Below, in pieces: positions 1 through 64,000 of a stretch of DNA of 64,000 bases. The notes below the pieces were generated by a model. That model saw nothing but the letters and a program-made list of their open reading frames with translations, did no database searches and was not told the origin of the DNA. This DNA is from Fidelibacterota bacterium (GTDB taxonomy: Bacteria > Fidelibacterota > UBA2242 > JAFGTP01): assembly GCA_016934035.1 (NCBI GenBank), contig JAFGTP010000054.1:216948-280947 (forward strand), given 5' to 3'. A program made the position numbers and the translations under genes. Numbering within the stretch: position 1 is the stretch's first letter; every line of letters begins with the position of its first letter.

Positions 1-594
1 GCCGGTGAAAATTCGAATATTTTTAAAACTTCTGACCTTGTCCTCCAAAATATGGCCGATATCAATTCCCCGGGTACCGGCATAGCAATCCTCAATAGAT
101 CCGAAAAATTTATGGGTCTGCAGCAGTAGTTTTCCACCCAATTCTTCTTTGTCGTCGACAATAATGATTGAAAAACCCAGTTCCGCCAGTTCAACAGCAG
201 CTGTCAGCCCTGATGGTCCGCCACCGACGACCAAAACGTCACATTTAAACTCTTTCTTTTCAAAATGTTCAAATGGATGGTCATCAGTTGGCAATTCCGG
301 CAGATGTTTGAGTGTCTGAATAGACATATCCTCACGTAGTGGTGTAATGCAGGATTTTTGCGGTACGCCATCGATAATTACTGTACAGTGAGAACACTGG
401 CCGTTGGCGCAATAGATTCCTTTGGGGGAATCGTTTTTTTTGTGGATTGAAAATTCCTTAACGCCATTGGCTATCAGGGCTGAAGAGACAGCTTCCCCTT
501 CGTAACCATAGAATTCCTGTTCATTGAAATAGAACCTGACTTGTTTGAGGTTTTCCTTTTTTGTCAAGATCGGATGTTGTTCAATTCTCTGCAT
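1..594 (-). CDS. 2Fe-2S/FAD-dependent oxidoreductase, N-terminal part (gene runs off the left edge)
   Basis: Reading the minus strand from the ATG at 594 gives 198 codons that stay open to the window edge, so only the N-terminus is present. Residues about 15-90 form a small ferredoxin-like domain (Fer2_4 type) with cysteines spaced as CANGQCSHC plus a later KSC, as expected for a 2Fe-2S cluster. From about residue 120 a Rossmann FAD-binding segment begins (DVLVVGGGPSGLTAA). This order is known from the alpha subunits of sarcosine oxidase and HcnA/B-like amine dehydrogenases, so oxidation of an amine or amino acid is likely, but the substrate cannot be read here. A GGGAG ribosome site lies just upstream of the ATG. 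The next gene diverges from it. Confidence 0.75.
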   Translation of the reverse strand, partial: MQRIEQHPILTKKENLKQVRFYFNEQEFYGYEGEAVSSALIANGVKEFSIHKKNDSPKGIYCANGQCSHCTVIIDGVPQKSCITPLREDMSIQTLKHLPELPTDDHPFEHFEKKEFKCDVLVVGGGPSGLTAAVELAELGFSIIIVDDKEELGGKLLLQTHKFFGSIEDCYAGTRGIDIGHILEDKVRSFKNIRIFTG

Positions 595-679
595 GTGCTC
601 TCCCTAAAAAATATTCACGAGGATAAGACAAAGCGTATGCCATTGCTGTTCCCCAATTTCATCTTATTTGAAAAATCCC

Positions 680-707
680 TTGAAAAGATAATTTTTTCTT
701 CTAAACT
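680..707 (+). promoter_or_regulatory. Candidate sigma-70 promoter of the 744-5541 operon
   Basis: TTGAAA (680-685) and TAAACT (702-707) are separated by 16 bases, 37 bases ahead of the lipoprotein start at 744. The match is fair but the region is AT-rich, so this is tentative. Confidence 0.35.
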
Positions 708-743
708 TTCAAATAAATCAATTTTTTTAGTGAAAAGAGAAAA

Positions 744-2210
744 ATGAAAAATTCTGCAGTTTTTTTTATAATTGGTATAATTTCTATTCTGATTTTTCAA
801 TGTTCGGGAAAATCGGAAGAAAACCTGATCAGAAAAAATATTATTGCCGGTAATTATGAAATTGCCCAAAGACTGTTGCTGGACTTAATCATTGCCAACC
901 AGGACAGCATTGATCAGGATTATATTGATTCCATCAAGTTTGAAATCGAGCGACTGGACCGGATAAAACTGGATTTTAACCTGGACTCTTCTCAAGTTTT
1001 GGAAAAAGTCAGAAAATATGTGCCCTCGGCCAAAGATTCCAGTCTGCGACTTTGGACACAACAAAATTACCTTGAATCAAAAATCATCGAAGGCAAAGTG
1101 AAATATTTCAACCATGCTGTGGAAAACCTCTTTCGTGTCCATCCCGAATTGAGGATGATAAAGACCAAAGCAGACAGTATCACAACCGACCAGAGAAAAA
1201 TCAGAAAATATGTCTCTTTCCCGCTGGCCATGCATATCAACCGCGTCCTAAGTGATGGTAAAAAGTATAAAAAAAAGTATTTACTTCCAGTGACCATGCA
1301 TGTCACTCACACCATTGAAATCGAACCCAATCTCCTTCCCAAAGATGAAATCGTCAAGTGTTGGATTCCCTATCCTCTGGAAATCGAGAAGCAGCAGTAT
1401 AATATCCAAAGAATCACCTCAAATCCCCATGTTCACGTAATTGCTGATAACAACAATCTCCAAAGGACCATTTTTATGCAGGCAATAGCCAAACCTGATA
1501 CGGGCATAACCTTTATGGTGAAATATGAGTTTACTTCAACGGCTATTTATAACAATATTGAGGCTGACAAAGTAAAAGTTTTATCGGATACAACGGAATT
1601 TTCCAATTATCTCAAAGAAAGACCACCCCACATTGTTTTTCCGGAACCCTTGATTGAACTGTCGCACAGGATTGTGGGCAATGAAAAAAACCCTTATCTC
1701 GTTGCAAAAAAAATCTTCACCTGGATTGATGAGAATATTGACTGGACTTTGTGCCGGGAATATTCAACAATCAGAAGCCTGGCTCTTTACCCTTTTTTCT
1801 ACAAACAGGGTGATGCCGGTGTGAAGACCTTTCTATTTATGAGTTTGTGTCGATATAATAAAATTCCCGCAAGGCTGGTTTCCGGCTGGCAGTTTCAGCC
1901 ACCCTTAAAATCCCTTCATGACTGGTGTGAAATTTACTTGGATCCCTATGGCTGGGTGCCGGTTGATGTGACTTACGGTATGCAAAATTTTCCCGATGAT
2001 GAGCGTCGTTATTTTTATTTGGGAAATATTGACAGCTATCGCCTGGTTTTCAACAGGGATTACGGAACACCTTTTACGCCCCCCAAAGAATTTTTTCGTT
2101 CTGATATGATAGATAATCAGAGAGGTGAACTGGAAACGGCTTCCGGTAACCTCTATTTTGACAAATGGAAATGGAATATGGACTTTGAAATAAAATCCAC
2201 CTACAAATAG
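744..2210 (+). CDS. Transglutaminase-like lipoprotein lacking the catalytic cysteine
   Basis: A 488-residue exported protein. The N-terminus (MKNSAVFFIIGIISILIFQC) is a lipoprotein signal with the lipidated Cys at residue 20. The middle has a beta-rich N-domain, and residues about 320-430 match the transglutaminase-like core, including the IPARLVSGW stretch, HDW (catalytic His) and the GWVPVDVTYG segment (catalytic Asp). At the nucleophile position, where relatives read GDCGV, this protein reads GDAGV: residue 358 is Ala (codon GCC at 1815-1817). The protein is therefore probably not a working transglutaminase or protease and may bind peptide or glycan ligands instead. It is followed 11 bases later by a CHASE2 cyclase, and its stop and spacing suggest one transcript with the next two genes. 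Confidence 0.8.
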   Translation: MKNSAVFFIIGIISILIFQCSGKSEENLIRKNIIAGNYEIAQRLLLDLIIANQDSIDQDYIDSIKFEIERLDRIKLDFNLDSSQVLEKVRKYVPSAKDSSLRLWTQQNYLESKIIEGKVKYFNHAVENLFRVHPELRMIKTKADSITTDQRKIRKYVSFPLAMHINRVLSDGKKYKKKYLLPVTMHVTHTIEIEPNLLPKDEIVKCWIPYPLEIEKQQYNIQRITSNPHVHVIADNNNLQRTIFMQAIAKPDTGITFMVKYEFTSTAIYNNIEADKVKVLSDTTEFSNYLKERPPHIVFPEPLIELSHRIVGNEKNPYLVAKKIFTWIDENIDWTLCREYSTIRSLALYPFFYKQGDAGVKTFLFMSLCRYNKIPARLVSGWQFQPPLKSLHDWCEIYLDPYGWVPVDVTYGMQNFPDDERRYFYLGNIDSYRLVFNRDYGTPFTPPKEFFRSDMIDNQRGELETASGNLYFDKWKWNMDFEIKSTYK

Positions 2211-2221
2211 AACGTTAGCCC

Positions 2222-4324
2222 ATGACAAAACAAAACAAACAGTTTCTCAAAAAAATTTTTACTTCGGTAATCGTGACCCTTGTTTCCATAATTACCAGTG
2301 TCATTGTTCTGCTGTTTTTTTCAGACTCTGAAAATATTTTCTACGATAAACTGTTTCGTAATTTCCGGCATTTTAGTTTTGACGAAGATCCCATTATCAT
2401 CGCTATCGATCAAAACACCCTGAATGAGTTTTCCCATATTGTTTGGCCGTGGCCCAGGGAAATATATAAGCCTGTTATGGATTATCTCGGCCATTGTGGT
2501 GCAGATGTTGTCGCTTTTGACATCCTCTTCACAACACCGGGAGTTGACAGAATCAACAGTGGTGGTGCAATGAGCGATTCCCTTTTCGCTGCATCCCTGG
2601 CCAATTACGGCAGAACCTCACTGGCCATGCAGTTTGAGGATAGTTCTCTTACAAAAACCGATCAATTATTAGATGGTTTTCTGGAAATAAATAAAAATAT
2701 TCCCCGGGAGATTTATCATGAATACAGAAAAGCTTCTCTTCCGATTGAGATTTTTCAGCGAAACACCCGCCTTCTTGGAGCAGTGAACATTCCTTCAACC
2801 AGTTCGGGTATTATCCGGAAATTGCCTCTCCTGTTTCAGTACCAGGGAAAACTCATTCCCCATCTATCACTCTCTTCCTTTATGCTGAAGCACCAGATTG
2901 ATTCTCTCAAATTTAATATAAAAACCAATTCCATCATCGCAGGCAATCTGGAAATTCCCGTTGATAAAAAGGGATATTTTCATATTAACTGGTATGGTGA
3001 AGGTGGAGTAAACCATAGTTTTCGTTATTATTCCTTTGCCAATATTCTCAAGTCCGCTATTGCCTGGGAAACCGGCGGAAAACCTATCGTTCCTGAAGAA
3101 GTTTTAAAGGGCAAAACGGTCTTCATTGGGGCTATCGCCTCCGGGCTTCTGGATATGAAATCCACGCCTGTCAGTTCTTCTGAACCCTATCCGGGAGTAG
3201 AAATCTATACAACCATGCTTAAAAATTTCGAACAACAGGATTTTTTAAAACAATTCCCGCTATTTTTCTGGTTTTTGATTCTGATTGCTTTTTTTGCCAT
3301 CAAATCCGCCGTCTGGCAAAGTGAAAAATTCCTGCCTGCAATTTTACTATCTGTTGTTTTGCTGGTCCTTCCCCCTTTGTTTTCCATTATCCTGTTCCGC
3401 TCTTATTCAATTCTTTTTCCTGTTGTCGCTTTTGAATCCGGGCTGGTTCTGGATCTGGTCCTCAGTATTAGTATTCAATATCTTTGGGCTGGTCAAAAAA
3501 ATAGAAAATTACGGAAAAATTTCAGCCGTTATCTGGAACCAAGACTGGTAAAACTGGTCGCCGATTCACAGGGTACTTTCGAAACTGAGGGAAATGAAGT
3601 CGTTGCAACCGTTTTGTTCACCGACATCAAAGGTTTTACGACCATTTCATCAACCTTAAATTCAAAAAAGGTCGTCAAAATGTTGAACCACTATTTCGAA
3701 GAAGGGGAAAAGATCATTTTCGCCAACAACGGCATGTTGGACAAATACACCGGTGACGGACTGATGGCCCTGTTTGGTGTGCCGGTGCCAGACCAGCAGC
3801 ATGCTGTTTCGGCCTGCAAAGCTATTATGGACTTCAACAGCCAGCAGGAAATGGAAATTGACGATGGCCGTTTTGAACAAATTACAACCCGGATCGGGGT
3901 TCATACAGGACCGCTGGTGGCAGGTAATATCGGATCTTCCAGAAGAGTTGATTTCACTGCGATCGGATCAACAGTCAATATCGCAGCCCGGCTGGAACAG
4001 GTAAACAAAGCTTTCAATACGACCAATGTTATTTCGGCTGACACCTGTGATTTGGTTAACAATAAATTTCTATGCCGTGACTTAGATTATTATATGATCA
4101 GAGGTATTAGTGAACCATTGCATATTTATACAGTTCTTTGTGAGAAAGAAAAAATCACACCGGAAATTGAGATAATCATGGAGATGCATGACAAGGCCCT
4201 GGTTGCTTATCGGGAAAAAGCTTTTGAAAAAGCAATTATTTTATTTCAGAACATTATGGAAAAATTTTCCAATGATTCAATTTCTGAGTATTTTATTAAT
4301 AAATGTAAAGAAAAGATGTCATGA
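2222..4324 (+). CDS. CHASE2-domain class III adenylate/guanylate cyclase
   Basis: A 700-residue membrane sensor. One membrane helix (about 11-33) is followed by a periplasmic CHASE2 domain (about 40-335), three membrane helices (about 346-420) and a cytoplasmic class III cyclase domain (about 455-640). Cyclase signatures are visible: LFTDIKGF with the metal-binding Asp, LDKYTGDGLMALFG with the second Asp and the purine-selecting Lys, and FTAIGSTVNIAARLE with the conserved Asn/Arg. The Lys with Thr (FTAIG) resembles the class IIIb set, which usually makes cAMP; this is inference. A short helical tail (about 645-700) resembles a TPR pair. It is expected to turn an envelope signal into cAMP. It lies between an envelope lipoprotein and an exported protease, with gaps of 11 and 8 bases. 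Confidence 0.9.
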   Translation: MTKQNKQFLKKIFTSVIVTLVSIITSVIVLLFFSDSENIFYDKLFRNFRHFSFDEDPIIIAIDQNTLNEFSHIVWPWPREIYKPVMDYLGHCGADVVAFDILFTTPGVDRINSGGAMSDSLFAASLANYGRTSLAMQFEDSSLTKTDQLLDGFLEINKNIPREIYHEYRKASLPIEIFQRNTRLLGAVNIPSTSSGIIRKLPLLFQYQGKLIPHLSLSSFMLKHQIDSLKFNIKTNSIIAGNLEIPVDKKGYFHINWYGEGGVNHSFRYYSFANILKSAIAWETGGKPIVPEEVLKGKTVFIGAIASGLLDMKSTPVSSSEPYPGVEIYTTMLKNFEQQDFLKQFPLFFWFLILIAFFAIKSAVWQSEKFLPAILLSVVLLVLPPLFSIILFRSYSILFPVVAFESGLVLDLVLSISIQYLWAGQKNRKLRKNFSRYLEPRLVKLVADSQGTFETEGNEVVATVLFTDIKGFTTISSTLNSKKVVKMLNHYFEEGEKIIFANNGMLDKYTGDGLMALFGVPVPDQQHAVSACKAIMDFNSQQEMEIDDGRFEQITTRIGVHTGPLVAGNIGSSRRVDFTAIGSTVNIAARLEQVNKAFNTTNVISADTCDLVNNKFLCRDLDYYMIRGISEPLHIYTVLCEKEKITPEIEIIMEMHDKALVAYREKAFEKAIILFQNIMEKFSNDSISEYFINKCKEKMS

Positions 4325-4332
4325 GGTAAAAA

Positions 4333-5541
4333 ATGATATTACAAAAAAGATTTTTATTGGTGGTGATGATGTTGGCGGGTGTCCTGCTGGCCCAGCAATT
4401 ACGGACCATTTCCCAGGATAACATTCACCTGCGTCAGGGACCGGGATGTTATTATCCCCTGCTCAAAGTATTAAATACCGGCGATACTGTGGAAGTTAAA
4501 GCGGTAAAAATGGGCTGGGCACAGGTCAGCCATCATGATACTTTAGGCTGGATTTGTGAAAATTGTTTTGGCCAGCAACCCGTGGGAAAAAACTTGTCTG
4601 ATGATTTACAGTTTGATACTACCGCCACGGCCATTTCCAAAATTACAGCCGGAGGAGCCGTGAAAGGGTTTGCGGTAAAAACAATGGCTTATGAATATGC
4701 CGGAGATAAAAATGTCATATTTAAATCCCATTTGGATCCTGATTATTACATGGCAATAAAAAATTCCATGAAAAACAACCGGCTCAGCGATCGGAAATAC
4801 CGAAGCCTGACGAAACCTGACAAGGATTTTCATATTGACGGAAGACTGCTGAGAATCGGAAATAGTGTTTCACGGCAAATTGCTGCCCGGGGCCTGGTCG
4901 AAGATCAAAAGCAGCTGGCCTATCTCAATGCCATTGGCACGCTGGTCCTGGAAGAAACGGACCTGTACTATTATCCCATGAAATTTTTCATCGTGGATGA
5001 AGAAAAGAAGGGGGCCTTTGCCACACCCAACGGTATGGTTTTCGTCACAAAAGGGCTCCTCGACCTCGTTGAAGATGAAGCTGAACTAGCCTGCCTGCTG
5101 GCTCACGAAATCTCACATGTCATTTACCAGCATGGTTACGAAGAGTTGGAAAAACGTCAGCCCCAGATAATTGCAGAAGATGCTTTTTCACAAATGGAAA
5201 TGGAAATTGCCGAAGAAATGTCTGCTGATGAAGCAGAGTTGGAAGACCTGTCAGCAAAATTTTATGATAATGCAACGGCTTCTCGACAGTTAGGTTATGA
5301 GTATGAAGCAGATAAGATGGGGGCTATTTTCGCCTCCAAAGCTGGCTATGACCCCTATGCTCTGACAAGATTGCTGGCCCGGATAAAAGAGAGTGAAGAA
5401 ATTGATTATGAAAATTTTGAATCCAACTGGGAAAAGCATTACATCAAAGACCGCATCAAAAAAGTATCCAACTTTATCGGCAAGCACCTGGAACCCAACA
5501 ATATTCGCAACCGGTCCAGGTATCAGTCTATTTTCGGCTGA
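4333..5541 (+). CDS. Exported M48-family metalloprotease with N-terminal SH3 domain
   Basis: A 402-residue protein with a signal peptide (cleavage near LLAQQ), a bacterial SH3 domain at about 25-85 (ends GWICENCFG) and an M48 zinc peptidase domain at about 190-390. The zinc site HEISH is at residues 258-262, and the third ligand probably lies in YEYEADKMGA further on. Family members act on membrane or periplasmic proteins. The SH3 domain is a common cell-wall or peptide-binding module. The gene starts 8 bases after the cyclase stop, with an AGGT-type ribosome site, and ends before a clear terminator, closing the operon. It may process the neighbouring envelope proteins, but nothing in the sequence proves that. 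Confidence 0.88.
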   Translation: MILQKRFLLVVMMLAGVLLAQQLRTISQDNIHLRQGPGCYYPLLKVLNTGDTVEVKAVKMGWAQVSHHDTLGWICENCFGQQPVGKNLSDDLQFDTTATAISKITAGGAVKGFAVKTMAYEYAGDKNVIFKSHLDPDYYMAIKNSMKNNRLSDRKYRSLTKPDKDFHIDGRLLRIGNSVSRQIAARGLVEDQKQLAYLNAIGTLVLEETDLYYYPMKFFIVDEEKKGAFATPNGMVFVTKGLLDLVEDEAELACLLAHEISHVIYQHGYEELEKRQPQIIAEDAFSQMEMEIAEEMSADEAELEDLSAKFYDNATASRQLGYEYEADKMGAIFASKAGYDPYALTRLLARIKESEEIDYENFESNWEKHYIKDRIKKVSNFIGKHLEPNNIRNRSRYQSIFG

Positions 5542-5563
5542 TTTTTCACCCAAAATTTTTATC

Positions 5564-5590
5564 AAGGCCAGAATATTTTCTGGCCTTTTT
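5564..5590 (+). terminator. Rho-independent terminator after the M48 protease gene
   Basis: AAGGCCAGAA (5564-5573) pairs perfectly with TTCTGGCCTT (5578-5587) around a TATT loop and continues into a T run. Confidence 0.9.
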
Positions 5591-5637
5591 ATTTCGGCTT
5601 CTTTACTATTTGAAAAAAAATCTGAATGTTTACTATT

Positions 5638-6372
5638 ATGAAAATCGCAGTATTATCAGATATTCACGGCAATTACGAAGCACTCAGAGCAGTATACGAA
5701 GACCTTCAAAAGGAAGAGGCAAAAAAAATCATTAATCTGGGCGATTTTATCAATTACGGCCCCCAGTCGGAAGAGGTCGTTGCTTTTGTTAAGGACCATT
5801 TCGATGTATCCATCCTGGGAAATCATGAAAATGCAATTCTTCATGAAGAAACATTATCCAATTTTCAGGTGCACTCCAAACTATCCTTTATGATAACAAA
5901 AGACCAACTTTCCGGTAGATCTATTCGCTTTATAAAAAAACTTAAATATTTTTATTGCGAAAACGAGTGTTATTATGTTCATGGAATACCACCCAAAAAT
6001 TGTCAAGACTATATTTTTCGACTCAGTGAGAGCGAGATCAGGGAAATTTTTTTGACCTTTGAGCAAAGATTGTTTTTTGTGGGGCATACCCATGTACAGG
6101 GATTATACTTTTTTGAAAAGCAAAACCTGGTGGTCCAGAAAATGATTCCGGATCACAAACAATACCTTTCATCGAATAAAAAATTCTTCATCAATGTCGG
6201 AAGTGTCGGGCAACCCCGGGGTCATGATAAGGATGCCCATTACGTTATCTATGATGACAGTAATCATTATATAAAAATGAATACTGTAAAATACAATGTG
6301 GAAAAAACCCTTCGCCTTCTTGAGGAAAAGAACTACCCGCACATCAACGGTGAAATTTTGAAAAATTATTGA
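5638..6372 (+). CDS. Calcineurin-like metallophosphoesterase (YfcE/MJ0936-like)
   Basis: A 244-residue cytosolic enzyme of the two-metal phosphoesterase fold. The metal motifs appear in order: DIHGN near the N-terminus, GDFINYGPQ, GNHEN, and GHTHVQG near residue 155. Relatives cleave phosphodiesters such as cyclic nucleotides or remove phosphate; the substrate is unknown. It follows the CHASE2 cyclase operon, so a role in cAMP turnover is possible, but a terminator separates them and this stays a guess. I start at 5638, which gives the family-typical MKIAVLSDIHGN; an ATG four codons earlier (5626) is also in frame. Neither has a clear ribosome site. Confidence 0.85.
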   Translation: MKIAVLSDIHGNYEALRAVYEDLQKEEAKKIINLGDFINYGPQSEEVVAFVKDHFDVSILGNHENAILHEETLSNFQVHSKLSFMITKDQLSGRSIRFIKKLKYFYCENECYYVHGIPPKNCQDYIFRLSESEIREIFLTFEQRLFFVGHTHVQGLYFFEKQNLVVQKMIPDHKQYLSSNKKFFINVGSVGQPRGHDKDAHYVIYDDSNHYIKMNTVKYNVEKTLRLLEEKNYPHINGEILKNY

Positions 6373-6425
6373 CTCTGAAAAATCTCTGATGACTCCCTGA
6401 AATATCCGTTAACCAGCAATTCCTC

Positions 6426-9400
6426 CTATTTCATGAAAAGGCATTTTTTCACAGTGACAAATTCGGGGGTTTCTATCTTGTAAAAATAGATGCCGGAAGC
6501 AATGGACCCGCTATTCCAGATCACTCCGTGAAATCCAGCTTCCCGGGTCTCATTTTCTAAGACAGAAACTGTTCTGCCGGTGATATCATAAACGGTAATT
6601 TTCACCATTGTTCGAAGAGGTAAGCCATAGCGAATAACCGTAGCCGGATTAAAAGGGTTCGGATAATTCTGGTATAAAACAAATTGGTCCGGAATCCCTG
6701 TTTCATGTTCTTCAATGGCAACCCGCCCTGCAATGGATACCTGAGCTGTGTCCAGGCAGGTTAAATCCCCGTCTGAGGCTGAAATAATCACCCTGAAATT
6801 CGTATCTGTGGTAAAGTCACCGATTTCCCATTGAAAAAAACCGGTTGTATCCAGGGAAGTATTTTCAAAAGCCGTTACTAACGAAAAGAAAAGGGGATCA
6901 GCGTCGGGATCAATAGCTTCATACTGGAACCGCAAGGTGGATTGATAATCTACTAATGTGTCCGGTAAAACCGATGAAAAATAAGGCGCGCGATTAACAT
7001 TGTTGACATGAATTTTGGCAATAGTGGAATTAATTTTAAATAATCCGTCCGATATCTGGACCCGAATCAGGTGTTCACCGGCTTGTTTGTAGCCTGGAAT
7101 CCATTGGAACAATCCGTTTAAAGAATCCATCATCATTCCATTGGAAGACAAAACTAATTTGTAAACGATCGTGTCTCCGTCCGGGTCATTGGCTAGATAT
7201 TGAAATTGAAGTTCCTGATTCTCATCGATGCCGGTGTCTGGTAGTTGCATGGTAAATTCCGGCGCATATTGTTTGTCCAACAGCCTAACTTCCGCCGTAT
7301 CAAAGACCAGGGCTGTATCATCGGTCAGGGAAACAACAATCTGATAAAGAGTGTCTTCAAAAATCTCGTCAGGGTTCCAGTTCAGGGCCCCACCCGGTTC
7401 CATCGTGGCCTTGTCCATGTCGGAAATTAAGGCAAAATGAAGGGTGTCACCGTCAGCATCGTACCCCTCATAGGAAAAATTAAATTCACTGCCGCTGACT
7501 GCAAAGGTGTCCGGCAATACTTTTGTAAACAGGGGCCAACGGTTCCGGTTTTTTACCATGATTTGAAGGACGGAAGACAAAACAGTGTCCTTGCTGTCAC
7601 TGACTTCCACCTGAAATGGGTAGAGTCCTGACTGATCATAGTCGGGTATCCAGCAGAACAATCCCGTTGTCGAGATCTCCATTCCAGAGATGGAATCCGG
7701 CAGTGAAAAGATAACAGAGTCCTTATCGTTATCGTTGGCCTCAAATTGATATTCCAGTGTGTCCTTTTCCTGAATCGTAGTGTCCGGTAAAATTTTGGTG
7801 AAATAGGGTGATTGATTGGTGTTTTTCACAACAATCTCAATTGGTTCTGAGCCGGTTGTGGTCATTCCGTCAGACAATGAGATTTGAATTTGATGGTTGC
7901 CAGCCTGGTGAAAATCCGGTGTCCAGGAAAAAATACCGGAACCTGAATCCAGGGTCATCCCATCACTGAAGTCGGTCAGTACAAAAATCACCTTATCGCC
8001 ATCCAGATCTTCGCCGTCAAAATCAAAGACCAGTTTCTGCATTTCATGAACTTGTGTATCCGGCAAAAGGGTGGTGAATTGAGGCGGTTGGTTCACATGG
8101 ATCACTTCAATGGAAAAAGTATCGGATACAACCCTAGAAAAATCATCTGAAAGACCGACTTTGAACCAGTGGTCTCCGGACTGAAAAAAATTCGGAGTCC
8201 AGGAAAAAATCCCTGATATCGAATCGATGCTCATGCCTTCGCTGGAATCAGTAAGCATGTAGGTGACAGTGTCGCCATCATCATCATTGCCCTGAAAAGC
8301 ATAGGTAAAAGATTGGTTTTCATAGGCCTGAGTATCAGGCAATACGACGGTAAAATACGGAAGTTGATTTTGATTGATCACCGTTATAATAACCGGGTCG
8401 GCATAGACTGTCACAATGCTGTCACTAATAGAAAACCGGGCGGTATGCTGTCCGGATTGATAACTCCCGGGTATCCAGGAAAAACTACCGGAGAGGGTAT
8501 CCAGCATCATACCGGCACTGGAATCAGCTAAACCATAAACCACTGCGTCTTCATCCGGGTCCGTTCCCTGAAGACTGAATTTGAGTTCCTGTTGCTCAAA
8601 AATCTGGGTATCAGGTAACAAAACAGTCCATTGTGGTGGCTGGTTGACATGAGTCACTTCAATGATGATTGAATCCGACAGTACATTAGAACTGCCATCG
8701 GATAAATTTACCAGCAGGGAATGGACCCCTGATTGATAAAAATCCGGTTTCCATGTAAATAGTCCGCTGGCAACTTCGATGACCATTCCGCGACTGGAAT
8801 CCACCAGTGTATATTCCAGTATATCCTTTTCCGGATCTGATCCCTGAAATTGGTATTGTAGTGTCTGCATTTCGGCAATCAGAGTATCCGGAAGGAGGTT
8901 CATAAAAACCGGTGGCTCATCGATATTGACAATTGCAACATTGGTCATATCGATGGTTGAATCTAAACCGTCACTTATCATAACATTAATCTGAATGCTT
9001 GTATCAGAAAAAATCTGATTGCTGACATACTGAAAAAGCCCGTTGATATCAATTGATGCATCAGGCAGCGGGCTCGAAAGTGTAAAGGAAAAATCATCGC
9101 TATCGGGGTCATTGCCTTCATAGTGATAGATGAGGGTGTCAAATTCCATTATCATCGTGTCCGGCATTGAACGTGTAAAAACCGGTGCTTGATTTAAATT
9201 TTGCACCGATATGGTTGCCGGGCCGCTTAGTGTACTGTCCACCCCATCGGAAGTCACTACCTGGACGATATGATCACCTGACTGATAATAGGTGGGTTGC
9301 CATTGAAACAAACCTGTATTTTTATCTATCAACATACCCTGGCTTGAATCGATTAAAAAATAGGCAGGTTCATCACCGTCCTCATCATTGGCAAGAAAGG

Positions 9401-12194
9401 TATATTGAAGAAGGTTTCTTTCGATGGTCTGTGTATCCGGGAGAACATCTGTAAAAACCGGTGGCCGGTTGACATTGAGTACTTCCAGGGTAATTGTGGG
9501 ACTTAGTGTCGAGGTTAATCCGTCATTGACGGCAACTTTCAATGGATGGCTGCCGGCCTGGAAAAACCCCGGTTGCCAGGAAAATTCTCCTGTAGTACTG
9601 TGGATTGTCATTCCGGCACTGCTGTCTGTCAGAGAAAAAGTCAGAACATCCATTTCGATATCTTGGGCGGTAAACGTAAAAAGCAGAATTTGGTTTTCAG
9701 AAATGACTGTATCGGGTAACACCGTCACAAATTCAGGCGGTTCATTGATGTTTGTGATATTCAAAAAAGCAGTATCGCTTACTGTGGCACTGCCGTCTGA
9801 AACCTGAATGACAACTTGAATGGTAGTATCAGAAAAGACTCTGGAAGAGACAAATTTGAACAATCCGTTGTTAGCAAGACTGCCGCCCGTCAAAGGCTCT
9901 AAAAAATAGGTCAAAACTTGATCGTCAGGATCTGTTGCGGCATATTGAAAGCTGGTGGAATCAAATTCATTGAATGTCCGATCCGGCATCACCGCAGTAA
10001 AAACCGGCGGACGGTTGACATTGTTTACGCTTACTGTAATCGTTTCGGTATCAGTTGACTCTTTTCCGTCGGAAACGGTAACTTTGAAACTGTGGCTGCC
10101 AGCCTGGGAAAAGGTGGGTGTCCAGGCAAATACACCGGAGGTTGAATGAATGGACATGCCACCGGATTGGTTTTTTAGTGAATAGGTAAGGTTATCATCC
10201 TCTTCATCACTAGCCTCAAAAGTGAAAGACAAGGCCTCATTTTCATCAATGGCCGTATCCGGCATTACTTCTGTGAAAACCGGCGCATGGTTGAGTTCTG
10301 TGACATCAATTCGGGTTTGTGTCGAATTTTTTGATGTAGTCCCGTCGTTGACAGTTACCCGAACATAATGGGCGCCTTCTTGTCCGATCGACGGAGTCCA
10401 GCTGAAAACACCGGTGGTTGTATGGATCATCATGCCGGGAGATTGTAGAGAGAGTGAGTATTCGAGATCATCATCAATATCCGGGTCATCGGCAATGTAA
10501 CTATAGGTCAGTGTTGAAGTGGCTACCATGGTAGTATCGGGTAGTTCCTGGCTGAAATCCGGGGCACGGTTGACATTGAAGACATTGATCTTCCCGGTAC
10601 TGGAGGAAACCGTCTCAATACCGTCACTGACATTAACAATCACATCGTGCAGGCCAGCCTGTGTGTAACTGGGGGTCCAGGAAAATAAACCGGTGGCTGA
10701 ATTGATTGTCATGCCGGGAGAGTAGGTGTGCAAGGAAAAAGTCAGATCATCACCATTTCCATCCGTAGCATTGTAATCAAAGGTAATGGTATTATTCTCC
10801 ATGATCGATTGACTGCCCAGGACCGCTGTAAAAACCGGTGTGATATTGGGTTCATAATCCATACCATAAACTTTGATGCAAAGGTCATAGGTCCCGCCAA
10901 TACTTTGCCAGAACCCGCCTTCATAGGTTATCCAATACCGGTCTGTTTCGAGTGATGGGCTGGCATACCCGGCATAGTTCATTTCCACCGGGAGAGGAAA
11001 ATCATAGCCGTTGTAAGTGTATTTGACCTGAATATAAACATCATCATTTTTTGTCAGCGACAAGGTATCGGGGAGACTGAAACTGTAAAATCCTGCATAG
11101 TCTGTGGACTGGTTTGATATGGCTGCTAGTTGCGAACTCAGCACACCGCCGGAAAAACTATCATAAATTGTAATTCCAATGACGGAATTTGTGGCCACAG
11201 CCCAGGTACCGATTTTCAGGACCTTTTCATGATCATGGGTAGGTGTGTAACGCATAAGAGCATAATGGTTGTAGGCGCCATAGCCAATCTGGGCGATGTA
11301 GCCGATTTCATCATAGCCGCCGACAAAGTGATTGTTGCTGTATTCATCATGGTCCGGCCAGCAGGTTACGGTGTAATGGACAGAGGCATCATGATAGGAA
11401 ATATAAAAATAGCCGGCTTCTCCCCATCCTGTTCCCCAGCTGTTTTTGATGATCCAGGCGCCATTGCCAGGTGCACCGGGTACTACTTTATTATCATCCC
11501 AGCCCACCAGGGTCACGCCATGATTGACGGTGCTGCCACTGTTGTCATAATAGGTGTAGGTTCCTGAATGATAAGAAGCCGGATTCCAGTACATATTGGT
11601 CGCCAGGGCGCCATAGGTCAGCAAAGCAGATTTCAATGTGTTGGCATCATCGGGCAGATATAGGGCTTCACCGACATAAATTTGAGGCGTATAGTAGGAG
11701 GAACTTCCATTGCTGACAGAATAAGGGTCTTCGGATTCTAATACCGGGCCGTCTCCTCTTACCAGGTAGCAGGTGGACATATAGGTTTCACCGCCATCAC
11801 AGGGTCCGTAATCAAATCCATGCCTGTTTTTTAGATTTTGCTCGGACAGATCAAATGTTCCGGTGCCGGATTTTTTCAAGTGGGATTCCAGCGCCCCCAT
11901 GGTGGAAAAAGTCCAGCAGGCGCCACAGCTGCCCTGGTTTTTTACGCTGGTCAGGTAGGCAGTAGTGCGTAAATCGTAGGAGGCATCATAAGTCACCGGA
12001 ATTCGATGGCCAAAATCACGACCTTCTGGAAATTCTGTTTGCAGGGGATTGGGATGGGGCCGGTAGCCGGTGTAAAAGGGAGTTGTTACAGGTTTGAAAT
12101 CAATATATTCTTTAGATTTTTTGACTTTCAATTCCTGGGCTATTGCCAATTGAAGAGCCAGCAGGGCTATCAATAAAAATATTTTCCTGTTCAT
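6426..12194 (-). CDS. Giant secreted papain-family (C1A) protease with 15 Ig/cadherin-like repeats and a type IX-like sorting domain
   Basis: A 1922-residue exported protein. A signal peptide (MNRKIFLLIALLALQLAIAQ) and short propeptide are followed by a C1A peptidase domain at about 65-290: oxyanion Gln87 and nucleophile Cys93 in NQGSCGACW, His in NHGVTLVGWD, Asn in IIKNSWGTGWGEAGYF. A jelly-roll-like segment follows. Then come 15 tandem repeats of about 90 residues, each opening with a variant of PVFTxVLPDTxxxEN and ending in xVxVSDG; these are the putative-Ig (He_PIG)/cadherin-like type and Asp-rich. The C-terminus (QNYPNPFNPATVIRYGLP ... GIYFYKIET) is a type A sorting domain, so the protein is probably surface-bound or released. 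The start is the ATG at 12194, behind GAGTGGA; a GTG three codons earlier is in frame. Confidence 0.92.
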   Translation of the reverse strand: MNRKIFLLIALLALQLAIAQELKVKKSKEYIDFKPVTTPFYTGYRPHPNPLQTEFPEGRDFGHRIPVTYDASYDLRTTAYLTSVKNQGSCGACWTFSTMGALESHLKKSGTGTFDLSEQNLKNRHGFDYGPCDGGETYMSTCYLVRGDGPVLESEDPYSVSNGSSSYYTPQIYVGEALYLPDDANTLKSALLTYGALATNMYWNPASYHSGTYTYYDNSGSTVNHGVTLVGWDDNKVVPGAPGNGAWIIKNSWGTGWGEAGYFYISYHDASVHYTVTCWPDHDEYSNNHFVGGYDEIGYIAQIGYGAYNHYALMRYTPTHDHEKVLKIGTWAVATNSVIGITIYDSFSGGVLSSQLAAISNQSTDYAGFYSFSLPDTLSLTKNDDVYIQVKYTYNGYDFPLPVEMNYAGYASPSLETDRYWITYEGGFWQSIGGTYDLCIKVYGMDYEPNITPVFTAVLGSQSIMENNTITFDYNATDGNGDDLTFSLHTYSPGMTINSATGLFSWTPSYTQAGLHDVIVNVSDGIETVSSSTGKINVFNVNRAPDFSQELPDTTMVATSTLTYSYIADDPDIDDDLEYSLSLQSPGMMIHTTTGVFSWTPSIGQEGAHYVRVTVNDGTTSKNSTQTRIDVTELNHAPVFTEVMPDTAIDENEALSFTFEASDEEDDNLTYSLKNQSGGMSIHSTSGVFAWTPTFSQAGSHSFKVTVSDGKESTDTETITVSVNNVNRPPVFTAVMPDRTFNEFDSTSFQYAATDPDDQVLTYFLEPLTGGSLANNGLFKFVSSRVFSDTTIQVVIQVSDGSATVSDTAFLNITNINEPPEFVTVLPDTVISENQILLFTFTAQDIEMDVLTFSLTDSSAGMTIHSTTGEFSWQPGFFQAGSHPLKVAVNDGLTSTLSPTITLEVLNVNRPPVFTDVLPDTQTIERNLLQYTFLANDEDGDEPAYFLIDSSQGMLIDKNTGLFQWQPTYYQSGDHIVQVVTSDGVDSTLSGPATISVQNLNQAPVFTRSMPDTMIMEFDTLIYHYEGNDPDSDDFSFTLSSPLPDASIDINGLFQYVSNQIFSDTSIQINVMISDGLDSTIDMTNVAIVNIDEPPVFMNLLPDTLIAEMQTLQYQFQGSDPEKDILEYTLVDSSRGMVIEVASGLFTWKPDFYQSGVHSLLVNLSDGSSNVLSDSIIIEVTHVNQPPQWTVLLPDTQIFEQQELKFSLQGTDPDEDAVVYGLADSSAGMMLDTLSGSFSWIPGSYQSGQHTARFSISDSIVTVYADPVIITVINQNQLPYFTVVLPDTQAYENQSFTYAFQGNDDDGDTVTYMLTDSSEGMSIDSISGIFSWTPNFFQSGDHWFKVGLSDDFSRVVSDTFSIEVIHVNQPPQFTTLLPDTQVHEMQKLVFDFDGEDLDGDKVIFVLTDFSDGMTLDSGSGIFSWTPDFHQAGNHQIQISLSDGMTTTGSEPIEIVVKNTNQSPYFTKILPDTTIQEKDTLEYQFEANDNDKDSVIFSLPDSISGMEISTTGLFCWIPDYDQSGLYPFQVEVSDSKDTVLSSVLQIMVKNRNRWPLFTKVLPDTFAVSGSEFNFSYEGYDADGDTLHFALISDMDKATMEPGGALNWNPDEIFEDTLYQIVVSLTDDTALVFDTAEVRLLDKQYAPEFTMQLPDTGIDENQELQFQYLANDPDGDTIVYKLVLSSNGMMMDSLNGLFQWIPGYKQAGEHLIRVQISDGLFKINSTIAKIHVNNVNRAPYFSSVLPDTLVDYQSTLRFQYEAIDPDADPLFFSLVTAFENTSLDTTGFFQWEIGDFTTDTNFRVIISASDGDLTCLDTAQVSIAGRVAIEEHETGIPDQFVLYQNYPNPFNPATVIRYGLPLRTMVKITVYDITGRTVSVLENETREAGFHGVIWNSGSIASGIYFYKIETPEFVTVKKCLFMK

Positions 12195-12310
12195 AATTTC
12201 CACTCAATTTTTTTACAAACCTAAATGTCAAGCAAATACCAAACCACAAGAAATTTGAGGGGGCGGGGAATTTTTTAAGCAGGAAATATTGGAAGGGAGA
12301 GGGAATTTTT

Positions 12311-12940
12311 TTAAAAAATATAGCCCAGGGAAGCCATTAAGGAAAGATGTCTTTTCCCTAAAAAATCTGCATGGGTATTGTAAGGAATTAATCCGGCCGA
12401 AGCACGAAAATCAACATTTAAATGGTGCCCTGCCATTTTGTTGGTCCCCAGGATCAGGGTTATGTCATACGGACGAATATTTTTTTGGATATCCACCGAG
12501 TAAGATTTATCATCCACTTTGGTTTTGCCAACATTGCTGATATTGACCGCCGCACCGAAACCGGCCATCCAGATGGATTCTATCTCGATGACCGAACCTT
12601 TGAACTGTATCAAAAAGGGTACTTCAAGATAATTGGATAAAAAATAATATCGTTCATTCCTGTCCTTATAATCTGCGGACTTTATTTTTCGGGTTTTAAA
12701 CCCTTTGCCGATCAAGTACACTCCCGACCGAAAATCAAGATTGTCCGCAATTTTCCTGATCAGGGTGACGCCACCATTCAGACCTGTTTTAAAAATTTCA
12801 TGGGTCATGTATTGCCCGTATATGCCGGAAGCGTTTCCGCCGATAAACAGGCCAAAGTGAAGATCTTTGTTGTCGTGAGTTTGAGAGAATCCAGTGGCGA
12901 CTGTGACCAGTATCAACAGGGCCTTTTTGGCCTTATTCAT
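12311..12940 (-). CDS. Outer-membrane beta-barrel protein (porin-like family)
   Basis: A 209-residue protein with a signal peptide (MNKAKKALLILVTVATGFSQ). It shows alternating hydrophobic strands, the family-typical YLEVPFLIQFKG segment near the middle, and a C-terminal strand ending in aromatic LGYIF, as in outer-membrane barrels (OMP_b-brl_2 type). The transported or bound ligand is unknown. Its ATG overlaps the last 8 bases of the upstream nuclease-like gene (12933-12940), so the two are translationally coupled. The giant protease gene begins 116 bases downstream on the same strand. Confidence 0.75.
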   Translation of the reverse strand: MNKAKKALLILVTVATGFSQTHDNKDLHFGLFIGGNASGIYGQYMTHEIFKTGLNGGVTLIRKIADNLDFRSGVYLIGKGFKTRKIKSADYKDRNERYYFLSNYLEVPFLIQFKGSVIEIESIWMAGFGAAVNISNVGKTKVDDKSYSVDIQKNIRPYDITLILGTNKMAGHHLNVDFRASAGLIPYNTHADFLGKRHLSLMASLGYIF

Positions 12941-13709
12941 GGGGCACTTTCAGATGGAATTTTGCTACAATTGGCCGGTGGTCCGATGCTTCCGGTTCGT
13001 TCAGCACCTCGCAGTCTAGCGGAAAAATCGCCACCTTGCCAGCTGGCCGAAAGCAAACATGATCCAATTCCTCTGTAGGATTGGCTGCTTCCCACGTCAG
13101 GTGATTGTCACCTTTTTCGATAAAAATGAAACCGGCTTTTTGAAATAAATCCAGAGTCGGTGAACCTGGCCCGGCATTAAAATCTCCCAAAATAATGGCT
13201 GGCAAAGCTATTTCATCGAGGCGGCGCACCAGGCTTCGAGCCTGGGACAAGCGAAACTCAGGTTGGGTCCAGTCCAGGTGAACATTAGCCAAAGCCAAGT
13301 GAATTCCGGGGAGATATTCAATAGTTTGAATGATTGCGACACGGGGTTCTGCACCCTCCGGTAATGACATTACTTCCGAATCCAATACTTTCATTCCTGA
13401 TAAAACAGCCATTCCATACTGGCCACTATCAAAGTCCATAAATTTTCCAAAGGTCCCGTCCATTTGGAGCCATTCAGAAAAGCGATTCGTCTGGTCTACA
13501 AGGCCGGACCGTCGGCATATATTATCTATTTCCTGTAAAGCGACCCAGTCCGGAGCCTGGTTTTTCAGGATTGATGCCTGGTTTTCAAGTGCAGGTTCCC
13601 AATTCATAGATACACCATGCCGGACATTATAACTCATCACAGTTAAGGTATTTTTGTTTTCACAAAAGGACAGCAAAAACAATGACAGCAGCAAAAAATA
13701 ATTCTTCAT
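12933..13709 (-). CDS. Endonuclease/exonuclease/phosphatase-family lipoprotein
   Basis: A 258-residue protein. The N-terminus (MKNYFLLLSLFLLSFCENK) ends in a lipoprotein-type Cys. The rest is the EEP fold shared by AP endonucleases, sphingomyelinases and inositol phosphatases: MSYNVRHG, LQEID (metal Glu), NVHLDW, ILGDFNAGPGS (catalytic Asp/Asn) and SDHRPI (catalytic His) are all present, so it should be active. An exported enzyme is more likely to cut extracellular phosphodiesters, lipids or nucleic acid than to act in repair. A purine-rich AGGAAGG precedes the ATG. The gene overlaps the beta-barrel gene by 8 bases. Confidence 0.85.
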   Translation of the reverse strand: MKNYFLLLSLFLLSFCENKNTLTVMSYNVRHGVSMNWEPALENQASILKNQAPDWVALQEIDNICRRSGLVDQTNRFSEWLQMDGTFGKFMDFDSGQYGMAVLSGMKVLDSEVMSLPEGAEPRVAIIQTIEYLPGIHLALANVHLDWTQPEFRLSQARSLVRRLDEIALPAIILGDFNAGPGSPTLDLFQKAGFIFIEKGDNHLTWEAANPTEELDHVCFRPAGKVAIFPLDCEVLNEPEASDHRPIVAKFHLKVPHE

Positions 13710-13951
13710 TTCCTTCCTATACTTTCCTGTTAAGGTCTAGATTTTTAACAGCAGTAATATACAATGAATTGCTACCTGTTCAAAATTGTTTGATTTTGAC
13801 AATGGGAGAAAAATTGGGTTGATTATATTAACAACAAAAAATCACGGGAATTTCGGCCGGGATTAGAAAAAAATAATTAAATTCTGAGAACACCGGGCAG
13901 TAAAGAATAAATCCGGTGTTGAAAATTAAGAAAGGTAAGGAGGAAAAAACC

Positions 13952-14932
13952 ATGAAAGTGTTATTTATCGGAGGGACTGGTATTATCAGTTCGGCCTGCT
14001 CACAATTAGCCATTGATCGGGGGGTTGATCTTTTCCTGCTCAATCGCGGGCAAAGTTTTCGTCCTATCCCAACCGGTGCAAAAGTTCTCACCGGCGATAT
14101 ACGGGATAAAGCCTCTGCCCTCAAAGCCCTTGGTCATCATAATTTTGATACTGTCGTGGATTGGATCGCCTTTACACCAGACCATATTGAAAAGGATATT
14201 GAAATTTTCACCGGCAGGACCGAACAATTTATTTTCATCAGCAGCGCCTCGGCTTATCAGACACCGCCATCATCATTACCTGTGACAGAATCTACACTCC
14301 TTGACAATCCTTACTGGGAATACTCCCGCAATAAAATCGCCTGCGAAGAACGTCTGATAAGAGAATATCGCGAAAAAAAATTCCCATACACCATAGTACG
14401 GCCTTCTCATACCTATGACAAAACCCTTGTTCCCTTTGGCGGTGGCTATACGGTGGTCGACCGTATGCGAAAGGGCAAAAAGGTCATTAGCTATGGAGAC
14501 GGGACTTCTATATGGGTGATGACCCATCACCGGGATTTTGCCAAAGGCCTGGTTGGTTTATTGGAAAATAGCCATGCTATTGGTGAAGCCTTTCATATTA
14601 CTTCAGATGAACTACTCACGTGGAATCAAATTTTTGAATTGATGGGAAAAGCCGCCGGAGTGAAGCCGGACATTATTCACATTCCCTCGGACTTTATTGC
14701 AAATATTGATAAAGAAATGGGCGCCGGACTACTGGGAGACAAGTCCAACTCCATGATCTTTGACAACAGCAAGATCAAGCGATTTGTGCCGGATTTTGCC
14801 TGCACGATACCCTTTTCAAAAGGTGCAAAGGAGATTATGGAATGGTATGATGCTGAACCCAAAAGACAGGTCGTTGATAAAAACCTGGATCAGTTGTATG
14901 ATGAAATAATTAAGGCTTATTTGAAGCGATGA
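13952..14932 (+). CDS. NAD-dependent epimerase/dehydratase-family protein
   Basis: A 326-residue atypical/extended short-chain dehydrogenase. The N-terminal nucleotide-binding loop reads VLFIGGTGIISSACSQLA, followed by an acidic/basic strand end (LLNRGQ) and a mid-protein SSASAY segment. In place of the classical YxxxK the sequence reads EYSRNKIACEE, which provides the Tyr and Lys. It resembles the sugar-nucleotide epimerase-like branch that includes CSP41-type proteins. The substrate cannot be named. I choose the ATG at 13952 because a strong AAGGTAAGGAGG ribosome site sits just before it. The gene stands alone, diverging from the nuclease-like gene and converging on a glycosyltransferase pair. 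Confidence 0.85.
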   Translation: MKVLFIGGTGIISSACSQLAIDRGVDLFLLNRGQSFRPIPTGAKVLTGDIRDKASALKALGHHNFDTVVDWIAFTPDHIEKDIEIFTGRTEQFIFISSASAYQTPPSSLPVTESTLLDNPYWEYSRNKIACEERLIREYREKKFPYTIVRPSHTYDKTLVPFGGGYTVVDRMRKGKKVISYGDGTSIWVMTHHRDFAKGLVGLLENSHAIGEAFHITSDELLTWNQIFELMGKAAGVKPDIIHIPSDFIANIDKEMGAGLLGDKSNSMIFDNSKIKRFVPDFACTIPFSKGAKEIMEWYDAEPKRQVVDKNLDQLYDEIIKAYLKR

Positions 14933-15047
14933 CTTTTTCAAATTTATTTAATACCTGAGATGAGATTGTCAGATCATTATTTTTTTCCTAACAAATCTGG
15001 GTCTTGATATTTCCTGGTTTTTCATGATGGTTTCTGTCACCATCCAA

Positions 15048-15980
15048 TTACCTTTGGGAGTCATGTATTTTAGGATTGATCAATTCATTTTGGTTGTAAA
15101 GATTTTCTGAGATTCCCTCAATAGTGCCCAGGATGAACCCCAAATTTCTTTCGAAAAAGATTCCTCTCAGAAGAAGTCCCAGGCAGGACCAATAATGGCA
15201 TAAAATATTTATTTTAGTTTGTTGCCTATTCTTTTTAAATAAATAGTGATAATTCTTCATAAATAGTTTTTGTTTTTCACGAATTGCTGTCCTGGTTTCC
15301 TTTGAAGTTTTTTGATGATGAATGCACCGGGCTTTGGGATTATATAATAATTTAAAATATCTGGAAATTCGAAAGGAAAAATCGACATCTTCCATATACC
15401 CATAACCCTTTAAATTTTCATCAAATAATTCATACTGAAATACCGCTGATTTATAAAATTGGTTACTGCCTGAAAGCCATTGTATTTCTGTAATTTCTGA
15501 TAATTTAAAATAGTTATTATTTGCTCCTGATTTTTTGATTTCTCCTTTACCGTTTTCAGGAAGAAAAAAGATTTTTCGAACAAAGGACGAAAACAAACCG
15601 AGTTGGGTTGCATTTGTTATCAAACCAGTCAGGCCGCCCACGTCATGACCGGCATGATTAATGGTCAACAACATTTCCCGGATATAATTTTTATCCAGGA
15701 CAACGTCATCGTCTAAAAATAAAATATAATCCTTTTGGTTGTTTAAAATTCCCAGATTGCGTTGATGGGTTAATCCGGGTTTTGAATGAATATAGAAAAA
15801 CTCAAGGTCAATGCCCTTTAATTGATCATTTATGATTTTATCCAGGCCATTTTTTTCACTGGCATCGACTACAATAAGGGTCTGTGGAAAAAGGGTTTGA
15901 TTGATAATACTTGCAATACAAGTTTTAATGTCTTCAAATCTGTCTTTTGTGGCAATTATAACCGACAAAGATATTTCCAT
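15048..15980 (-). CDS. Glycosyltransferase family 2 protein
   Basis: A 310-residue GT-A transferase. The N-terminus shows SVIIATKDRFEDIKTCIASI and the nucleotide-binding Asp region VVDASE. The metal-binding motif is FLDDDVV, and WLSGSNQFY followed by GYMEDVDFSFRI carries the likely catalytic acidic residues (ED). The C-terminal part has a hydrophobic stretch suggesting membrane association. It probably adds a sugar to a surface glycan. It is the second gene of a minus-strand pair, 22 bases after the GT4 gene. Confidence 0.88.
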   Translation of the reverse strand: MEISLSVIIATKDRFEDIKTCIASIINQTLFPQTLIVVDASEKNGLDKIINDQLKGIDLEFFYIHSKPGLTHQRNLGILNNQKDYILFLDDDVVLDKNYIREMLLTINHAGHDVGGLTGLITNATQLGLFSSFVRKIFFLPENGKGEIKKSGANNNYFKLSEITEIQWLSGSNQFYKSAVFQYELFDENLKGYGYMEDVDFSFRISRYFKLLYNPKARCIHHQKTSKETRTAIREKQKLFMKNYHYLFKKNRQQTKINILCHYWSCLGLLLRGIFFERNLGFILGTIEGISENLYNQNELINPKIHDSQR

Positions 15981-16002
15981 GTTCCCTTCTGAATAGTTTT
16001 GT

Positions 16003-17016
16003 TTATAGGTTTTTTTTAATGATATAATTTTTTATGACCTGGACTCGTTTATCTAAGCCAAATTGGTTAATGATTCGTTCTCTCGCTTTGTTTCTTAAAT
16101 ATTCCGGTGCCTCCATTGCTTCGATTATTATATTTTTTATAAGAGCCATGTCAGGGTTGTCAACAATATACCCGGCATCACCGATTGCAATCGGAATTCC
16201 GCCATTATCAAAACCAACCGGGATACAACCGCATAACATCGATTCACATACACAATTAGGCAATCCTTCGCGCATGGAAAATTGTGCATACACTTTTGCC
16301 TCCTGGTAATAGGGGATTAATTCATGATTTGGTAATTCTCCGATCAATTTGAGATTTGATGGTATTTTAAAATATTCTTCCAGGATATGAACACCACCGA
16401 TAAATACAAATTCATATTGAGGTAATTCCTGTGCTAATTTTACAAAATAATCAAGGCCTTTTAATTGAATGGTTTGGGGCGTCTCACAGATGGCCACTGT
16501 CATGACCCTATTCCTGCGCTGACGATTGCCAGGTGTAAAAAGAATGTCTGAATATCCGGTGTGCAAAACCTGGGTTTTGGCCCGGGGAACTCGTGCTAAA
16601 GCATCTTGCTGAATATTTTCTGAAACACATAAATTGATGTCAGCGCTGGAGATTGAGTATTTTGTCAAAAGGGCCCGGACTCTCGTGTTAAAGGAACCAT
16701 ATTTGATCTCAGGCAGTGATGCAACATCATAACCCCCCAGGACAAGGATCGTTTTCTTTCTGAATATTCGGCCAAACAAGACAGGTAAAAAAGAATGATA
16801 GTCTGCAAACCAAATATATATCAGATGACAGCCGGATAGAGTGCTTATTAAAAAATGTAACAGTTTTATCTGGTTAACAATATTTGTTTTCAGAAATTTA
16901 CTCGGATTGTACTGGAATTTTAACACCTCTCCAAACTCTGATAATATCTTGAAATCAGTTTTGATAAATGTTGAAAAGGAATTACAGATCAACAAAATCT
17001 TTCGACTTTCCATCAT
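16003..17016 (-). CDS. Glycosyltransferase family 4 protein (GT-B fold)
   Basis: A 337-residue GT-B transferase. The N-terminal half has the ILVLGGYDVASLP loop. The C-terminal half has the donor-binding region with the E-x7-E pattern (MREGLPNCVCESMLCGCIPV) and a G-G-I-P loop typical of GT4 enzymes. Probably retaining, acting on a cell-surface polysaccharide together with the GT2 protein downstream. I favour the ATG at 17016, preceded by GGAAAG at good spacing; an ATG nine codons upstream (17043) lacks a ribosome site. Confidence 0.88.
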   Translation of the reverse strand: MMESRKILLICNSFSTFIKTDFKILSEFGEVLKFQYNPSKFLKTNIVNQIKLLHFLISTLSGCHLIYIWFADYHSFLPVLFGRIFRKKTILVLGGYDVASLPEIKYGSFNTRVRALLTKYSISSADINLCVSENIQQDALARVPRAKTQVLHTGYSDILFTPGNRQRRNRVMTVAICETPQTIQLKGLDYFVKLAQELPQYEFVFIGGVHILEEYFKIPSNLKLIGELPNHELIPYYQEAKVYAQFSMREGLPNCVCESMLCGCIPVGFDNGGIPIAIGDAGYIVDNPDMALIKNIIIEAMEAPEYLRNKARERIINQFGLDKRVQVIKNYIIKKNL

Positions 17017-17379
17017 TTTTTTTCTTTCCGAATCAAAAATCATTAAAGGGTACTTCTGTAAACCGTAAGAATTATAAAGTCAATCCGCGTCGATCTGAGT
17101 GATGGTGAAGGGTTATTGGCCTGAACTTCCAAAAAAACGTAATACGATTATAGTCCGGATGACCGGATTTTCGAGGTGTTCTAAACTTAGTAGAAGCAAC
17201 ATGTTCTATCATTTATAAATTAGGTTCTCTATCTATTTTCAAGCAAACTAAGTACAAGCGCACTTATGATTGGGGAAAAATACAAATTTATGAAATATAA
17301 ACCGAAATTATTTTTAAATTGTCGGTTCATTTGAAAAGATTGTTAACCAATCCTGAAGGCATGATATTCCGGATTTTTT
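17017..17379. other. Intergenic region upstream of the glycosyltransferase pair
   Basis: About 360 AT-rich bases between the GT4 start and the end of the sorting-domain remnant. It must hold the promoter of the glycosyltransferase pair, but I see no convincing promoter, repeat or RNA in it. Confidence 0.4.
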
Positions 17380-17754
17380 TTACTTCACCAGCAAACACTT
17401 CTTTTGCAGAGTCACATTCGGGGTTTTCAATTGATAAAAATAGAGCCCCGATGAAAATTCTGAAGCATTCCAGATTTTATGGTATTCTCCGGCATCGAGG
17501 GTTTCAGAGACCAGTTTTTCGATTAGATTCCCTTTTAAATCAAAAATGTTCACGTCAACATTCGTGCGTTTTGGGATGGAATATTTGAATGTTGTGGCTG
17601 GATTAATGGGATTGGGGTAATTTTGGGAAAGGGTGTATTCAGCAGGAAGTATTCTTTGTTTATCAATGACAACAGATTTATCGCCATATGCCACACCATT
17701 TATTATACAGCCATGAGCGGAGTATTCTGTAAGAATGAAAATCTTCCGAAGGTT
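17380..17754 (-). pseudogene. 5'-truncated remnant of a type IX-secreted protein: sorting domain only
   Basis: The frame is open from a TAG at 17755-17757 to the stop at 17380 and translates as a short linker (TEYSAHGCIINGVAYGD) followed by a complete type A sorting domain (QNYPNPINPATTFKYSIPKR ... GLYFYQLKT). No signal peptide or export-worthy N-terminus exists: the first in-frame starts are a GTG or ATG inside the linker. The upstream gene ends only 10 bases before. The most likely reading is the 3' end of a lost secreted-protein gene. Its last 80 or so codons closely match those of the gene at 20190-21254, also at DNA level. It could still be made as a small protein of about 104 residues, but it could not be exported. 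Confidence 0.7.
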
Positions 17755-17766
17755 CTAATTATTGTT

Positions 17767-18798
17767 TTACTTTTTCTTTCGGAAAATTAATAATACGATC
17801 ATGCCGATCAAAACAATAAAAGTCACATAAATCGTCCAGATGTTGAGGCTGCGGGATTCTACTTCCATCGAAAAATCATTCAGGGAGAACCGCTCATGAT
17901 CAAAGGTCCATTTTACACGATTCCCTTCGATTATATTGGAATTTGTGGACAAAATTATACCCGGCATATCAACAATCACCTGGAATTCGCCAATTAGTGA
18001 AAAAACACTGACCGTTCTTTTTTGGAGTTCGTATAAAATATCAGTCAATTGTGCTTTCAAATCATGAATTGGGTAGGAACCAAATTGCTTCCCCAAAATA
18101 TTCAAAATTTCATCAACAGATTTCTCCAGGTCTTCCAATTCGACAACATTTTCCACTACAGTAAGCAGTGTGTCTTCAATTTCATCCAACTTTTCAATGC
18201 TGGTTTGCAGGCCATTCAATTGCGTCAAAGCCTTTGAAAACTCAATCTTGAAATAGGTAAATACATTCTCCTTCATCCATTTTTCAATCAGGTTGTCAAT
18301 AATATCGGTACTATCCTTCCCATTGTAGTACAATTCCAATTGGCCCGGCGTCAGGTATTCTTCAATTTTCACATATTGTCTATAACCAAAATAGGGATAG
18401 ATTTCCCGATAATGATAATAAGTATAGAACCACTGAAAATGTTTTTTCAATGTTACCCGTGGCATAATTTTGTAAAGACTGTCACCTTCTGTCTGCATTA
18501 CTTTGTTTAGTGCCTGATCATTTTTAAATAGACAAGATGCACTATAGATCAAATCAGAACTATCCGTTTTATCAAACTGAAGGCTTGTTTCCCAATTTTC
18601 GCCAGTAGGAATTTGCAAAGCAGTTTCTTCCTCACCTGCCAGAATTTTCATAACTGCTGAAGAATCGTCTTTGAAAATTATAGTTTTTTCCAGGGAACCG
18701 TCTTTATTAACTTTTGTCTGGTCTGTTATTTCAAAACAGCCTGTCAGGTTGAGAATGGTGAGACTAATTAATAGCAGCGTTTTTATATTTTTAAACAT
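17767..18798 (-). CDS. Membrane-anchored lipoprotein in a sigma/anti-sigma operon
   Basis: A 343-residue protein with a lipoprotein signal (MFKNIKTLLLISLTILNLTGC), a large extracytoplasmic domain that opens FEITDQTKVNKDGSLEKTII, and one C-terminal membrane helix (IYVTFIVLIGMIVLLIF) ending in basic residues. The opening recalls LppM-type domains, but I do not recognise the family firmly. Carrying both a lipid anchor and a C-terminal helix is unusual. The ATG at 18798 lies 8 bases inside the anti-sigma gene, with an AAGGAGGATT ribosome site, so it is co-translated with the anti-sigma factor. It may sense envelope state for the sigma switch, or be a target of it. Confidence 0.7.
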   Translation of the reverse strand: MFKNIKTLLLISLTILNLTGCFEITDQTKVNKDGSLEKTIIFKDDSSAVMKILAGEEETALQIPTGENWETSLQFDKTDSSDLIYSASCLFKNDQALNKVMQTEGDSLYKIMPRVTLKKHFQWFYTYYHYREIYPYFGYRQYVKIEEYLTPGQLELYYNGKDSTDIIDNLIEKWMKENVFTYFKIEFSKALTQLNGLQTSIEKLDEIEDTLLTVVENVVELEDLEKSVDEILNILGKQFGSYPIHDLKAQLTDILYELQKRTVSVFSLIGEFQVIVDMPGIILSTNSNIIEGNRVKWTFDHERFSLNDFSMEVESRSLNIWTIYVTFIVLIGMIVLLIFRKKK

Positions 18799-19477
18799 GG
18801 AATCCTCCTTTTGAAACAAGGTTTTTGTAATACTTGATGATCTGGTCAGAGTATTTAGCCAGGAGTTGCAACTCTTTATCACTAAAACCATCCTTGACCT
18901 CTATTTTTTTTAATTCCGGAATTGTTGAAAAAAGTTGTGTAATAGTGGGTTGGTCTACCGAAATATTGAATTGTTTTTCAAAATAATTTGAAAGTTTATC
19001 AATACTAATATTTCTTCCATCTAATCTGATTTTTGAAAGTTGGTTCTTGATCTTTATTTCTGATGGCATCTCAATATTCTCTGCCGCCAGTTGTGAAACC
19101 TGCTGCTCCAGTTTTGTAACTTTATTGAATATATAAAATTCATGGCCAATAAAGAAAAAAACCAATAGTGACACAAAAATTTTTATCGCCTGGGGTTTTA
19201 ATAGTAATTGTAAACCTTCATCAATAAAATCCAACCAATAGGAAGAGTATTGTTCAGGCAATGCTCCCAGAATTGTATGTTTTAATAATTCACATTCTTT
19301 AGAAATATCCAAAGTAGTCTTTGCAGATTGTTTGAATACTGGCAACGTATTTTTCACATTATCGAATTGCTGTTTACATACTGTGCAATGACGGAGATGG
19401 TGCTGCAATCGTGCCATTTCTCTTTCTGAAAGTTCGTCATCTAAAAAGATCATTTTTTCATATTTTTTACAACTCAT
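18791..19477 (-). CDS. Zinc-finger anti-sigma factor, membrane-bound
   Basis: A 228-residue protein. The N-terminus holds a ZAS zinc-binding anti-sigma domain with HHLRHCTVC (HxxxCxxC) at about residues 26-34. One membrane helix (about 95-115, IFVSLLVFFFIGHEFYIF) separates it from a periplasmic domain containing a coiled-coil-like stretch (KLEQQVSQLAAENIEM). It should hold the ECF sigma factor at the membrane until a signal releases it. It overlaps the sigma gene by 11 bases and the lipoprotein gene by 8, so all three are coupled. Confidence 0.88.
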   Translation of the reverse strand: MSCKKYEKMIFLDDELSEREMARLQHHLRHCTVCKQQFDNVKNTLPVFKQSAKTTLDISKECELLKHTILGALPEQYSSYWLDFIDEGLQLLLKPQAIKIFVSLLVFFFIGHEFYIFNKVTKLEQQVSQLAAENIEMPSEIKIKNQLSKIRLDGRNISIDKLSNYFEKQFNISVDQPTITQLFSTIPELKKIEVKDGFSDKELQLLAKYSDQIIKYYKNLVSKGGFHV

Positions 19478-20018
19478 GATGATAGTCCGTATTTATTTTT
19501 ATTAAATGTTGATGCAACTTTTTTCGGGCGTAAAAGAGGTTTGTTTTTACCGATGATTTTGAAATATTCAAAATGGATGAAATATCCGCAATATTCAATT
19601 CCTGCAAGTCCCTCAGAATATATACCAACTTTTGTTTATCGGGTAAAACATTGACAATTGACAGGACTTCCGACTCCTGAAAAGCCAACGAATTTGATGG
19701 TTCTTTTTCTATAGATTTTTCCCGTGAATAGTCATCATTCCGGATTGCTGTTTTAGAGTTGGAACGCCAGTAATCCTTACACAGGTTTGTGGTAATTTTA
19801 AATATCCAGGGTGTGAAATTTTTATTCAGGTCAAAGCGATTGCTTTTTGTCCAGATTTTGATAAATACTTCCTGCACAATATCTTGGCTGTCATCCCTGC
19901 TACCAATTAGAGAATAGGTATAATTCAGGATTGTTTTTTGGTATATCTTCAACAATTCCCCAAAAGCCTCTTTATCTCTCTGTTTAATTCTAATCAATAT
20001 TTGTTTTTCATTATCCAT
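19467..20018 (-). CDS. ECF-type RNA polymerase sigma factor
   Basis: A 183-residue group IV sigma factor. Region 2 is visible as YSLIGSRDDSQDIVQEVFIKIW followed by FTPWIFKITTNLCKDYWR. Region 4 is LPDKQKLVYILRDLQELNIADISSILNISKSSVKTNLFYARKKL. There is no region 3, as usual for ECF factors. It is encoded directly ahead of its anti-sigma factor, with an 11-base overlap. A possible autoregulated promoter lies about 45-65 bases upstream. Confidence 0.93.
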   Translation of the reverse strand: MDNEKQILIRIKQRDKEAFGELLKIYQKTILNYTYSLIGSRDDSQDIVQEVFIKIWTKSNRFDLNKNFTPWIFKITTNLCKDYWRSNSKTAIRNDDYSREKSIEKEPSNSLAFQESEVLSIVNVLPDKQKLVYILRDLQELNIADISSILNISKSSVKTNLFYARKKLHQHLIKINTDYHHEL

Positions 20019-20060
20019 TAATCTATTTCTATATGATTTTTCAATTCACATCACAAGCAC

Positions 20061-20086
20061 TACGTCTGAAAGTTTAAAAGGTTAAA
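20061..20086 (-). promoter_or_regulatory. Candidate ECF-dependent autoregulatory promoter
   Basis: On the minus strand a TTTAAC element (about 20081-20086) is followed after 16 bases by CGTA (20061-20064), the spacing and -10 style of SigW-like ECF promoters. It lies about 43 bases ahead of the sigma gene. The motif is short, so this is a suggestion only. Confidence 0.3.
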
Positions 20087-20189
20087 TTGGATTTTTTAAC
20101 CCGTTGGAAGATGTTAACAAATGACAAAGCAATGAAAAATACAATTATTTCACTTCTTAATCTAAAAAATTTCTGAAGGATTTATTGTC

Positions 20190-21254
20190 CTACTTAACCA
20201 CCAAACATTTCTTCCGCAGAGCCACATCCAGGGTTTTCAATTGGTAAAAATAGAGTCCCGATGAAAATTCTGAAGCATTCCAGATTTTCTGGTATTCTCC
20301 GGCATCGAGAGTTTCAGAGACCAGTTTTTCGATTAGATTCCCATGTAAATCAAAAATGCTCAGTTCAACATTTGTACGTTTGGGAATAGCATATTTGAAG
20401 GTGGTTGTTGGATTGAAGGGATTGGGATAGTTTTGGGAGAGTGTGTATTGGGAGGTGAGATTTTCTTCTAGTTCTATAGATGTGTACTTTGTCGGGAAAA
20501 CAAAATCAAGGTATAATATTGAATCCGGGTAGACTATAGTGCCTCTGGACAGCCAGTCTTCAACATTGTTGCTGTAAAATGGTTTTACAAGCAAAAAATA
20601 ATAAGAGGCTAAAACCGAAAATTCTTTAGATCCGGAAATGTCACTATATATGCCTATTGAATTAATTGTTGCGGGCATAAAATTCCCGCAGGAGTCATGA
20701 ATCGAAATAACCAGAGATCCTGTAGCATCAATTGAATCATTTTTTACCCCGATTGTCGGGCTCATGTCTAAATAATATTTAAACAAAAATTCCGGTGATA
20801 TAATATTATCATTTTCCCGACTCAGTGAAGCACCCGGAATTATCGCCGGATTTTCCGAATGTGACTCAAGATTGAAAATATCAGTGCTTCCCCAAATAAG
20901 CTCACTGTGATAAGAAAATACCATTGTGTCCTTTATTTCTAAAAAAATTATTTCGTAATCAGGATTCAAACCTATATTTTTGTCAATAGAATCACTGCAT
21001 AAGCAACAATATTCCTCAAAAAATTTCATTTTTCTGACCGGATAGTAAATTGAATCAGAGGTTGTTCTGAATATTAATGTATCATTTAGGAAGTCATCAA
21101 AGGTTTCGGAAGTATAGGTAAATTTCCATGGTAATTCAATAATCCAGGTGGAATCTTTTAAAAATACTTCATTGATATAAAATTGTGTCGGGTCAATTGG
21201 ATTTCCAACCAAAAAAGTGATTAAAAGTGTAAAAGCAGCAACCCATCTTTTCAT
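20190..21254 (-). CDS. Secreted protein of unknown function with a type IX-like sorting domain
   Basis: A 354-residue exported protein (signal MKRWVAAFTLLITFLVG). The central 240 residues match nothing I recognise; they are beta-rich, with a Cys cluster (EYCCLCSDS). The last 85 residues are a type A sorting domain (QNYPNPFNPTTTFKYAIPKR ... SSGLYFYQLKT). The ATG at 21254 overlaps the stop of the preceding gene as ATGA, with GGAG eight bases upstream; a second in-frame ATG four codons earlier is less likely. The sorting domain is nearly the same as that of the remnant at 17380. Confidence 0.8.
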   Translation of the reverse strand: MKRWVAAFTLLITFLVGNPIDPTQFYINEVFLKDSTWIIELPWKFTYTSETFDDFLNDTLIFRTTSDSIYYPVRKMKFFEEYCCLCSDSIDKNIGLNPDYEIIFLEIKDTMVFSYHSELIWGSTDIFNLESHSENPAIIPGASLSRENDNIISPEFLFKYYLDMSPTIGVKNDSIDATGSLVISIHDSCGNFMPATINSIGIYSDISGSKEFSVLASYYFLLVKPFYSNNVEDWLSRGTIVYPDSILYLDFVFPTKYTSIELEENLTSQYTLSQNYPNPFNPTTTFKYAIPKRTNVELSIFDLHGNLIEKLVSETLDAGEYQKIWNASEFSSGLYFYQLKTLDVALRKKCLVVK

Positions 21255-21799
21255 TTTTTTCTCCATTTGACAATTAGATTTTGCTCCGGCATATAGTTCG
21301 TTCGACTGATATAGTAAGTTGTAAAATCATTATTTTTTTCAACATGGTTATAGGAAAGGGATAAATCTGATAATTTCAACTTATTTGAAATTTTAATGAT
21401 AAAATCCATTTTTTCAAGTGCCCGGCCCCATTGCCGGGTAGATGTCAATATATATTCAAAGTAATTTTGGCAGGATTTCTGTCGATAAAAAGCTTTGAAG
21501 AAGTCGGCGTTTTTAAATGGGAAGGAGACGCCAGTTTCTGTCGCTGCAAATTCGATCGGCACATTGTTTTTGTCACAGATTCTGACAGAATCCGGAAAGC
21601 TCAGACTGTCGTTGATCACAAACGGATAGAATAACAGGGTCTTAGTGCTATCCTCATTTCGAAAATAGTAATTGCCTTCCAGTTCACAATAATCACCAAA
21701 AACAAATAGGGTTATGATTTCTTTGTGGAAATTTAACTCTTTAGAAAACAGTAAAGTCAAGATGTTCAAAAGTAACAATATAATTATCAATTTTCTCAT
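21251..21799 (-). CDS. Exported protein of unknown function
   Basis: A 182-residue protein with a signal peptide (MRKLIIILLLLNILTLLFSK) and no other membrane segment. The body is beta-rich with two Cys residues and an aromatic C-terminal half (YFEYILTSTRQWGRALEKMDF). I do not recognise the family; there is a loose resemblance to DUF4424-like periplasmic proteins. It is coupled by an ATGA overlap to the sorting-domain protein downstream, so the two are probably made together and may interact. Confidence 0.65.
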   Translation of the reverse strand: MRKLIIILLLLNILTLLFSKELNFHKEIITLFVFGDYCELEGNYYFRNEDSTKTLLFYPFVINDSLSFPDSVRICDKNNVPIEFAATETGVSFPFKNADFFKAFYRQKSCQNYFEYILTSTRQWGRALEKMDFIIKISNKLKLSDLSLSYNHVEKNNDFTTYYISRTNYMPEQNLIVKWRKK

Positions 21800-22177
21800 A
21801 ATCAGGGACTTATAAAAAATTTCAGCCTTAAAATGCCTTTGTTGAATTTTTCAGTCAGGGATTTAACTTAAATTATCCTGATAAAATATCATAGAAAAAT
21901 AATGATGAAGAGGACCGGTTTTCCCGGTTTGTCGTCGATATAAAATTTGGCAAAATTATTGCTATTGCTTTCCTTGATTTCCCAGGCCAAAATCTTTAAA
22001 TTCAACCATATTTTTTTGAATTCACGAAGGATAAGGAATAAGATTGAATAATATTTTTAATTCACATTTTTGCCCGGGGATTTACAGAGTGAGCAAAAGC
22101 CCTGACAAAAATTTTAAGCGCACTTTCCGTTTAATTTACGAACCCGGGAATAAAATTTTTTCCCAAAGGGAATCTGC
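21800..22177. other. Divergent intergenic region between exported-protein pair and Kdo operon
   Basis: 378 AT-rich bases that must carry promoters for both sides. I see no strong -35/-10 pair, no repeat and no RNA gene. Confidence 0.4.
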
Positions 22178-22915
22178 ATGAAAGTCCTGGCTGTCATCCC
22201 CGCCCGCTATGAAAGTTCCCGCCTTCCCGGTAAACCACTGGCAGACCTGGGCGGCAAAACCCTCATTCAACGGGTCTATGAAAATGTCCGCAAGTGTAAA
22301 AAAATCGATCAGATTATTGTTGCTACTGATGATGACCGAATCCGAAAGGAAGTTGAAAAGTTTGGTGGTACTGTTCGTATGACGGATCCTCAATTACCCT
22401 CAGGCACAGACCGTGCAGCAACCGTTGCCCGGGATTTGGATTGTGAAATTGTTGTCAATATTCAGGGGGATGAACCCTTTCTCTCTCCGGAAGTCATTGA
22501 CCAGGCTATTGATGCTTTGATTCAAAACCCGGAGTACAAGGTCAGCACGGTGGGCAAAATCGGCCTTTCCGAAGAAGAAATCCAATCACCCAACACAGTG
22601 AAAGTCATTACCAATAAAAAATCCGAAGCCCTCTATTTCAGCCGCTTTGGAATTCCCTATGTGCGCGATAAAGAAAATAATTCCTGGGAAAATCCGTCTA
22701 TGAAACATATCGGGCTATATGTCTTTCGCAAAGAATATCTGATGAAATTCATTGAAATGGAACCCGGCACTCTGGAAAAACTAGAAAAACTGGAACAACT
22801 ACGAATCCTTGAAAATTGTGAGAAAATATATATTGCCAAAACCCATCAGGACTCTTTTGGCATCGATACTTCTGAAGATTTAACCAAAGCGAGAAGGTGG
22901 CTGAGTCATGACTAA
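22178..22915 (+). CDS. kdsB: 3-deoxy-manno-octulosonate cytidylyltransferase
   Basis: A 245-residue cytosolic enzyme that activates Kdo with CTP to give CMP-Kdo for lipid A core synthesis. Signatures: [22 protein letters not shown] (nucleotide loop), ATDDDRI, the GTDRAATVA segment, [10 protein letters not shown] and, near the C-terminus, the IDTSEDL stretch. Length is normal. AAAGGGA precedes the ATG. It overlaps pyrG by 8 bases, which couples CMP-Kdo formation with CTP supply. Confidence 0.96.
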
Positions 22916-24539
22916 AGAGAAAAGAACAAAGTATATTTTTGTAACCGGAGGTGTGATATCCGGCCTGGGTAAAGGAATTGCTTCTGCATCAATCGGTTAT
23001 CTGCTGAAAGCCCGCGGTTTCAACGTCACGATCCAAAAATTTGATCCCTATATCAATGTGGACCCGGGCACCATGTCTCCCTACCAGCACGGCGAAGTTT
23101 TTGTGCTGGATGATGGTTCCGAAACCGATCTCGATTTAGGGCACTATGAAAGATTTATCGACGTGAACATGACCGGTATCAACAATACCACAACCGGACA
23201 GGTTTACAACGAAGTTATCACTCGTGAACGCCGGGGCGATTACCTGGGGGCTACCGTTCAGGTAATTCCCCATATCACCGGTGAAATTCAACGTCGCATC
23301 GTTGCTGTCAACAAAAACAAAGATTTTGATATTGTAATTTGTGAAATCGGCGGCACGGTCGGTGATATTGAATCCCTGCCTTTTCTGGAAGCCATCAGGC
23401 AATTTGCTATGGAGCAGGGACGGGAAGACTGCATTTTCATCCACCTGACCCTGGTTCCCTACATCTCGGCTAGTGGTGAGTTGAAAACCAAACCAACCCA
23501 GCACTCCGTTGGTAAATTACGGGAAATCGGCATTCTGCCTGACATTCTGATGTGCCGGTCAAAATCCACCCTGCCCCTGGACATCAAAAAGAAAATCTCA
23601 CTCTTTTGTAATGTGGAAGCGGAAGCGGTCATTGAAGCATCCGACGCCGAAACCATCTATGAAATTCCGCTGAATTTTGACCGTCAGATGATTGTCGAGA
23701 TTATCAGTAAAAAACTGAACCTGCCTATTCGTAAAGGCAATCTGAAACAATTGGAAAATTTTGTTGAAAAAATCAAAAAACCAAAACACGAAGTCACGAT
23801 CGGAATCTGTGGGAAATATACTGAACTTCACGATGCCTATAAATCAATTATCGAGTCATTCACACATGCCGGCGCCGACAATGACTGCCGGGTCAACATC
23901 ACATGGATTGAATCGGAAAAAATAGATACATTCCAAAAAGGCAAAGATGCTCTATCAAAAATAGAGGGTCTGCTGGTTCCCGGCGGCTTTGGTGAACGGG
24001 GCATTGAAGGAAAAATCACCGCCATTCAGGCGGCCCGGGAGACAGGTAAACCCTTTTTTGGAATATGTCTCGGTATGCAATGCGCGGTAATTGAATTTGC
24101 CCGGAATGTCTGTGGGTTGGAGGGCGCCAACAGCGAAGAATTTGATGATCAGACCCCCTATCCGGTTATTGCCTTGATGGAAGAACAGAAAACTGTGTCT
24201 GAAAAAGGAGGCACCATGCGTCTGGGGGCCTATCCTGCCACCCTTCAGCCGGGCACCCTGACCGAAAAAATTTACAAGGAAAAAATGATTTCCGAACGCC
24301 ACCGACACCGCTATGAAGTCAACAATCAGTTTGTTGAAAAACTCAAAGAGAAGGGAATGGTTATCGGTGGAATAAATGAAGACCTGAACCTGGTGGAAAT
24401 TTGCGAATATCCGGAGCACCCCTATTTTATCGGATGCCAGTTTCATCCGGAATTAAAATCAAGGGTCGGCAGAACCCATCCTCTTTTCAAAAGTTTTGTG
24501 AAAGCAGCTCTGGACCATAAAAAATCTAAAAAAGGATAG
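22908..24539 (+). CDS. pyrG: CTP synthase (glutamine-hydrolysing)
   Basis: A 543-residue two-domain enzyme that aminates UTP to CTP. The N-terminal synthetase domain opens [15 protein letters not shown] (P-loop) with [20 protein letters not shown]. The C-terminal class I glutaminase domain has [10 protein letters not shown], the nucleophile Cys in FGICLGMQ, and HPELKSR with the triad His and Glu. Length is typical. It lies inside the Kdo operon, directly after the CTP-using kdsB and before kdsA. Confidence 0.98.
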
Positions 24540-24625
24540 AAGAGGTATCTGCAGTGGTGGCAAAGCAATCGCAGCCGGTTAAATAATTTTATCCCTTTAC
24601 CCGTTGTAACCATTGCACTGAAAAA

Positions 24626-25450
24626 ATGAAAAATGTACAAGTAAATCAAATCGTCTTCGGCAAAGGCCAACCCCTGAATTTCATTTTGGGCCCCTGTGTT
24701 ATGGAATCCCGTGACCATGTGCTTTTCATGGCAGAGAAAATAAAAACTATATTCCGCACAATCCCGAACCAGCTGGTTTTCAAGAGTTCCTTTGACAAAG
24801 CCAATCGCACTGCCATTGACTCTTTTCGCGGACTGGGTATTGATGAAGGCCTGAAAGTCCTCCAGGAAGTGAAGGAGCGTTTTGATTTAAATGTCATCAC
24901 CGATATTCACGAGCCGGAGCAGGCGGCAATTGCGGCAGAAGTGGTTGACATTCTGCAGATTCCGGCCTTTCTTTGCCGCCAGACAGACCTCGTGGTGGCA
25001 GCTGCAAAAACCGGCAAAACCGTGAACATCAAAAAAGCACAATATCTGGCTCCCATGGACATGGTTCATGTGGTCAGAAAAGTTGAAGCCTGCGGAAATG
25101 AGAATATCCTTTTGACTGAGCGGGGGACCAGCTTTGGCTACGGTGGTTTGGTTACAGATTTTCGTGCCATACCCATGATGCAGCAAACCGGCTATCCTGT
25201 CATTTTTGACGCTACCCACAGTGCACAGGTGCCTGGCGGCAAAACAACCGGTGGCATGAGAGAATTTATCCCCTTGATGGCCCGGGCAGCCATAGCCGCC
25301 GGATGCAACGGGATTTTCATGGAAACCCACGACGATGTCGTCCGGGCAAAAAGTGACAAAGAGACACAATTTCCTCTGGACCGACTGGAAAAATTGGTAT
25401 TTCATCTGATAGACCTGTACAATAAAATACAAGATTTGGATAGAGAATGA
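24626..25450 (+). CDS. kdsA: 3-deoxy-8-phosphooctulonate synthase
   Basis: A 274-residue TIM-barrel enzyme that condenses phosphoenolpyruvate with arabinose 5-phosphate. Signatures: FILGPCVMES, FKSSFDKANRT, ITDIHEPEQA, DILQIPAFLCRQTDL, VNIKKAQYLAP, ERGTSFGYGGLVTDFR, FDATHSAQ and a C-terminal METHDDVVRAKSD segment. It overlaps kdsC by 4 bases (ATGA). The start has no clear ribosome site. Confidence 0.97.
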   Translation: MKNVQVNQIVFGKGQPLNFILGPCVMESRDHVLFMAEKIKTIFRTIPNQLVFKSSFDKANRTAIDSFRGLGIDEGLKVLQEVKERFDLNVITDIHEPEQAAIAAEVVDILQIPAFLCRQTDLVVAAAKTGKTVNIKKAQYLAPMDMVHVVRKVEACGNENILLTERGTSFGYGGLVTDFRAIPMMQQTGYPVIFDATHSAQVPGGKTTGGMREFIPLMARAAIAAGCNGIFMETHDDVVRAKSDKETQFPLDRLEKLVFHLIDLYNKIQDLDRE

Positions 25451-25995
25451 GGCAGCAGGGTGTCATGGAAATACGGGCAAGACTTAAAAAAATAAAACTC
25501 TTTATTTCCGATGTCGACGGGGTTTTTACCGATGGCAGTTTTTTTATCAATGGTGAGTTGGGGGAATTTAAAAAATTTAATGCACTCGACGGACTGGGGG
25601 TCAAATTACTGCAAAATGCAGGCATTCCGGTTGCGGTGATTTCCGGCAGACAGTCTCTTGCCACGACTGAAAGAATGACCAAACTTGACATTGAAGATAT
25701 TATCCAGGGAGAGGTCACAAAACTGGAAGCCTATGAAAAATTAAAAATAAAATATGGCGTCAGCGATGACGAGATTGCCTATATCGGTGATGATGTTATC
25801 GACGTGCCTCTGTTGAGAAAAGTCGGCCTGGCGGTTTCTGTGCCCAATTCGGTGACGGAAGCCAGAGAAAATGCCCATTACATCACCCAAAAATCAGGGG
25901 GTGACGGGGCGCTTCGTGAAGTTGCCGATATGATACTAAAGGCCCAGAATAAATATTATTTCGCCCTTGAAAAATTTACCGGAATAAAATATTAA
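25447..25995 (+). CDS. kdsC: 3-deoxy-manno-octulosonate-8-phosphatase (HAD family)
   Basis: A 182-residue C0-type HAD phosphatase. The nucleophile Asp is in FISDVDGVFTDG, the second-motif Ser/Lys region is VISGRQS, and the metal-binding acidic motif is IAYIGDDVIDVPLL. There is no cap domain, as expected for this tetrameric family. It dephosphorylates Kdo-8-phosphate. The start at 25447 overlaps the kdsA stop; a second ATG six codons on is possible. Confidence 0.94.
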   Translation: MRQQGVMEIRARLKKIKLFISDVDGVFTDGSFFINGELGEFKKFNALDGLGVKLLQNAGIPVAVISGRQSLATTERMTKLDIEDIIQGEVTKLEAYEKLKIKYGVSDDEIAYIGDDVIDVPLLRKVGLAVSVPNSVTEARENAHYITQKSGGDGALREVADMILKAQNKYYFALEKFTGIKY

Positions 25996-26009
25996 CCTGA
26001 AAGAAGTCC

Positions 26010-26981
26010 ATGCAACATCTGGAAAAAGCAAAAGAAGTCATCCGTATAGAGTCCCAAGTCATCGCAGACCTGGAAAACAGAATTGACCAAAATTTTCATA
26101 AAGCCGTTGAAATAATCCTCAGCATCAGTGGCAAAGTAATCGTTATGGGAATGGGTAAATCGGGACTGGTAGGACGCAAGTTATCGGCGACCCTGTCCAG
26201 CACAGGCACCCCCAGTTTTTTCATGCATCCGGGAGAAGCTGCCCATGGCGACCTTGGCGGATTATCGGAGCGGGACCTGCTCCTGCTGGTTTCCAACTCC
26301 GGTGAAACCGGGGAACTGATACAGATTTTACCCAACCTAAAGCGCCGAAACATACCCATACTTGGAATTTTTGGCAACATCAATTCCACCCTGGCCAACA
26401 GTTGTGATGTTGCGCTTGATACCAGTGTTAAAAAAGAGGCCTGCCCAATGGGAATTGTACCCACGGCTTCTTCCATAGCGGCCTCTGCCATGGGTGACGC
26501 CCTTGCAATTTCATTACTGGATAAACGTGGTTTTGAAGAAAAGGACTTTGCTGAATTCCATCCGGGAGGCTCATTGGGGAAGCGGCTTCTGACCACTGTG
26601 GAAGACCTGATGAATACAGGAAACACCATTCCTCTGATTTCCCGGGATAAGGCCATGAAAGAAGTCATTGTCACCATGACTCAGAAAAGCCTGGGAATTG
26701 TGGGGCTGCTGGACAGCGACAACAATCTTGTTGGCGCGATCTCAGATGGTGATTTGCGACGTAGCCTGGAAAGTGGCACCAATGTGCTGGAAAAAAAAGC
26801 ATCAGAACTCATGACAAAAACCCCAAAATGGATTACCAAGGACAGGCTGGCTATTGATGCATTGCAGACTATGGAAAAATTTGCCATTACCTCGCTCTTT
26901 GTTTTTTGCAAGGAAAATAAGGGTATTCCCATTGGAATTATTCATATACATGATATCTTAAAATATGGAATAGGAACATGA
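26010..26981 (+). CDS. kdsD: Arabinose-5-phosphate isomerase
   Basis: A 323-residue SIS-domain isomerase that makes arabinose 5-phosphate from ribulose 5-phosphate. SIS motifs: VMGMGKSGLVGRKLSATLSS, FMHPGEAAHGDLG, LLLVSNSGETGEL and the EFHPGGSLGKRLL end. Two CBS domains follow (about 205-320), as in KdsD/KpsF/GutQ. It overlaps lptC by 4 bases. Confidence 0.95.
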   Translation: MQHLEKAKEVIRIESQVIADLENRIDQNFHKAVEIILSISGKVIVMGMGKSGLVGRKLSATLSSTGTPSFFMHPGEAAHGDLGGLSERDLLLLVSNSGETGELIQILPNLKRRNIPILGIFGNINSTLANSCDVALDTSVKKEACPMGIVPTASSIAASAMGDALAISLLDKRGFEEKDFAEFHPGGSLGKRLLTTVEDLMNTGNTIPLISRDKAMKEVIVTMTQKSLGIVGLLDSDNNLVGAISDGDLRRSLESGTNVLEKKASELMTKTPKWITKDRLAIDALQTMEKFAITSLFVFCKENKGIPIGIIHIHDILKYGIGT

Positions 26982-27514
26982 GACCTGTTATCCTTTTAGT
27001 TTTAATTTTGCTCTTCACCGGTTGTACTGATTTTTCTGAAAATCAGCAGGAGCCATCATCCGTCAATCTGCCCCAGCATGAGAGTTGGAACTCGATCATC
27101 ACTCTTTCCAGCCAGGGAAAAAACACCGCCATTGTCCGGTCCGGATATATGGCTAAATATGCAGAAAACAAAACAACTTATTTGTCAGATACCGTGAAAG
27201 TCGATTTTTTTGACCGGCAGGGCCGTGCCACCTCACACCTGAAGGCTTTGATGGCCGAGGTGGATGAAGAACAAAATAATTTGCTGGCCTTGAAAAATGT
27301 CGTTGTAAATTCTGACAGTGGTGTTACATTATATACCGAAAAACTGGCCTGGGACCAGAAACGGGAAAGAATTCTGTCAGACACCCTGGTGACCATCGTA
27401 ACCGAAAAGGACACCCTGCAGGGTATCGGCCTGGAATCCAATGCCCAACTGACTAACTGGAAAATCTTTAACCCCGTCGGAGTGACCGATCGGAAATTAA
27501 AAAAGAAGCAATGA
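26978..27514 (+). CDS. lptC: LPS export periplasmic lipoprotein LptC
   Basis: A 178-residue protein with a lipoprotein signal (MRPVILLVLILLFTGC). The body is the repeated beta-strand LptC fold: IVRSGYMAKYAENKTTYLSD, a strand with DRQGRATSHLKA, and VTLYTEKLAWDQKRERILSD. It should hold LPS between the inner-membrane transporter and the periplasmic bridge. E. coli LptC has a membrane helix instead; a lipid anchor is usual in Bacteroidetes-like relatives. The gene runs straight into lptB with no lptA between them. Confidence 0.88.
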   Translation: MRPVILLVLILLFTGCTDFSENQQEPSSVNLPQHESWNSIITLSSQGKNTAIVRSGYMAKYAENKTTYLSDTVKVDFFDRQGRATSHLKALMAEVDEEQNNLLALKNVVVNSDSGVTLYTEKLAWDQKRERILSDTLVTIVTEKDTLQGIGLESNAQLTNWKIFNPVGVTDRKLKKKQ

Positions 27515-27542
27515 AAACTTTAAGGGGTACATCCATAAAACA

Positions 27543-28283
27543 ATGACCCATCAGGAAAAAATATTAAAAGCTGAAAATTTGCATAAAACCTACGGCAAAC
27601 GGGAAGTAGTCAAAGCGGTTTCTTTGAATGTACACAAAGGAGAAATTGTCGGGCTTCTCGGACCCAATGGCGCCGGAAAAACCACGACTTTTCGAATGGT
27701 CACCGGAATGATTAAACCCAACGAGGGCGATGTTTTTCTCAATGATCTTAAAATTACCAAAATGCCCATGTATAAAAGGGCCCGGCATGGAATCGGTTAC
27801 CTGTCCCAGGAACCCTCAGTTTTTCGAAAATTGACCGTTGAACAAAATATTCTACTTGTTATGGAATTTTTAGGGTTTAGCAAAAAACAAAAAAAAGAAA
27901 AACTGGAAGAATTATTAAGTGAATTAAAAATAACCCATATTCGAAAAAGCATTGCCGACACCCTTTCAGGAGGAGAGAGGCGCCGTCTGGAAATCACCCG
28001 TGCCCTTGTGACCAATCCTGACTTTATTTTGCTGGATGAACCTTTCGCCGGTGTGGACCCCATCGCTGTTGAAGATATACAAAATATTGTTGTAAGTTTA
28101 AAAGACCGAAACATCGGTATCCTGATCACTGATCATAATGTCAGGGAAACCTTGTCTATTACCGACAGGGCTTATCTCATGTTCCAGGGTTCTGTGATCA
28201 AGACCGGAACATCAGCCTTTTTAGCCAACGATGAAGAGGCAAGAAGATTATATCTCGGAAGTAGTTTTAGTTTGGGAAATTAA
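27543..28283 (+). CDS. lptB: LPS export ABC transporter ATPase
   Basis: A 246-residue ATPase powering LPS extraction with LptFG. Walker A is GLLGPNGAGKTTTF, the Q-loop region reads GIGYLSQEPSVFRKLTV, the signature is LSGGERRRLEI, Walker B is FILLDEPFAGVDPIA, and the switch His is in LITDHNVRE. Length and the PSVFRKL segment are typical of LptB. It begins 28 bases after lptC and abuts rpoN. Confidence 0.95.
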   Translation: MTHQEKILKAENLHKTYGKREVVKAVSLNVHKGEIVGLLGPNGAGKTTTFRMVTGMIKPNEGDVFLNDLKITKMPMYKRARHGIGYLSQEPSVFRKLTVEQNILLVMEFLGFSKKQKKEKLEELLSELKITHIRKSIADTLSGGERRRLEITRALVTNPDFILLDEPFAGVDPIAVEDIQNIVVSLKDRNIGILITDHNVRETLSITDRAYLMFQGSVIKTGTSAFLANDEEARRLYLGSSFSLGN

Positions 28284-29654
28284 ATGCAATTAAATCAATC
28301 ACAAATACAGAAATTATCTCAGGAGTTAAAACTAACTCCGCAGCAGATCCTGCAATCCACAATCCTTCAGCTGACGACCCTTTCCCTCGAAGCACGCATT
28401 ATGAAAGAAATTGAGCAGAACCCGGTACTGGAAGAAGATGAGTCCGCCAAAGACAAAGAAGAGGAAGTTGAAGAAAAAGAAGAGGACATTGATTGGGATG
28501 ATATTTTACCCCAAAATGACGATTTCAGGCCCAAACAGGAATATGATTATTCAAAAGAGGAACGCTCCTTTGTTCAGCCCAGCATTACCGGCTTTATCGA
28601 TGAATTGATGGACCAGCTGAAACTGCTCAACCTCAGCGACAATGAAAACCGGATTGCCCGTGAAATCATCTGGAACCTGGACGAAAAAGGTTATCTTACC
28701 CTTCCTGTCGAAAACATTGCCCTGACTCTCAGTGAATCCATTGAAAAGGTGGAAACAGTTCTGAAACAGGTACAGACTTTTGACCCTCTTGGCATCGCTG
28801 CCCGGGACCTGAGAGAATGTCTGTTGATCCAGCTGAAAAACGGTGAAAACACCAGTCGCGATGCCCTGATTGTGATACGCGACCACTTCGACGATTTTGC
28901 CAACCGCAGATTTGAAAAAATCATCAGACACCTGGGATGGACCAAAGAGCGCCTTTCAAGGGCCCAGGAAGCCATTGTAAAGCTCAATCCTAAGCCGGGA
29001 AATGCGATTGATGACCAGGATTCCGGCTACATCACGCCGGACCTCATTGTACGCAAACTGGATGGCAAATTTCTGGTTGAGGTCAACGACTCCCGCGTAC
29101 CGGAACTGCGCCTGAATTCATCCTACCTGCAAATGCTGAATGCCAAAAAGGGCGTTGACAAAAACACCAAAAATTATCTCAAGAAAAAAGTGGATATGGC
29201 CAACTGGTTTATCCAGGCAATCCATCAACGAAGGATTACCATGATCCGTGTCATGGAAGCTATTATTGAAAGACAAAAAGAATTCTTCGAAGACAATAGC
29301 GCCCCACTGAAACCCATGATCCTGAAAGATATCGCTGAAGATGTCAATATGGATATTTCCACAATTTCCCGTGTATCCAACGGAAAATATGTACAACTTT
29401 ACTCCGGAGTCTATGAACTGAAATATTTTTTTAACGAAGGCATGATGGATTCCGATGGCAATGAAGTTTCCACCAGAATTATTAAAAAGACCCTCAAGGA
29501 AATTGTTGACGGTGAAGACAAGACAAAACCGTTTAGCGATGAATACCTCTCCGAAAGACTGGAAAAAGCGGGTTATCCGGTGGCAAGAAGGACCATTGCC
29601 AAATATAGAAAACAACTCAATATTCCTGTAGCACGTCTCAGGAAAGAAATTTAG
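28284..29654 (+). CDS. rpoN: RNA polymerase sigma-54 factor
   Basis: A 456-residue sigma-54. The N-terminal region I is Gln/Leu-rich (QKLSQELKLTPQQILQSTILQL), followed by an acidic linker (EEDESAKDKEEEVEEKE). The core-binding and DNA-binding domains follow, with the helix-turn-helix near KDIAEDVNMDISTISRVSNGKYVQ and the RpoN box ARRTIAKYRKQLNIP near the C-terminus. The ATG follows the lptB stop directly. The lptB-rpoN order is the common one. Confidence 0.97.
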   Translation: MQLNQSQIQKLSQELKLTPQQILQSTILQLTTLSLEARIMKEIEQNPVLEEDESAKDKEEEVEEKEEDIDWDDILPQNDDFRPKQEYDYSKEERSFVQPSITGFIDELMDQLKLLNLSDNENRIAREIIWNLDEKGYLTLPVENIALTLSESIEKVETVLKQVQTFDPLGIAARDLRECLLIQLKNGENTSRDALIVIRDHFDDFANRRFEKIIRHLGWTKERLSRAQEAIVKLNPKPGNAIDDQDSGYITPDLIVRKLDGKFLVEVNDSRVPELRLNSSYLQMLNAKKGVDKNTKNYLKKKVDMANWFIQAIHQRRITMIRVMEAIIERQKEFFEDNSAPLKPMILKDIAEDVNMDISTISRVSNGKYVQLYSGVYELKYFFNEGMMDSDGNEVSTRIIKKTLKEIVDGEDKTKPFSDEYLSERLEKAGYPVARRTIAKYRKQLNIPVARLRKEI

Positions 29655-29662
29655 GAGGAGAA

Positions 29663-30652
29663 ATGGCCAGGAAAAAAATCAAAATCGGTGATAACGAATT
29701 TGAAGTCAATACATCGGGTTACTGGCTTGTATTATTCGGTATTGTCATTATTATAGTATTAGCAACTTTTGCCATGTCATTTTTTACAATCGATGCCAAC
29801 GAACGGGGAGTAATTCTTCGTTTTGGCAAATACCATCGCACCACCATGCCGGGACTTCACTGGAAAATGCCTTGGAACATTGAAAAACTTTATAAAGTCA
29901 AGGTGGATTATCAGTACAAAGAGGAATTTGGGTTTCGGACCCTGCGCGCCGGCGTCCAAAGCCGCTACTCCAGCGATGATTTTTCCACAGAATCCTGGGT
30001 CCTTAACGGCGACCTGAAAATTACGGATATCAAATGGACGGTCCAATACCGCATCGGCGATCCGGTAGCCGTCTTGTTTAATGTGAAAGATGTCAGTGAA
30101 ACCATCCGCAACATATCGGAATCTGTGATCCGTGAAATTGTGGGAGATCGTTCCTTTCATGAAACACTCCAACTGGAGCGAGTTCACATATCCGACATGG
30201 CCAGACAACAGATGCAGGAGATACTGGACCGTTACAATATTGGCATTACTGTGAAAATGGTACAATTAAAAGACGTCCTTCCGCCGGAACCGGTTCGGGA
30301 TTCCTTCAATGAGGTCAACCGCGCCAAGCAGGAACAGGAAACCATGATCAATGAGGCCCAGAGAGCATACAACAAGGAGGTTTTCAAGGCTGAAGGCGAA
30401 GCCAAAAAAATCATACAGGAAGCCCAGGGCTATGCTATCAACCGAACCAATAATGCTGAGGGAGACGCAAACTTTTTCAATTCCGTATTTGAAACCTACC
30501 AGAAAGCCCAGCAAATCACTCAAAAAAGGCTCTATATCGAAACCATGGAAGAAGTCATGAAAAAAGTTAAAAATAAATATATTATCGACGAGGATTTGGG
30601 AAAAGGTGTCTTGCCTTTCCTCAATATGACAGGAAAGGAGGCCTCCAAATGA
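29663..30652 (+). CDS. hflK: HflK, FtsH-modulating SPFH membrane protein
   Basis: A 329-residue protein with one N-terminal membrane helix (about 20-40), an SPFH/band-7 domain (ERGVILRFGKYHRTTMPGLHWKMPWNIEKL) and a long helical region (NEAQRAYNKEVFKAEGEAKKI). It forms the large HflKC cage with HflC that regulates FtsH. AGGAGG lies ahead of the ATG, and the gene overlaps hflC by 4 bases. Confidence 0.94.
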   Translation: MARKKIKIGDNEFEVNTSGYWLVLFGIVIIIVLATFAMSFFTIDANERGVILRFGKYHRTTMPGLHWKMPWNIEKLYKVKVDYQYKEEFGFRTLRAGVQSRYSSDDFSTESWVLNGDLKITDIKWTVQYRIGDPVAVLFNVKDVSETIRNISESVIREIVGDRSFHETLQLERVHISDMARQQMQEILDRYNIGITVKMVQLKDVLPPEPVRDSFNEVNRAKQEQETMINEAQRAYNKEVFKAEGEAKKIIQEAQGYAINRTNNAEGDANFFNSVFETYQKAQQITQKRLYIETMEEVMKKVKNKYIIDEDLGKGVLPFLNMTGKEASK

Positions 30653-31596
30653 AATTCAAAGGATTTATACTTTTTTTAATGATACTGGGAATTTTTCTCG
30701 GGGCTAATTCAATCTTTATTTTGGATGAAACCGAACAGGCCATCGTAACTCAATTTGGAGAACCCAAAGGAGGTCCACACACCACAGCTGGAATTAATTT
30801 AAAAATTCCATTTATCCAGGTGGTCCACAAATTTGATAAACGTCTGCTCAGCTGGGACGGAGCGCCCCAGGAAGTGCCAACCCAGGATAAAAAATTTATT
30901 CATATCGACACCTTTGCCAGATGGAAAATTGTGGACCCCCTGGCTTTTTACAAAGCCTTAAAAACAGAAAATTCAGCCCATTCCCGTCTTGATGATTTGC
31001 TGGATGGATTGGTTCGCGACGAGATTGTCAGATATTCCATGTCAGAGATCGTCAAAAGCAGTGACCGGGAAATGGTTGTTGATGAATTTGACCAGGCCCA
31101 GGCTGATATGAACCAGGAAGTTGTTGAAGTGGGGAAACGTCAGGAAATTGAAAAATTTGTATTGGAAAATTCAGTCAAAAAACTGGAAGAACTTCAACTG
31201 GGAATCAGTGTCATCGACTTTCGCTTTAAACGGGTGAAATACAACAATGAAGTCAGACTGAAAGTTTTCGATCGCATGATTTCCGAACAAAAACGGATTG
31301 CCGAAAAATACCGGGCCATCGGCGAAGGTGAAAAACAACGCATTATGGGAGCCACGACGCAAAAAATCAAAGAAATCATGTCCGGTTCCTACAAAGAATC
31401 ACAGACCATCAAAGGTCAGGCTGATGCCAGGGCAATTCAGATCTATGCCGACGCCTACAACAAATCAACGGAATCCCGCGATTTTTATCAGTTTATGCGA
31501 ACCCTGCAGGCCTATTCTGAAGCCCTTGATTCGAATTCAACTATCATTTTTTCCACTGATAATGAATTTTTGAAATACCTGAACACCGTAAAATAG
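30649..31596 (+). CDS. hflC: HflC, FtsH-modulating SPFH membrane protein
   Basis: A 315-residue partner of HflK. It has an N-terminal membrane helix (FILFLMILGIFLGANSIFIL), an SPFH domain (ETEQAIVTQFGEPKGGPHTTAGINLKIPF), helical arms, and the RIMGATTQKIKEIMSGS and GQADARAIQIYADAY segments usual for HflC. It sits between hflK and the HslVU protease, a proteostasis block. Confidence 0.94.
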   Translation: MKFKGFILFLMILGIFLGANSIFILDETEQAIVTQFGEPKGGPHTTAGINLKIPFIQVVHKFDKRLLSWDGAPQEVPTQDKKFIHIDTFARWKIVDPLAFYKALKTENSAHSRLDDLLDGLVRDEIVRYSMSEIVKSSDREMVVDEFDQAQADMNQEVVEVGKRQEIEKFVLENSVKKLEELQLGISVIDFRFKRVKYNNEVRLKVFDRMISEQKRIAEKYRAIGEGEKQRIMGATTQKIKEIMSGSYKESQTIKGQADARAIQIYADAYNKSTESRDFYQFMRTLQAYSEALDSNSTIIFSTDNEFLKYLNTVK

Positions 31597-31617
31597 AAAG
31601 AAGATTATTCCATAAAG

Positions 31618-32157
31618 ATGAAAAAATTTAAAATCCGGTCCACCACAGTTGTAGGCGTCCGAAAAGATGGAAAAGTTGCCATGGGAAGCGATGGTCAGGT
31701 GACTCAGGGCAATACCGTACTGAAACATCATACAAAAAAAGTGAGAAAAATTTACAAAGACCAGATCATTATTGGTTTTGCCGGCGCAACTGCCGACGCT
31801 TTTACACTTTTTGAAAAATTTGAGGGCAAATTGCAGGAACTCAACGGCGATGTCAAACGGGCAGCCATAGCGCTGGCCACCCTTTGGCGCACCGATAAAT
31901 ACCTGCGCCATTTGGAAGCCCTTTTGACCGTCATGGATCGGCAAAGTCTGCTGATCATATCCGGCACCGGTGACGTCATCGAGCCTGATGATGACATCAT
32001 TGCCATTGGCTCAGGCGGGGCCTATGCCACAGCAGCAGCCCGGGCCTTGATGAAACACAGCAACCTATCCGCCAAAGAAATCGTCGAAGAATCCCTTCGA
32101 ATCGCATCGGAAATCTGTATCTATACCAACAATAATTTTAGCATTTTGGAACTATAA
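31618..32157 (+). CDS. hslV: HslV, peptidase subunit of the HslUV protease
   Basis: A 179-residue threonine peptidase. The catalytic Thr is in [21 protein letters not shown], behind an eight-residue leader (MKKFKIRS) that must be removed. E. coli HslV has only the Met there, while a longer leader is found in many other phyla. The [15 protein letters not shown] segment and the acidic [10 protein letters not shown] stretch fit HslV. It is followed two bases later by hslU. Confidence 0.95.
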
Positions 32158-32159
32158 AT

Positions 32160-33521
32160 ATGAAATTTTTAGAATTCGGCAAAGAGCTGACGCCGAGAGA
32201 AATCGTCAAAGAACTTGATCAGTATATTATTGGTCAGGAAAAAGCCAAAAAAGCTGTAGCCATCGCCTTGAGAAACCGCTGGCGCCGTCAGCATGTTGAA
32301 GGGGATATCAAAGAAGATATTATGCCCAACAATATTATTCTCATTGGGCCCACCGGCGTTGGAAAAACAGAAATTGCCCGCCGCCTGTCCAACCTGGCTC
32401 ATGCTCCCTTTATCAAAGTGGAAGCATCCAAATTTACAGAAATTGGTTATGTCGGCCGGGATGTGGAATCCATGATCCGCGATCTGGCCAATATTGCTGT
32501 CAATATGGTACGGGCCGAGAGAATGGAAGAAGTCGAAGAGCAGGCCGGGCTCATGGCCAACGAGCGAATTCTGGATATCCTTCTGCCGCTGTCACCGACC
32601 AAAACACCGGAGGAGGGTGAAACGGTTTCAATCTCCAACACCCGTGAAAAATTTCGCCAGATGCTGGATAACGGAACCATGGAAGACCGGGTTGTCGAAA
32701 TCAATATCAGCGACAATGGTAATGTCGCTTCCATGCAAATCTTTGGCCCTGTGGGTATGGAAGAAATGGGGATGGACCTGAAAGAAATGCTGGGCAATGT
32801 TTTCCCGAAAAAAAAGAAAAAGAAAAAAGTAACCGTCAAGGAAGCCAGAGAACTTTTTAAAATTGAAGAAGCCCAGAAAATGATCGACATGGAAGCTATC
32901 AAAAAAGAAGCGATTCGCCGGGTCGAACAATCGGGAATAGTATTCCTGGATGAAATTGATAAAATTGCCAAAAACAGCGACAGTGCCGGAAAAGGCCCTG
33001 ACGTATCCCGAGAAGGTGTTCAGCGAGACATTCTGCCCATTGTTGAAGGTTCCAATGTCCAGACAAAATACGGGGTTGTCAAAACAGACCATATTCTCTT
33101 CATAGCTGCCGGAGCTTTTCATATGACCAAGCCCTCGGACCTGATTCCCGAATTGCAGGGTCGTTTTCCAATTCGCCAGGAATTGTCCAGCCTTTCGAGG
33201 GAAGATTTTATCAAAATTCTAAAAAACCCCAAAAATGCATTGCTCAAGCAATACAAAGCCCTGCTCAGTACGGAAGGTGTTGAAATCGAATTTGAAGAAG
33301 ACGCCGTTGATGAGATTGCCCTGCTGGCCACAAAAGCCAATGAAAAAATGGAAAACATCGGCGCCCGCAGATTGCATACGATTCTTTCCACCTTACTGGA
33401 AGATATTTTATACAATGTGCCCGACGAAATGACGGAAAACATCACCATCACCCGCACAATGGTACAGGAAAAATTAAATGAAATTATTCAGGATAACGAC
33501 CTGAGTAAATATATCTTATAA
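32160..33521 (+). CDS. hslU: HslU, ATPase subunit of the HslUV protease
   Basis: A 453-residue AAA+ unfoldase. Walker A is [14 protein letters not shown], the Walker B is [10 protein letters not shown], and the pore motif GYVGRDVE is present. The I-domain contains a Lys-rich run ([12 protein letters not shown]). The sensor region is [12 protein letters not shown] and the C-terminus is the HslV-docking type ending LSKYIL. Length is near the E. coli protein. Confidence 0.97.
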
Positions 33522-33582
33522 CTAGGAAATAACAGGGAGAAAATAGAGTAACTTATTAACAGTGAAAAATTAAGGAGAGAAA

Positions 33583-34506
33583 ATGGCTTTCAATTTTTTA
33601 CACATCACGGACTTCACATCAGAAGAAATTCTGGAAACTTTTGAGATTGCCAGAAAAGTCAAGGCAAAAGTGAAAAATGGCGAAGAATTTACCCCCTTCA
33701 AGGGAAAAACACTGGCCATGATCTTTGCAAAACCCTCAGCCCGAACAAGGGTTTCCTTTGAAACCGGTATGACCCAGTTGGGTGGACATGCGATTTTTCT
33801 CGGGCCCAATGACATTGGCATCGGAAAAAGAGAAGCCGTCAAAGACATTGCCCGCGTCATTTCAAGGTATGATGATTTTATTATGGCCCGGCTTTTTGAT
33901 CATGCCCATATTTTGGAACTGGCTGAACATTCACGTGTTCCGGTCATCAATGGTCTGACGGATTACAACCATCCCTGCCAGATTATGGCGGATATGTTTA
34001 CAATCCTGGAACATCGCGGCCATTTGCGGGACCTGAAGATTGTATACATCGGCGATGGCAATAATATCACCAACTCCTGGATCAATCTGGCCGCCAGGCT
34101 GCCTATGCATCTGGTTGTGTCCTGTCCCAAAGGCTACGAACCGGATCGGGCAACCATGGAAAAAGCACAAAAAGCCAATCTGAGTAAAATCGAAATCATT
34201 GAAGACCCCAAAAAAGCTGTCAAAGATGCAGATGTAGTTTATACAGATGTATGGGCTTCTATGGGACAGGAAGCCGAAGCCGAAGCCCGCAAAAAAATAT
34301 TTATCCCTTATCAGGTCAACAAAGAGTTACTGGCCCTGGCCAAACCCGGTGTATATGCCATGCATTGTTTGCCGGCACATCGCGGTGATGAAATCACCAG
34401 TGAAGTTGTTGACGGACCGAACTCCATCATGTTTGATGAAGCGGAAAACAGAATGCACATCCAGAAAGCCATTATGCTGAAACTGGCCAATGTAAAGATT
34501 CCATAA
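33583..34506 (+). CDS. argF: Ornithine carbamoyltransferase
   Basis: A 307-residue enzyme making citrulline from ornithine and carbamoyl phosphate. The carbamoyl-phosphate loop reads KPSARTRVSFE (SARTR rather than the more usual STRTR). HPCQIMADMFTI and the ornithine-side MHCLPAHRGDEIT are present; HCLPA points to ornithine rather than acetylornithine. AAGGAGAG precedes the ATG. No other arginine genes are nearby. A REP-like palindrome serves as its terminator. Confidence 0.92.
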   Translation: MAFNFLHITDFTSEEILETFEIARKVKAKVKNGEEFTPFKGKTLAMIFAKPSARTRVSFETGMTQLGGHAIFLGPNDIGIGKREAVKDIARVISRYDDFIMARLFDHAHILELAEHSRVPVINGLTDYNHPCQIMADMFTILEHRGHLRDLKIVYIGDGNNITNSWINLAARLPMHLVVSCPKGYEPDRATMEKAQKANLSKIEIIEDPKKAVKDADVVYTDVWASMGQEAEAEARKKIFIPYQVNKELLALAKPGVYAMHCLPAHRGDEITSEVVDGPNSIMFDEAENRMHIQKAIMLKLANVKIP

Positions 34507-34531
34507 ATTTTAATCATGTAATGCAATACTC

Positions 34532-34568
34532 AAACCTTCGGGGTTTTAAAAACTTCGAAGGTTTTTTG
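34532..34568 (+). terminator. argF terminator built from a REP-like palindrome
   Basis: AAACCTTCGGGGTTT (34532-34546) and AAACTTCGAAGGTTT (34550-34564) form a hairpin followed by T residues, 26 bases after argF. The 15-3-15 architecture and sequence match the three repeats that surround the transposase 1.2-1.9 kb further on. Confidence 0.85.
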
Positions 34569-34571
34569 TTT

Positions 34572-35501
34572 CTATTTTATGATCTGATAATACCAGTAAC
34601 TATCCCCATTTACGTCACAATTTTCTGCTTTGATATCATAGCCGTTAAATTTTAAATCATCAATTAATTTATCAAATGACAGGTCCATTTTTTCAATATT
34701 AAATGTCTGTGTAGTTCGGCTGGAGCCATTGATACCACCTAATTCTGATAACTTTACAATCCGTTGTTTATTATTTTTTGAAAAGGTAATCATGGTGTAG
34801 TATTCTTTTTTATTTTTCATATCTTCAAAATTTTGTATGGAATAATATACACCTTTCATATTTATACTTGATGACAAATCATACTTAAACAATGATTTTG
34901 TAATCTGAGTAAAGTCTTCTGCATTTTCATCAACACCTTCAGCAGAAAAATATTTTGCATTATCGTCTATTTTAGATTTTTCCTGTTCTTTTTGATAAGC
35001 GTAATTGTGAACTGCAGATATCAACGCTGCTTCCTGATTTTTCGATGACCCAACTGAGACTGTCTTTCCTTTGATTCTTTGTGGATAAATATACCAGACC
35101 GGGACTTGATTTTTTTTGGCTTTGACTAATTTTTCTAACTGTTCCCTAATTTCTTTTTCATCATATTTGACTTCTGCTTTTACCCAATAATAATTGCCGT
35201 CCCAGGACTCATCAAGAATTTTTGATTTTACATTTCCAGCGGCGGAGCTGCGTATTTTTTGGTTTGTGGTTTCGTTGCTTGAATTTTTCTCCTCAAAAGA
35301 GTATAAATTAAACTCTGATTCAACATAAGACGCAACTTCCTGGATGGCTAATTTCTTTAAATTGGAAAGGGCATTATCCTGGGCTGTTATTTTACTGTCA
35401 TTTTCGCTTGCCTGATATCTGTACTCACGAATAATCGTTTTCTCTCTTGAAAATAATGTAATAAATAAGACTAAAATGGTTAAGGCCAACTTGTTTTTCA
35501 T
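34572..35501 (-). CDS. Exported LPP20-like protein of unknown function
   Basis: A 309-residue protein with a signal peptide (MKNKLALTILVLFITLFS) and no lipidated Cys. The N-terminal half has the pattern of LPP20-type domains (ITAQDNALSNLKKLAIQEVASYVESE ... YYWVKAEVKYD). The C-terminal half, opening VPVWYIYPQR and GKTVSVGSSKNQEAALISAVHNYAYQKEQ, resembles a second LPP20-like module. Such proteins sit in the outer envelope; no enzyme motif is seen. CCGGAG lies ahead of the ATG. It converges on argF. Confidence 0.6.
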   Translation of the reverse strand: MKNKLALTILVLFITLFSREKTIIREYRYQASENDSKITAQDNALSNLKKLAIQEVASYVESEFNLYSFEEKNSSNETTNQKIRSSAAGNVKSKILDESWDGNYYWVKAEVKYDEKEIREQLEKLVKAKKNQVPVWYIYPQRIKGKTVSVGSSKNQEAALISAVHNYAYQKEQEKSKIDDNAKYFSAEGVDENAEDFTQITKSLFKYDLSSSINMKGVYYSIQNFEDMKNKKEYYTMITFSKNNKQRIVKLSELGGINGSSRTTQTFNIEKMDLSFDKLIDDLKFNGYDIKAENCDVNGDSYWYYQIIK

Positions 35502-35686
35502 AATAACTCCGGAAAATTTTGATTAGATTTTTTGCAAATTAAGAAATTGAGTATAAAGAATGAAATAGTATTTCATCTACACTATTTAAACTTCCTTCTA
35601 TACATACATTATAACCAAGTAAACAACACCAAAGTAGCAAATACAAGAAGAACCAGAAACAGCCGAAAATCTATCGCCCTTGCAGG

Positions 35687-35723
35687 ACAAGCATTCTGCT
35701 TGTTTTTCACCCGCCAGGGTGAA
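35687..35723. repeat. Tandem small hairpins next to the REP-like repeats
   Basis: ACAAGC/GCTTGT with a five-base loop (35687-35703) is followed by a T run and then by TTCACCC/GGGTGAA (35706-35723). No gene obviously ends here on the plus strand, so this may be another extragenic repeat or a relic terminator. Confidence 0.45.
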
Positions 35724-35741
35724 TCGAACCAAATGTTGTAT

Positions 35742-35774
35742 AAACCGCCGAGGTCTTACAGACCTGGGAGGTTT
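35742..35774. repeat. REP-like palindrome, copy 2
   Basis: AAACCGCCGAGGTCT (35742-35756), a three-base spacer and AGACCTGGGAGGTTT (35760-35774) form a 15-3-15 dyad. The stop codon and last residues of the transposase gene lie inside it. Confidence 0.85.
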
Positions 35775-36286
35775 ATTGAATAGTTTAAACTTCCCAGGTT
35801 TAAAAAAACCTCGGAGGTTTGGGTTAGAACGTGTTTAATAGGATTGTATTGTATATAAGCGATTAAAGCATTAAGATATTCATCGGATTTAATCAGTTTT
35901 CTCTGACATTTACCTTCAAATAATCCACCTGTTCGATTTTCCTGTTTATTAATAAATTTTATGTAGGAATTGAACATATTAGAAAATGCTTGTCCAATAA
36001 TTTTATTAACAATTTCTTCATTATCCGAAACTTCTTTTCCTTTACCCGGGTATTTTTTTAGAAAGTTTTTAATAATTGTTCTTTGAGTTTTTATCTTAAT
36101 CAGAAAATGAAAATGGTTTGAAATTAATGTGTAGGCAATAATATCAATGTAATCTAGCAGATATTCAGAAAATTTATCTAAAAAGTAATGATAGTTAGAA
36201 TCGGTGTAGAAAATGGTGCTGTGATTATTTCCACGGTTATAAATATGATAATATTGTTCAGGATACCATTTTTCTGCATTTGCCAT
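35756..36286 (-). CDS. REP-associated/IS200-like tyrosine transposase (RAYT)
   Basis: A 176-residue Y1-family HUH transposase. The metal-binding HUH motif is ISNHFHFLIKIK, with an N-terminal YYHIYNRGNNHSTIF block typical of REP-associated transposases and YLNALIAYIQYNPIKH carrying the candidate catalytic Tyr. It is encoded amid REP-like palindromes: one upstream at 36361 and two at its 3' end, where the last 20 or so codons run through them. I use the ATG at 36286 with AAGGA upstream; a TTG five codons earlier is less likely. RAYTs are thought to move or maintain REP elements. It looks intact. Confidence 0.85.
   Translation of the reverse strand: MANAEKWYPEQYYHIYNRGNNHSTIFYTDSNYHYFLDKFSEYLLDYIDIIAYTLISNHFHFLIKIKTQRTIIKNFLKKYPGKGKEVSDNEEIVNKIIGQAFSNMFNSYIKFINKQENRTGGLFEGKCQRKLIKSDEYLNALIAYIQYNPIKHVLTQTSEVFLNLGSLNYSINLPGL
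35787..35820. repeat. REP-like palindrome, copy 3
   Basis: AAACTTCCCAGGTTT (35787-35801), a four-base spacer and AAACCTCGGAGGTTT (35806-35820). It lies within the 3' coding part of the transposase gene. Confidence 0.85.
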
Positions 36287-36360
36287 TGAATAATCCTTCA
36301 ATTGCTTTTGAAATTATTAAATTACAAGTATATGTCAAAATAGAAAATCTATAAACGTAA

Positions 36361-36393
36361 AAACCTCCGAGGTTTTGGAAACCTCGGAGGTTT
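36361..36393. repeat. REP-like palindrome, copy 4 (most regular)
   Basis: AAACCTCCGAGGTTT (36361-36375), TGG and AAACCTCGGAGGTTT (36379-36393), a near-perfect 15-3-15 dyad followed by T residues. It lies between the transposase start and the promoter of the next gene. Each arm is itself a dyad, AAACCT-NNN-AGGTTT. Confidence 0.9.
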
Positions 36394-36407
36394 TTTATAA
36401 TAAACTT

Positions 36408-36436
36408 TTGACTTAAACATATAAATTTTATATACT
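36408..36436 (+). promoter_or_regulatory. Strong sigma-70-type promoter for the membrane protein/winged-helix pair
   Basis: TTGACT (36408-36413) and TATACT (36431-36436) are separated by exactly 17 bases, 34 bases before the start codon at 36470. Confidence 0.7.
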
Positions 36437-36469
36437 TTAATAAAAATGAAGTATATAAAAGGAGAAGTG

Positions 36470-37243
36470 ATGAGCCAGCCATTTAAATCAAGAGTCAAAG
36501 AGAACATCGCAGTGCTTCTGGCATTTATTGTGATCATCATCGTTGCGCTATATGTTCGGAATTCCTATCCCGAGGAAACCAAAAACCTGGTTTTCGGGAT
36601 CATGATGGTGGCCTTTGTTTTAATAAATCTTGTGATTCTGATTATTACCAAACGGACTTACCTGGTCTATAATATTATCATATCGGCAAACCTGGGCATC
36701 AGTTATCTGACCAATCACAAAGGTGCTTATGTCGCTATTACTTTTCTTGTATTTTTTACAATTGGCGCTTATTTCTTTTATAAAACCATGAAGTTTCAGC
36801 GGAATTTCTTCAAAATCCTAAGATTGGCAAGTGCCAGAACGGAAAGTAAAAATAATGGTTTAACCAAAAGGCCGATGCCTTTGGGCAAACATGAATATAG
36901 TAAAGATGAAATAATTGAATTTTCACGATATCTTAATAAAGCCACTATTGCCAATTACTATAAAAGTGACAACGGTGTGTATGTTGTACTCACAGGCTGG
37001 CACCATTTCCCTATCAATAAGCCGAAAGAAAATCATGACAGTTATGTCTTTTTTGAGTTTGATGGAAATATTCTGGTGAATATTGCTCAACGGGACTATA
37101 ACCAATATCAGGACAAACTTACTTTTCATGAATTGTGTGAGGCCCTGGGTGGATTATTTCTGGAGTTTTTTGAATTATATAAAAAGGGTGAAAAAGAAAA
37201 GATCAGTGATCTATTGAATTCAAAAACCGGAGAGAACAAATGA
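36470..37243 (+). CDS. Four-helix membrane protein with cytoplasmic domain, unknown function
   Basis: A 257-residue protein. Four hydrophobic helices fill residues about 12-115 (FIVIIIVALYV, FGIMMVAFVLINLVILII, LVYNIIISANLGISYL, VAITFLVFFTIGAYFFY). A soluble C-terminal domain follows with FSRYLNKATIANYYKSDNGVYVVLTGWHHFP and VFFEFDGNILVNIAQRD. I do not recognise the family. The start at 36470 follows AAAAGGAGAAG; earlier in-frame codons lack a ribosome site. It overlaps the winged-helix gene by 4 bases, so the two probably work together, perhaps as a membrane sensor and regulator. Confidence 0.6.
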   Translation: MSQPFKSRVKENIAVLLAFIVIIIVALYVRNSYPEETKNLVFGIMMVAFVLINLVILIITKRTYLVYNIIISANLGISYLTNHKGAYVAITFLVFFTIGAYFFYKTMKFQRNFFKILRLASARTESKNNGLTKRPMPLGKHEYSKDEIIEFSRYLNKATIANYYKSDNGVYVVLTGWHHFPINKPKENHDSYVFFEFDGNILVNIAQRDYNQYQDKLTFHELCEALGGLFLEFFELYKKGEKEKISDLLNSKTGENK

Positions 37244-37833
37244 ATTTTACGGACATTCAAAAACTCTCCGGATTGCTGGCAAAAAGTTTTGCTGAAGATT
37301 TCCTGAAATTGCTGGTGAATTATCAAACTATTTCAGCATCGGAAGCAGCTTCCAGGTTGAACCTGCATATCAAAACTGTGCAGGATTTTCTGGAAGGATT
37401 GTGTGAAGTTGGATATTTATCCAAAGAGGAAATCATTGATAAAAAGCGTCCCTATTTTCGCTATCAATTGGTGAAGCAAGCCATTGAGATTAATTTTGAT
37501 ATTAATTCCTTAATAGATGACCGGAATGAATTACTCGAAATGAAAATCCGGGAGCAGAATAATTCCAACTGCCTGTTCAATGTGTCGCCGAAAACCAATG
37601 AGATTGCATCCATAACATTTTTTGTCGGTGAAGGCCGGGCGAAAAAGGAACGCAAAATCCAGTTGACCAAAAACCAGAGCAAGTTCCTGTTTCATTTACC
37701 ATTTCCAACTGCAGTGCCGAAAAAAGTGTTATCGATTATTGAAGAAAATCATATTGAAAAAGAATCAACTCAGGAAATTTTTGATTTACTTTTGATACTG
37801 AAGGATAATGGTGTCATTGAAATGTTGGAATGA
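37240..37833 (+). CDS. Winged-helix transcriptional regulator-like protein
   Basis: A 197-residue protein. Residues about 15-75 form a winged helix (LLVNYQTISASEAASRLNLHIKTVQDFLEGLCEVGYLSKEEI) of the ArsR/MarR-like kind. The rest is a beta-rich domain without a recognised ligand motif. It is coupled by ATGA to the membrane protein upstream and ends 13 bases from a convergent gene. It may regulate its own promoter. Confidence 0.65.
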   Translation: MNFTDIQKLSGLLAKSFAEDFLKLLVNYQTISASEAASRLNLHIKTVQDFLEGLCEVGYLSKEEIIDKKRPYFRYQLVKQAIEINFDINSLIDDRNELLEMKIREQNNSNCLFNVSPKTNEIASITFFVGEGRAKKERKIQLTKNQSKFLFHLPFPTAVPKKVLSIIEENHIEKESTQEIFDLLLILKDNGVIEMLE

Positions 37834-37846
37834 TAGTTAGTATTCA

Positions 37847-38821
37847 TTATTTCACAACCACAAATTTATTGATATAGGTTTTGTTATTTTCAATATCCTT
37901 CACTACAAAATAATAAATCCCTGAACCGACAGTATGATTATTGATGTTTAGCAGGTTCCATTTAGCCACATTTGAACCGCTGGTAGTTTTGTTATGATCA
38001 ATGGATTTGACCAAATAACCATCAATTGTGAAAATTTTGATATTACAGATATCAGGAATATTCATAAAGGTAATATTTCGATCGATCTCGTACCAGGTTG
38101 TCCTGCCAAAGGTCGTTGATGGTTCCCAAACCGGATCTGTAGTATAATCATTATCACTGCAATATGGATTGGGCACGGCGTAAGGCTGGTCATCAGTTTC
38201 ATTATCTTCCAGAATTGGGCCGGGCACAATGGATTTTAGTGAGACAAATTTGGGTGACTCCATCGACTCCTGCCCGGCAGTTTGGTCTGGGAGATCAAAA
38301 GCTGTGACAGCATAGTAATATGTCATTCCATTGATTAGTCCTGTATCAGTATAGCGATATTGTAATCCGATATCATATCCATAATTATTAAGCGAATCGT
38401 ACTCTGCAATCAGTTGCCATGGGCCATTTTCTCCAACTGTACTTCGATAGATTCTGTATCCTTCAAAATCTTTGAGAAGAGAATCTCCCCGGGCATTGTC
38501 GATGGATTCTTCCGGAGGCATTCCTTTTTCATAATATTCATCTTTCCACGACCAGTCGATTGTGATCTGGTGAGATGTTGGTATTAATTCGAATTGCGGT
38601 GGGTTTGGTGGTGATGGCAATCGGAATTGTGTTGAGTAAACGCTGCGGGCCTTCTGTATTCTATTGATAAGGTCGTATTCTCCTTTACCGCCAACCATTG
38701 CAACAAAAACCTCCATTGTATCACCAACCTCTACATTTCCAAGAGGGCCTAGTCCAAGAATTCCCTTTTGATGACCGGAAAATTCAGGACTTCCCATTAC
38801 ACCTATGGAATTTGAAATCAT
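37847..38821 (-). CDS. C-terminal half of a split secreted sorting-domain protein (frameshifted partner)
   Basis: 324 codons. The segment opens with SGHQKGILGLGPLGNVEVGDTMEVFVAMVGG, which in relatives lies in the middle of a longer secreted protein. A fibronectin-like segment follows (LIPTSHQITIDWSWKD ... GYRIYRSTVGENGPWQLI) and then a C-terminal sorting-like domain (NIKIFTIDGYLVKSI ... VGSGIYYFVVKD). It lacks a signal peptide, so it could not be exported alone. Its ATG overlaps the stop of the upstream half by 4 bases, right after a run of seven A. A -1 slip there would fuse both halves into one exported protein of about 640 residues. Confidence 0.7.
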   Translation of the reverse strand: MISNSIGVMGSPEFSGHQKGILGLGPLGNVEVGDTMEVFVAMVGGKGEYDLINRIQKARSVYSTQFRLPSPPNPPQFELIPTSHQITIDWSWKDEYYEKGMPPEESIDNARGDSLLKDFEGYRIYRSTVGENGPWQLIAEYDSLNNYGYDIGLQYRYTDTGLINGMTYYYAVTAFDLPDQTAGQESMESPKFVSLKSIVPGPILEDNETDDQPYAVPNPYCSDNDYTTDPVWEPSTTFGRTTWYEIDRNITFMNIPDICNIKIFTIDGYLVKSIDHNKTTSGSNVAKWNLLNINNHTVGSGIYYFVVKDIENNKTYINKFVVVK

Positions 38822-39771
38822 TTTTTTGTAGCGCCATTATCTCCTGAAGCATCATAAAACCCATATTGCCACTGGTGAAACATATATTTGGGGTCAGCTT
38901 CATTATTATCAAAAGATCCGCCTAAAATTACCATTCCGATTCTTTCATCATTTTCAAAACGATCGTCAGCCCATGGCGCATTGGCCAATATGATTGACTG
39001 CTGGTCAAAATTGTAATAAATATAATCATTACGGGTGTCCATCTTTTCAATGTTTCCAATATTCGGGTCCTGAACCAAAGCAAAACAGGCATCCTTCCAT
39101 AGATATTTTCCTTCATTGATGAAAAGATATTGAATAAATATTGTTTGGTTATGAGATGGATGGTCCCAGGCCATTGATCGTTCAATTATGTGAACATTGA
39201 GTTGTTTATGGTCTTTTAAAATTATCGGTGATTCAGGTGTATAATATAAAATTTTGTTGTCATAATACTGGCAAATCAAATCATCATGGGATATTGGATA
39301 ATATTGAGGATGGAGGAGTCCCTCGCTGTCAAAGAAATTATGATAATCGATCGCATCTTTACCTGCTGGTGGCTTTTTAAATAAAGAAGAAGCATGATAG
39401 ATTGTATCATTTCTATGAAAATCAGGATAGGTTTCTACAGTAGGGCCTCGGTGTAATCCAATAGATTCATAGCCGGCTGATGTTGTCACAAGTGTATCAC
39501 TGCCGATAATAGCACCCAGCCAAAATCCGGAAGCCAGTTTAAACGCATTGTTACTTCCCTGTGGAAAATTGACTTCCAGTGATGAATATTGCCTATATAA
39601 TTCTGGGACAATTATGTTCGAGCGAGTGTTTCCAAAATTAGTTTTGGTGTACAGAATGTGATTTATTCTGTGGAATTTAAAGTCCATGTTCTGAGGAGGA
39701 AAAACATGTTCCTGGGCTTTAGAAATTGTAATTTGCAATAAGATAAAAATTATTAATGAGTTACGATACAT
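38818..39771 (-). CDS. N-terminal half of a split secreted protein
   Basis: 317 codons beginning with a signal peptide (MYRNSLIIFILLQITISKAQ). The body (FKLASGFWLGAIIGSDTLVTTSAGYE ... LFINEGKYLWKDACFALVQDPNIGN) matches the N-terminal part of large FCB-group secreted proteins that normally continue into fibronectin and sorting domains. It stops after GDNGATKK at a TGA that immediately follows A7, and the missing C-terminal half continues in the -1 frame. Either the gene is broken by one base, or the A7 is a programmed slip site, or the run is miscounted. Confidence 0.7.
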   Translation of the reverse strand: MYRNSLIIFILLQITISKAQEHVFPPQNMDFKFHRINHILYTKTNFGNTRSNIIVPELYRQYSSLEVNFPQGSNNAFKLASGFWLGAIIGSDTLVTTSAGYESIGLHRGPTVETYPDFHRNDTIYHASSLFKKPPAGKDAIDYHNFFDSEGLLHPQYYPISHDDLICQYYDNKILYYTPESPIILKDHKQLNVHIIERSMAWDHPSHNQTIFIQYLFINEGKYLWKDACFALVQDPNIGNIEKMDTRNDYIYYNFDQQSIILANAPWADDRFENDERIGMVILGGSFDNNEADPKYMFHQWQYGFYDASGDNGATKK

Positions 39772-39997
39772 TTGGCCCCTGTGTTTACATTAAAAAGAAG
39801 TAACCTGTGAATATAATTAGAAAATGAATTTTTTTAAAAAAATATTTATTAATGTGGATTAAGTAAAATTTTTAATAAATATTTTGCTGAGAAGTTCAAT
39901 TTCCAGCCAATAGTATTTCCAGTCAAGATGATTATAAACTATCAACATAATTTTAATATTATATTTTAATTAAATGAGTTTAATTAAAAACTGAAGG

Positions 39998-40026
39998 TTG
40001 ATTTTTGTCGTAAAATTTATTATAAT
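39998..40026 (+). promoter_or_regulatory. Promoter of the KamA-family gene
   Basis: TTGATT (39998-40003) and a consensus TATAAT (40021-40026) with a 17-base spacer, 28 bases before the ATG at 40055. Confidence 0.7.
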
Positions 40027-40054
40027 GTTTTATAACGAATATTAGGAGGAAGAG

Positions 40055-42241
40055 ATGTCATCTTATGAAAACCTCGACAAAATTGCGATTAATGTAAAAT
40101 CCCATCGATTACTTTCAAAATTGCTAAATGAAAATCCCAAACTGGAAAAAATTATGAACCAGTCGAAAAATGAAACCGAAGCCCTGGTGGGTGTTAAAGA
40201 ATGGGTTTTACATGAATTGAAAAAAAATGAAACAGCTTACCGTTACTATCAAGGTCAACTTAAAGGGGCTGAAAATCTGGCCCAGTTACAATGGTCCGAT
40301 TACGCAGCCATTCGAATACTGGACTACATTGACAATGCCGGACGGGAGTTTAGAGACCTCAATCTTCGTGGCAAAGTTGCTGTGAGCAATCCAATCAAAT
40401 TAATCTGGCTGGGGGTCCATATGGGTACCGGGGGTGCAAAGCCTTTCTTCTATCAGGACATGCTGCATCTTTTTCAACAATTTTCCGGAAAAAAAGAGAG
40501 AAACCCAGTGACTCGGGCGGAATTGGTTAAATGGATGGATCGCTATCCAAGCGGCCTGGATCCGAGAATTGTTCGTCTCCGTGAAGAGAACAGAGAAAGA
40601 ATAATCAAAATACTAATCAAAAAGATGGATTCCGGTGAAATTCATTCCCAGCGCTATCAATTCAAAGAAAATCTTTCGGAAGAACAAAAATTCCTCACTA
40701 TGCTGGAATGGTGGAAAGAAATGACTTTTCATATGACTTTTGCAGTACGTTCACCGGATTTATTGAATGAATTGCTGGATTTTTCCCTTGATCCGGACAC
40801 GATGGAAATTCTCTATCAGGCCGAAAAAAAGAAAATTCCCTTTTTTGTAAATCCCTACTATCTGTCACTGCTTCATGTCCGCGTGCCTTATTTTGCAATT
40901 GGAGCCGATCTCGCCATTCGATATTACATCCTATACAGCCAGGAACTGATCCATGAATTCGGTCATATTGTGGCCTGGGAAAGGGAAGATGAGGTTAAAC
41001 CCGGAGAACCCAATGCTGCAGGCTGGATATTGCCCAGTGATCACAATATTCATCGCCGCTACCCTGATGTTGCTATTTTGATTCCGGACACAGTGGGACG
41101 GGCCTGTGGCGGGTTGTGCAGTTCCTGTCAGCGGATGTACAATTTTCAACGGGGTTTGTTAAATTTTGATCTTAAAAAACTGGAACCCCATAAATCCTGG
41201 TCGGAAAAATTACCGGAACTTATCAATTACTGGAGGATGGATTCCCAACTTCGTGATATATTAATTACAGGTGGTGACGGCCTGATGAGTTCAAACCAGT
41301 CACTCCAGGAAATCTTTGCTGAGATTTTGGTCATGGCAAGACGCAAGCATGAGGACAATCAAAAACGCAAAGACCACGAAAAGCATGCAGAGATCCAAAG
41401 AATCAGAATCGGAACGCGATTGCCTGTTTATCTGCCTCAACGCATTACGCCGGATTTAATAAAAATCCTGAAGGATTTCAAAGACGAAGGAAGCCAGTTG
41501 GGCATCAGGCAATTTGTCATTCAAACCCATTTCGAGGCACCAATGGAAGTGACTCCGGAAGCCAAACTGGCGATTGAGCGCTTGATTTCAGCAGGCTGGG
41601 TGGTGACCAATCAAACTGTTTTCACAGTCTTTGCGTCGAGACGTGGTCACAATGCAAAATTACGAAAAGTACTTAATGACCTGGGGGTTTTAGCCTATTA
41701 TACCTTTACAGTCAAGGGCTATATGGAAAATTTTCATAATTTTGCACCCAATTCACGTTCTGTTCAGGAAAGTGCTGAAGAAAAAAGCTTTGGCACCATT
41801 CCCGAATATATGCAAAATGAATTGCAGGACAATATGGCGTCGCCGGAAAAAATCCCCCAAATAATTCAGGGAATAAAAAATAAAACTCAGATACCATTTC
41901 TTTCGACTGATCGGAATGTTCTCAATCTGCCGGGGGTTGGAAAATCTCTGACTTTTCGCACAATTGGTATCACCCGCTATGGTCGGCGTATTCTTGAATT
42001 TGATCACGATCGGACCAGAAAACACAGCCCGATCATTGAGAAGATGGGGAAAGTCGTCATTATTGAATCTAAATCAATTGCCGAATACCTTAAGCAGTTG
42101 GAAGATGTCGGCGAAGATATGTCTGAATATGATGATCTTTATGGGTATTCCATCGGAGAAACCGAAGCCAGAAACCCCATCTTTGAATATCCGGACTACG
42201 ACTTTTTTACCACTGATGAGATGACCAATCTGAAAATTTAA
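40055..42241 (+). CDS. KamA-family radical SAM protein (lysine 2,3-aminomutase-like)
   Basis: A 728-residue protein, much longer than the roughly 420 residues of classical lysine 2,3-aminomutase. The iron-sulfur motif CGGLCSSC (CxxxCxxC) is at residues 351-358, followed by ILITGGDGLMSS and IRIGTRLPVYLPQRI, both typical of the KamA barrel (SAM and PLP regions). The 350 residues before the cluster are a helical extension found in a long subfamily. The reaction is likely an aminomutase or related radical step; the substrate is uncertain. AGGAGG precedes the ATG. It stands alone with its own promoter. Confidence 0.88.
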   Translation: MSSYENLDKIAINVKSHRLLSKLLNENPKLEKIMNQSKNETEALVGVKEWVLHELKKNETAYRYYQGQLKGAENLAQLQWSDYAAIRILDYIDNAGREFRDLNLRGKVAVSNPIKLIWLGVHMGTGGAKPFFYQDMLHLFQQFSGKKERNPVTRAELVKWMDRYPSGLDPRIVRLREENRERIIKILIKKMDSGEIHSQRYQFKENLSEEQKFLTMLEWWKEMTFHMTFAVRSPDLLNELLDFSLDPDTMEILYQAEKKKIPFFVNPYYLSLLHVRVPYFAIGADLAIRYYILYSQELIHEFGHIVAWEREDEVKPGEPNAAGWILPSDHNIHRRYPDVAILIPDTVGRACGGLCSSCQRMYNFQRGLLNFDLKKLEPHKSWSEKLPELINYWRMDSQLRDILITGGDGLMSSNQSLQEIFAEILVMARRKHEDNQKRKDHEKHAEIQRIRIGTRLPVYLPQRITPDLIKILKDFKDEGSQLGIRQFVIQTHFEAPMEVTPEAKLAIERLISAGWVVTNQTVFTVFASRRGHNAKLRKVLNDLGVLAYYTFTVKGYMENFHNFAPNSRSVQESAEEKSFGTIPEYMQNELQDNMASPEKIPQIIQGIKNKTQIPFLSTDRNVLNLPGVGKSLTFRTIGITRYGRRILEFDHDRTRKHSPIIEKMGKVVIIESKSIAEYLKQLEDVGEDMSEYDDLYGYSIGETEARNPIFEYPDYDFFTTDEMTNLKI

Positions 42242-42397
42242 ATCTGCTGTCGGTTTTGTTGAGAAAATTCCCAGACAAAACAACTTCCTGTCCAGGGGGG
42301 ATAACTGGGCCATATCTTCGATACTGTGACCTTTTGGCCAAGTTTCCCAAATCAGAGGATCAGGTATTCCAATATCTCTTGGCTGAGAGAAAAAGTT

Positions 42398-42424
42398 TTC
42401 GAATAATTTTCAAAAATATTCTAA
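42398..42424. promoter_or_regulatory. Candidate TetR operator, site 1 (imperfect)
   Basis: A 27-base dyad with TTCGAA at 42398-42403 and TTCTAA at 42419-42424, spaced by 15 bases. It lies just upstream of the tetR -35 element. It differs from sites 2 and 3 in one end base. Confidence 0.6.
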
Positions 42425-42431
42425 AAAATTA

Positions 42432-42460
42432 TTGCAAATTAATCAGAATACTTGTAAACT
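42432..42460 (+). promoter_or_regulatory. Promoter of the tetR/efflux operon
   Basis: TTGCAA (42432-42437) and TAAACT (42455-42460) with a 17-base spacer. It is flanked on both sides by the 27-base dyads. Confidence 0.6.
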
Positions 42461-42464
42461 ATTT

Positions 42465-42491
42465 TTCGAATAATTAATTAAAAAATTCGAA
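42465..42491. promoter_or_regulatory. Candidate TetR operator, site 2
   Basis: A 27-base dyad ending in TTCGAA at both sides (42465-42470 and 42486-42491), directly after the -10 element and 9 bases before the tetR ATG. A repressor bound here would block the promoter. Confidence 0.65.
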
Positions 42492-42500
42492 AGTAATACT

Positions 42501-43088
42501 ATGCAGAAAATCAGTCTAAAAAAAGAAAAAATACTCAACGCCGCCCGTGAATTAATTGACAAAATCGGTCCGGACAAAATCACCATGGAGCTCATTGCCA
42601 AACGTATAGAAATGGGAAAGGCCAGTATCTATTATTACTTTAAAAGCAAAGAAGAAATCATTTCCGAAGTGGCCAGCGAAGAAGGCAGAAAAATCCAGAG
42701 GGAGGTGTATAAAGCCATTCAAGAGGAAACAAATCCGGTGGACAAACTCAGGGCTTACATGATTACTCGTGTAAAATTCATGAAAGAATTGGCTGGTTAT
42801 TACGGCGGAAAAAAACTTCAGAAAGAGCTGCACAAATACCACTTTGCTTTTGAAGCCTTTCAGAAACAATTTTATGATTTTGAACAAAATATACTGCATG
42901 TCATCATTGAGACGGGCCTGGAAAAAGGAGTCTTTGAAATAGAAGATACCACTATCGCCACCGGTGCATTGCTGTCGGCCATGCGGGGTATTGAATACCA
43001 GTGGACCTTTTACACCGATCTGGATGAAGCATTGACACAGGCAGGAGTTTTATTCAGGATTTTGCTAAACGGAATTTTGAAGCGCTAA
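42501..43088 (+). CDS. TetR-family transcriptional regulator of an RND efflux operon
   Basis: A 195-residue regulator. The helix-turn-helix domain is at residues about 5-60 (ILNAARELIDKIGPDKITMELIAKRIEMGKASIYYYFKSKEEII). The C-terminal helical ligand domain shows no specific motif. It heads a cluster with TolC, adaptor, RND pump and PG0541-like genes. Matching dyads lie before it and before the TolC gene, so it probably represses itself and the pump and is released by a pump substrate. Confidence 0.9.
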   Translation: MQKISLKKEKILNAARELIDKIGPDKITMELIAKRIEMGKASIYYYFKSKEEIISEVASEEGRKIQREVYKAIQEETNPVDKLRAYMITRVKFMKELAGYYGGKKLQKELHKYHFAFEAFQKQFYDFEQNILHVIIETGLEKGVFEIEDTTIATGALLSAMRGIEYQWTFYTDLDEALTQAGVLFRILLNGILKR

Positions 43089-43105
43089 AAATTTTTTAAT
43101 CATTT

Positions 43106-43132
43106 TTCGAATAAATTTGAAAATAATTCGAA
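43106..43132. promoter_or_regulatory. Candidate TetR operator, site 3, upstream of the TolC gene
   Basis: A 27-base dyad with TTCGAA at 43106-43111 and 43127-43132 and the same 15-base spacing as site 2. It lies 42 bases ahead of the TolC start. Confidence 0.65.
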
Positions 43133-43173
43133 TTTTCAAAAATGACCCGCTGAAACGAAAGAATGGAGAATCT

Positions 43174-44577
43174 ATGAGAAAAAGACTCATCTCGAATTTG
43201 ATCATGGCCGTGCCTATGGTGGTTTTTGCACAACAGCAACTGACGCTGGATCAATGTCATCAACTGGCACTGAAAAATAACTATGAGATAAAAATTGCCC
43301 GGGAAGAAGTCCAGGCCGCTGAACACAATGTTAAAAGTTCCCGCACCTTGTTTTTACCGAAGTTCAGTTTTACAGGGACCTATCTGCATAACGATGAATC
43401 AATTAAATATAGGATTGATGAAATGGCATTGCCGGTAGGTAATGCTGACGGAACTTTTCGGCCGGACCAGTTGACCACTCTAACCGATGCAGCCGGTAAC
43501 CTCGTTCCCTATCCGATGAACTGGGTCCACATTCCGTCAACAGACCTGACCTTTGGGCAGAAAGATCTGTATCTGCTGAATCTTGGCCTGGTGCAACCGC
43601 TTTTTACCGGTGGAAAAATCCTTCAGCAATACAAAATCAGCCAAAGTACTGCAAAAATTTCTAAGGCTCAAAAATGGCTCACCGATTCTGATGTCCTTCT
43701 GCAAACCAGTGAACTCTTCTGGAAAATTGTCTCTATAGAAGAAAAAGTCATTTTAGCCGAAAGCTATGTTGCCTTAATTGAGGACCACCTCACCATTTTG
43801 AATAATTACCTGGGCGAAGGTATCATCACCAGCAATGAACTGCTCAAAGCCATGGTCCGGTTAAATGAGGCGAAAATGAATTTGCTTAAAGCGCAAAACG
43901 GACGCGATTTGGCAAAGATGGCTTTGTGCCGGCATCTCGGCCTTCCTATCGACAGCACCATTGAGTTGAAAACTGAAAAGATGGATGATTATTCGGTCAT
44001 CGATAACCAGTATTCCGGTGATGAATTTGCCAACCAGCGCAATGAATTAAAAATGCTTCAGGAATCTGTTAATATTACCAAATCGATGGAGCAAGTCGCC
44101 CTCTCTGGGTATCTGCCAAACCTGGTTTTGACCGGCAATTACACAACCCTGAATCCCAATCCCTATAACAGTTTGAAAGAGGAATTTGGTGGCGGATGGA
44201 ATGTGGGTCTGTCAGCCCAGTTTGATATTTTCAGTTGGAATGAACGTGGCCACAAAGTGGCTTCAGCCCGGCATACACGAAAAGCGGCAGAACAGAAACT
44301 GGAAGATACTCAAAATCTCATTAAACTGGATATTCAGCAATCGGTTTACAAGGTCAATGAAATTGTCAGGCAAATCAGGCTGGCGGAATCAACCTTGTCG
44401 CAGGCCGAAAAAAATCTGCAGATAACCCGGGATAATTTCAGGGAAGGGATCGCCACCAGTACTGATGTTCTCGATGCACAAATACTTTGGCAGCGGGCTA
44501 ATTCCGAACTCATTGACAGCAATAGTGAATATCAAATTAATCTGGCTAAATATTATAAAGCCATCGGACAAAAATAA
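43174..44577 (+). CDS. TolC-family outer-membrane efflux protein
   Basis: A 467-residue protein with a signal peptide (MRKRLISNLIMAVPMVVFAQ). The OEP repeat pattern starts with LTLDQCHQLALKNNYEIKIAREEVQAAEHN and recurs after the middle (TDVLDAQILWQRANSELIDSNSEYQINLAKYYKAIG). It forms the outer channel for the RND pump encoded downstream. I start at 43174 because of the GGAG upstream; earlier in-frame codons do not give a signal peptide. Confidence 0.9.
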   Translation: MRKRLISNLIMAVPMVVFAQQQLTLDQCHQLALKNNYEIKIAREEVQAAEHNVKSSRTLFLPKFSFTGTYLHNDESIKYRIDEMALPVGNADGTFRPDQLTTLTDAAGNLVPYPMNWVHIPSTDLTFGQKDLYLLNLGLVQPLFTGGKILQQYKISQSTAKISKAQKWLTDSDVLLQTSELFWKIVSIEEKVILAESYVALIEDHLTILNNYLGEGIITSNELLKAMVRLNEAKMNLLKAQNGRDLAKMALCRHLGLPIDSTIELKTEKMDDYSVIDNQYSGDEFANQRNELKMLQESVNITKSMEQVALSGYLPNLVLTGNYTTLNPNPYNSLKEEFGGGWNVGLSAQFDIFSWNERGHKVASARHTRKAAEQKLEDTQNLIKLDIQQSVYKVNEIVRQIRLAESTLSQAEKNLQITRDNFREGIATSTDVLDAQILWQRANSELIDSNSEYQINLAKYYKAIGQK

Positions 44578-44747
44578 ATGATTTTAACCATGAAATACAC
44601 AGATGATATGCAGCCCAAGGACGCCGGGGAGGCTGGGAAAACCCGAAAAATGTTAATAATATGTTCAGTGAGGTTTTTGTGACCCTGACTGTGAAAAACT
44701 CAACGCCTTCTCTGTCTCTGTGGCAAATAATAAAGGAGAAATATAAT
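44578..44747. other. Intergenic region with a degenerate repeat-like stretch
   Basis: 170 bases between the TolC and adaptor genes. It has fragments such as ATACACAGA and CTCTGTCTCTGTGGC that could pair and that recall extragenic repeats of the kind also seen at 56219. No promoter is obvious. Confidence 0.3.
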
Positions 44748-45788
44748 ATGAAAAAAACGCTGGCACTCAGTTTTACATTCTTACTGCTTCTATCCGCATG
44801 TTCAAAGAACGAATCGAATAAGACCGTTGAGAATCGACCACCTCTGGTAAAAGTGGAAACAACCCGGTTGAGAAAACACCAGCCCTTGGAAATTCACAGC
44901 GGTACCATTGTGGCCCGACGTGAAGCCAACCTGGCATCCATTCTTCCTGGTAGAGTTGAAAAATTCCATGTGAGTGAAGGAGAAGAGGTCGAAGAAGGCC
45001 AGTTGATTGCAGAACTTTCCGGTGAATTGCTCACCACGGCACAAATCGAATACGAAAGCTACAAAAAGGATTTTGGCCGGGTCAAGCGTCTTTTTGAAAA
45101 AGGCAGCGTGCCGGAACAGCAATATGACCATGTAAAAGCCCAATATGAGGCCAAGGAAGCCCAATACAATCTGGTGAAAAAAAATACTGAGATCAGAGCG
45201 CCTTTTGCAGGAACCATTACCCAAAAAATGATCGAAGAAGGTGAGACCTTTATGCTGCTGAATCCAGGATTGGACGCAGGCTATTCTCATGCTTCCGGTG
45301 TTGTACGCCTGATGGACCTGAAAACTCTGGAAGTAAAAATTTCTGTCAATGAAAAGGAAATCAGTCGTTATCAAATCGGCCTGCCGGCAATGGTGGTTTC
45401 CGATGCCTATCCGGATTCCAGATATCCGGGCCAGATAACCAAAATTGATGACACCTTTGATGTCCTGACCAAAACGGCCCAGGTTACGGTGGAAATCAAG
45501 AACCAAGAGAAAGCACTCAAGCCTGGCATGTATGCCAGAGTTGAAATTCCAATGGCAGAACGGGAAAATATTTTTGTCCCCCTTGGAGCCATATATCGGG
45601 AAGCTGCCACCGGCCGGGACTACGTCTTTACCATTGAAAACCAAAAAGTGAAAAGAAATACGATTAAACGCCTATATACTGACAGAGATTTTGTTGCTGT
45701 TTCCGGTTTGACTGCTGGACAAACCCTGGTAGTTGAGGGAAAATCCAGAATCAAAGACGGCACAAAAGTACAAATTTTCGGTCAATAA
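44748..45788 (+). CDS. RND efflux periplasmic adaptor (membrane fusion) lipoprotein
   Basis: A 346-residue adaptor with a lipoprotein signal (MKKTLALSFTFLLLLSAC). The biotinyl-lipoyl domain appears as ANLASILPGRVEKFHVSEGEEVEEGQLIAELSG, with a short coiled-coil hairpin (about 95-140), the second lipoyl half IRAPFAGTITQKMIEEGE, and a beta-barrel domain (LKPGMYARVEIPMAERENIFVPLGAI). It links the RND pump to TolC. The ATG at 44748 follows AAAGGAG. Confidence 0.92.
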   Translation: MKKTLALSFTFLLLLSACSKNESNKTVENRPPLVKVETTRLRKHQPLEIHSGTIVARREANLASILPGRVEKFHVSEGEEVEEGQLIAELSGELLTTAQIEYESYKKDFGRVKRLFEKGSVPEQQYDHVKAQYEAKEAQYNLVKKNTEIRAPFAGTITQKMIEEGETFMLLNPGLDAGYSHASGVVRLMDLKTLEVKISVNEKEISRYQIGLPAMVVSDAYPDSRYPGQITKIDDTFDVLTKTAQVTVEIKNQEKALKPGMYARVEIPMAERENIFVPLGAIYREAATGRDYVFTIENQKVKRNTIKRLYTDRDFVAVSGLTAGQTLVVEGKSRIKDGTKVQIFGQ

Positions 45789-45801
45789 GGAGTTATGATT
45801 C

Positions 45802-48800
45802 ATGAAATTACCACAAATAGCTGTCAGTCGTCCTGTATCAATAGCCATGTTGTTTACGGGGATTCTGATTTTTGGAATGGTTTCCCTTTTTCAATTACCC
45901 CTGGATTTGATGCCAGACATGGAATTACCTGTAATAACGGTAATTACGGTATATCCGGGGGCTTCGGCAGAAGAAGTAGAAAAACAGGTCTCCAAAAAAA
46001 TTGAACGGGTTCTGGCCGGAACTGAGGACCTGAGAAACATTTCATCAGTATCCCGGGAAAATGTTTCCTTTGTTCAGTTGGAATTTGATTGGGGCACCAA
46101 TCTGGATAACACCACCAACAGTGCCCGTGATCTGCTGGATATGATGAGCCGGGAATTGCCAGAAGGCGCAGAAAAACCCGTGATCTACAAAATCAGTTCC
46201 TCTATGGCCCCGGTCCTGGTTTATAGCATTACTGCTGATAAAAATTATTTTGCCCTGAACAAAATAATGGAAGATGATATTATGCCGCAATTGCGGAAAA
46301 TCAAAGGAGTAGCCTCCAATATTGACATTGCTGTACCTGAACGCCAGATCAAGATCAATGTGGACCCGAAAAAACTGAAGGCTTATGGAATTTCTATGAA
46401 TGCCGTCGCTACCGTTTTGCAGGCGGAAAATATTACCATTCCCGGGGGCAATATCAAAACCTGTAGAAGTGATTTGTCCGTTTCGGTTCCCGGTGAATTT
46501 GAAAGTTTAGATGAGATAGAAAATTGCGCCATCGCCAGTTTTTTGGGTAAAACTATCCGCATCAAAGATATAGCAACTCTGAAAGATGAATACCGCGACA
46601 TGGATGTCTATGCAACCTCTGAAACCGGCCGGGGTGTCATTCTTATGATTCAAAAACAATCCGATGCCAATACCGTTTCGGTAGCCAGATTGGTCCGTGA
46701 AGAAGTGGCAAATATACAAAAGGAACTGCCTGATGATGTTAAAATCAACGAAGTGATGGCCACTGATGAAATTGTTGTGGAAGCGATTCGCAATCTGGCC
46801 ATGACCATACTCTGGTCTTTAATTTTTGTGGTGCTGGTTGTTATGATATTTTTACGAGACCTGAAAGGAAGCCTGGTGGTATTTCTGACGATTCCATTTT
46901 CCTTGATAGTGGCCTTTATTTTTATGGCTCTTGCCGGCTGGACGATCAATATTTTTTCATTGATATCGCTTATTATCGCTCTCGGTATGGTTGTCGATGC
47001 TGCCATCGTTGTATACGAAAATATCACACAGCATGTGGAACGGGGTGAAAAACCACCAATGGCCGCAGTCTTTGGTACCAGTGAAATGGGAATGGCCATT
47101 TCGGCCTCGACAGCGACGACAATTTCAGTTTTTCTGCCGATGGTTTTTATGTCGGGAATTGCCGGTATTATGTTCAATCAGCTGGCTATCCTTGTAGCGA
47201 TAACATTGTTGATGTCATTGTTCACTTCTATGACCCTGACGCCAATGGTTTCATCGGTAATTTTAAGGCCCCTGAATCAGCGGCGTAAACCAGGAAAACT
47301 GTTTCAGTGGTCAGAAAGAATTTTTGTGGCCATTGAAAACGGATATAAAAGCCTACTGAATTGGACTGTCTGCCACAACTGGTTCATTATTATCCTTGTG
47401 GCTGTGATTTTTACCCTTTCCTTGGTTATGGCGCAGTTTATCAAAACCGACTATTTGCCCGATTTTGATGCAGGTGATATCATTGTCGTTTTCGAAACTG
47501 AAATTGGTACCAGCGCTTCGGAAACCAATAAAGTAGCAGAAAAAATCAAAAAAATTTTGCTGGATGAAGCCCGGGAAAAAGTACCGGGTTCGCTCTTTTC
47601 CATCGTAGGTCAAACGGAAAAAGGTATTTTAACCACAGTGGGTTTTGAAGAAGGTAAAAATATCGGGAATGTTGGCATTCACTTAAAATTGAAGAACCTT
47701 CGGGAGCGTTCTGCCAAAGAAGTCGGAGATGCGATTCGTGAAAAAGTGGCACTCATACCGGAGATCAGTCATTTCCATGTCACAGCCGGCAGCATGCTGG
47801 CCACCGGAGTTTTGGGCAATATTAAACCGATCGAAATTGAAATCAGCGGCAATAATCTGGATCATTTGAACAAAACTGCAAAAATTCTGGAAGAAAAATT
47901 AAAACTGGAAAAGGCTCTTCAAGATGTGACCACCACCATTGATGAGGGGAAGCAGGAAATTATTTTTGATATCAATCGGAAAAAAGCTTCTGAACTGGGT
48001 CTTAATGCCATGATGATCGCCATGCAGGTCCGGCAGGCAATTTATGGAACCGATGCCGGTGAATACTCAGAAGAGGGTGAAGAATTCAAAATCAAAATCC
48101 GCTATGATGAACAGCATCGCAATGAAATTGAAGACTTAAAAAAAATCATCCTCACCAATCTGCACGGGCAACAGATTCTGATTTCAACAATTGCCAATAT
48201 TAAAATGGACACCAGTCCTTTAGCTATTGACCGAAAAAGCCAGCAACGCATCGTACAGGTCCGTGCTGATCTGGCGACAGGGGTGTCTTTGGGTGAAGCA
48301 GCCATCATCGCTCGAAATGTCGTCAGCCAGATTGATGTTCCCCAGGGAGCATCGGTAAAACTTGTAGGGCAGGTAGGCGAACAAGGGGACTCTTTTGGAA
48401 ATCTGGGTCTGATTTTTGGACTGGGTCTGGCCCTTGTTTATATGGTTATGGCAGCCCAGTTCGAATCCTTCCTGAATCCTTTGATTATTCTGTTTGCTGT
48501 CCCGCTGACCATCATTGGAATTATCTGGGCTTTTCTTTTGACCGGAACAACCCTGAGCATCAATTCTTTCATCGGCGCTATCATGCTGATTGGTATTGTT
48601 GTGAATAATGGAATTGTGTTGGTGGATTATACCAATTTACTGCGCGCCAGGGGTAACCGCTTACTTGAGGCGGTTATTGAATCCGGTGGTTCAAGACTTC
48701 GTCCGGTACTGATGACCTCCCTGACAACCATTCTCGCTATGGTCCCTATGGCCACCAGTAAAGGCATGGGAAGCGAAATGTTTGTTCCCATCGGTGTGAC

Positions 48801-48912
48801 AATGATTGGCGGCCTGATGGTTTCCACTTTGATTACATTGGTGTTTGTTCCGTCGCTGTACGTGGTTTTCAACAGGCAAAAGGACAGAACCGAGCAAATT
48901 TCAAAAAATTAA
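45802..48912 (+). CDS. RND-family efflux permease (AcrB/MexB-like)
   Basis: A 1036-residue inner-membrane transporter with the usual two halves of six helices each and two large periplasmic loops. The opening (SRPVSIAMLFTGILIFGMVSLFQLPLDLMPDMELPVITV) and the helix 4 region LIIALGMVVDAAIVVYENI, with the proton-relay Asp, are clear. The second half ends in the SLTTILAMVPMA and FVPIGVTMIGG segments. It belongs to the hydrophobe/amphiphile exporter group; the substrate is unknown. It is 13 bases downstream of the adaptor gene. Confidence 0.95.
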   Translation: MKLPQIAVSRPVSIAMLFTGILIFGMVSLFQLPLDLMPDMELPVITVITVYPGASAEEVEKQVSKKIERVLAGTEDLRNISSVSRENVSFVQLEFDWGTNLDNTTNSARDLLDMMSRELPEGAEKPVIYKISSSMAPVLVYSITADKNYFALNKIMEDDIMPQLRKIKGVASNIDIAVPERQIKINVDPKKLKAYGISMNAVATVLQAENITIPGGNIKTCRSDLSVSVPGEFESLDEIENCAIASFLGKTIRIKDIATLKDEYRDMDVYATSETGRGVILMIQKQSDANTVSVARLVREEVANIQKELPDDVKINEVMATDEIVVEAIRNLAMTILWSLIFVVLVVMIFLRDLKGSLVVFLTIPFSLIVAFIFMALAGWTINIFSLISLIIALGMVVDAAIVVYENITQHVERGEKPPMAAVFGTSEMGMAISASTATTISVFLPMVFMSGIAGIMFNQLAILVAITLLMSLFTSMTLTPMVSSVILRPLNQRRKPGKLFQWSERIFVAIENGYKSLLNWTVCHNWFIIILVAVIFTLSLVMAQFIKTDYLPDFDAGDIIVVFETEIGTSASETNKVAEKIKKILLDEAREKVPGSLFSIVGQTEKGILTTVGFEEGKNIGNVGIHLKLKNLRERSAKEVGDAIREKVALIPEISHFHVTAGSMLATGVLGNIKPIEIEISGNNLDHLNKTAKILEEKLKLEKALQDVTTTIDEGKQEIIFDINRKKASELGLNAMMIAMQVRQAIYGTDAGEYSEEGEEFKIKIRYDEQHRNEIEDLKKIILTNLHGQQILISTIANIKMDTSPLAIDRKSQQRIVQVRADLATGVSLGEAAIIARNVVSQIDVPQGASVKLVGQVGEQGDSFGNLGLIFGLGLALVYMVMAAQFESFLNPLIILFAVPLTIIGIIWAFLLTGTTLSINSFIGAIMLIGIVVNNGIVLVDYTNLLRARGNRLLEAVIESGGSRLRPVLMTSLTTILAMVPMATSKGMGSEMFVPIGVTMIGGLMVSTLITLVFVPSLYVVFNRQKDRTEQISKN

Positions 48913-48924
48913 TGCAATGAACCG

Positions 48925-48956
48925 GGCCCTCTAGTTTAAACTGAATTCAGAGGGCC
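48925..48956. repeat. Hairpin between the RND pump and its small partner gene
   Basis: GGCCCTCT (48925-48932) pairs with AGAGGGCC (48949-48956) around a 16-base loop. No T run follows, so it is more likely an mRNA-stabilising or attenuating stem than a full terminator. Confidence 0.5.
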
Positions 48957-48992
48957 AATGGGCCAAAGCATCAAGGTTAAGAAAGGAAAAGT

Positions 48993-49286
48993 ATGAAAAT
49001 GATCTATTGCATTTATAATGTGAGTGTTGCCGAAGTAATGGAGCATATATTACAAAACACCAATGAAAAAAATTTTCAGGTCTATGATAATGTTTTAGCC
49101 AAAACAGCGGGTTCTCTGCCCCGGTTTAATACACCGGTCTGGCCGGGGTACAACCAAACCGCAATGGTCCAGACCGAGGATGAAACAAATTTAATCAAAG
49201 CCATTTGCGCCCATAATCTTCGGGAGTCCGATGTAAATGAACAAATTTTGGTTTATAGCTGGACCATCGAGCAGAGAGTTGGTTAA
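48993..49286 (+). CDS. PG0541-like transporter-associated small protein
   Basis: A 97-residue cytosolic protein (MKMIYCIYNVSVAEVMEHIL ... NTPVWPGYNQTAMVQTEDET). Its layout matches the small PG0541-type proteins that accompany RND pumps in Bacteroidetes-like genomes; the ferredoxin-like alpha/beta pattern recalls P-II-type regulators, which is inference. It may modulate the pump. It is separated from the pump gene by a stem-loop and uses an AAGGAAAA-like ribosome site. Confidence 0.65.
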   Translation: MKMIYCIYNVSVAEVMEHILQNTNEKNFQVYDNVLAKTAGSLPRFNTPVWPGYNQTAMVQTEDETNLIKAICAHNLRESDVNEQILVYSWTIEQRVG

Positions 49287-49658
49287 TTCAGATATCGTGG
49301 ATTCAAAACACATAATTGCCGGGAACAATGACGGGTTTGGCCCGTTGCTTAAAAAGTAAATATTAGCGAGCAAATTTTACCTGATATTAACAGAAAATTT
49401 GTTGATAAATGGAAAAAAATTCCCTAATTAAAAGAATCTGATTGCTCTTTAAAAAAAACTGAGTCGAAAGAGTGCTTGGTATGCAAATTGATAAGACAAT
49501 ACACTGTTTCAAAAATTATGAGTAGTTGTGATTGTAAAATTCATCAAAAATAAGTTTACTTGCATAAAAAAAGACAAAGAATTATATTAATTGCTTAAGA
49601 TATAATGTGAAAAAAATAACAATGTTTTGTATACCACAAAGCCCAAAGGAGATCTTTA
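49287..49658. other. Intergenic region upstream of the V-ATPase operon
   Basis: 372 AT-rich bases. The left part holds an imperfect hairpin near 49327-49350 (CGGG/CCCG) that may end the efflux operon. The right part holds the V-ATPase promoter candidates. No gene is seen. Confidence 0.5.
49560..49588 (+). promoter_or_regulatory. Candidate promoter of the V-ATPase operon
   Basis: TTGCAT (49560-49565), a 17-base spacer and TATATT (49583-49588), 70 bases before subunit E. A consensus TATAAT at 49601-49606 is an alternative -10 but has a poor -35. Confidence 0.55.
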
Positions 49659-50252
49659 ATGGACGTTAAACTTGATAAACTCATTGACAAAATTAAATCC
49701 GAGGGAATCCAACAAGCAGAACAAGAATCCGGACATATCCTTCAAAAGGCCAAAAAGGAAGCCGACCAAATTATTGCCGCCGCCAAAAAAGAAGCGGAAA
49801 CAATAATTACCCGGGCCAAAGAAGAAGCCGAAAAACTGCAAATCAGCGGGAAATCTGCCCTGAAACAGGCTGAAAGAGATGCCGTCCTTGTAACCAAAGA
49901 AAAGTTGATCAAGGTCCTGGATTCTGTCCTCAAAAAACAGGTCAGCAATGAATTGAAACCCGGATTATTGGCGGACCTGATCCAAAAAATGGTTGATCAT
50001 GCCGGTGACGATGCGAAATTGAAAGTCCTCGTCAATCAGCAGGATATCAAAGAACTGGAAAAACTGCTTCTGGCCAGTACAAACAAAGCTCTGGTGGATA
50101 CTGTGGAAATTAAAGCGGACCGCGGCGTATCCAAAGGATTCAGAATCGGGAAAAAAGGTGAAAATGTCTATTATGATTTTACCGATGACAGTATTGCCGA
50201 ATTCCTGCGCGAATTTTTAAATCCATCAATCAAAAATATGTTAAGTGAATAA
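49659..50252 (+). CDS. ntpE: V-type ATPase subunit E
   Basis: A 197-residue peripheral-stalk subunit. The first 100 residues are a long Ala/Glu/Lys-rich helix (QKAKKEADQIIAAAKKEAET ... REEAEKLQ-type) and the C-terminal domain is mixed alpha/beta (GVSKGFRIGKKGENVYYDFTDDSIAEFLREFLNP). It links the catalytic head to subunit I. AAAGGAGAT precedes the ATG. It is the first gene of the operon and overlaps the next by one base. Confidence 0.88.
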   Translation: MDVKLDKLIDKIKSEGIQQAEQESGHILQKAKKEADQIIAAAKKEAETIITRAKEEAEKLQISGKSALKQAERDAVLVTKEKLIKVLDSVLKKQVSNELKPGLLADLIQKMVDHAGDDAKLKVLVNQQDIKELEKLLLASTNKALVDTVEIKADRGVSKGFRIGKKGENVYYDFTDDSIAEFLREFLNPSIKNMLSE

Positions 50253-50749
50253 TGGACAAGTACTATTACATTGCGGCCCAACTGCCTTTTCTGCAATTGA
50301 ATTCAAACACTGATTTTAATCAGAAAAAATTCTTTTATGAAATGGAAAAGTGGCTCTCCGATCAAGAACTTCGGCAATTGGAAGAAGCGGACATCAGTCG
50401 TACAAAACCGCAGTCTTCTGATTCCGGCATTGTGACCCAATACCAGGAATTTGAAACCAGCCTGAGGCAGGAACTGGCTGTTTGGCGAAAAGCCAGAAAA
50501 GAGGGATATGAACACAAAACCACCCTCTTGCCCCAGAACCTGCTGAAAGAGGGCAATCCCCTTGAAATCGAAAAAAAACTGCTGCAATTCAGGTGGGACT
50601 ATTTAGATGATTTGGGGCTGGATCATTACTTTGACTGGGAATTTCTGGTTCTGTATAATTATAAATTACAATTACTGGAAAGATTCAGGTCTTTTGACAA
50701 AGAAAAAGGATTAGATAAGTTTAAACAATATACTGAAGTAGGCTTATGA
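50252..50749 (+). CDS. DUF2764-family V-ATPase operon protein
   Basis: A 165-residue soluble protein (MDKYYYIAAQLPFLQLNSNT ... LDDLGLDHYFDWEFLVLYNYKLQLLERF). The position between E and A, and the YYIAAQLP opening, fit the DUF2764 family found in V-ATPase operons of Bacteroidetes, Chlamydiae and spirochaetes. Family members may replace subunit C, which has no other candidate here; that is inference. It overlaps subunit A by 4 bases. Confidence 0.75.
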   Translation: MDKYYYIAAQLPFLQLNSNTDFNQKKFFYEMEKWLSDQELRQLEEADISRTKPQSSDSGIVTQYQEFETSLRQELAVWRKARKEGYEHKTTLLPQNLLKEGNPLEIEKKLLQFRWDYLDDLGLDHYFDWEFLVLYNYKLQLLERFRSFDKEKGLDKFKQYTEVGL

Positions 50750-52488
50750 GTAAAAACACAGGAAAAATAACAGGAATAGCCGGCAACATGATGACCGTTG
50801 CCGTTGATGGCAATATCATGCAAAATGAAATCGGCTATGCAATAACCGGTGAAGAGCGGTTAAAAGCAGAAGTAGTTAAAATCCAGGGAGACAAGGCCTT
50901 TATGCAGGTTTTTGAAAGCACCAAAGGTCTGAAAATCGGCGATCCTGTCGAATTTGCCGACGAAATGCTCTCCGTTGAACTCGGACCCGGAATTTTGGGA
51001 ATGGTATACGATGGATTGCAAAACCCGTTGAATGAACTAGCAAAAGAACATGGTTTTTTTCTGAAAAGAGGTGCTATTATCGAAGCTCTGGACAGAAAAA
51101 GACAATGGGCTTTCGAACCTCTGGCAAAAGTTGGTGATGTCCTGCAGGCAGCCGATAAAATTGGAATGGTAAAAGAGGGTATCTTTGATCATCCGATTTT
51201 TCTGCCCTTTCATTTTATGGGCGATTATGAAATTACCTGGGTCAAGGAAGCCGGCCAATATACAGTTGATTCCACTATCGCCAAAGCCCGGGACAACCAG
51301 GGTGAGGAGCATGAGATTAAAATGTATTTCAACTGGCCGGTCAAAATCGCCATTAAAAATTATCGCGATAAAAAAGTACCCACCGAGCCCCTGGTGACAC
51401 AGACTCGAATTATCGATACATTTTTCCCCATTGCCAAGGGTGGGACCTATTGTATTCCGGGACCCTTCGGAGCAGGAAAGACCGTATTGCAACAGGTGAC
51501 CTCAAGGTTTGCCCGTGCTGATATTGTGATCATTGCTGCCTGTGGTGAGCGGGCCGGTGAAGTGGTGGAAACCCTGCGTGAATTTCCCGAGATCACCGAT
51601 CCCCGTACTGGTCGGTCATTGATGGAACGGACAATCATTATCTGTAACACTTCCTCCATGCCGGTGGCCGCCCGTGAATCTTCGGTCTACACGGCTGTAA
51701 CTCTGGGTGAATATTATCGTCAGATGGGACTGGATGTCCTGTTACTGGCTGATTCTACATCCAGATGGGCCCAGGCCATGCGTGAACTGTCAGGCCGCCT
51801 GGAAGAAATTCCCGGCGAAGAAGCTTTTCCGGCTTACCTGGAATCCAGAATCGCACAATTTTATGAACGGGCCGGACTGGTTGAGTTAAATGACGGTAAA
51901 GAAGGCAGTCTGACCATCGGCGGCACTGTCAGTCCTGCCGGCGGTAACTTTGAAGAGCCGGTGACCCAGTCAACGCTGAAAGTTGTCGGTGCCTTTCATG
52001 GTCTCTCCCGCGAACGGTCCAATGCCCGCCGCTTTCCCGCCATTCACCCCTTAGACAGTTGGTCAAAATACACCAGTTTCATCAACAATGATATCATAAA
52101 AAAGGCCCATAATTTTTTAAGTAGAGGAAATGAAGTGCATCAAATGATGATGGTGGTCGGTGAAGACGGAACATCCATCGATGATTTTGTTGTCTACCTG
52201 AAATCTGAGTTCCTGGACAATGTTTTCCTTCAGCAAAATTCTTTTGATGAAGTTGACGGTGCCACATCGCCGGAGCGCCAGGAATATGTTTTTAATAAAA
52301 TTCGCAAAATTCTTGATGCCGAGTTTTCCTTTTCCGATAAAAAAGACGCCCGTGATTTCTTCAACAATCTCCGCTCAAAGTTTATCGATTTGAATTATAT
52401 CGATATGGAATCGGACAAATTCAAGATACAAGAAGATGAAATAAACAACTTGATTAAGGGAAAAGTGAAACATGCAGAAAGTTTATAA
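50746..52488 (+). CDS. ntpA: V-type ATPase catalytic subunit A
   Basis: A 580-residue catalytic subunit. The P-loop is [12 protein letters not shown], with [16 protein letters not shown], Walker B-like [28 protein letters not shown] and [18 protein letters not shown]. The non-homologous insertion of A subunits is present ahead of the P-loop. It overlaps subunit B by 17 bases. Confidence 0.97.
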
Positions 52489-53770
52489 TAAAATATTAAG
52501 CGTTTCAGGCAATGTTATTACGGTCAAAGCCACCGATGTCGCTTATGAAGAACTGGCTGAAATAACAACCCGTCGAGGAAAATCACTGGCCCAGGTAATC
52601 AAACTGGACAACGATCTGGTCTCTCTCCAGGTCTTTGCCGGCAGCCAGGGCATTGCAACTGATGACGAAGTACGTTTTCTCGGCAATCCGATGCGGGTGA
52701 CTTTTTCTGATGACATGTTGGGAAGAGTATTCAACGGAAGTGGCGTACCCCGGGACAAAGGCCCGGAACTGGCTGACAGCCTGATTGAAATTGCCGGCCC
52801 CTCTGTCAACCCCGCCAAAAGAATCATTCCAGAAAATATGATCAGGACCAACATTCCCATGATTGATGTCTTCAATTCCCTGGTAAGGTCCCAAAAACTG
52901 CCAATTTTTTCCGTATCCGGGGAACCCTACAACGAATTGCTGGCGCGAATCGCCATGCAGGCCGAGGTAGATACCATCATTCTCGGCGGTATCGGCTTGA
53001 AATATGATGAATATATGTACTTTAAAAATGAACTGGAAAAAGGTGGGGCCTTGGATCGGACTGTGTTTTTTATGCATACCGCTTCTGATCCGATAGTAGA
53101 AGGTTTGATGGTACCGGATCTCTCCCTGGCTGTGGCTGAAAAATTCGCTCTGGCGGGCAAGGATGTCCTGGTACTGCTTACGGATATGACCAACTTTGCC
53201 GATTCCTTAAAAGAGATTGCCATCACCATGGAACAAGTCCCGTCCAATCGTGGCTACCCGGGAGACCTTTACTCACAGTTAGCCGCCCGTTATGAAAAAG
53301 CCGTCGACTTTGAAGGCGCTGGTTCTGTGACCCTGCTGGCTGTCACCACCATGCCCGGAGATGATGTGACCCATCCTGTGCCGGACAACACCGGATATAT
53401 TACCGAAGGCCAGTTTTATCTCAAAAATGGCAGAATCGAACCCTTTGGGTCCCTGTCCCGCCTCAAGCAGCAGGTCAATAGCAAGACCCGGGCTGACCAT
53501 CGTGCCATTATGGACGGCATGATTCAACTCTATGCGGAATTTAAGGAAACCGAAGAAAAGAAATCCATGGGTTTCCGCATGAATGAATGGGACCAGAAAA
53601 TGTTGAAATACGGAGAAATGTTTGAATCCGGAATGATGTCTCTTGAAGTCAACATTCCCCTGGAACAGGCCCTGGATCGCGGCTGGGAAATTCTGGCTGA
53701 CTGCTTTAAACCCGAAGAAACCGGGCTAAAATCAGACCTGATCAAACAATTCTGGCCAAAGGATAAATAA
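52472..53770 (+). CDS. ntpB: V-type ATPase regulatory subunit B
   Basis: A 432-residue non-catalytic nucleotide-binding subunit. It shows the B-type segments [31 protein letters not shown] (in place of a working P-loop), [37 protein letters not shown] and the [17 protein letters not shown] stretch. It is co-translated with A (17-base overlap) and D (1-base overlap). Confidence 0.97.
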
Positions 53771-54381
53771 TGGCAAAAATTCGATTGACCAAAAATGAAC
53801 TGAAAAAACAAAAAGACCAGTTGGCCCGCTTTACCCGCTATTTACCTACGCTGGAATTAAAAAAAGCGCAGCTGATCAGTGAAGTCCGTCGCATAAATGA
53901 TGAAATTACCGAAATCCAGACCCAAATAGAGACTGCTGAAAAACGCATCAGCCCCTGGGTTGATGTTTTTGGGGAACCTATCGACCTAAACCAGATGTTA
54001 TCTGTAGAAGATATCCTGACGGAAACCGGTAATATCGCCGGTATCGATATTCCTCTCTTTGATCAGGTTGTCTACAAAGAACAGGAGTATGACCTCATGG
54101 CAACACCACTTTGGGTGGATATCGCCTTGGAGGAGGTAAAAAAACAGGTCAATCTGAAAATCAAAACATCAATTCTGCAAAAACAGATTGATGCCTTGCA
54201 AAAAGAACTTCAGATCACTGTCCAGAGGATCAATTTATTTGACAAAATCAAGATCCCGGAAGCCAAAGCAGCGATTAAAAAGATTCGAATTTATCTGGGA
54301 GACGTCCAGACCGCAGAGGTGGTGAGAGGTAAAATCTCAAAGAAAAAAATTGAGAACAAAAAAGAAAAGGCTGATGCATGA
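53770..54381 (+). CDS. ntpD: V-type ATPase subunit D (central rotor stalk)
   Basis: A 203-residue protein, mostly two long antiparallel coiled-coil helices (about 1-65 and 120-195) around a small middle domain (GNIAGIDIPLFDQVVYKEQEYDLMATPLWVD). The opening RLTKNELKKQKDQL is typical of D subunits. It overlaps subunit I by 4 bases. Confidence 0.92.
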   Translation: MAKIRLTKNELKKQKDQLARFTRYLPTLELKKAQLISEVRRINDEITEIQTQIETAEKRISPWVDVFGEPIDLNQMLSVEDILTETGNIAGIDIPLFDQVVYKEQEYDLMATPLWVDIALEEVKKQVNLKIKTSILQKQIDALQKELQITVQRINLFDKIKIPEAKAAIKKIRIYLGDVQTAEVVRGKISKKKIENKKEKADA

Positions 54382-56189
54382 TTGTTCCTATGAAAAAAGT
54401 CACACTGCTAATCGGTGCTAAAAATAAAAATCAGGCTTTGGAAAGCCTGCGGTCTTTGGGTGTATTGCATGTGCAAAACATCACTCCCCCTCTATCAGAA
54501 GATATTTCAGCATTGCAGTCAGAGATCGGTGCCGTGGAAACTGTTTTGAATTCCTTTGAGGGATTGGAAATTCCCCAGAAAACCACAGACTCACCCCGGG
54601 AAATCGTAAAAAAACACCACAAACTGGTGGAAAAGAAAACTCACCTGACCGATGAAATGGTTCAAATTATTGAACAGGAAAATTGGTATTTGAAATGGGG
54701 TGATGTGAAAAAATCCGATCTGGATGAACTGGCGGAAAAGGGCTTTTTCCTGAAACTTTACGAATGCGACAAAACAATCGTCAAAAATTTACCCATTGAC
54801 GAGATCATCCTGACAGTTGCCGAAAATAAAAATTCTCTGCTCCTGGTTTTGATCAGTGATAATCCTGAAACAAAACTGCTCAACCTGAAACCTGAAATTG
54901 CACCGGAAGAGGAATTTGAGGTCATCAGTCGGGAAACGAAAATTTACAAAGAGCAACTGGCAACAATCAGCCTTGAACTACGCCAGTTGGAAGAATATAG
55001 GACCTGTCTCAAAGCATATCGGGAAGACCTGGAATATCAACTGGAATTCGCCCAGGTCAAACAGGGCATGGGTGATGTTGAATCCATCAGTTACCTGCAA
55101 GGCTACTGTCCGGCAGAAACGGTTGGGGACTTCAAAGCTGAAGCAGAAAAATCAGGTTGGGGTTATATGATCGAAGACCCTGGTGAAGAGGATAACCCGC
55201 CGACCCAATTGAAAAATAAAAAATGGGTGAACATGGTTCAGCCGGTTTTTGATTTTTTGGGTACCGTACCGGGCTACAGAGAATACGATATCAGTCAGTA
55301 TTTTCTTATTTTTTTCGCTATCTATTTCGCCATGATTATCGGCGATGCCGGTTACGGCGTGCTGTTTTTTCTGGGTGCAATTTTTGCCCGCACCAAGGTA
55401 AAGAAAGGCACAGAAACACCGGAAGCTTTAAAATTATTATTTTTACTGAGTATAACCACAACCCTCTGGGGTGCCATTACCGGTAACTGGTTTGGTTCTG
55501 CCATGGTTTCAGGATTAGCGCCCATGAAAGCCCTGACCATACCGCAGATTGCCACCTTTCCGGAGCTGTTTCCTGATATAGAAATCGATTCCCAGTCCAA
55601 AATCATGTTTATCTGTTTTGTACTGGCCCTGATACAACTTGGTTTGGCCAATATCATGAATTTTATGAACTCCTTTCCATCCCTGAAAAGTTTTTCTCAT
55701 CTCGGCTGGCTGAGTCTGATGGGTGGTCTTTTCTTCCTGGTTTTAAATCTTGTGCTGGGAATGGAATTACCGGGCTTTGCCCTGGCCCTGATTTATATCG
55801 GACTGGGTGGCGTGATTGTCTTTGGCAGCCAGGAAGAGGGCAAAAGTTTTCTGAAAGGACTGCTGGGCGGGCTTGGCGGCGCGTTTACCACCTTTCTGGA
55901 TTCGATTTCGTCTTTTTCAAATATCATTTCATATATTAGACTTTTTGCCGTGGGCATGGCCTCGGTTGCCATTGCTTCCAGTTTTAATGATATTGCAGCG
56001 CCGATGCTCAAAGGTTTTGCCCTGCCGGCGGGCCTACTGGTCCTTTTGGTGGGACACGGGCTTAATATTGTCATGGGCATGCTATCGGTAATTGTGCACG
56101 GCATTCGACTCAATGTACTCGAATTTTCAGGTCAGTTGGGAATCGAATGGAGCGGCTACAAATATAAACCCTTTAAAGGCAAAAAATAA
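54378..56189 (+). CDS. ntpI: V-type ATPase membrane subunit I
   Basis: A 603-residue stator subunit. The N-terminal soluble half (about 1-300) has coiled coils (REIVKKHHKLVEKKTHL) and the C-terminal half has seven or eight membrane helices. The functional Arg is expected in SYIRLFAVGMASVAIASSF, and the channel region GHGLNIVMGMLSVIVHGIRLNVLEF is present. A hairpin repeat separates it from subunit K. Confidence 0.95.
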   Translation: MIVPMKKVTLLIGAKNKNQALESLRSLGVLHVQNITPPLSEDISALQSEIGAVETVLNSFEGLEIPQKTTDSPREIVKKHHKLVEKKTHLTDEMVQIIEQENWYLKWGDVKKSDLDELAEKGFFLKLYECDKTIVKNLPIDEIILTVAENKNSLLLVLISDNPETKLLNLKPEIAPEEEFEVISRETKIYKEQLATISLELRQLEEYRTCLKAYREDLEYQLEFAQVKQGMGDVESISYLQGYCPAETVGDFKAEAEKSGWGYMIEDPGEEDNPPTQLKNKKWVNMVQPVFDFLGTVPGYREYDISQYFLIFFAIYFAMIIGDAGYGVLFFLGAIFARTKVKKGTETPEALKLLFLLSITTTLWGAITGNWFGSAMVSGLAPMKALTIPQIATFPELFPDIEIDSQSKIMFICFVLALIQLGLANIMNFMNSFPSLKSFSHLGWLSLMGGLFFLVLNLVLGMELPGFALALIYIGLGGVIVFGSQEEGKSFLKGLLGGLGGAFTTFLDSISSFSNIISYIRLFAVGMASVAIASSFNDIAAPMLKGFALPAGLLVLLVGHGLNIVMGMLSVIVHGIRLNVLEFSGQLGIEWSGYKYKPFKGKK

Positions 56190-56218
56190 TTGTGAAGTTA
56201 AACAGAAGAAATAAAAAA

Positions 56219-56281
56219 TTAACCGCAAAGCGCGCAAGGAACGCAAAGAATTTTAGCTATCTTTGCGAACCTTGCGGTTAA
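56219..56281. repeat. Inverted-repeat element between V-ATPase subunits I and K
   Basis: The left arm opens TTAACCGCAA and contains AACGCAAAGA; the right arm (TCTTTGCG ... TTGCGGTTAA) mirrors it apart from about nine extra bases in the left arm. It can form a long hairpin just before the subunit K ribosome site. The sequence style recalls dispersed CCGCAAAG/GCAAAGA extragenic repeats of other genomes. Confidence 0.7.
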
Positions 56282-56301
56282 AAACAAAAAGGAGAATTTG
56301 T

Positions 56302-56733
56302 ATGAATATTGGATTAATAGGACCGGCCGCAGCCTTAGGACTTTCAGCTCTTGGATCTGCACTGGGTACCGGTGTGGCTTCACAGGCAGCCGTAGGCGGA
56401 TGGAAAAAATGCTTTATCAACAATAAACCGGCGCCTTTTTTACTGGCTGCATTCTCAGGAGCTCCGCTGACACAGACCATTTACGGCTTTTTGTTAATGC
56501 TCTTTCTGGGAACTGAAAATCTGACAGTTTTCCACGCCTCAATTGGTGTATTTGGCGGATTGGCCATGGGCCTTTCAGCCTGGATGCAGGGAAAAGCAGC
56601 TGCCCGGGCCGCAGATGCCCTGGCTGAAACCGGAAAAGGCACCGCGCTGTATTTTATGGTAATTGGTATTGTGGAAACCGTTGCCCTTTTCGTAATGGTA
56701 TTCCTGCTTTTATTAATAAATTCAGCAAAATAA
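56302..56733 (+). CDS. ntpK: V-type ATPase proteolipid subunit K (rotor ring)
   Basis: A 143-residue proteolipid made of two fused helical hairpins (four membrane helices). The ion-binding Glu is residue 125 (GIVETVALF). The residues that bind Na+ in Enterococcus NtpK are matched by Thr57 and Gln58 (PLTQTIYG), Gln96 (MQGKAAA) and Glu125, so Na+ transport is likely by comparison. I start at 56302 behind AAAAGGAG; a codon 13 positions earlier would add a basic leader encoded in the repeat. A strong terminator follows. Confidence 0.95.
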   Translation: MNIGLIGPAAALGLSALGSALGTGVASQAAVGGWKKCFINNKPAPFLLAAFSGAPLTQTIYGFLLMLFLGTENLTVFHASIGVFGGLAMGLSAWMQGKAAARAADALAETGKGTALYFMVIGIVETVALFVMVFLLLLINSAK

Positions 56734-56800
56734 ACAGTTTTTGAATATTATAAAATGACGCTGTTCGGCATTTCTGCCGGGCAAACTTAAAACACGATTG

Positions 56801-56838
56801 AAGCAGAATTTCCATTTTCGGAGATTCTGCTTTTTTTT
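56801..56838 (+). terminator. Terminator of the V-ATPase operon
   Basis: AAGCAGAAT (56801-56809) pairs with ATTCTGCTT (56824-56832), with further pairs of TTCC with GGAG toward the loop, and ends in eight T. Confidence 0.9.
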
Positions 56839-56902
56839 CACAGAGAGAAAATCCTTTTACCGGAACATATCCTATCGGCCTTTTTTCATCCCGTTGATAT
56901 TT

Positions 56903-56918
56903 CAGATTTAAATCAATA
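56903..56918 (+). promoter_or_regulatory. Possible regulator site upstream of nrfH (part of a TTGAT/ATCAA inverted repeat at 56894-56916)
   Basis: TTGAT near 56894 and ATCAA near 56912-56916 form a loose inverted repeat just before nrfH. The 13-base spacing is wrong for a standard FNR/CRP box (4-6 bases), so this is weak. Confidence 0.2.
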
Positions 56919-56929
56919 GTTTTCCAATT

Positions 56930-57397
56930 ATGGTGATAAAATTTAAAATTCTCATTAATCTGGTTCTGGTAATTTTTTTTCTTTTTATATTGGTATTTTT
57001 CTGGCCGGTGAATCTTTATCACAAGACCTCGACGCCGGAATTTTGCGCCGCCTGTCATGATATGGATGGACAATACGAGGCCTGGATGAAAACGGCGGTA
57101 CATCGGTCGATTGCCTGCGTTGAATGCCATTTGCCCCATAGTGACCCTGTAACGCATTTCTTCTGGAAAGGTTACGATGGTATGAAAGATGTGATATTTT
57201 TTTACGGCCGCTTATACGAAGACCCCATCATCGCTTCAAACCATGGTGTCAAGACGATACAAAAAAACTGCCTGCGCTGTCACCAGGAGATGGTTTCCAA
57301 CATGACCCTGGAGGACCGTACCTGCTGGTCCTGCCATCGCCGTATCAATCATAATTTTCCTGCAACAGGAAATGAAATATTAATATCCCGGGAGTAA
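56930..57397 (+). CDS. nrfH: NrfH, tetrahaem quinol-oxidising subunit of nitrite reductase
   Basis: A 155-residue membrane-anchored cytochrome of the NapC/NirT family. One N-terminal helix (about 5-27) is followed by four CxxCH haem motifs: CAACH, CVECH, CLRCH and CWSCH. It takes electrons from the quinol pool and passes them to NrfA, encoded 3 bases downstream. Length matches NrfH. The ATG at 56930 has no clear ribosome site. Confidence 0.94.
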   Translation: MVIKFKILINLVLVIFFLFILVFFWPVNLYHKTSTPEFCAACHDMDGQYEAWMKTAVHRSIACVECHLPHSDPVTHFFWKGYDGMKDVIFFYGRLYEDPIIASNHGVKTIQKNCLRCHQEMVSNMTLEDRTCWSCHRRINHNFPATGNEILISRE

Positions 57398-57400
57398 AAT

Positions 57401-58882
57401 ATGATTATTTTTAAAACATCCAAGATTTCTGCCCTGACAATGCTTTCCGTAATTGTCCTGTTCTCCTGCGCTCCCAAAGAGCCGGAAAAGGTGCAAAGTA
57501 TTACAATCGATAATAACGAATATGATCCTGCCGTCTGGGGACAGGTATACCCGGTCAATTACCAATCCTGGCAAAGCACTCAGGACCCCAAACCTTCAGG
57601 TCTCAGCAAATACCGCCGTGGCTGGGATGATGACCGGGTTGTCTATGACCGGTTGAGCGAATTTCCTTTTGCCGCCCTTTTGTATCATGGCTGGGGCTTT
57701 GGTATTGAATACAATGAACCTCGCGGACATCATTATGCTGTCATTGACCAGATTGAAATTGATCAATCCCGTACCAGTCCCGGCGGCGTTTGCCTGGCCT
57801 GCAAAACACCTTTTCACAAAGAATATACAGAAACCCGAGGCATGGATTATTTATCAGCGCCCTTTTTGAAAGCTGTTGAAATGCTGCCGGAAAAGCACCG
57901 GGAATTGGGTGCCGCCTGTATCGACTGCCATTTGGCACAAACCATGGAATTACGCACCCACAAAGATCACTTTGAGAAGGGGATGAGCATGATCGGCAAA
58001 ACAGAATTCAGTCATCAAGAAACACGGACAATTGCCTGCGCCCAATGCCACATGACCTATTATGTACCCAGGGATGAAAACCGCAAAGTAGCCGGTGACG
58101 TCAGGCCGCCATGGACCCATAGTCAATGGGGCGCTATAACTATTGAAAACATTATTGAAGACCTCCTCACTGATTATCAACGAGAAGAATGGGTCCAGAA
58201 GGTGACCGGTTTTCCAATGCCCTATATCCGCCACCCGGAATTTGAATTGTTTAGCAACCAAAGTGTCCACTGGATGGCAGATGTCTCCTGTGCAGATTGT
58301 CACATGCCTTACACACGGTCCGGCGCTGTCAAATATTCAGATCACAATGTCACCAGTCCTTTGAAAAATAAAATGCGCGCCTGTATTCAATGCCACACCG
58401 AATCCGCTGACTGGCTGCAGGACCAGGTCTTTACCATTCAGGATCGAACAACCTCTTTGTTGATTCGCGCCGGCTATGCAACAGCTATAACAGCCAAACT
58501 TTTTGAAAAGCTTCACCAATTGCCGAATACCGGCAATCAATCCGATGAAGAGTTATACGCCATTGCCAAAGACTACTATAAAAGAGCATTTCTGCGCGTC
58601 GTTTTTATCAGCGCCGAGAATTCTGCGGGCTTTCACAATCCCACCGAAGCCACCCGTGTGCTTGGAGATGCGATCGCATTTGCACAAAAATCCGAATCCC
58701 TGTTGCGTCAGATTCTGACCAGCAGGGGTATTGAGGTCCCGGTTTTTGTGGACCTGGAACTGGACCAATATCTGAACCTTCGGGGGGACAAAAAACTGAT
58801 GTTCATGGAAGACCAGGAATTTTCTGATCCCTTTGACATCCAGTCTTTTTTCACCTTGAAAACCAGCAAACAGGGGATGTGA
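57401..58882 (+). CDS. nrfA: NrfA, pentahaem cytochrome c nitrite reductase (ammonia-forming)
   Basis: A 493-residue periplasmic enzyme reducing nitrite to ammonium with six electrons. The catalytic haem is bound by CLACK (residues 131-135), with four CxxCH sites: CIDCH, CAQCH, CADCH and CIQCH. The CADCHMPYTRSGAVKYSDHNVTSPL segment is typical. The N-terminus (ALTMLSVIVLFSC) looks like a lipoprotein signal, an uncommon feature that would tether it to a membrane. It follows nrfH directly. Confidence 0.95.
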   Translation: MIIFKTSKISALTMLSVIVLFSCAPKEPEKVQSITIDNNEYDPAVWGQVYPVNYQSWQSTQDPKPSGLSKYRRGWDDDRVVYDRLSEFPFAALLYHGWGFGIEYNEPRGHHYAVIDQIEIDQSRTSPGGVCLACKTPFHKEYTETRGMDYLSAPFLKAVEMLPEKHRELGAACIDCHLAQTMELRTHKDHFEKGMSMIGKTEFSHQETRTIACAQCHMTYYVPRDENRKVAGDVRPPWTHSQWGAITIENIIEDLLTDYQREEWVQKVTGFPMPYIRHPEFELFSNQSVHWMADVSCADCHMPYTRSGAVKYSDHNVTSPLKNKMRACIQCHTESADWLQDQVFTIQDRTTSLLIRAGYATAITAKLFEKLHQLPNTGNQSDEELYAIAKDYYKRAFLRVVFISAENSAGFHNPTEATRVLGDAIAFAQKSESLLRQILTSRGIEVPVFVDLELDQYLNLRGDKKLMFMEDQEFSDPFDIQSFFTLKTSKQGM

Positions 58883-58897
58883 GGATGAATGAACTGA

Positions 58898-59341
58898 TTG
58901 ATAATCAATACCAGGCGCAGCAGCAATTCAGCGATTCGAATCAGAGAAGGTGAATCGACGCCGGAACAAATCAGCCTGATGCTGGTGAATCTGCCTCTGG
59001 ATATCACCTTTGTTGATGAAAATGACAAGGTTAAATTCTATTTCGTCAGCAAAGACCGGATATTTCCCCGCAGCCCTGAAATTATCGGGCGCTCGGTCCA
59101 GAATTGCCACCCTCATAAATCCGTGCACATTGTGGAAGAAAATATTCGGCGGTTCAAAGAAAAAACAAAGGACCGTGGAGAATTCTGGATTCAGCGGGAA
59201 GGGCTTTTTGTCCACATTCGCTATTTCCCGGTTTATCATGGCAAGGGTGATTATAAGGGCACCATTGAAGTTTCGCAGGAGATGTCCGCCATACGCACCC
59301 TGGATGGAGAAAGACGCATTTTGGACTGGAAGCAGGAATAA
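58898..59341 (+). CDS. Stand-alone PAS-domain protein of the DUF438 type
   Basis: About 147 codons, nearly all one PAS domain: STPEQISLMLVNLPLDITFV, VDENDKVKFYF, RIFPRSPEIIGRSVQNCHPHKSVHIVEENI, and the end TLDGERRILDW. The NCHPHKSVH motif is shared with the larger gene that converges on it. The start is unclear: the frame opens with a TTG at 58898, while the only good ATG (58885, GAGG upstream) reads 22 codons in another frame. Either a TTG start is used or one base has been lost near 58930. It follows nrfA by 15 bases, probably in the same transcript. Confidence 0.65.
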   Translation: MIINTRRSSNSAIRIREGESTPEQISLMLVNLPLDITFVDENDKVKFYFVSKDRIFPRSPEIIGRSVQNCHPHKSVHIVEENIRRFKEKTKDRGEFWIQREGLFVHIRYFPVYHGKGDYKGTIEVSQEMSAIRTLDGERRILDWKQE

Positions 59342-59356
59342 AATCGGTGGTATTTC

Positions 59357-60553
59357 CTACCAATCCAGCAGCCGGCGTTCTCCACTGATTTTTTGTATAT
59401 CTGAAATTTCTTGCGTGACCTCCAGCACACCTTTGTATTGATGGTCAGCGTTTCGAACAGCAAAATATTTTATCAACACGTAAGCCGGGCCCATTTTTAT
59501 CCAGAAAGCAGCTTCATCTTTTTCTCCCTTTCTGAAAGCCTCGATGATTTGGTTGACGATGTGGACACTCTCGTGCGGATGGCAATTTTGCACCTTGCGG
59601 CCAATAATGCTGGTGGTCCGGGGAAAAATCCGCTGCCTGGGATTTGAAAAAAATTGCACTTCATCCTGTTCATTCACATAGGTAATGTCAACGGGAAGAT
59701 GGCTGAAAATCATTTCCAGCCGCTCAAGGTCCAGTCGGCCGGTGCTCAACTCAATCAGATTGTCCATTCGGGCAGGACCTTCTTTTTTCCTATTTTCGGG
59801 CAGGACCTTTGAGGCATCGAAATATTCCAACCTGAAGTCTTTCAACGGGTCGTCCATCATTTCAAAACGGTTTTTTTCAATGAGGGAAACCATGATTGGA
59901 AACAAGATATATTCCTCTCTGAAAGCAAGGCTATTGATATTGAAATATACTTTACCACTGACAACATTAAACCGTGAAATATCCAAATCAGGCCCCTGCA
60001 ACATTGCCAGGTTTATTTTTATATTCTGAATGATATCGTCGTGAAATGACCACATGATTTTTAAACAGCCGTGGTTTTCAATCCGTTTTTCTATCTCAGG
60101 AAAGACGATATTCTGCATGACAATATAATGTTCCGAAAACCGCAATAAGGCTTCAAAAACCCCGATCAATTTGTCTTTGACCTGAGTGTTCGGAGAATGG
60201 TTCAATGCCTTGATCAGGCCGGTGCTTTCAGCCAGTTGAGCTTTGACACCGGCATTATCCAGGCTTAAACGTTCCAGGAAGGGTATAGCCGTGAAATCAT
60301 TTTTGATGCTGGAAACCAGGTTATTATAGAGAATATTGAAAAGTTTGTTGGTGGCGGTTTTTATGATTTCCATATCATTGCCTGCCATCATAATGTTTTC
60401 CAGGGCGATCATCACCTCCATGGGTTTAAAAACGATGGTCTGAATTTTAAATTTTTCCAGCAGAGCGCGGCCGTTTTTTTGATCGATCAATCCCTGTATG
60501 TACTGTGTCAGGTTTTGAATCCGCTTGTTGCTGGTTTTGATAATTTTTGACAT
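59357..60553 (-). CDS. DUF438-hemerythrin-like-PAS sensor protein
   Basis: A 398-residue cytosolic protein. The N-terminal part fits DUF438. A helical middle resembles a hemerythrin-like domain (LLRFSEHYIVMQNIVFPEIEKRIENHG ... IMWSFHDDI ... FREEYILFPIMVSLIE), with His and Glu residues that could hold a di-iron site. The C-terminal PAS domain (about 270-395) carries VQNCHPHESVHIV. Such proteins are thought to sense oxygen, NO or redox state; no output domain is present, so partners must be used. It converges on the small PAS gene and nrfHA. GAAGGA precedes the ATG. Confidence 0.8.
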   Translation of the reverse strand: MSKIIKTSNKRIQNLTQYIQGLIDQKNGRALLEKFKIQTIVFKPMEVMIALENIMMAGNDMEIIKTATNKLFNILYNNLVSSIKNDFTAIPFLERLSLDNAGVKAQLAESTGLIKALNHSPNTQVKDKLIGVFEALLRFSEHYIVMQNIVFPEIEKRIENHGCLKIMWSFHDDIIQNIKINLAMLQGPDLDISRFNVVSGKVYFNINSLAFREEYILFPIMVSLIEKNRFEMMDDPLKDFRLEYFDASKVLPENRKKEGPARMDNLIELSTGRLDLERLEMIFSHLPVDITYVNEQDEVQFFSNPRQRIFPRTTSIIGRKVQNCHPHESVHIVNQIIEAFRKGEKDEAAFWIKMGPAYVLIKYFAVRNADHQYKGVLEVTQEISDIQKISGERRLLDW

Positions 60554-60865
60554 ATTGCATCCTTCGGTTATGGAGTATTATTAAAACTAGACATAATCAT
60601 GGAATATTTACATATAACAATTTGCGAAAAAATTATTATCGATCTGGAGAATTTTTCAACCATTTGATCCATGCCCGGATAAAATTTTGCCAAAACATGA
60701 GTAAAAAAAATGTCAAAGGAATTTTTTCGCGCCGGCCTTTTAAAACAATTTAATTTATTTTGATTTTTTAATTCCCAAATAATTAAAAACAAATGTAAAT
60801 TTTTTATCAATTTTTGGTAATAAAAATTTAAACGACTGGATGAAATAAAAATCGCAAAAATAAAG
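60554..60865. other. Divergent intergenic region
   Basis: 312 AT-rich bases between the DUF438-type gene and the GDPD-like gene. It must hold promoters for both. I see no clear promoter, repeat or RNA. Confidence 0.4.
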
Positions 60866-61738
60866 ATGCCTGCTCATTTTACAAAAATATTATTATTCTC
60901 TTTCATAATTCTGATCACCCGCTGTACCATTCCCCGGTATACAACCAATCTTCAGGATATTTTGAAAGAGGAGTTGGGTGAGGACAAAAAAGTCATGTCC
61001 AAATATCGGTGTACCACAGGGGCCCACCGTGGTTCCTCGGTCATCTATACGGAAAACACGGCGTCGGCTTTGCTGGCTGCCGAACAGGACCCGGCCTATG
61101 CTTTTATTGAATTTGATGTCCAATTTACAAAGGACAAAAAAATTGTTGTTTTCCATGATCGTCGTCTATTACGCCTCTATGGCAAGTTCAATTCGATCAA
61201 CAATTCCACTTATGAAGAACTGGCCTTGATGACCGACGGCAATATCACCCTTTATGATGAAGTCATCGAAAAGCTGCATAAAAATCTGAATATTGAAATA
61301 AAATCCCAGGGCAATAAGGAAGAAGACCGGCAACTGGCCGATGAAATACTCTCGGATATTTTTCGCCGGAAACGGGAAAAAGAGGTCATGATCAGCAGCA
61401 TTTCTCCCGATGTCATTTCCTATGTTAATGAAAAATACCCCTCCATTCCCACCGGACAGATTCACTGGCTGACCTTGTCCACTTTCCTACATGTGGACGC
61501 CCTGACCAATGACCTTTATGAAGAACTGAATGAAACCCAGGCCGACTACCTGATGCTGCATGTCTCCAACCTGGCAAATATTGAAATTTTACTCGCTTTA
61601 AAACCCAAAGACAAGACCATCATTTTCTGGAATTTTGATGATCGCATGTTTCTGGTCCACAAAGACCCGGCAGACCGGCTCTGGGGCTCGTCATTGCTCC
61701 AGGAAACCTGGAAAAGTTTTCTCTTTTGGACCCGATAA
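60866..61738 (+). CDS. Glycerophosphodiester phosphodiesterase-like lipoprotein
   Basis: A 290-residue exported protein (MPAHFTKILLFSFIILITRC, lipoprotein-type Cys). The GDPD TIM-barrel motifs are present: GAHRGSS followed by YTENTASALLAAE (catalytic His and Arg, metal Glu), FIEFDVQFTKDKKIVVFHD (metal Asp and the second catalytic His), and NLNIEIKSQG (metal Glu). It should hydrolyse glycerophosphodiesters from lipids or teichoic-like polymers. The C-terminal third is less conserved. A single gene with a weak ribosome site. Confidence 0.85.
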   Translation: MPAHFTKILLFSFIILITRCTIPRYTTNLQDILKEELGEDKKVMSKYRCTTGAHRGSSVIYTENTASALLAAEQDPAYAFIEFDVQFTKDKKIVVFHDRRLLRLYGKFNSINNSTYEELALMTDGNITLYDEVIEKLHKNLNIEIKSQGNKEEDRQLADEILSDIFRRKREKEVMISSISPDVISYVNEKYPSIPTGQIHWLTLSTFLHVDALTNDLYEELNETQADYLMLHVSNLANIEILLALKPKDKTIIFWNFDDRMFLVHKDPADRLWGSSLLQETWKSFLFWTR

Positions 61739-61830
61739 TGTTCTTTTTAATATTTTCGGAATAAATAATTTTTTCTTGCCATGGCGTATCTGCATGGCTA
61801 AACTTTGTTTCAACATCAGGAATTTTAACA

Positions 61831-62910
61831 ATGAAACCTTTACTTTCAGGGCTATTGATCATGACTCTTTGCTTTGCCGCTTCCGGCCGGACCATTTCTC
61901 CTGACCATCAGTTTATTGAATACACCGGGCGGATTGATTTCACGGATTCCACGGCGCCGGCCTTTTCCTATTCCGGCGTATCCATCAGGGCCTGTTTCAC
62001 CGGCACTAATATTTCGGCTGTGCTGGATGATAATATCGGCGGGAATATCTACAACCTGTTGCTGGACGGCAAATTGGTGGATACTCTGCATGTGGCCCGG
62101 GGTCTAAAAACCTATGTTCTGGCGAAAGGACTGGAAAATAGGGCCCATGAAATTGAACTGTTTAAACGCACTGAAGAAATGTTTGGCAAAACCCGGTTCT
62201 GCGGATTCATCGTTGATGAGGGCTCATCGCTAATTCCAATCCAAAACAAACGGTCCAGACTGATCGAATACATCGGCGATTCCATCACCTGCGGCTATGG
62301 CAATGAAGGAGGACTTGACCAGACCTTTGGACCGGACACGGAAAATCATTTTATGACTTACGCTGCCATCACTTCACGACAATTTAATGCCCGTCATCTG
62401 GCGGTCTGCAAATCTGGCATCGGGATTTATCGCAATTACGACGGCCCGGTTGAAGGAAGCCCCGACAATATGGCCCAATTTTATCCCCGTATTTTTCTCT
62501 GGGACCCCAAACCGGAATATGATTTTGCTGAAACGCCGGACCTGGTCTGTATCAATCTCGGCACCAATGACTTCAGCACCCAGGGCGGCGATCCGATCTG
62601 TTTCAGAGATAACTATTTACGCCTCATTGATACCCTGCAAACCCGATATGACAATCCGGACATTGTCTGTTTACTGGGGCCCATGCTCTCGGACGAGGCC
62701 CTCGCAACAGTCCGGCATCTCCTTCAAAATATTGTTGCGGACGCCAATAAAGAGGGTCAGGGACGGGTCTCCTTTTTTGAAATGTCTCCCCAGACCGGCG
62801 ACCGGGGAATGGGGACCGACTATCATCCGACAGTGGCCCAGCACCAAAAAAACGCACTGGAACTGACCGGGTTCATTGCAAAATTGAAGGGCTGGGAAAT
62901 ATCCCGATAA
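61831..62910 (+). CDS. Exported SGNH esterase, carbohydrate esterase family 2-like
   Basis: A 359-residue exported enzyme (signal MKPLLSGLLIMTLCFAASG). A jelly-roll domain (about 25-140) precedes the SGNH domain (about 145-355), the layout of CE2 acetyl-xylan esterases. Catalytic Ser is in EYIGDSITCGYG, the Asn in INLGTNDFS, and the Asp-x-x-His-like DYHPT lies near the end. It likely removes acetyl groups from plant-type polysaccharides. It follows the GDPD-like gene and precedes a beta-helix protein. Confidence 0.85.
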   Translation: MKPLLSGLLIMTLCFAASGRTISPDHQFIEYTGRIDFTDSTAPAFSYSGVSIRACFTGTNISAVLDDNIGGNIYNLLLDGKLVDTLHVARGLKTYVLAKGLENRAHEIELFKRTEEMFGKTRFCGFIVDEGSSLIPIQNKRSRLIEYIGDSITCGYGNEGGLDQTFGPDTENHFMTYAAITSRQFNARHLAVCKSGIGIYRNYDGPVEGSPDNMAQFYPRIFLWDPKPEYDFAETPDLVCINLGTNDFSTQGGDPICFRDNYLRLIDTLQTRYDNPDIVCLLGPMLSDEALATVRHLLQNIVADANKEGQGRVSFFEMSPQTGDRGMGTDYHPTVAQHQKNALELTGFIAKLKGWEISR

Positions 62911-63440
62911 AATCACCGGCCCTCCCATTGACCCGGCTTCAAGAAAATAAAGTGGGGCTGATTATTTTAATTGATTCTTATATTCGACTGCTTAATTTGG
63001 TCTATTCAAATGAAAACAAAATGGCTGCCGGACTGAGAATTATGGATTGATATTCCGTGAATTGGAAAACCATGAAGGGGTTATCATTGGATTTGAAAGT
63101 GGAATCATAAATAAAAACTGAAAATGAGATATAAAAAAAGGTTTCTAAAGGGAAAAAAGGTTTAGTGTGTTTTTATGTCGGTCACTAATATATTAACCAT
63201 AATAAATGATTTGTCGAACATGAAAAAAAATATAGATAAAGAATTTTTATAAATTTCTAATTCATGTTCTAAGTATATATGATTACATTTATTAGAAAAT
63301 AAAAAAAATGCTAAAAGAGAAATATATCCAATCGTATTTATCCTGCCCTATTTGGTGAAATAGATACAATTGTGTTGATACAAACGGTGTGGGTCATTTA
63401 AAACTGATACTAAATAACTACCAAGGATTAACATTGGATT
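62911..63440. other. AT-rich intergenic region with an inverted repeat
   Basis: 530 bases without a gene. GAACATGAA (63216-63224) and TTCATGTTC (63261-63269) are a perfect nine-base inverted pair 36 bases apart. The rest is AT-rich; it must contain the promoter of the beta-helix gene. Confidence 0.4.
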
Positions 63441-64000
63441 ATGAAAAAAATAGAAAATATCGTTCAACTTGTTATTAATCATGTTCATAATATTCATTTT
63501 ATCAAGGTGCATAAAAGATTTTACCTGCATAAGATTAGAGCCTTGCTCATTATTCTTTTTTTTATTTCGTTGGGTACAACAGCTCAATCAGTGTACACAC
63601 AATTACCCAATGATCCGGGTGCACATTATTTCAATAAAGAATCATTTAGCATCAAAGCAAAGGGTTATGAAGATATATCGGAAGCACTTCAGCTTGCCAT
63701 AAACAGGCTCAAAAAAGAAAAGAATTACGGCGTATTATTCATTCCTGAAGGGAAGTATCGCATCAGTAAAACCATTTACGTTCCTAAAGCCATTCGAATC
63801 ATTGGGAGTGGTAAAAACCGACCTGAGTTTATTTTGGGCAAAAGTACCGATGGCTACCAGGATGAATACAACTATATGTTTTGGTTCACCGATAATTTAG
63901 TAGAAGATGGTGTCGAGCCCAGAGATGCAGGTGCCGGCACATTTTATAGCGCCATCAGCAATATTGATTTCAGAATTGAACCAGGCAATCCAAAAGCCAT
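63441..64000 (+). CDS. Exported beta-helix protein, pectate-lyase-superfamily-like (N-terminal part, runs off the right edge)
   Basis: 186 codons from the ATG at 63441 to the window end. A long N-terminus precedes a signal-like helix (ALLIILFFISLGTTAQS). The pectate-lyase-3 type opening follows (FSIKAKGYEDISEALQLAIN ... GVLFIPEGKYRISKTIYVPKAIRIIGSGK), the first turns of a right-handed beta-helix as found in GH28/GH55-type enzymes. It may act on polysaccharide like the CE2 esterase upstream. The active-site region lies outside the window. Confidence 0.75.
   Translation, partial: MKKIENIVQLVINHVHNIHFIKVHKRFYLHKIRALLIILFFISLGTTAQSVYTQLPNDPGAHYFNKESFSIKAKGYEDISEALQLAINRLKKEKNYGVLFIPEGKYRISKTIYVPKAIRIIGSGKNRPEFILGKSTDGYQDEYNYMFWFTDNLVEDGVEPRDAGAGTFYSAISNIDFRIEPGNPKA

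Follow-up and report, generated by a model that had tools for sequence, protein, structure and literature searches.

A TetR operator at a fixed distance behind a T-run, between tetR and efflux pump genes of a Fidelibacterota bacterium: a candidate hairpin-free terminator

Genes and dyads around tetR

The window, that is, the whole stretch of 64,000 nucleotides analysed here, contained a tetR gene on the + strand at 42501-43088 (stop codon 43086-43088), which encodes a TetR-family repressor of 195 aa (TetR_N, E=6e-15). It is followed on the same strand by a complete RND tripartite efflux operon whose genes lie side by side: a TolC-type outer membrane efflux channel (~43174-44577; OEP, E=2.9e-61), a periplasmic adaptor (membrane fusion protein; 44748-45788; HlyD_D23 and RND_mfp) and the RND efflux pump (45802-48912; ACR_tran, E=1.4e-246). 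At 40055-42241 we found a 728-aa protein with similarity to KamA/aminomutase-type radical SAM proteins in NCBIfam, below the curated cut-offs; it has a long N-terminal extension and showed no Pfam match at E<=0.001. Rfam gave no match.

Three 27-bp dyads of the pattern TTCGAA-N15-TTCGAA stand around tetR on the + strand, with the left end TTCGAATAA in common. O1 (42398-42424, TTCGAATAATTTTCAAAAATATTCTAA, centre 42411) has one mismatch to the pattern and adjoins the -35 of tetR on the upstream side. O2 (42465-42491, TTCGAATAATTAATTAAAAAATTCGAA, centre 42478) matches exactly, lies between the -10 and the tetR start and covers the expected transcription start of tetR. O3 (43106-43132, TTCGAATAAATTTGAAAATAATTCGAA, centre 43119), also exact, is located 18 bases past the tetR stop codon and ahead of the pump genes. 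Compared with their own reverse complements, O1, O2 and O3 match at 22, 20 and 22 of 27 positions, respectively. The probable tetR promoter (42432-42460, + strand) is composed of a -35 TTGCAA (42432-42437) and a -10 TAAACT (42455-42460) with a 17-bp spacer, a weak match of 8/12 positions. A preliminary description of this DNA had placed the three dyads and these promoter elements, and all its coordinates were correct.

The TetR protein and its operator

The helix-turn-helix domain TetR_N of the window TetR scored 55.2 bits against a curated cut-off of 24, and the AlphaFold model (pLDDT 88) showed the all-helical, ligand-binding C-terminal domain of the TetR fold. Many TetR-family structures matched this model, QacR among them with a TM of 0.76. 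By sequence over the full length, no structure in the PDB came closer to the window TetR than QacR. The outer half-sites of the dyad are 21 bp apart, equal to two helical turns, and the central element is conserved. TetR regulators that bind as two dimers have operators of 22-32 bp, and those binding as single dimers have operators of 15-17 bp (PMC4150764); the 27-bp dyad exceeds the lower bound of ~22 bp for dimer-of-dimers operators. The preliminary description had suggested that the site might hold two dimers, an idea that is reasonable in view of the operator length and the likeness to QacR. Because of this length, and because the closest solved relative is a dimer-of-dimers regulator, two TetR dimers per operator, which we infer rather than observe, is the better guess.

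Operator conservation in homologous tetR loci

Homologous tetR genes were gathered, and 84 loci from outside the window were tested. The dyad TTCGA...TCGAA with a length of 27 bp was found upstream of tetR in 39 of these loci and just past the stop codon in 17. Other dyad lengths between 20 and 41 bp occurred upstream in at most four loci and downstream in at most two. Upstream, 19 bp formed a second, smaller peak (19 loci), which largely reflects a TTCGAC-like element at the centre of the 27-bp sites themselves. A 35-column symmetric matrix revealed 106 sites in 66/84 loci, compared with 0-4 in shuffled regions, and when trained without the window it scored O1, O2 and O3 at 23.0, 24.5 and 24.6 bits. 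Strong matrix matches numbered 107 upstream and 63 downstream of tetR, with only two outside both flanks. The consensus sequence of the operator is TTCGACC-N13-GGTCGAA; the window has the TTCGAA form.

The preliminary description had taken the dyad for the TetR operator and proposed to look in other genomes for the motif ahead of the same regulator. That search succeeded: the dyad recurs upstream of homologous tetR genes as well as after their stop codons, and among the long spacings 27 bp was the only length enriched. Since the placement around homologous tetR genes is the same in many phyla, the 27-bp dyad is almost certainly the operator of this TetR subfamily, and we are highly confident that the three dyads of the window serve as operators of the TetR encoded between them.

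A promoter of the type TTGACA-N17-TATAAT (at least 10/12 matches) preceded 22% of the upstream operators and 1% of shuffles; its position directly ahead of many upstream operators fits autoregulation. The tetR promoter of the window has the same placement relative to O2. O1 and O2, flanking this promoter, would repress initiation and so provide autoregulation. They are 67 bp apart, and two upstream operators were also found in six other loci, at distances of 58-110 bp. At the centre of the operator, C is far more frequent than G on the strand of the transcribed direction (47 vs 5 downstream, 70 vs 6 upstream), and this skew gives the operator an orientation. The centre of O3 is G, the minority orientation.

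A T-run exactly 8 bp before the downstream operator

The tetR stop codon of the window runs into an A/T-only block on the + strand (AAAATTTTTT, 43088-43097), the proposed U-tract, which contains the T-run TTTTTT at 43092-43097. After a gap of 8 bp (AATCATTT), O3 begins at 43106. O3 itself had been listed in the preliminary description and is borne out, while the T-run 8 bp ahead of it and the apparent lack of an own promoter at O3 had gone unnoticed.

Among all unique tetR loci, 57 had a downstream operator starting 13-24 bp past the stop codon. A run of at least five T ending exactly 8 bp ahead of this operator was present in 40/57 loci, which are related by descent; with shuffled spacers the same rule held in 1.4 loci on average and in no more than 7 in any of 2000 trials. 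When TetR proteins were clustered at <=50% identity (21 clusters), 16 had exactly 8 bp and 18 had 7-9 bp. In loci fetched after the rule was noticed, at least six T were found at 20/22 downstream operators. A motif-free test with 66 tetR genes that carry a T-run within 24 bases past the stop codon gave a peak of dyad complementarity only at gap 8 and length 27. In loci where the operator is distant, at +62 (L218 and L222) or +119 (L100), the T-run shifts along with it.

The exactly spaced T-run belongs to the downstream position: 44/63 downstream operators had it, compared with 3/107 upstream operators. Positions -18 to -9 ahead of the operator were all A/T in 79% of downstream loci and in 16% at upstream operators, and this A/T-only block is sharply bounded, with a length of 10 bp. 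As exceptions, the tract at this position is A-rich with 1-3 T in three relatives, and two others lack it altogether. The downstream operator is absent in about half of the detected tetR loci.

The order of stop codon, T-run, 8 bp and 27-bp operator was found in Neomarinimicrobiota, KSB1, Cloacimonadota, Aminicenantes, Bacteroidota and others; Neolewinella aurantiaca (L148) and a Dyadobacter species (L203) are cultured carriers. Genome G005 has, besides its first tetR, a distant second one (26% identical) behind which a T-run, a gap of 8 bp and a TCGACC...GGTCGAA dyad stand in the same order (contig 4, 167666-167705), and the layout may extend to other TetR branches. When whole phyla were scanned for a T-run followed by the dyad, at one mismatch, the results stayed near the control background and told nothing beyond the tetR loci.

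The gene behind the operator was co-directional with tetR in 57/57 loci with a downstream operator, and opposed in 8/55 of the others (p=0.003). In relatives, it encodes an outer-membrane efflux channel, HlyD adaptor, MMPL exporter, nitronate-monooxygenase-type enzyme, ketoacyl synthase III, patatin or radical SAM protein, and the switch appears to be modular. Among the unrelated genes behind the operator, for example in L048, L080, L089 and L190, many have to do with lipids or fatty acids (nitronate-monooxygenase/FabK-like, ketoacyl synthase III, patatin), a hint that the ligand is hydrophobic or an acyl compound.

Promoter and hairpin signals at the downstream operator

O3 sits between two co-directional genes, at no detected sigma70 promoter. 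When sigma70-type -35/-10 elements, the only type scored, were searched at the downstream operators, none reached 10/12 and fewer were found than in shuffles; an internal sigma70 promoter at O3 was therefore rejected. A Shine-Dalgarno-like sequence starts within 14 bases past the operator end in 25/57 loci, and so a promoter further downstream does not fit in those 25.

O3 might still be an ordinary promoter operator, with a pump promoter at the tetR end, perhaps non-sigma70, at which TetR blocks initiation. Most known TetR operators act in this way. A candidate for such a promoter is perhaps the Bacteroidota -7 element TAnnTTTG, which overlaps TAAnTTTTTT; TAAnTTTT resembles this element and some carriers are Bacteroidota. 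Four observations speak against it: -35/-10 elements are enriched at the upstream sites and not at the downstream ones, the 8-bp gap before the downstream operators contains no -10 consensus, the T-run is present also in lineages whose upstream operators follow TTGACA-type promoters, and a hairpin terminator takes the place of the T-run in L193-L197. We consider this reading rather unlikely.

The T-run could instead be a stiff A-tract that serves to place TetR on O3 or to tighten its binding there, without any part in termination; O3 may then be a plain roadblock. Its fixed distance to the operator would agree with this, as would the few relatives with A-rich instead of T-rich tracts at the same place. 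However, the run is T in the transcribed direction in most loci, it is nearly absent at the upstream operators of the same protein, and some lineages have hairpins ahead of it, which makes such a role distinctly improbable.

No terminator-like hairpin was found on the + strand in the window, and in the 57 loci there was usually none ahead of the T-run (mean z -0.30). An intrinsic terminator at the T-run was rejected because most loci lack the hairpin. In the Bacteroidota loci L193-L197 (Bacteroidia) and L146, at 41-71 bases past the tetR stop codon, a clear terminator hairpin precedes the T-run, and there the operator lies 9-11 bp from the T-run instead of 8. These real hairpins suggest that the T-run serves as the U-tract of a terminator, with a bound repressor able to take the place of the hairpin. 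They would also agree with a weak TetR-independent terminator that separates tetR from the pump genes, with O3 unconnected to it; but most loci have no hairpin, and independence would leave unexplained why the 8-bp distance is kept to the base, so we hold this reading to be very improbable.

Distribution of the dyad in the genome

The exact pattern TTCGAA-N15-TTCGAA occurs three times in the genome of 4,215,448 bases, twice in the window and once within the smc coding sequence; the copy inside smc was ruled out as a member of the regulon. With up to one mismatch to the outer pattern, 24 places were found genome-wide. Five other one-mismatch places were examined, of which three are inside ORFs, one is intergenic and one is just beside an ORF. 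Tandem near-matches (C61:3442-3489) were rejected, as they lie inside an ORF. The intergenic dyad TTCGAATATATTTAAATTCTGTTCAAA (G000 contig 45, 16471-16497; L038:4472-4498) has a divergent 191-aa ORF on one side and a transketolase-like ORF on the other, and it is possibly an extra target of the window TetR, or due to chance.

The preliminary description had named an even spread of the motif over the genome as evidence against an operator, and the rarity of the exact pattern shows no such spread. That the dyads around tetR arose by chance in AT-rich DNA has a negligible probability: with two mismatches allowed the window has 7 matches versus 7.06 in shuffles, but the genome-wide rarity of the exact pattern and the recurrence of the dyad at the same places in many phyla rule this out.

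Proposed mechanism

Starting from the operator conservation, the layout, the spacing rule and the missing promoter and hairpin signals, all seen directly in the DNA, we infer TetR binding, stalling of the polymerase, RNA release and read-through on induction, and propose a TetR-dependent roadblock terminator at O3. As a whole, this mechanism seems to us fairly probable. TetR on O3, probably as two dimers, would block RNA polymerase that is just leaving tetR. The halted polymerase would have its RNA-DNA hybrid, of which the length in polymerase is about 10 bp, on the A/T-only block, where the hybrid is weakest. The complete tetR mRNA would then be released past the stop codon while the pump genes stay off. 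Upon removal of TetR by an inducer, the polymerase, meeting no hairpin, would continue through tolC and the genes of the adaptor and the pump. The O3 element would thus work as a ligand-switched, hairpin-free terminator. A loop that joins O2 and O3 at a constant helical phase was set aside, as the O2-O3 distances differ widely between loci.

With LacI in vivo, polymerase covers 25 bp of a 30-bp spacer and halts ~5 bp before the operator (PMC4132739); a polymerase halted ~8 bp before O3 would hold a very weak hybrid. Mfd clears most roadblocked polymerase in E. coli (PMC4132739); the T-run may therefore support Mfd or do its work instead. With yeast polymerase I, a roadblock together with a T-rich stretch gave no RNA release without a hairpin in a recent study (PMC12366685), and this counts against a hairpin-free release at O3.

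Beyond this locus, we lean slightly towards a widespread bacterial class of ligand-switchable, hairpin-free terminators, in which a U-tract is followed after 8 bp by a bound TetR-family repressor. This repressor would do the work of the RNA hairpin, let a complete repressor mRNA go and hold the genes further downstream silent as long as the ligand is missing. If the mechanism holds, a single promoter can serve the repressor as well as the genes under its control, with the latter kept silent.

Comparison with known systems

Repressors are usually thought to act on initiation. QacR, which represses qacA, resembles the window TetR in fold, full-length sequence, long operator (28 bp, 27 bp here) and efflux-gene target; however, its operator sequence differs, and the downstream operator with T-run is an addition of the window system.

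LacI bound to its own O3 site, at the end of lacI, stops polymerase coming from lacI; the transcript is truncated there, and its product is tagged and degraded (PMC3711431). The likeness is a repressor operator near the end of its own gene that stops polymerase, as proposed here. However, the lacI message is truncated, whereas the window operator lies past the stop codon, so that the tetR message would be complete; and no T-run is described for LacI (PMC3711431). In arsenic bioreporters, a second ArsR site was engineered downstream of arsR and lowers the background (PMC3918153); its use as a roadblock is cited in PMC10310618. Repressor gene, operator and output gene stand in the same order as here, but that construct is synthetic, and neither a T-run nor a fixed spacing is described for it.

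CcpA, CodY, PurR, GalR and C.Kpn2I are bacterial roadblocks of elongation that act from sites downstream of the promoter (PMC10310618). In the literature searched, which excluded most subscription papers, we found no conserved T-run at a fixed distance described for these five, no sequence grammar described for known bacterial roadblocks, and no report of a repressor in bacteria whose operator has a T-run at a set distance ahead of it.

The terminator of RNA polymerase I (Reb1/Nsi1/TTF1) also combines a roadblock bound to the DNA with T-rich sequence immediately ahead of it, and in yeast the polymerase stops within that sequence, 15 bp before Reb1/Nsi1 (PMC12366685). It differs from the window element in being eukaryotic, in its 15 bp from the site, in not being ligand-controlled and in the RNA hairpin that release required in that study (PMC12366685). 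With the layout described here, it can be tested to the base pair at which point a bacterial polymerase halts before a roadblock and what releases its RNA, and, if our proposal is true, this layout would be the bacterial counterpart of the RNA polymerase I terminator with its roadblock and T-rich stretch.
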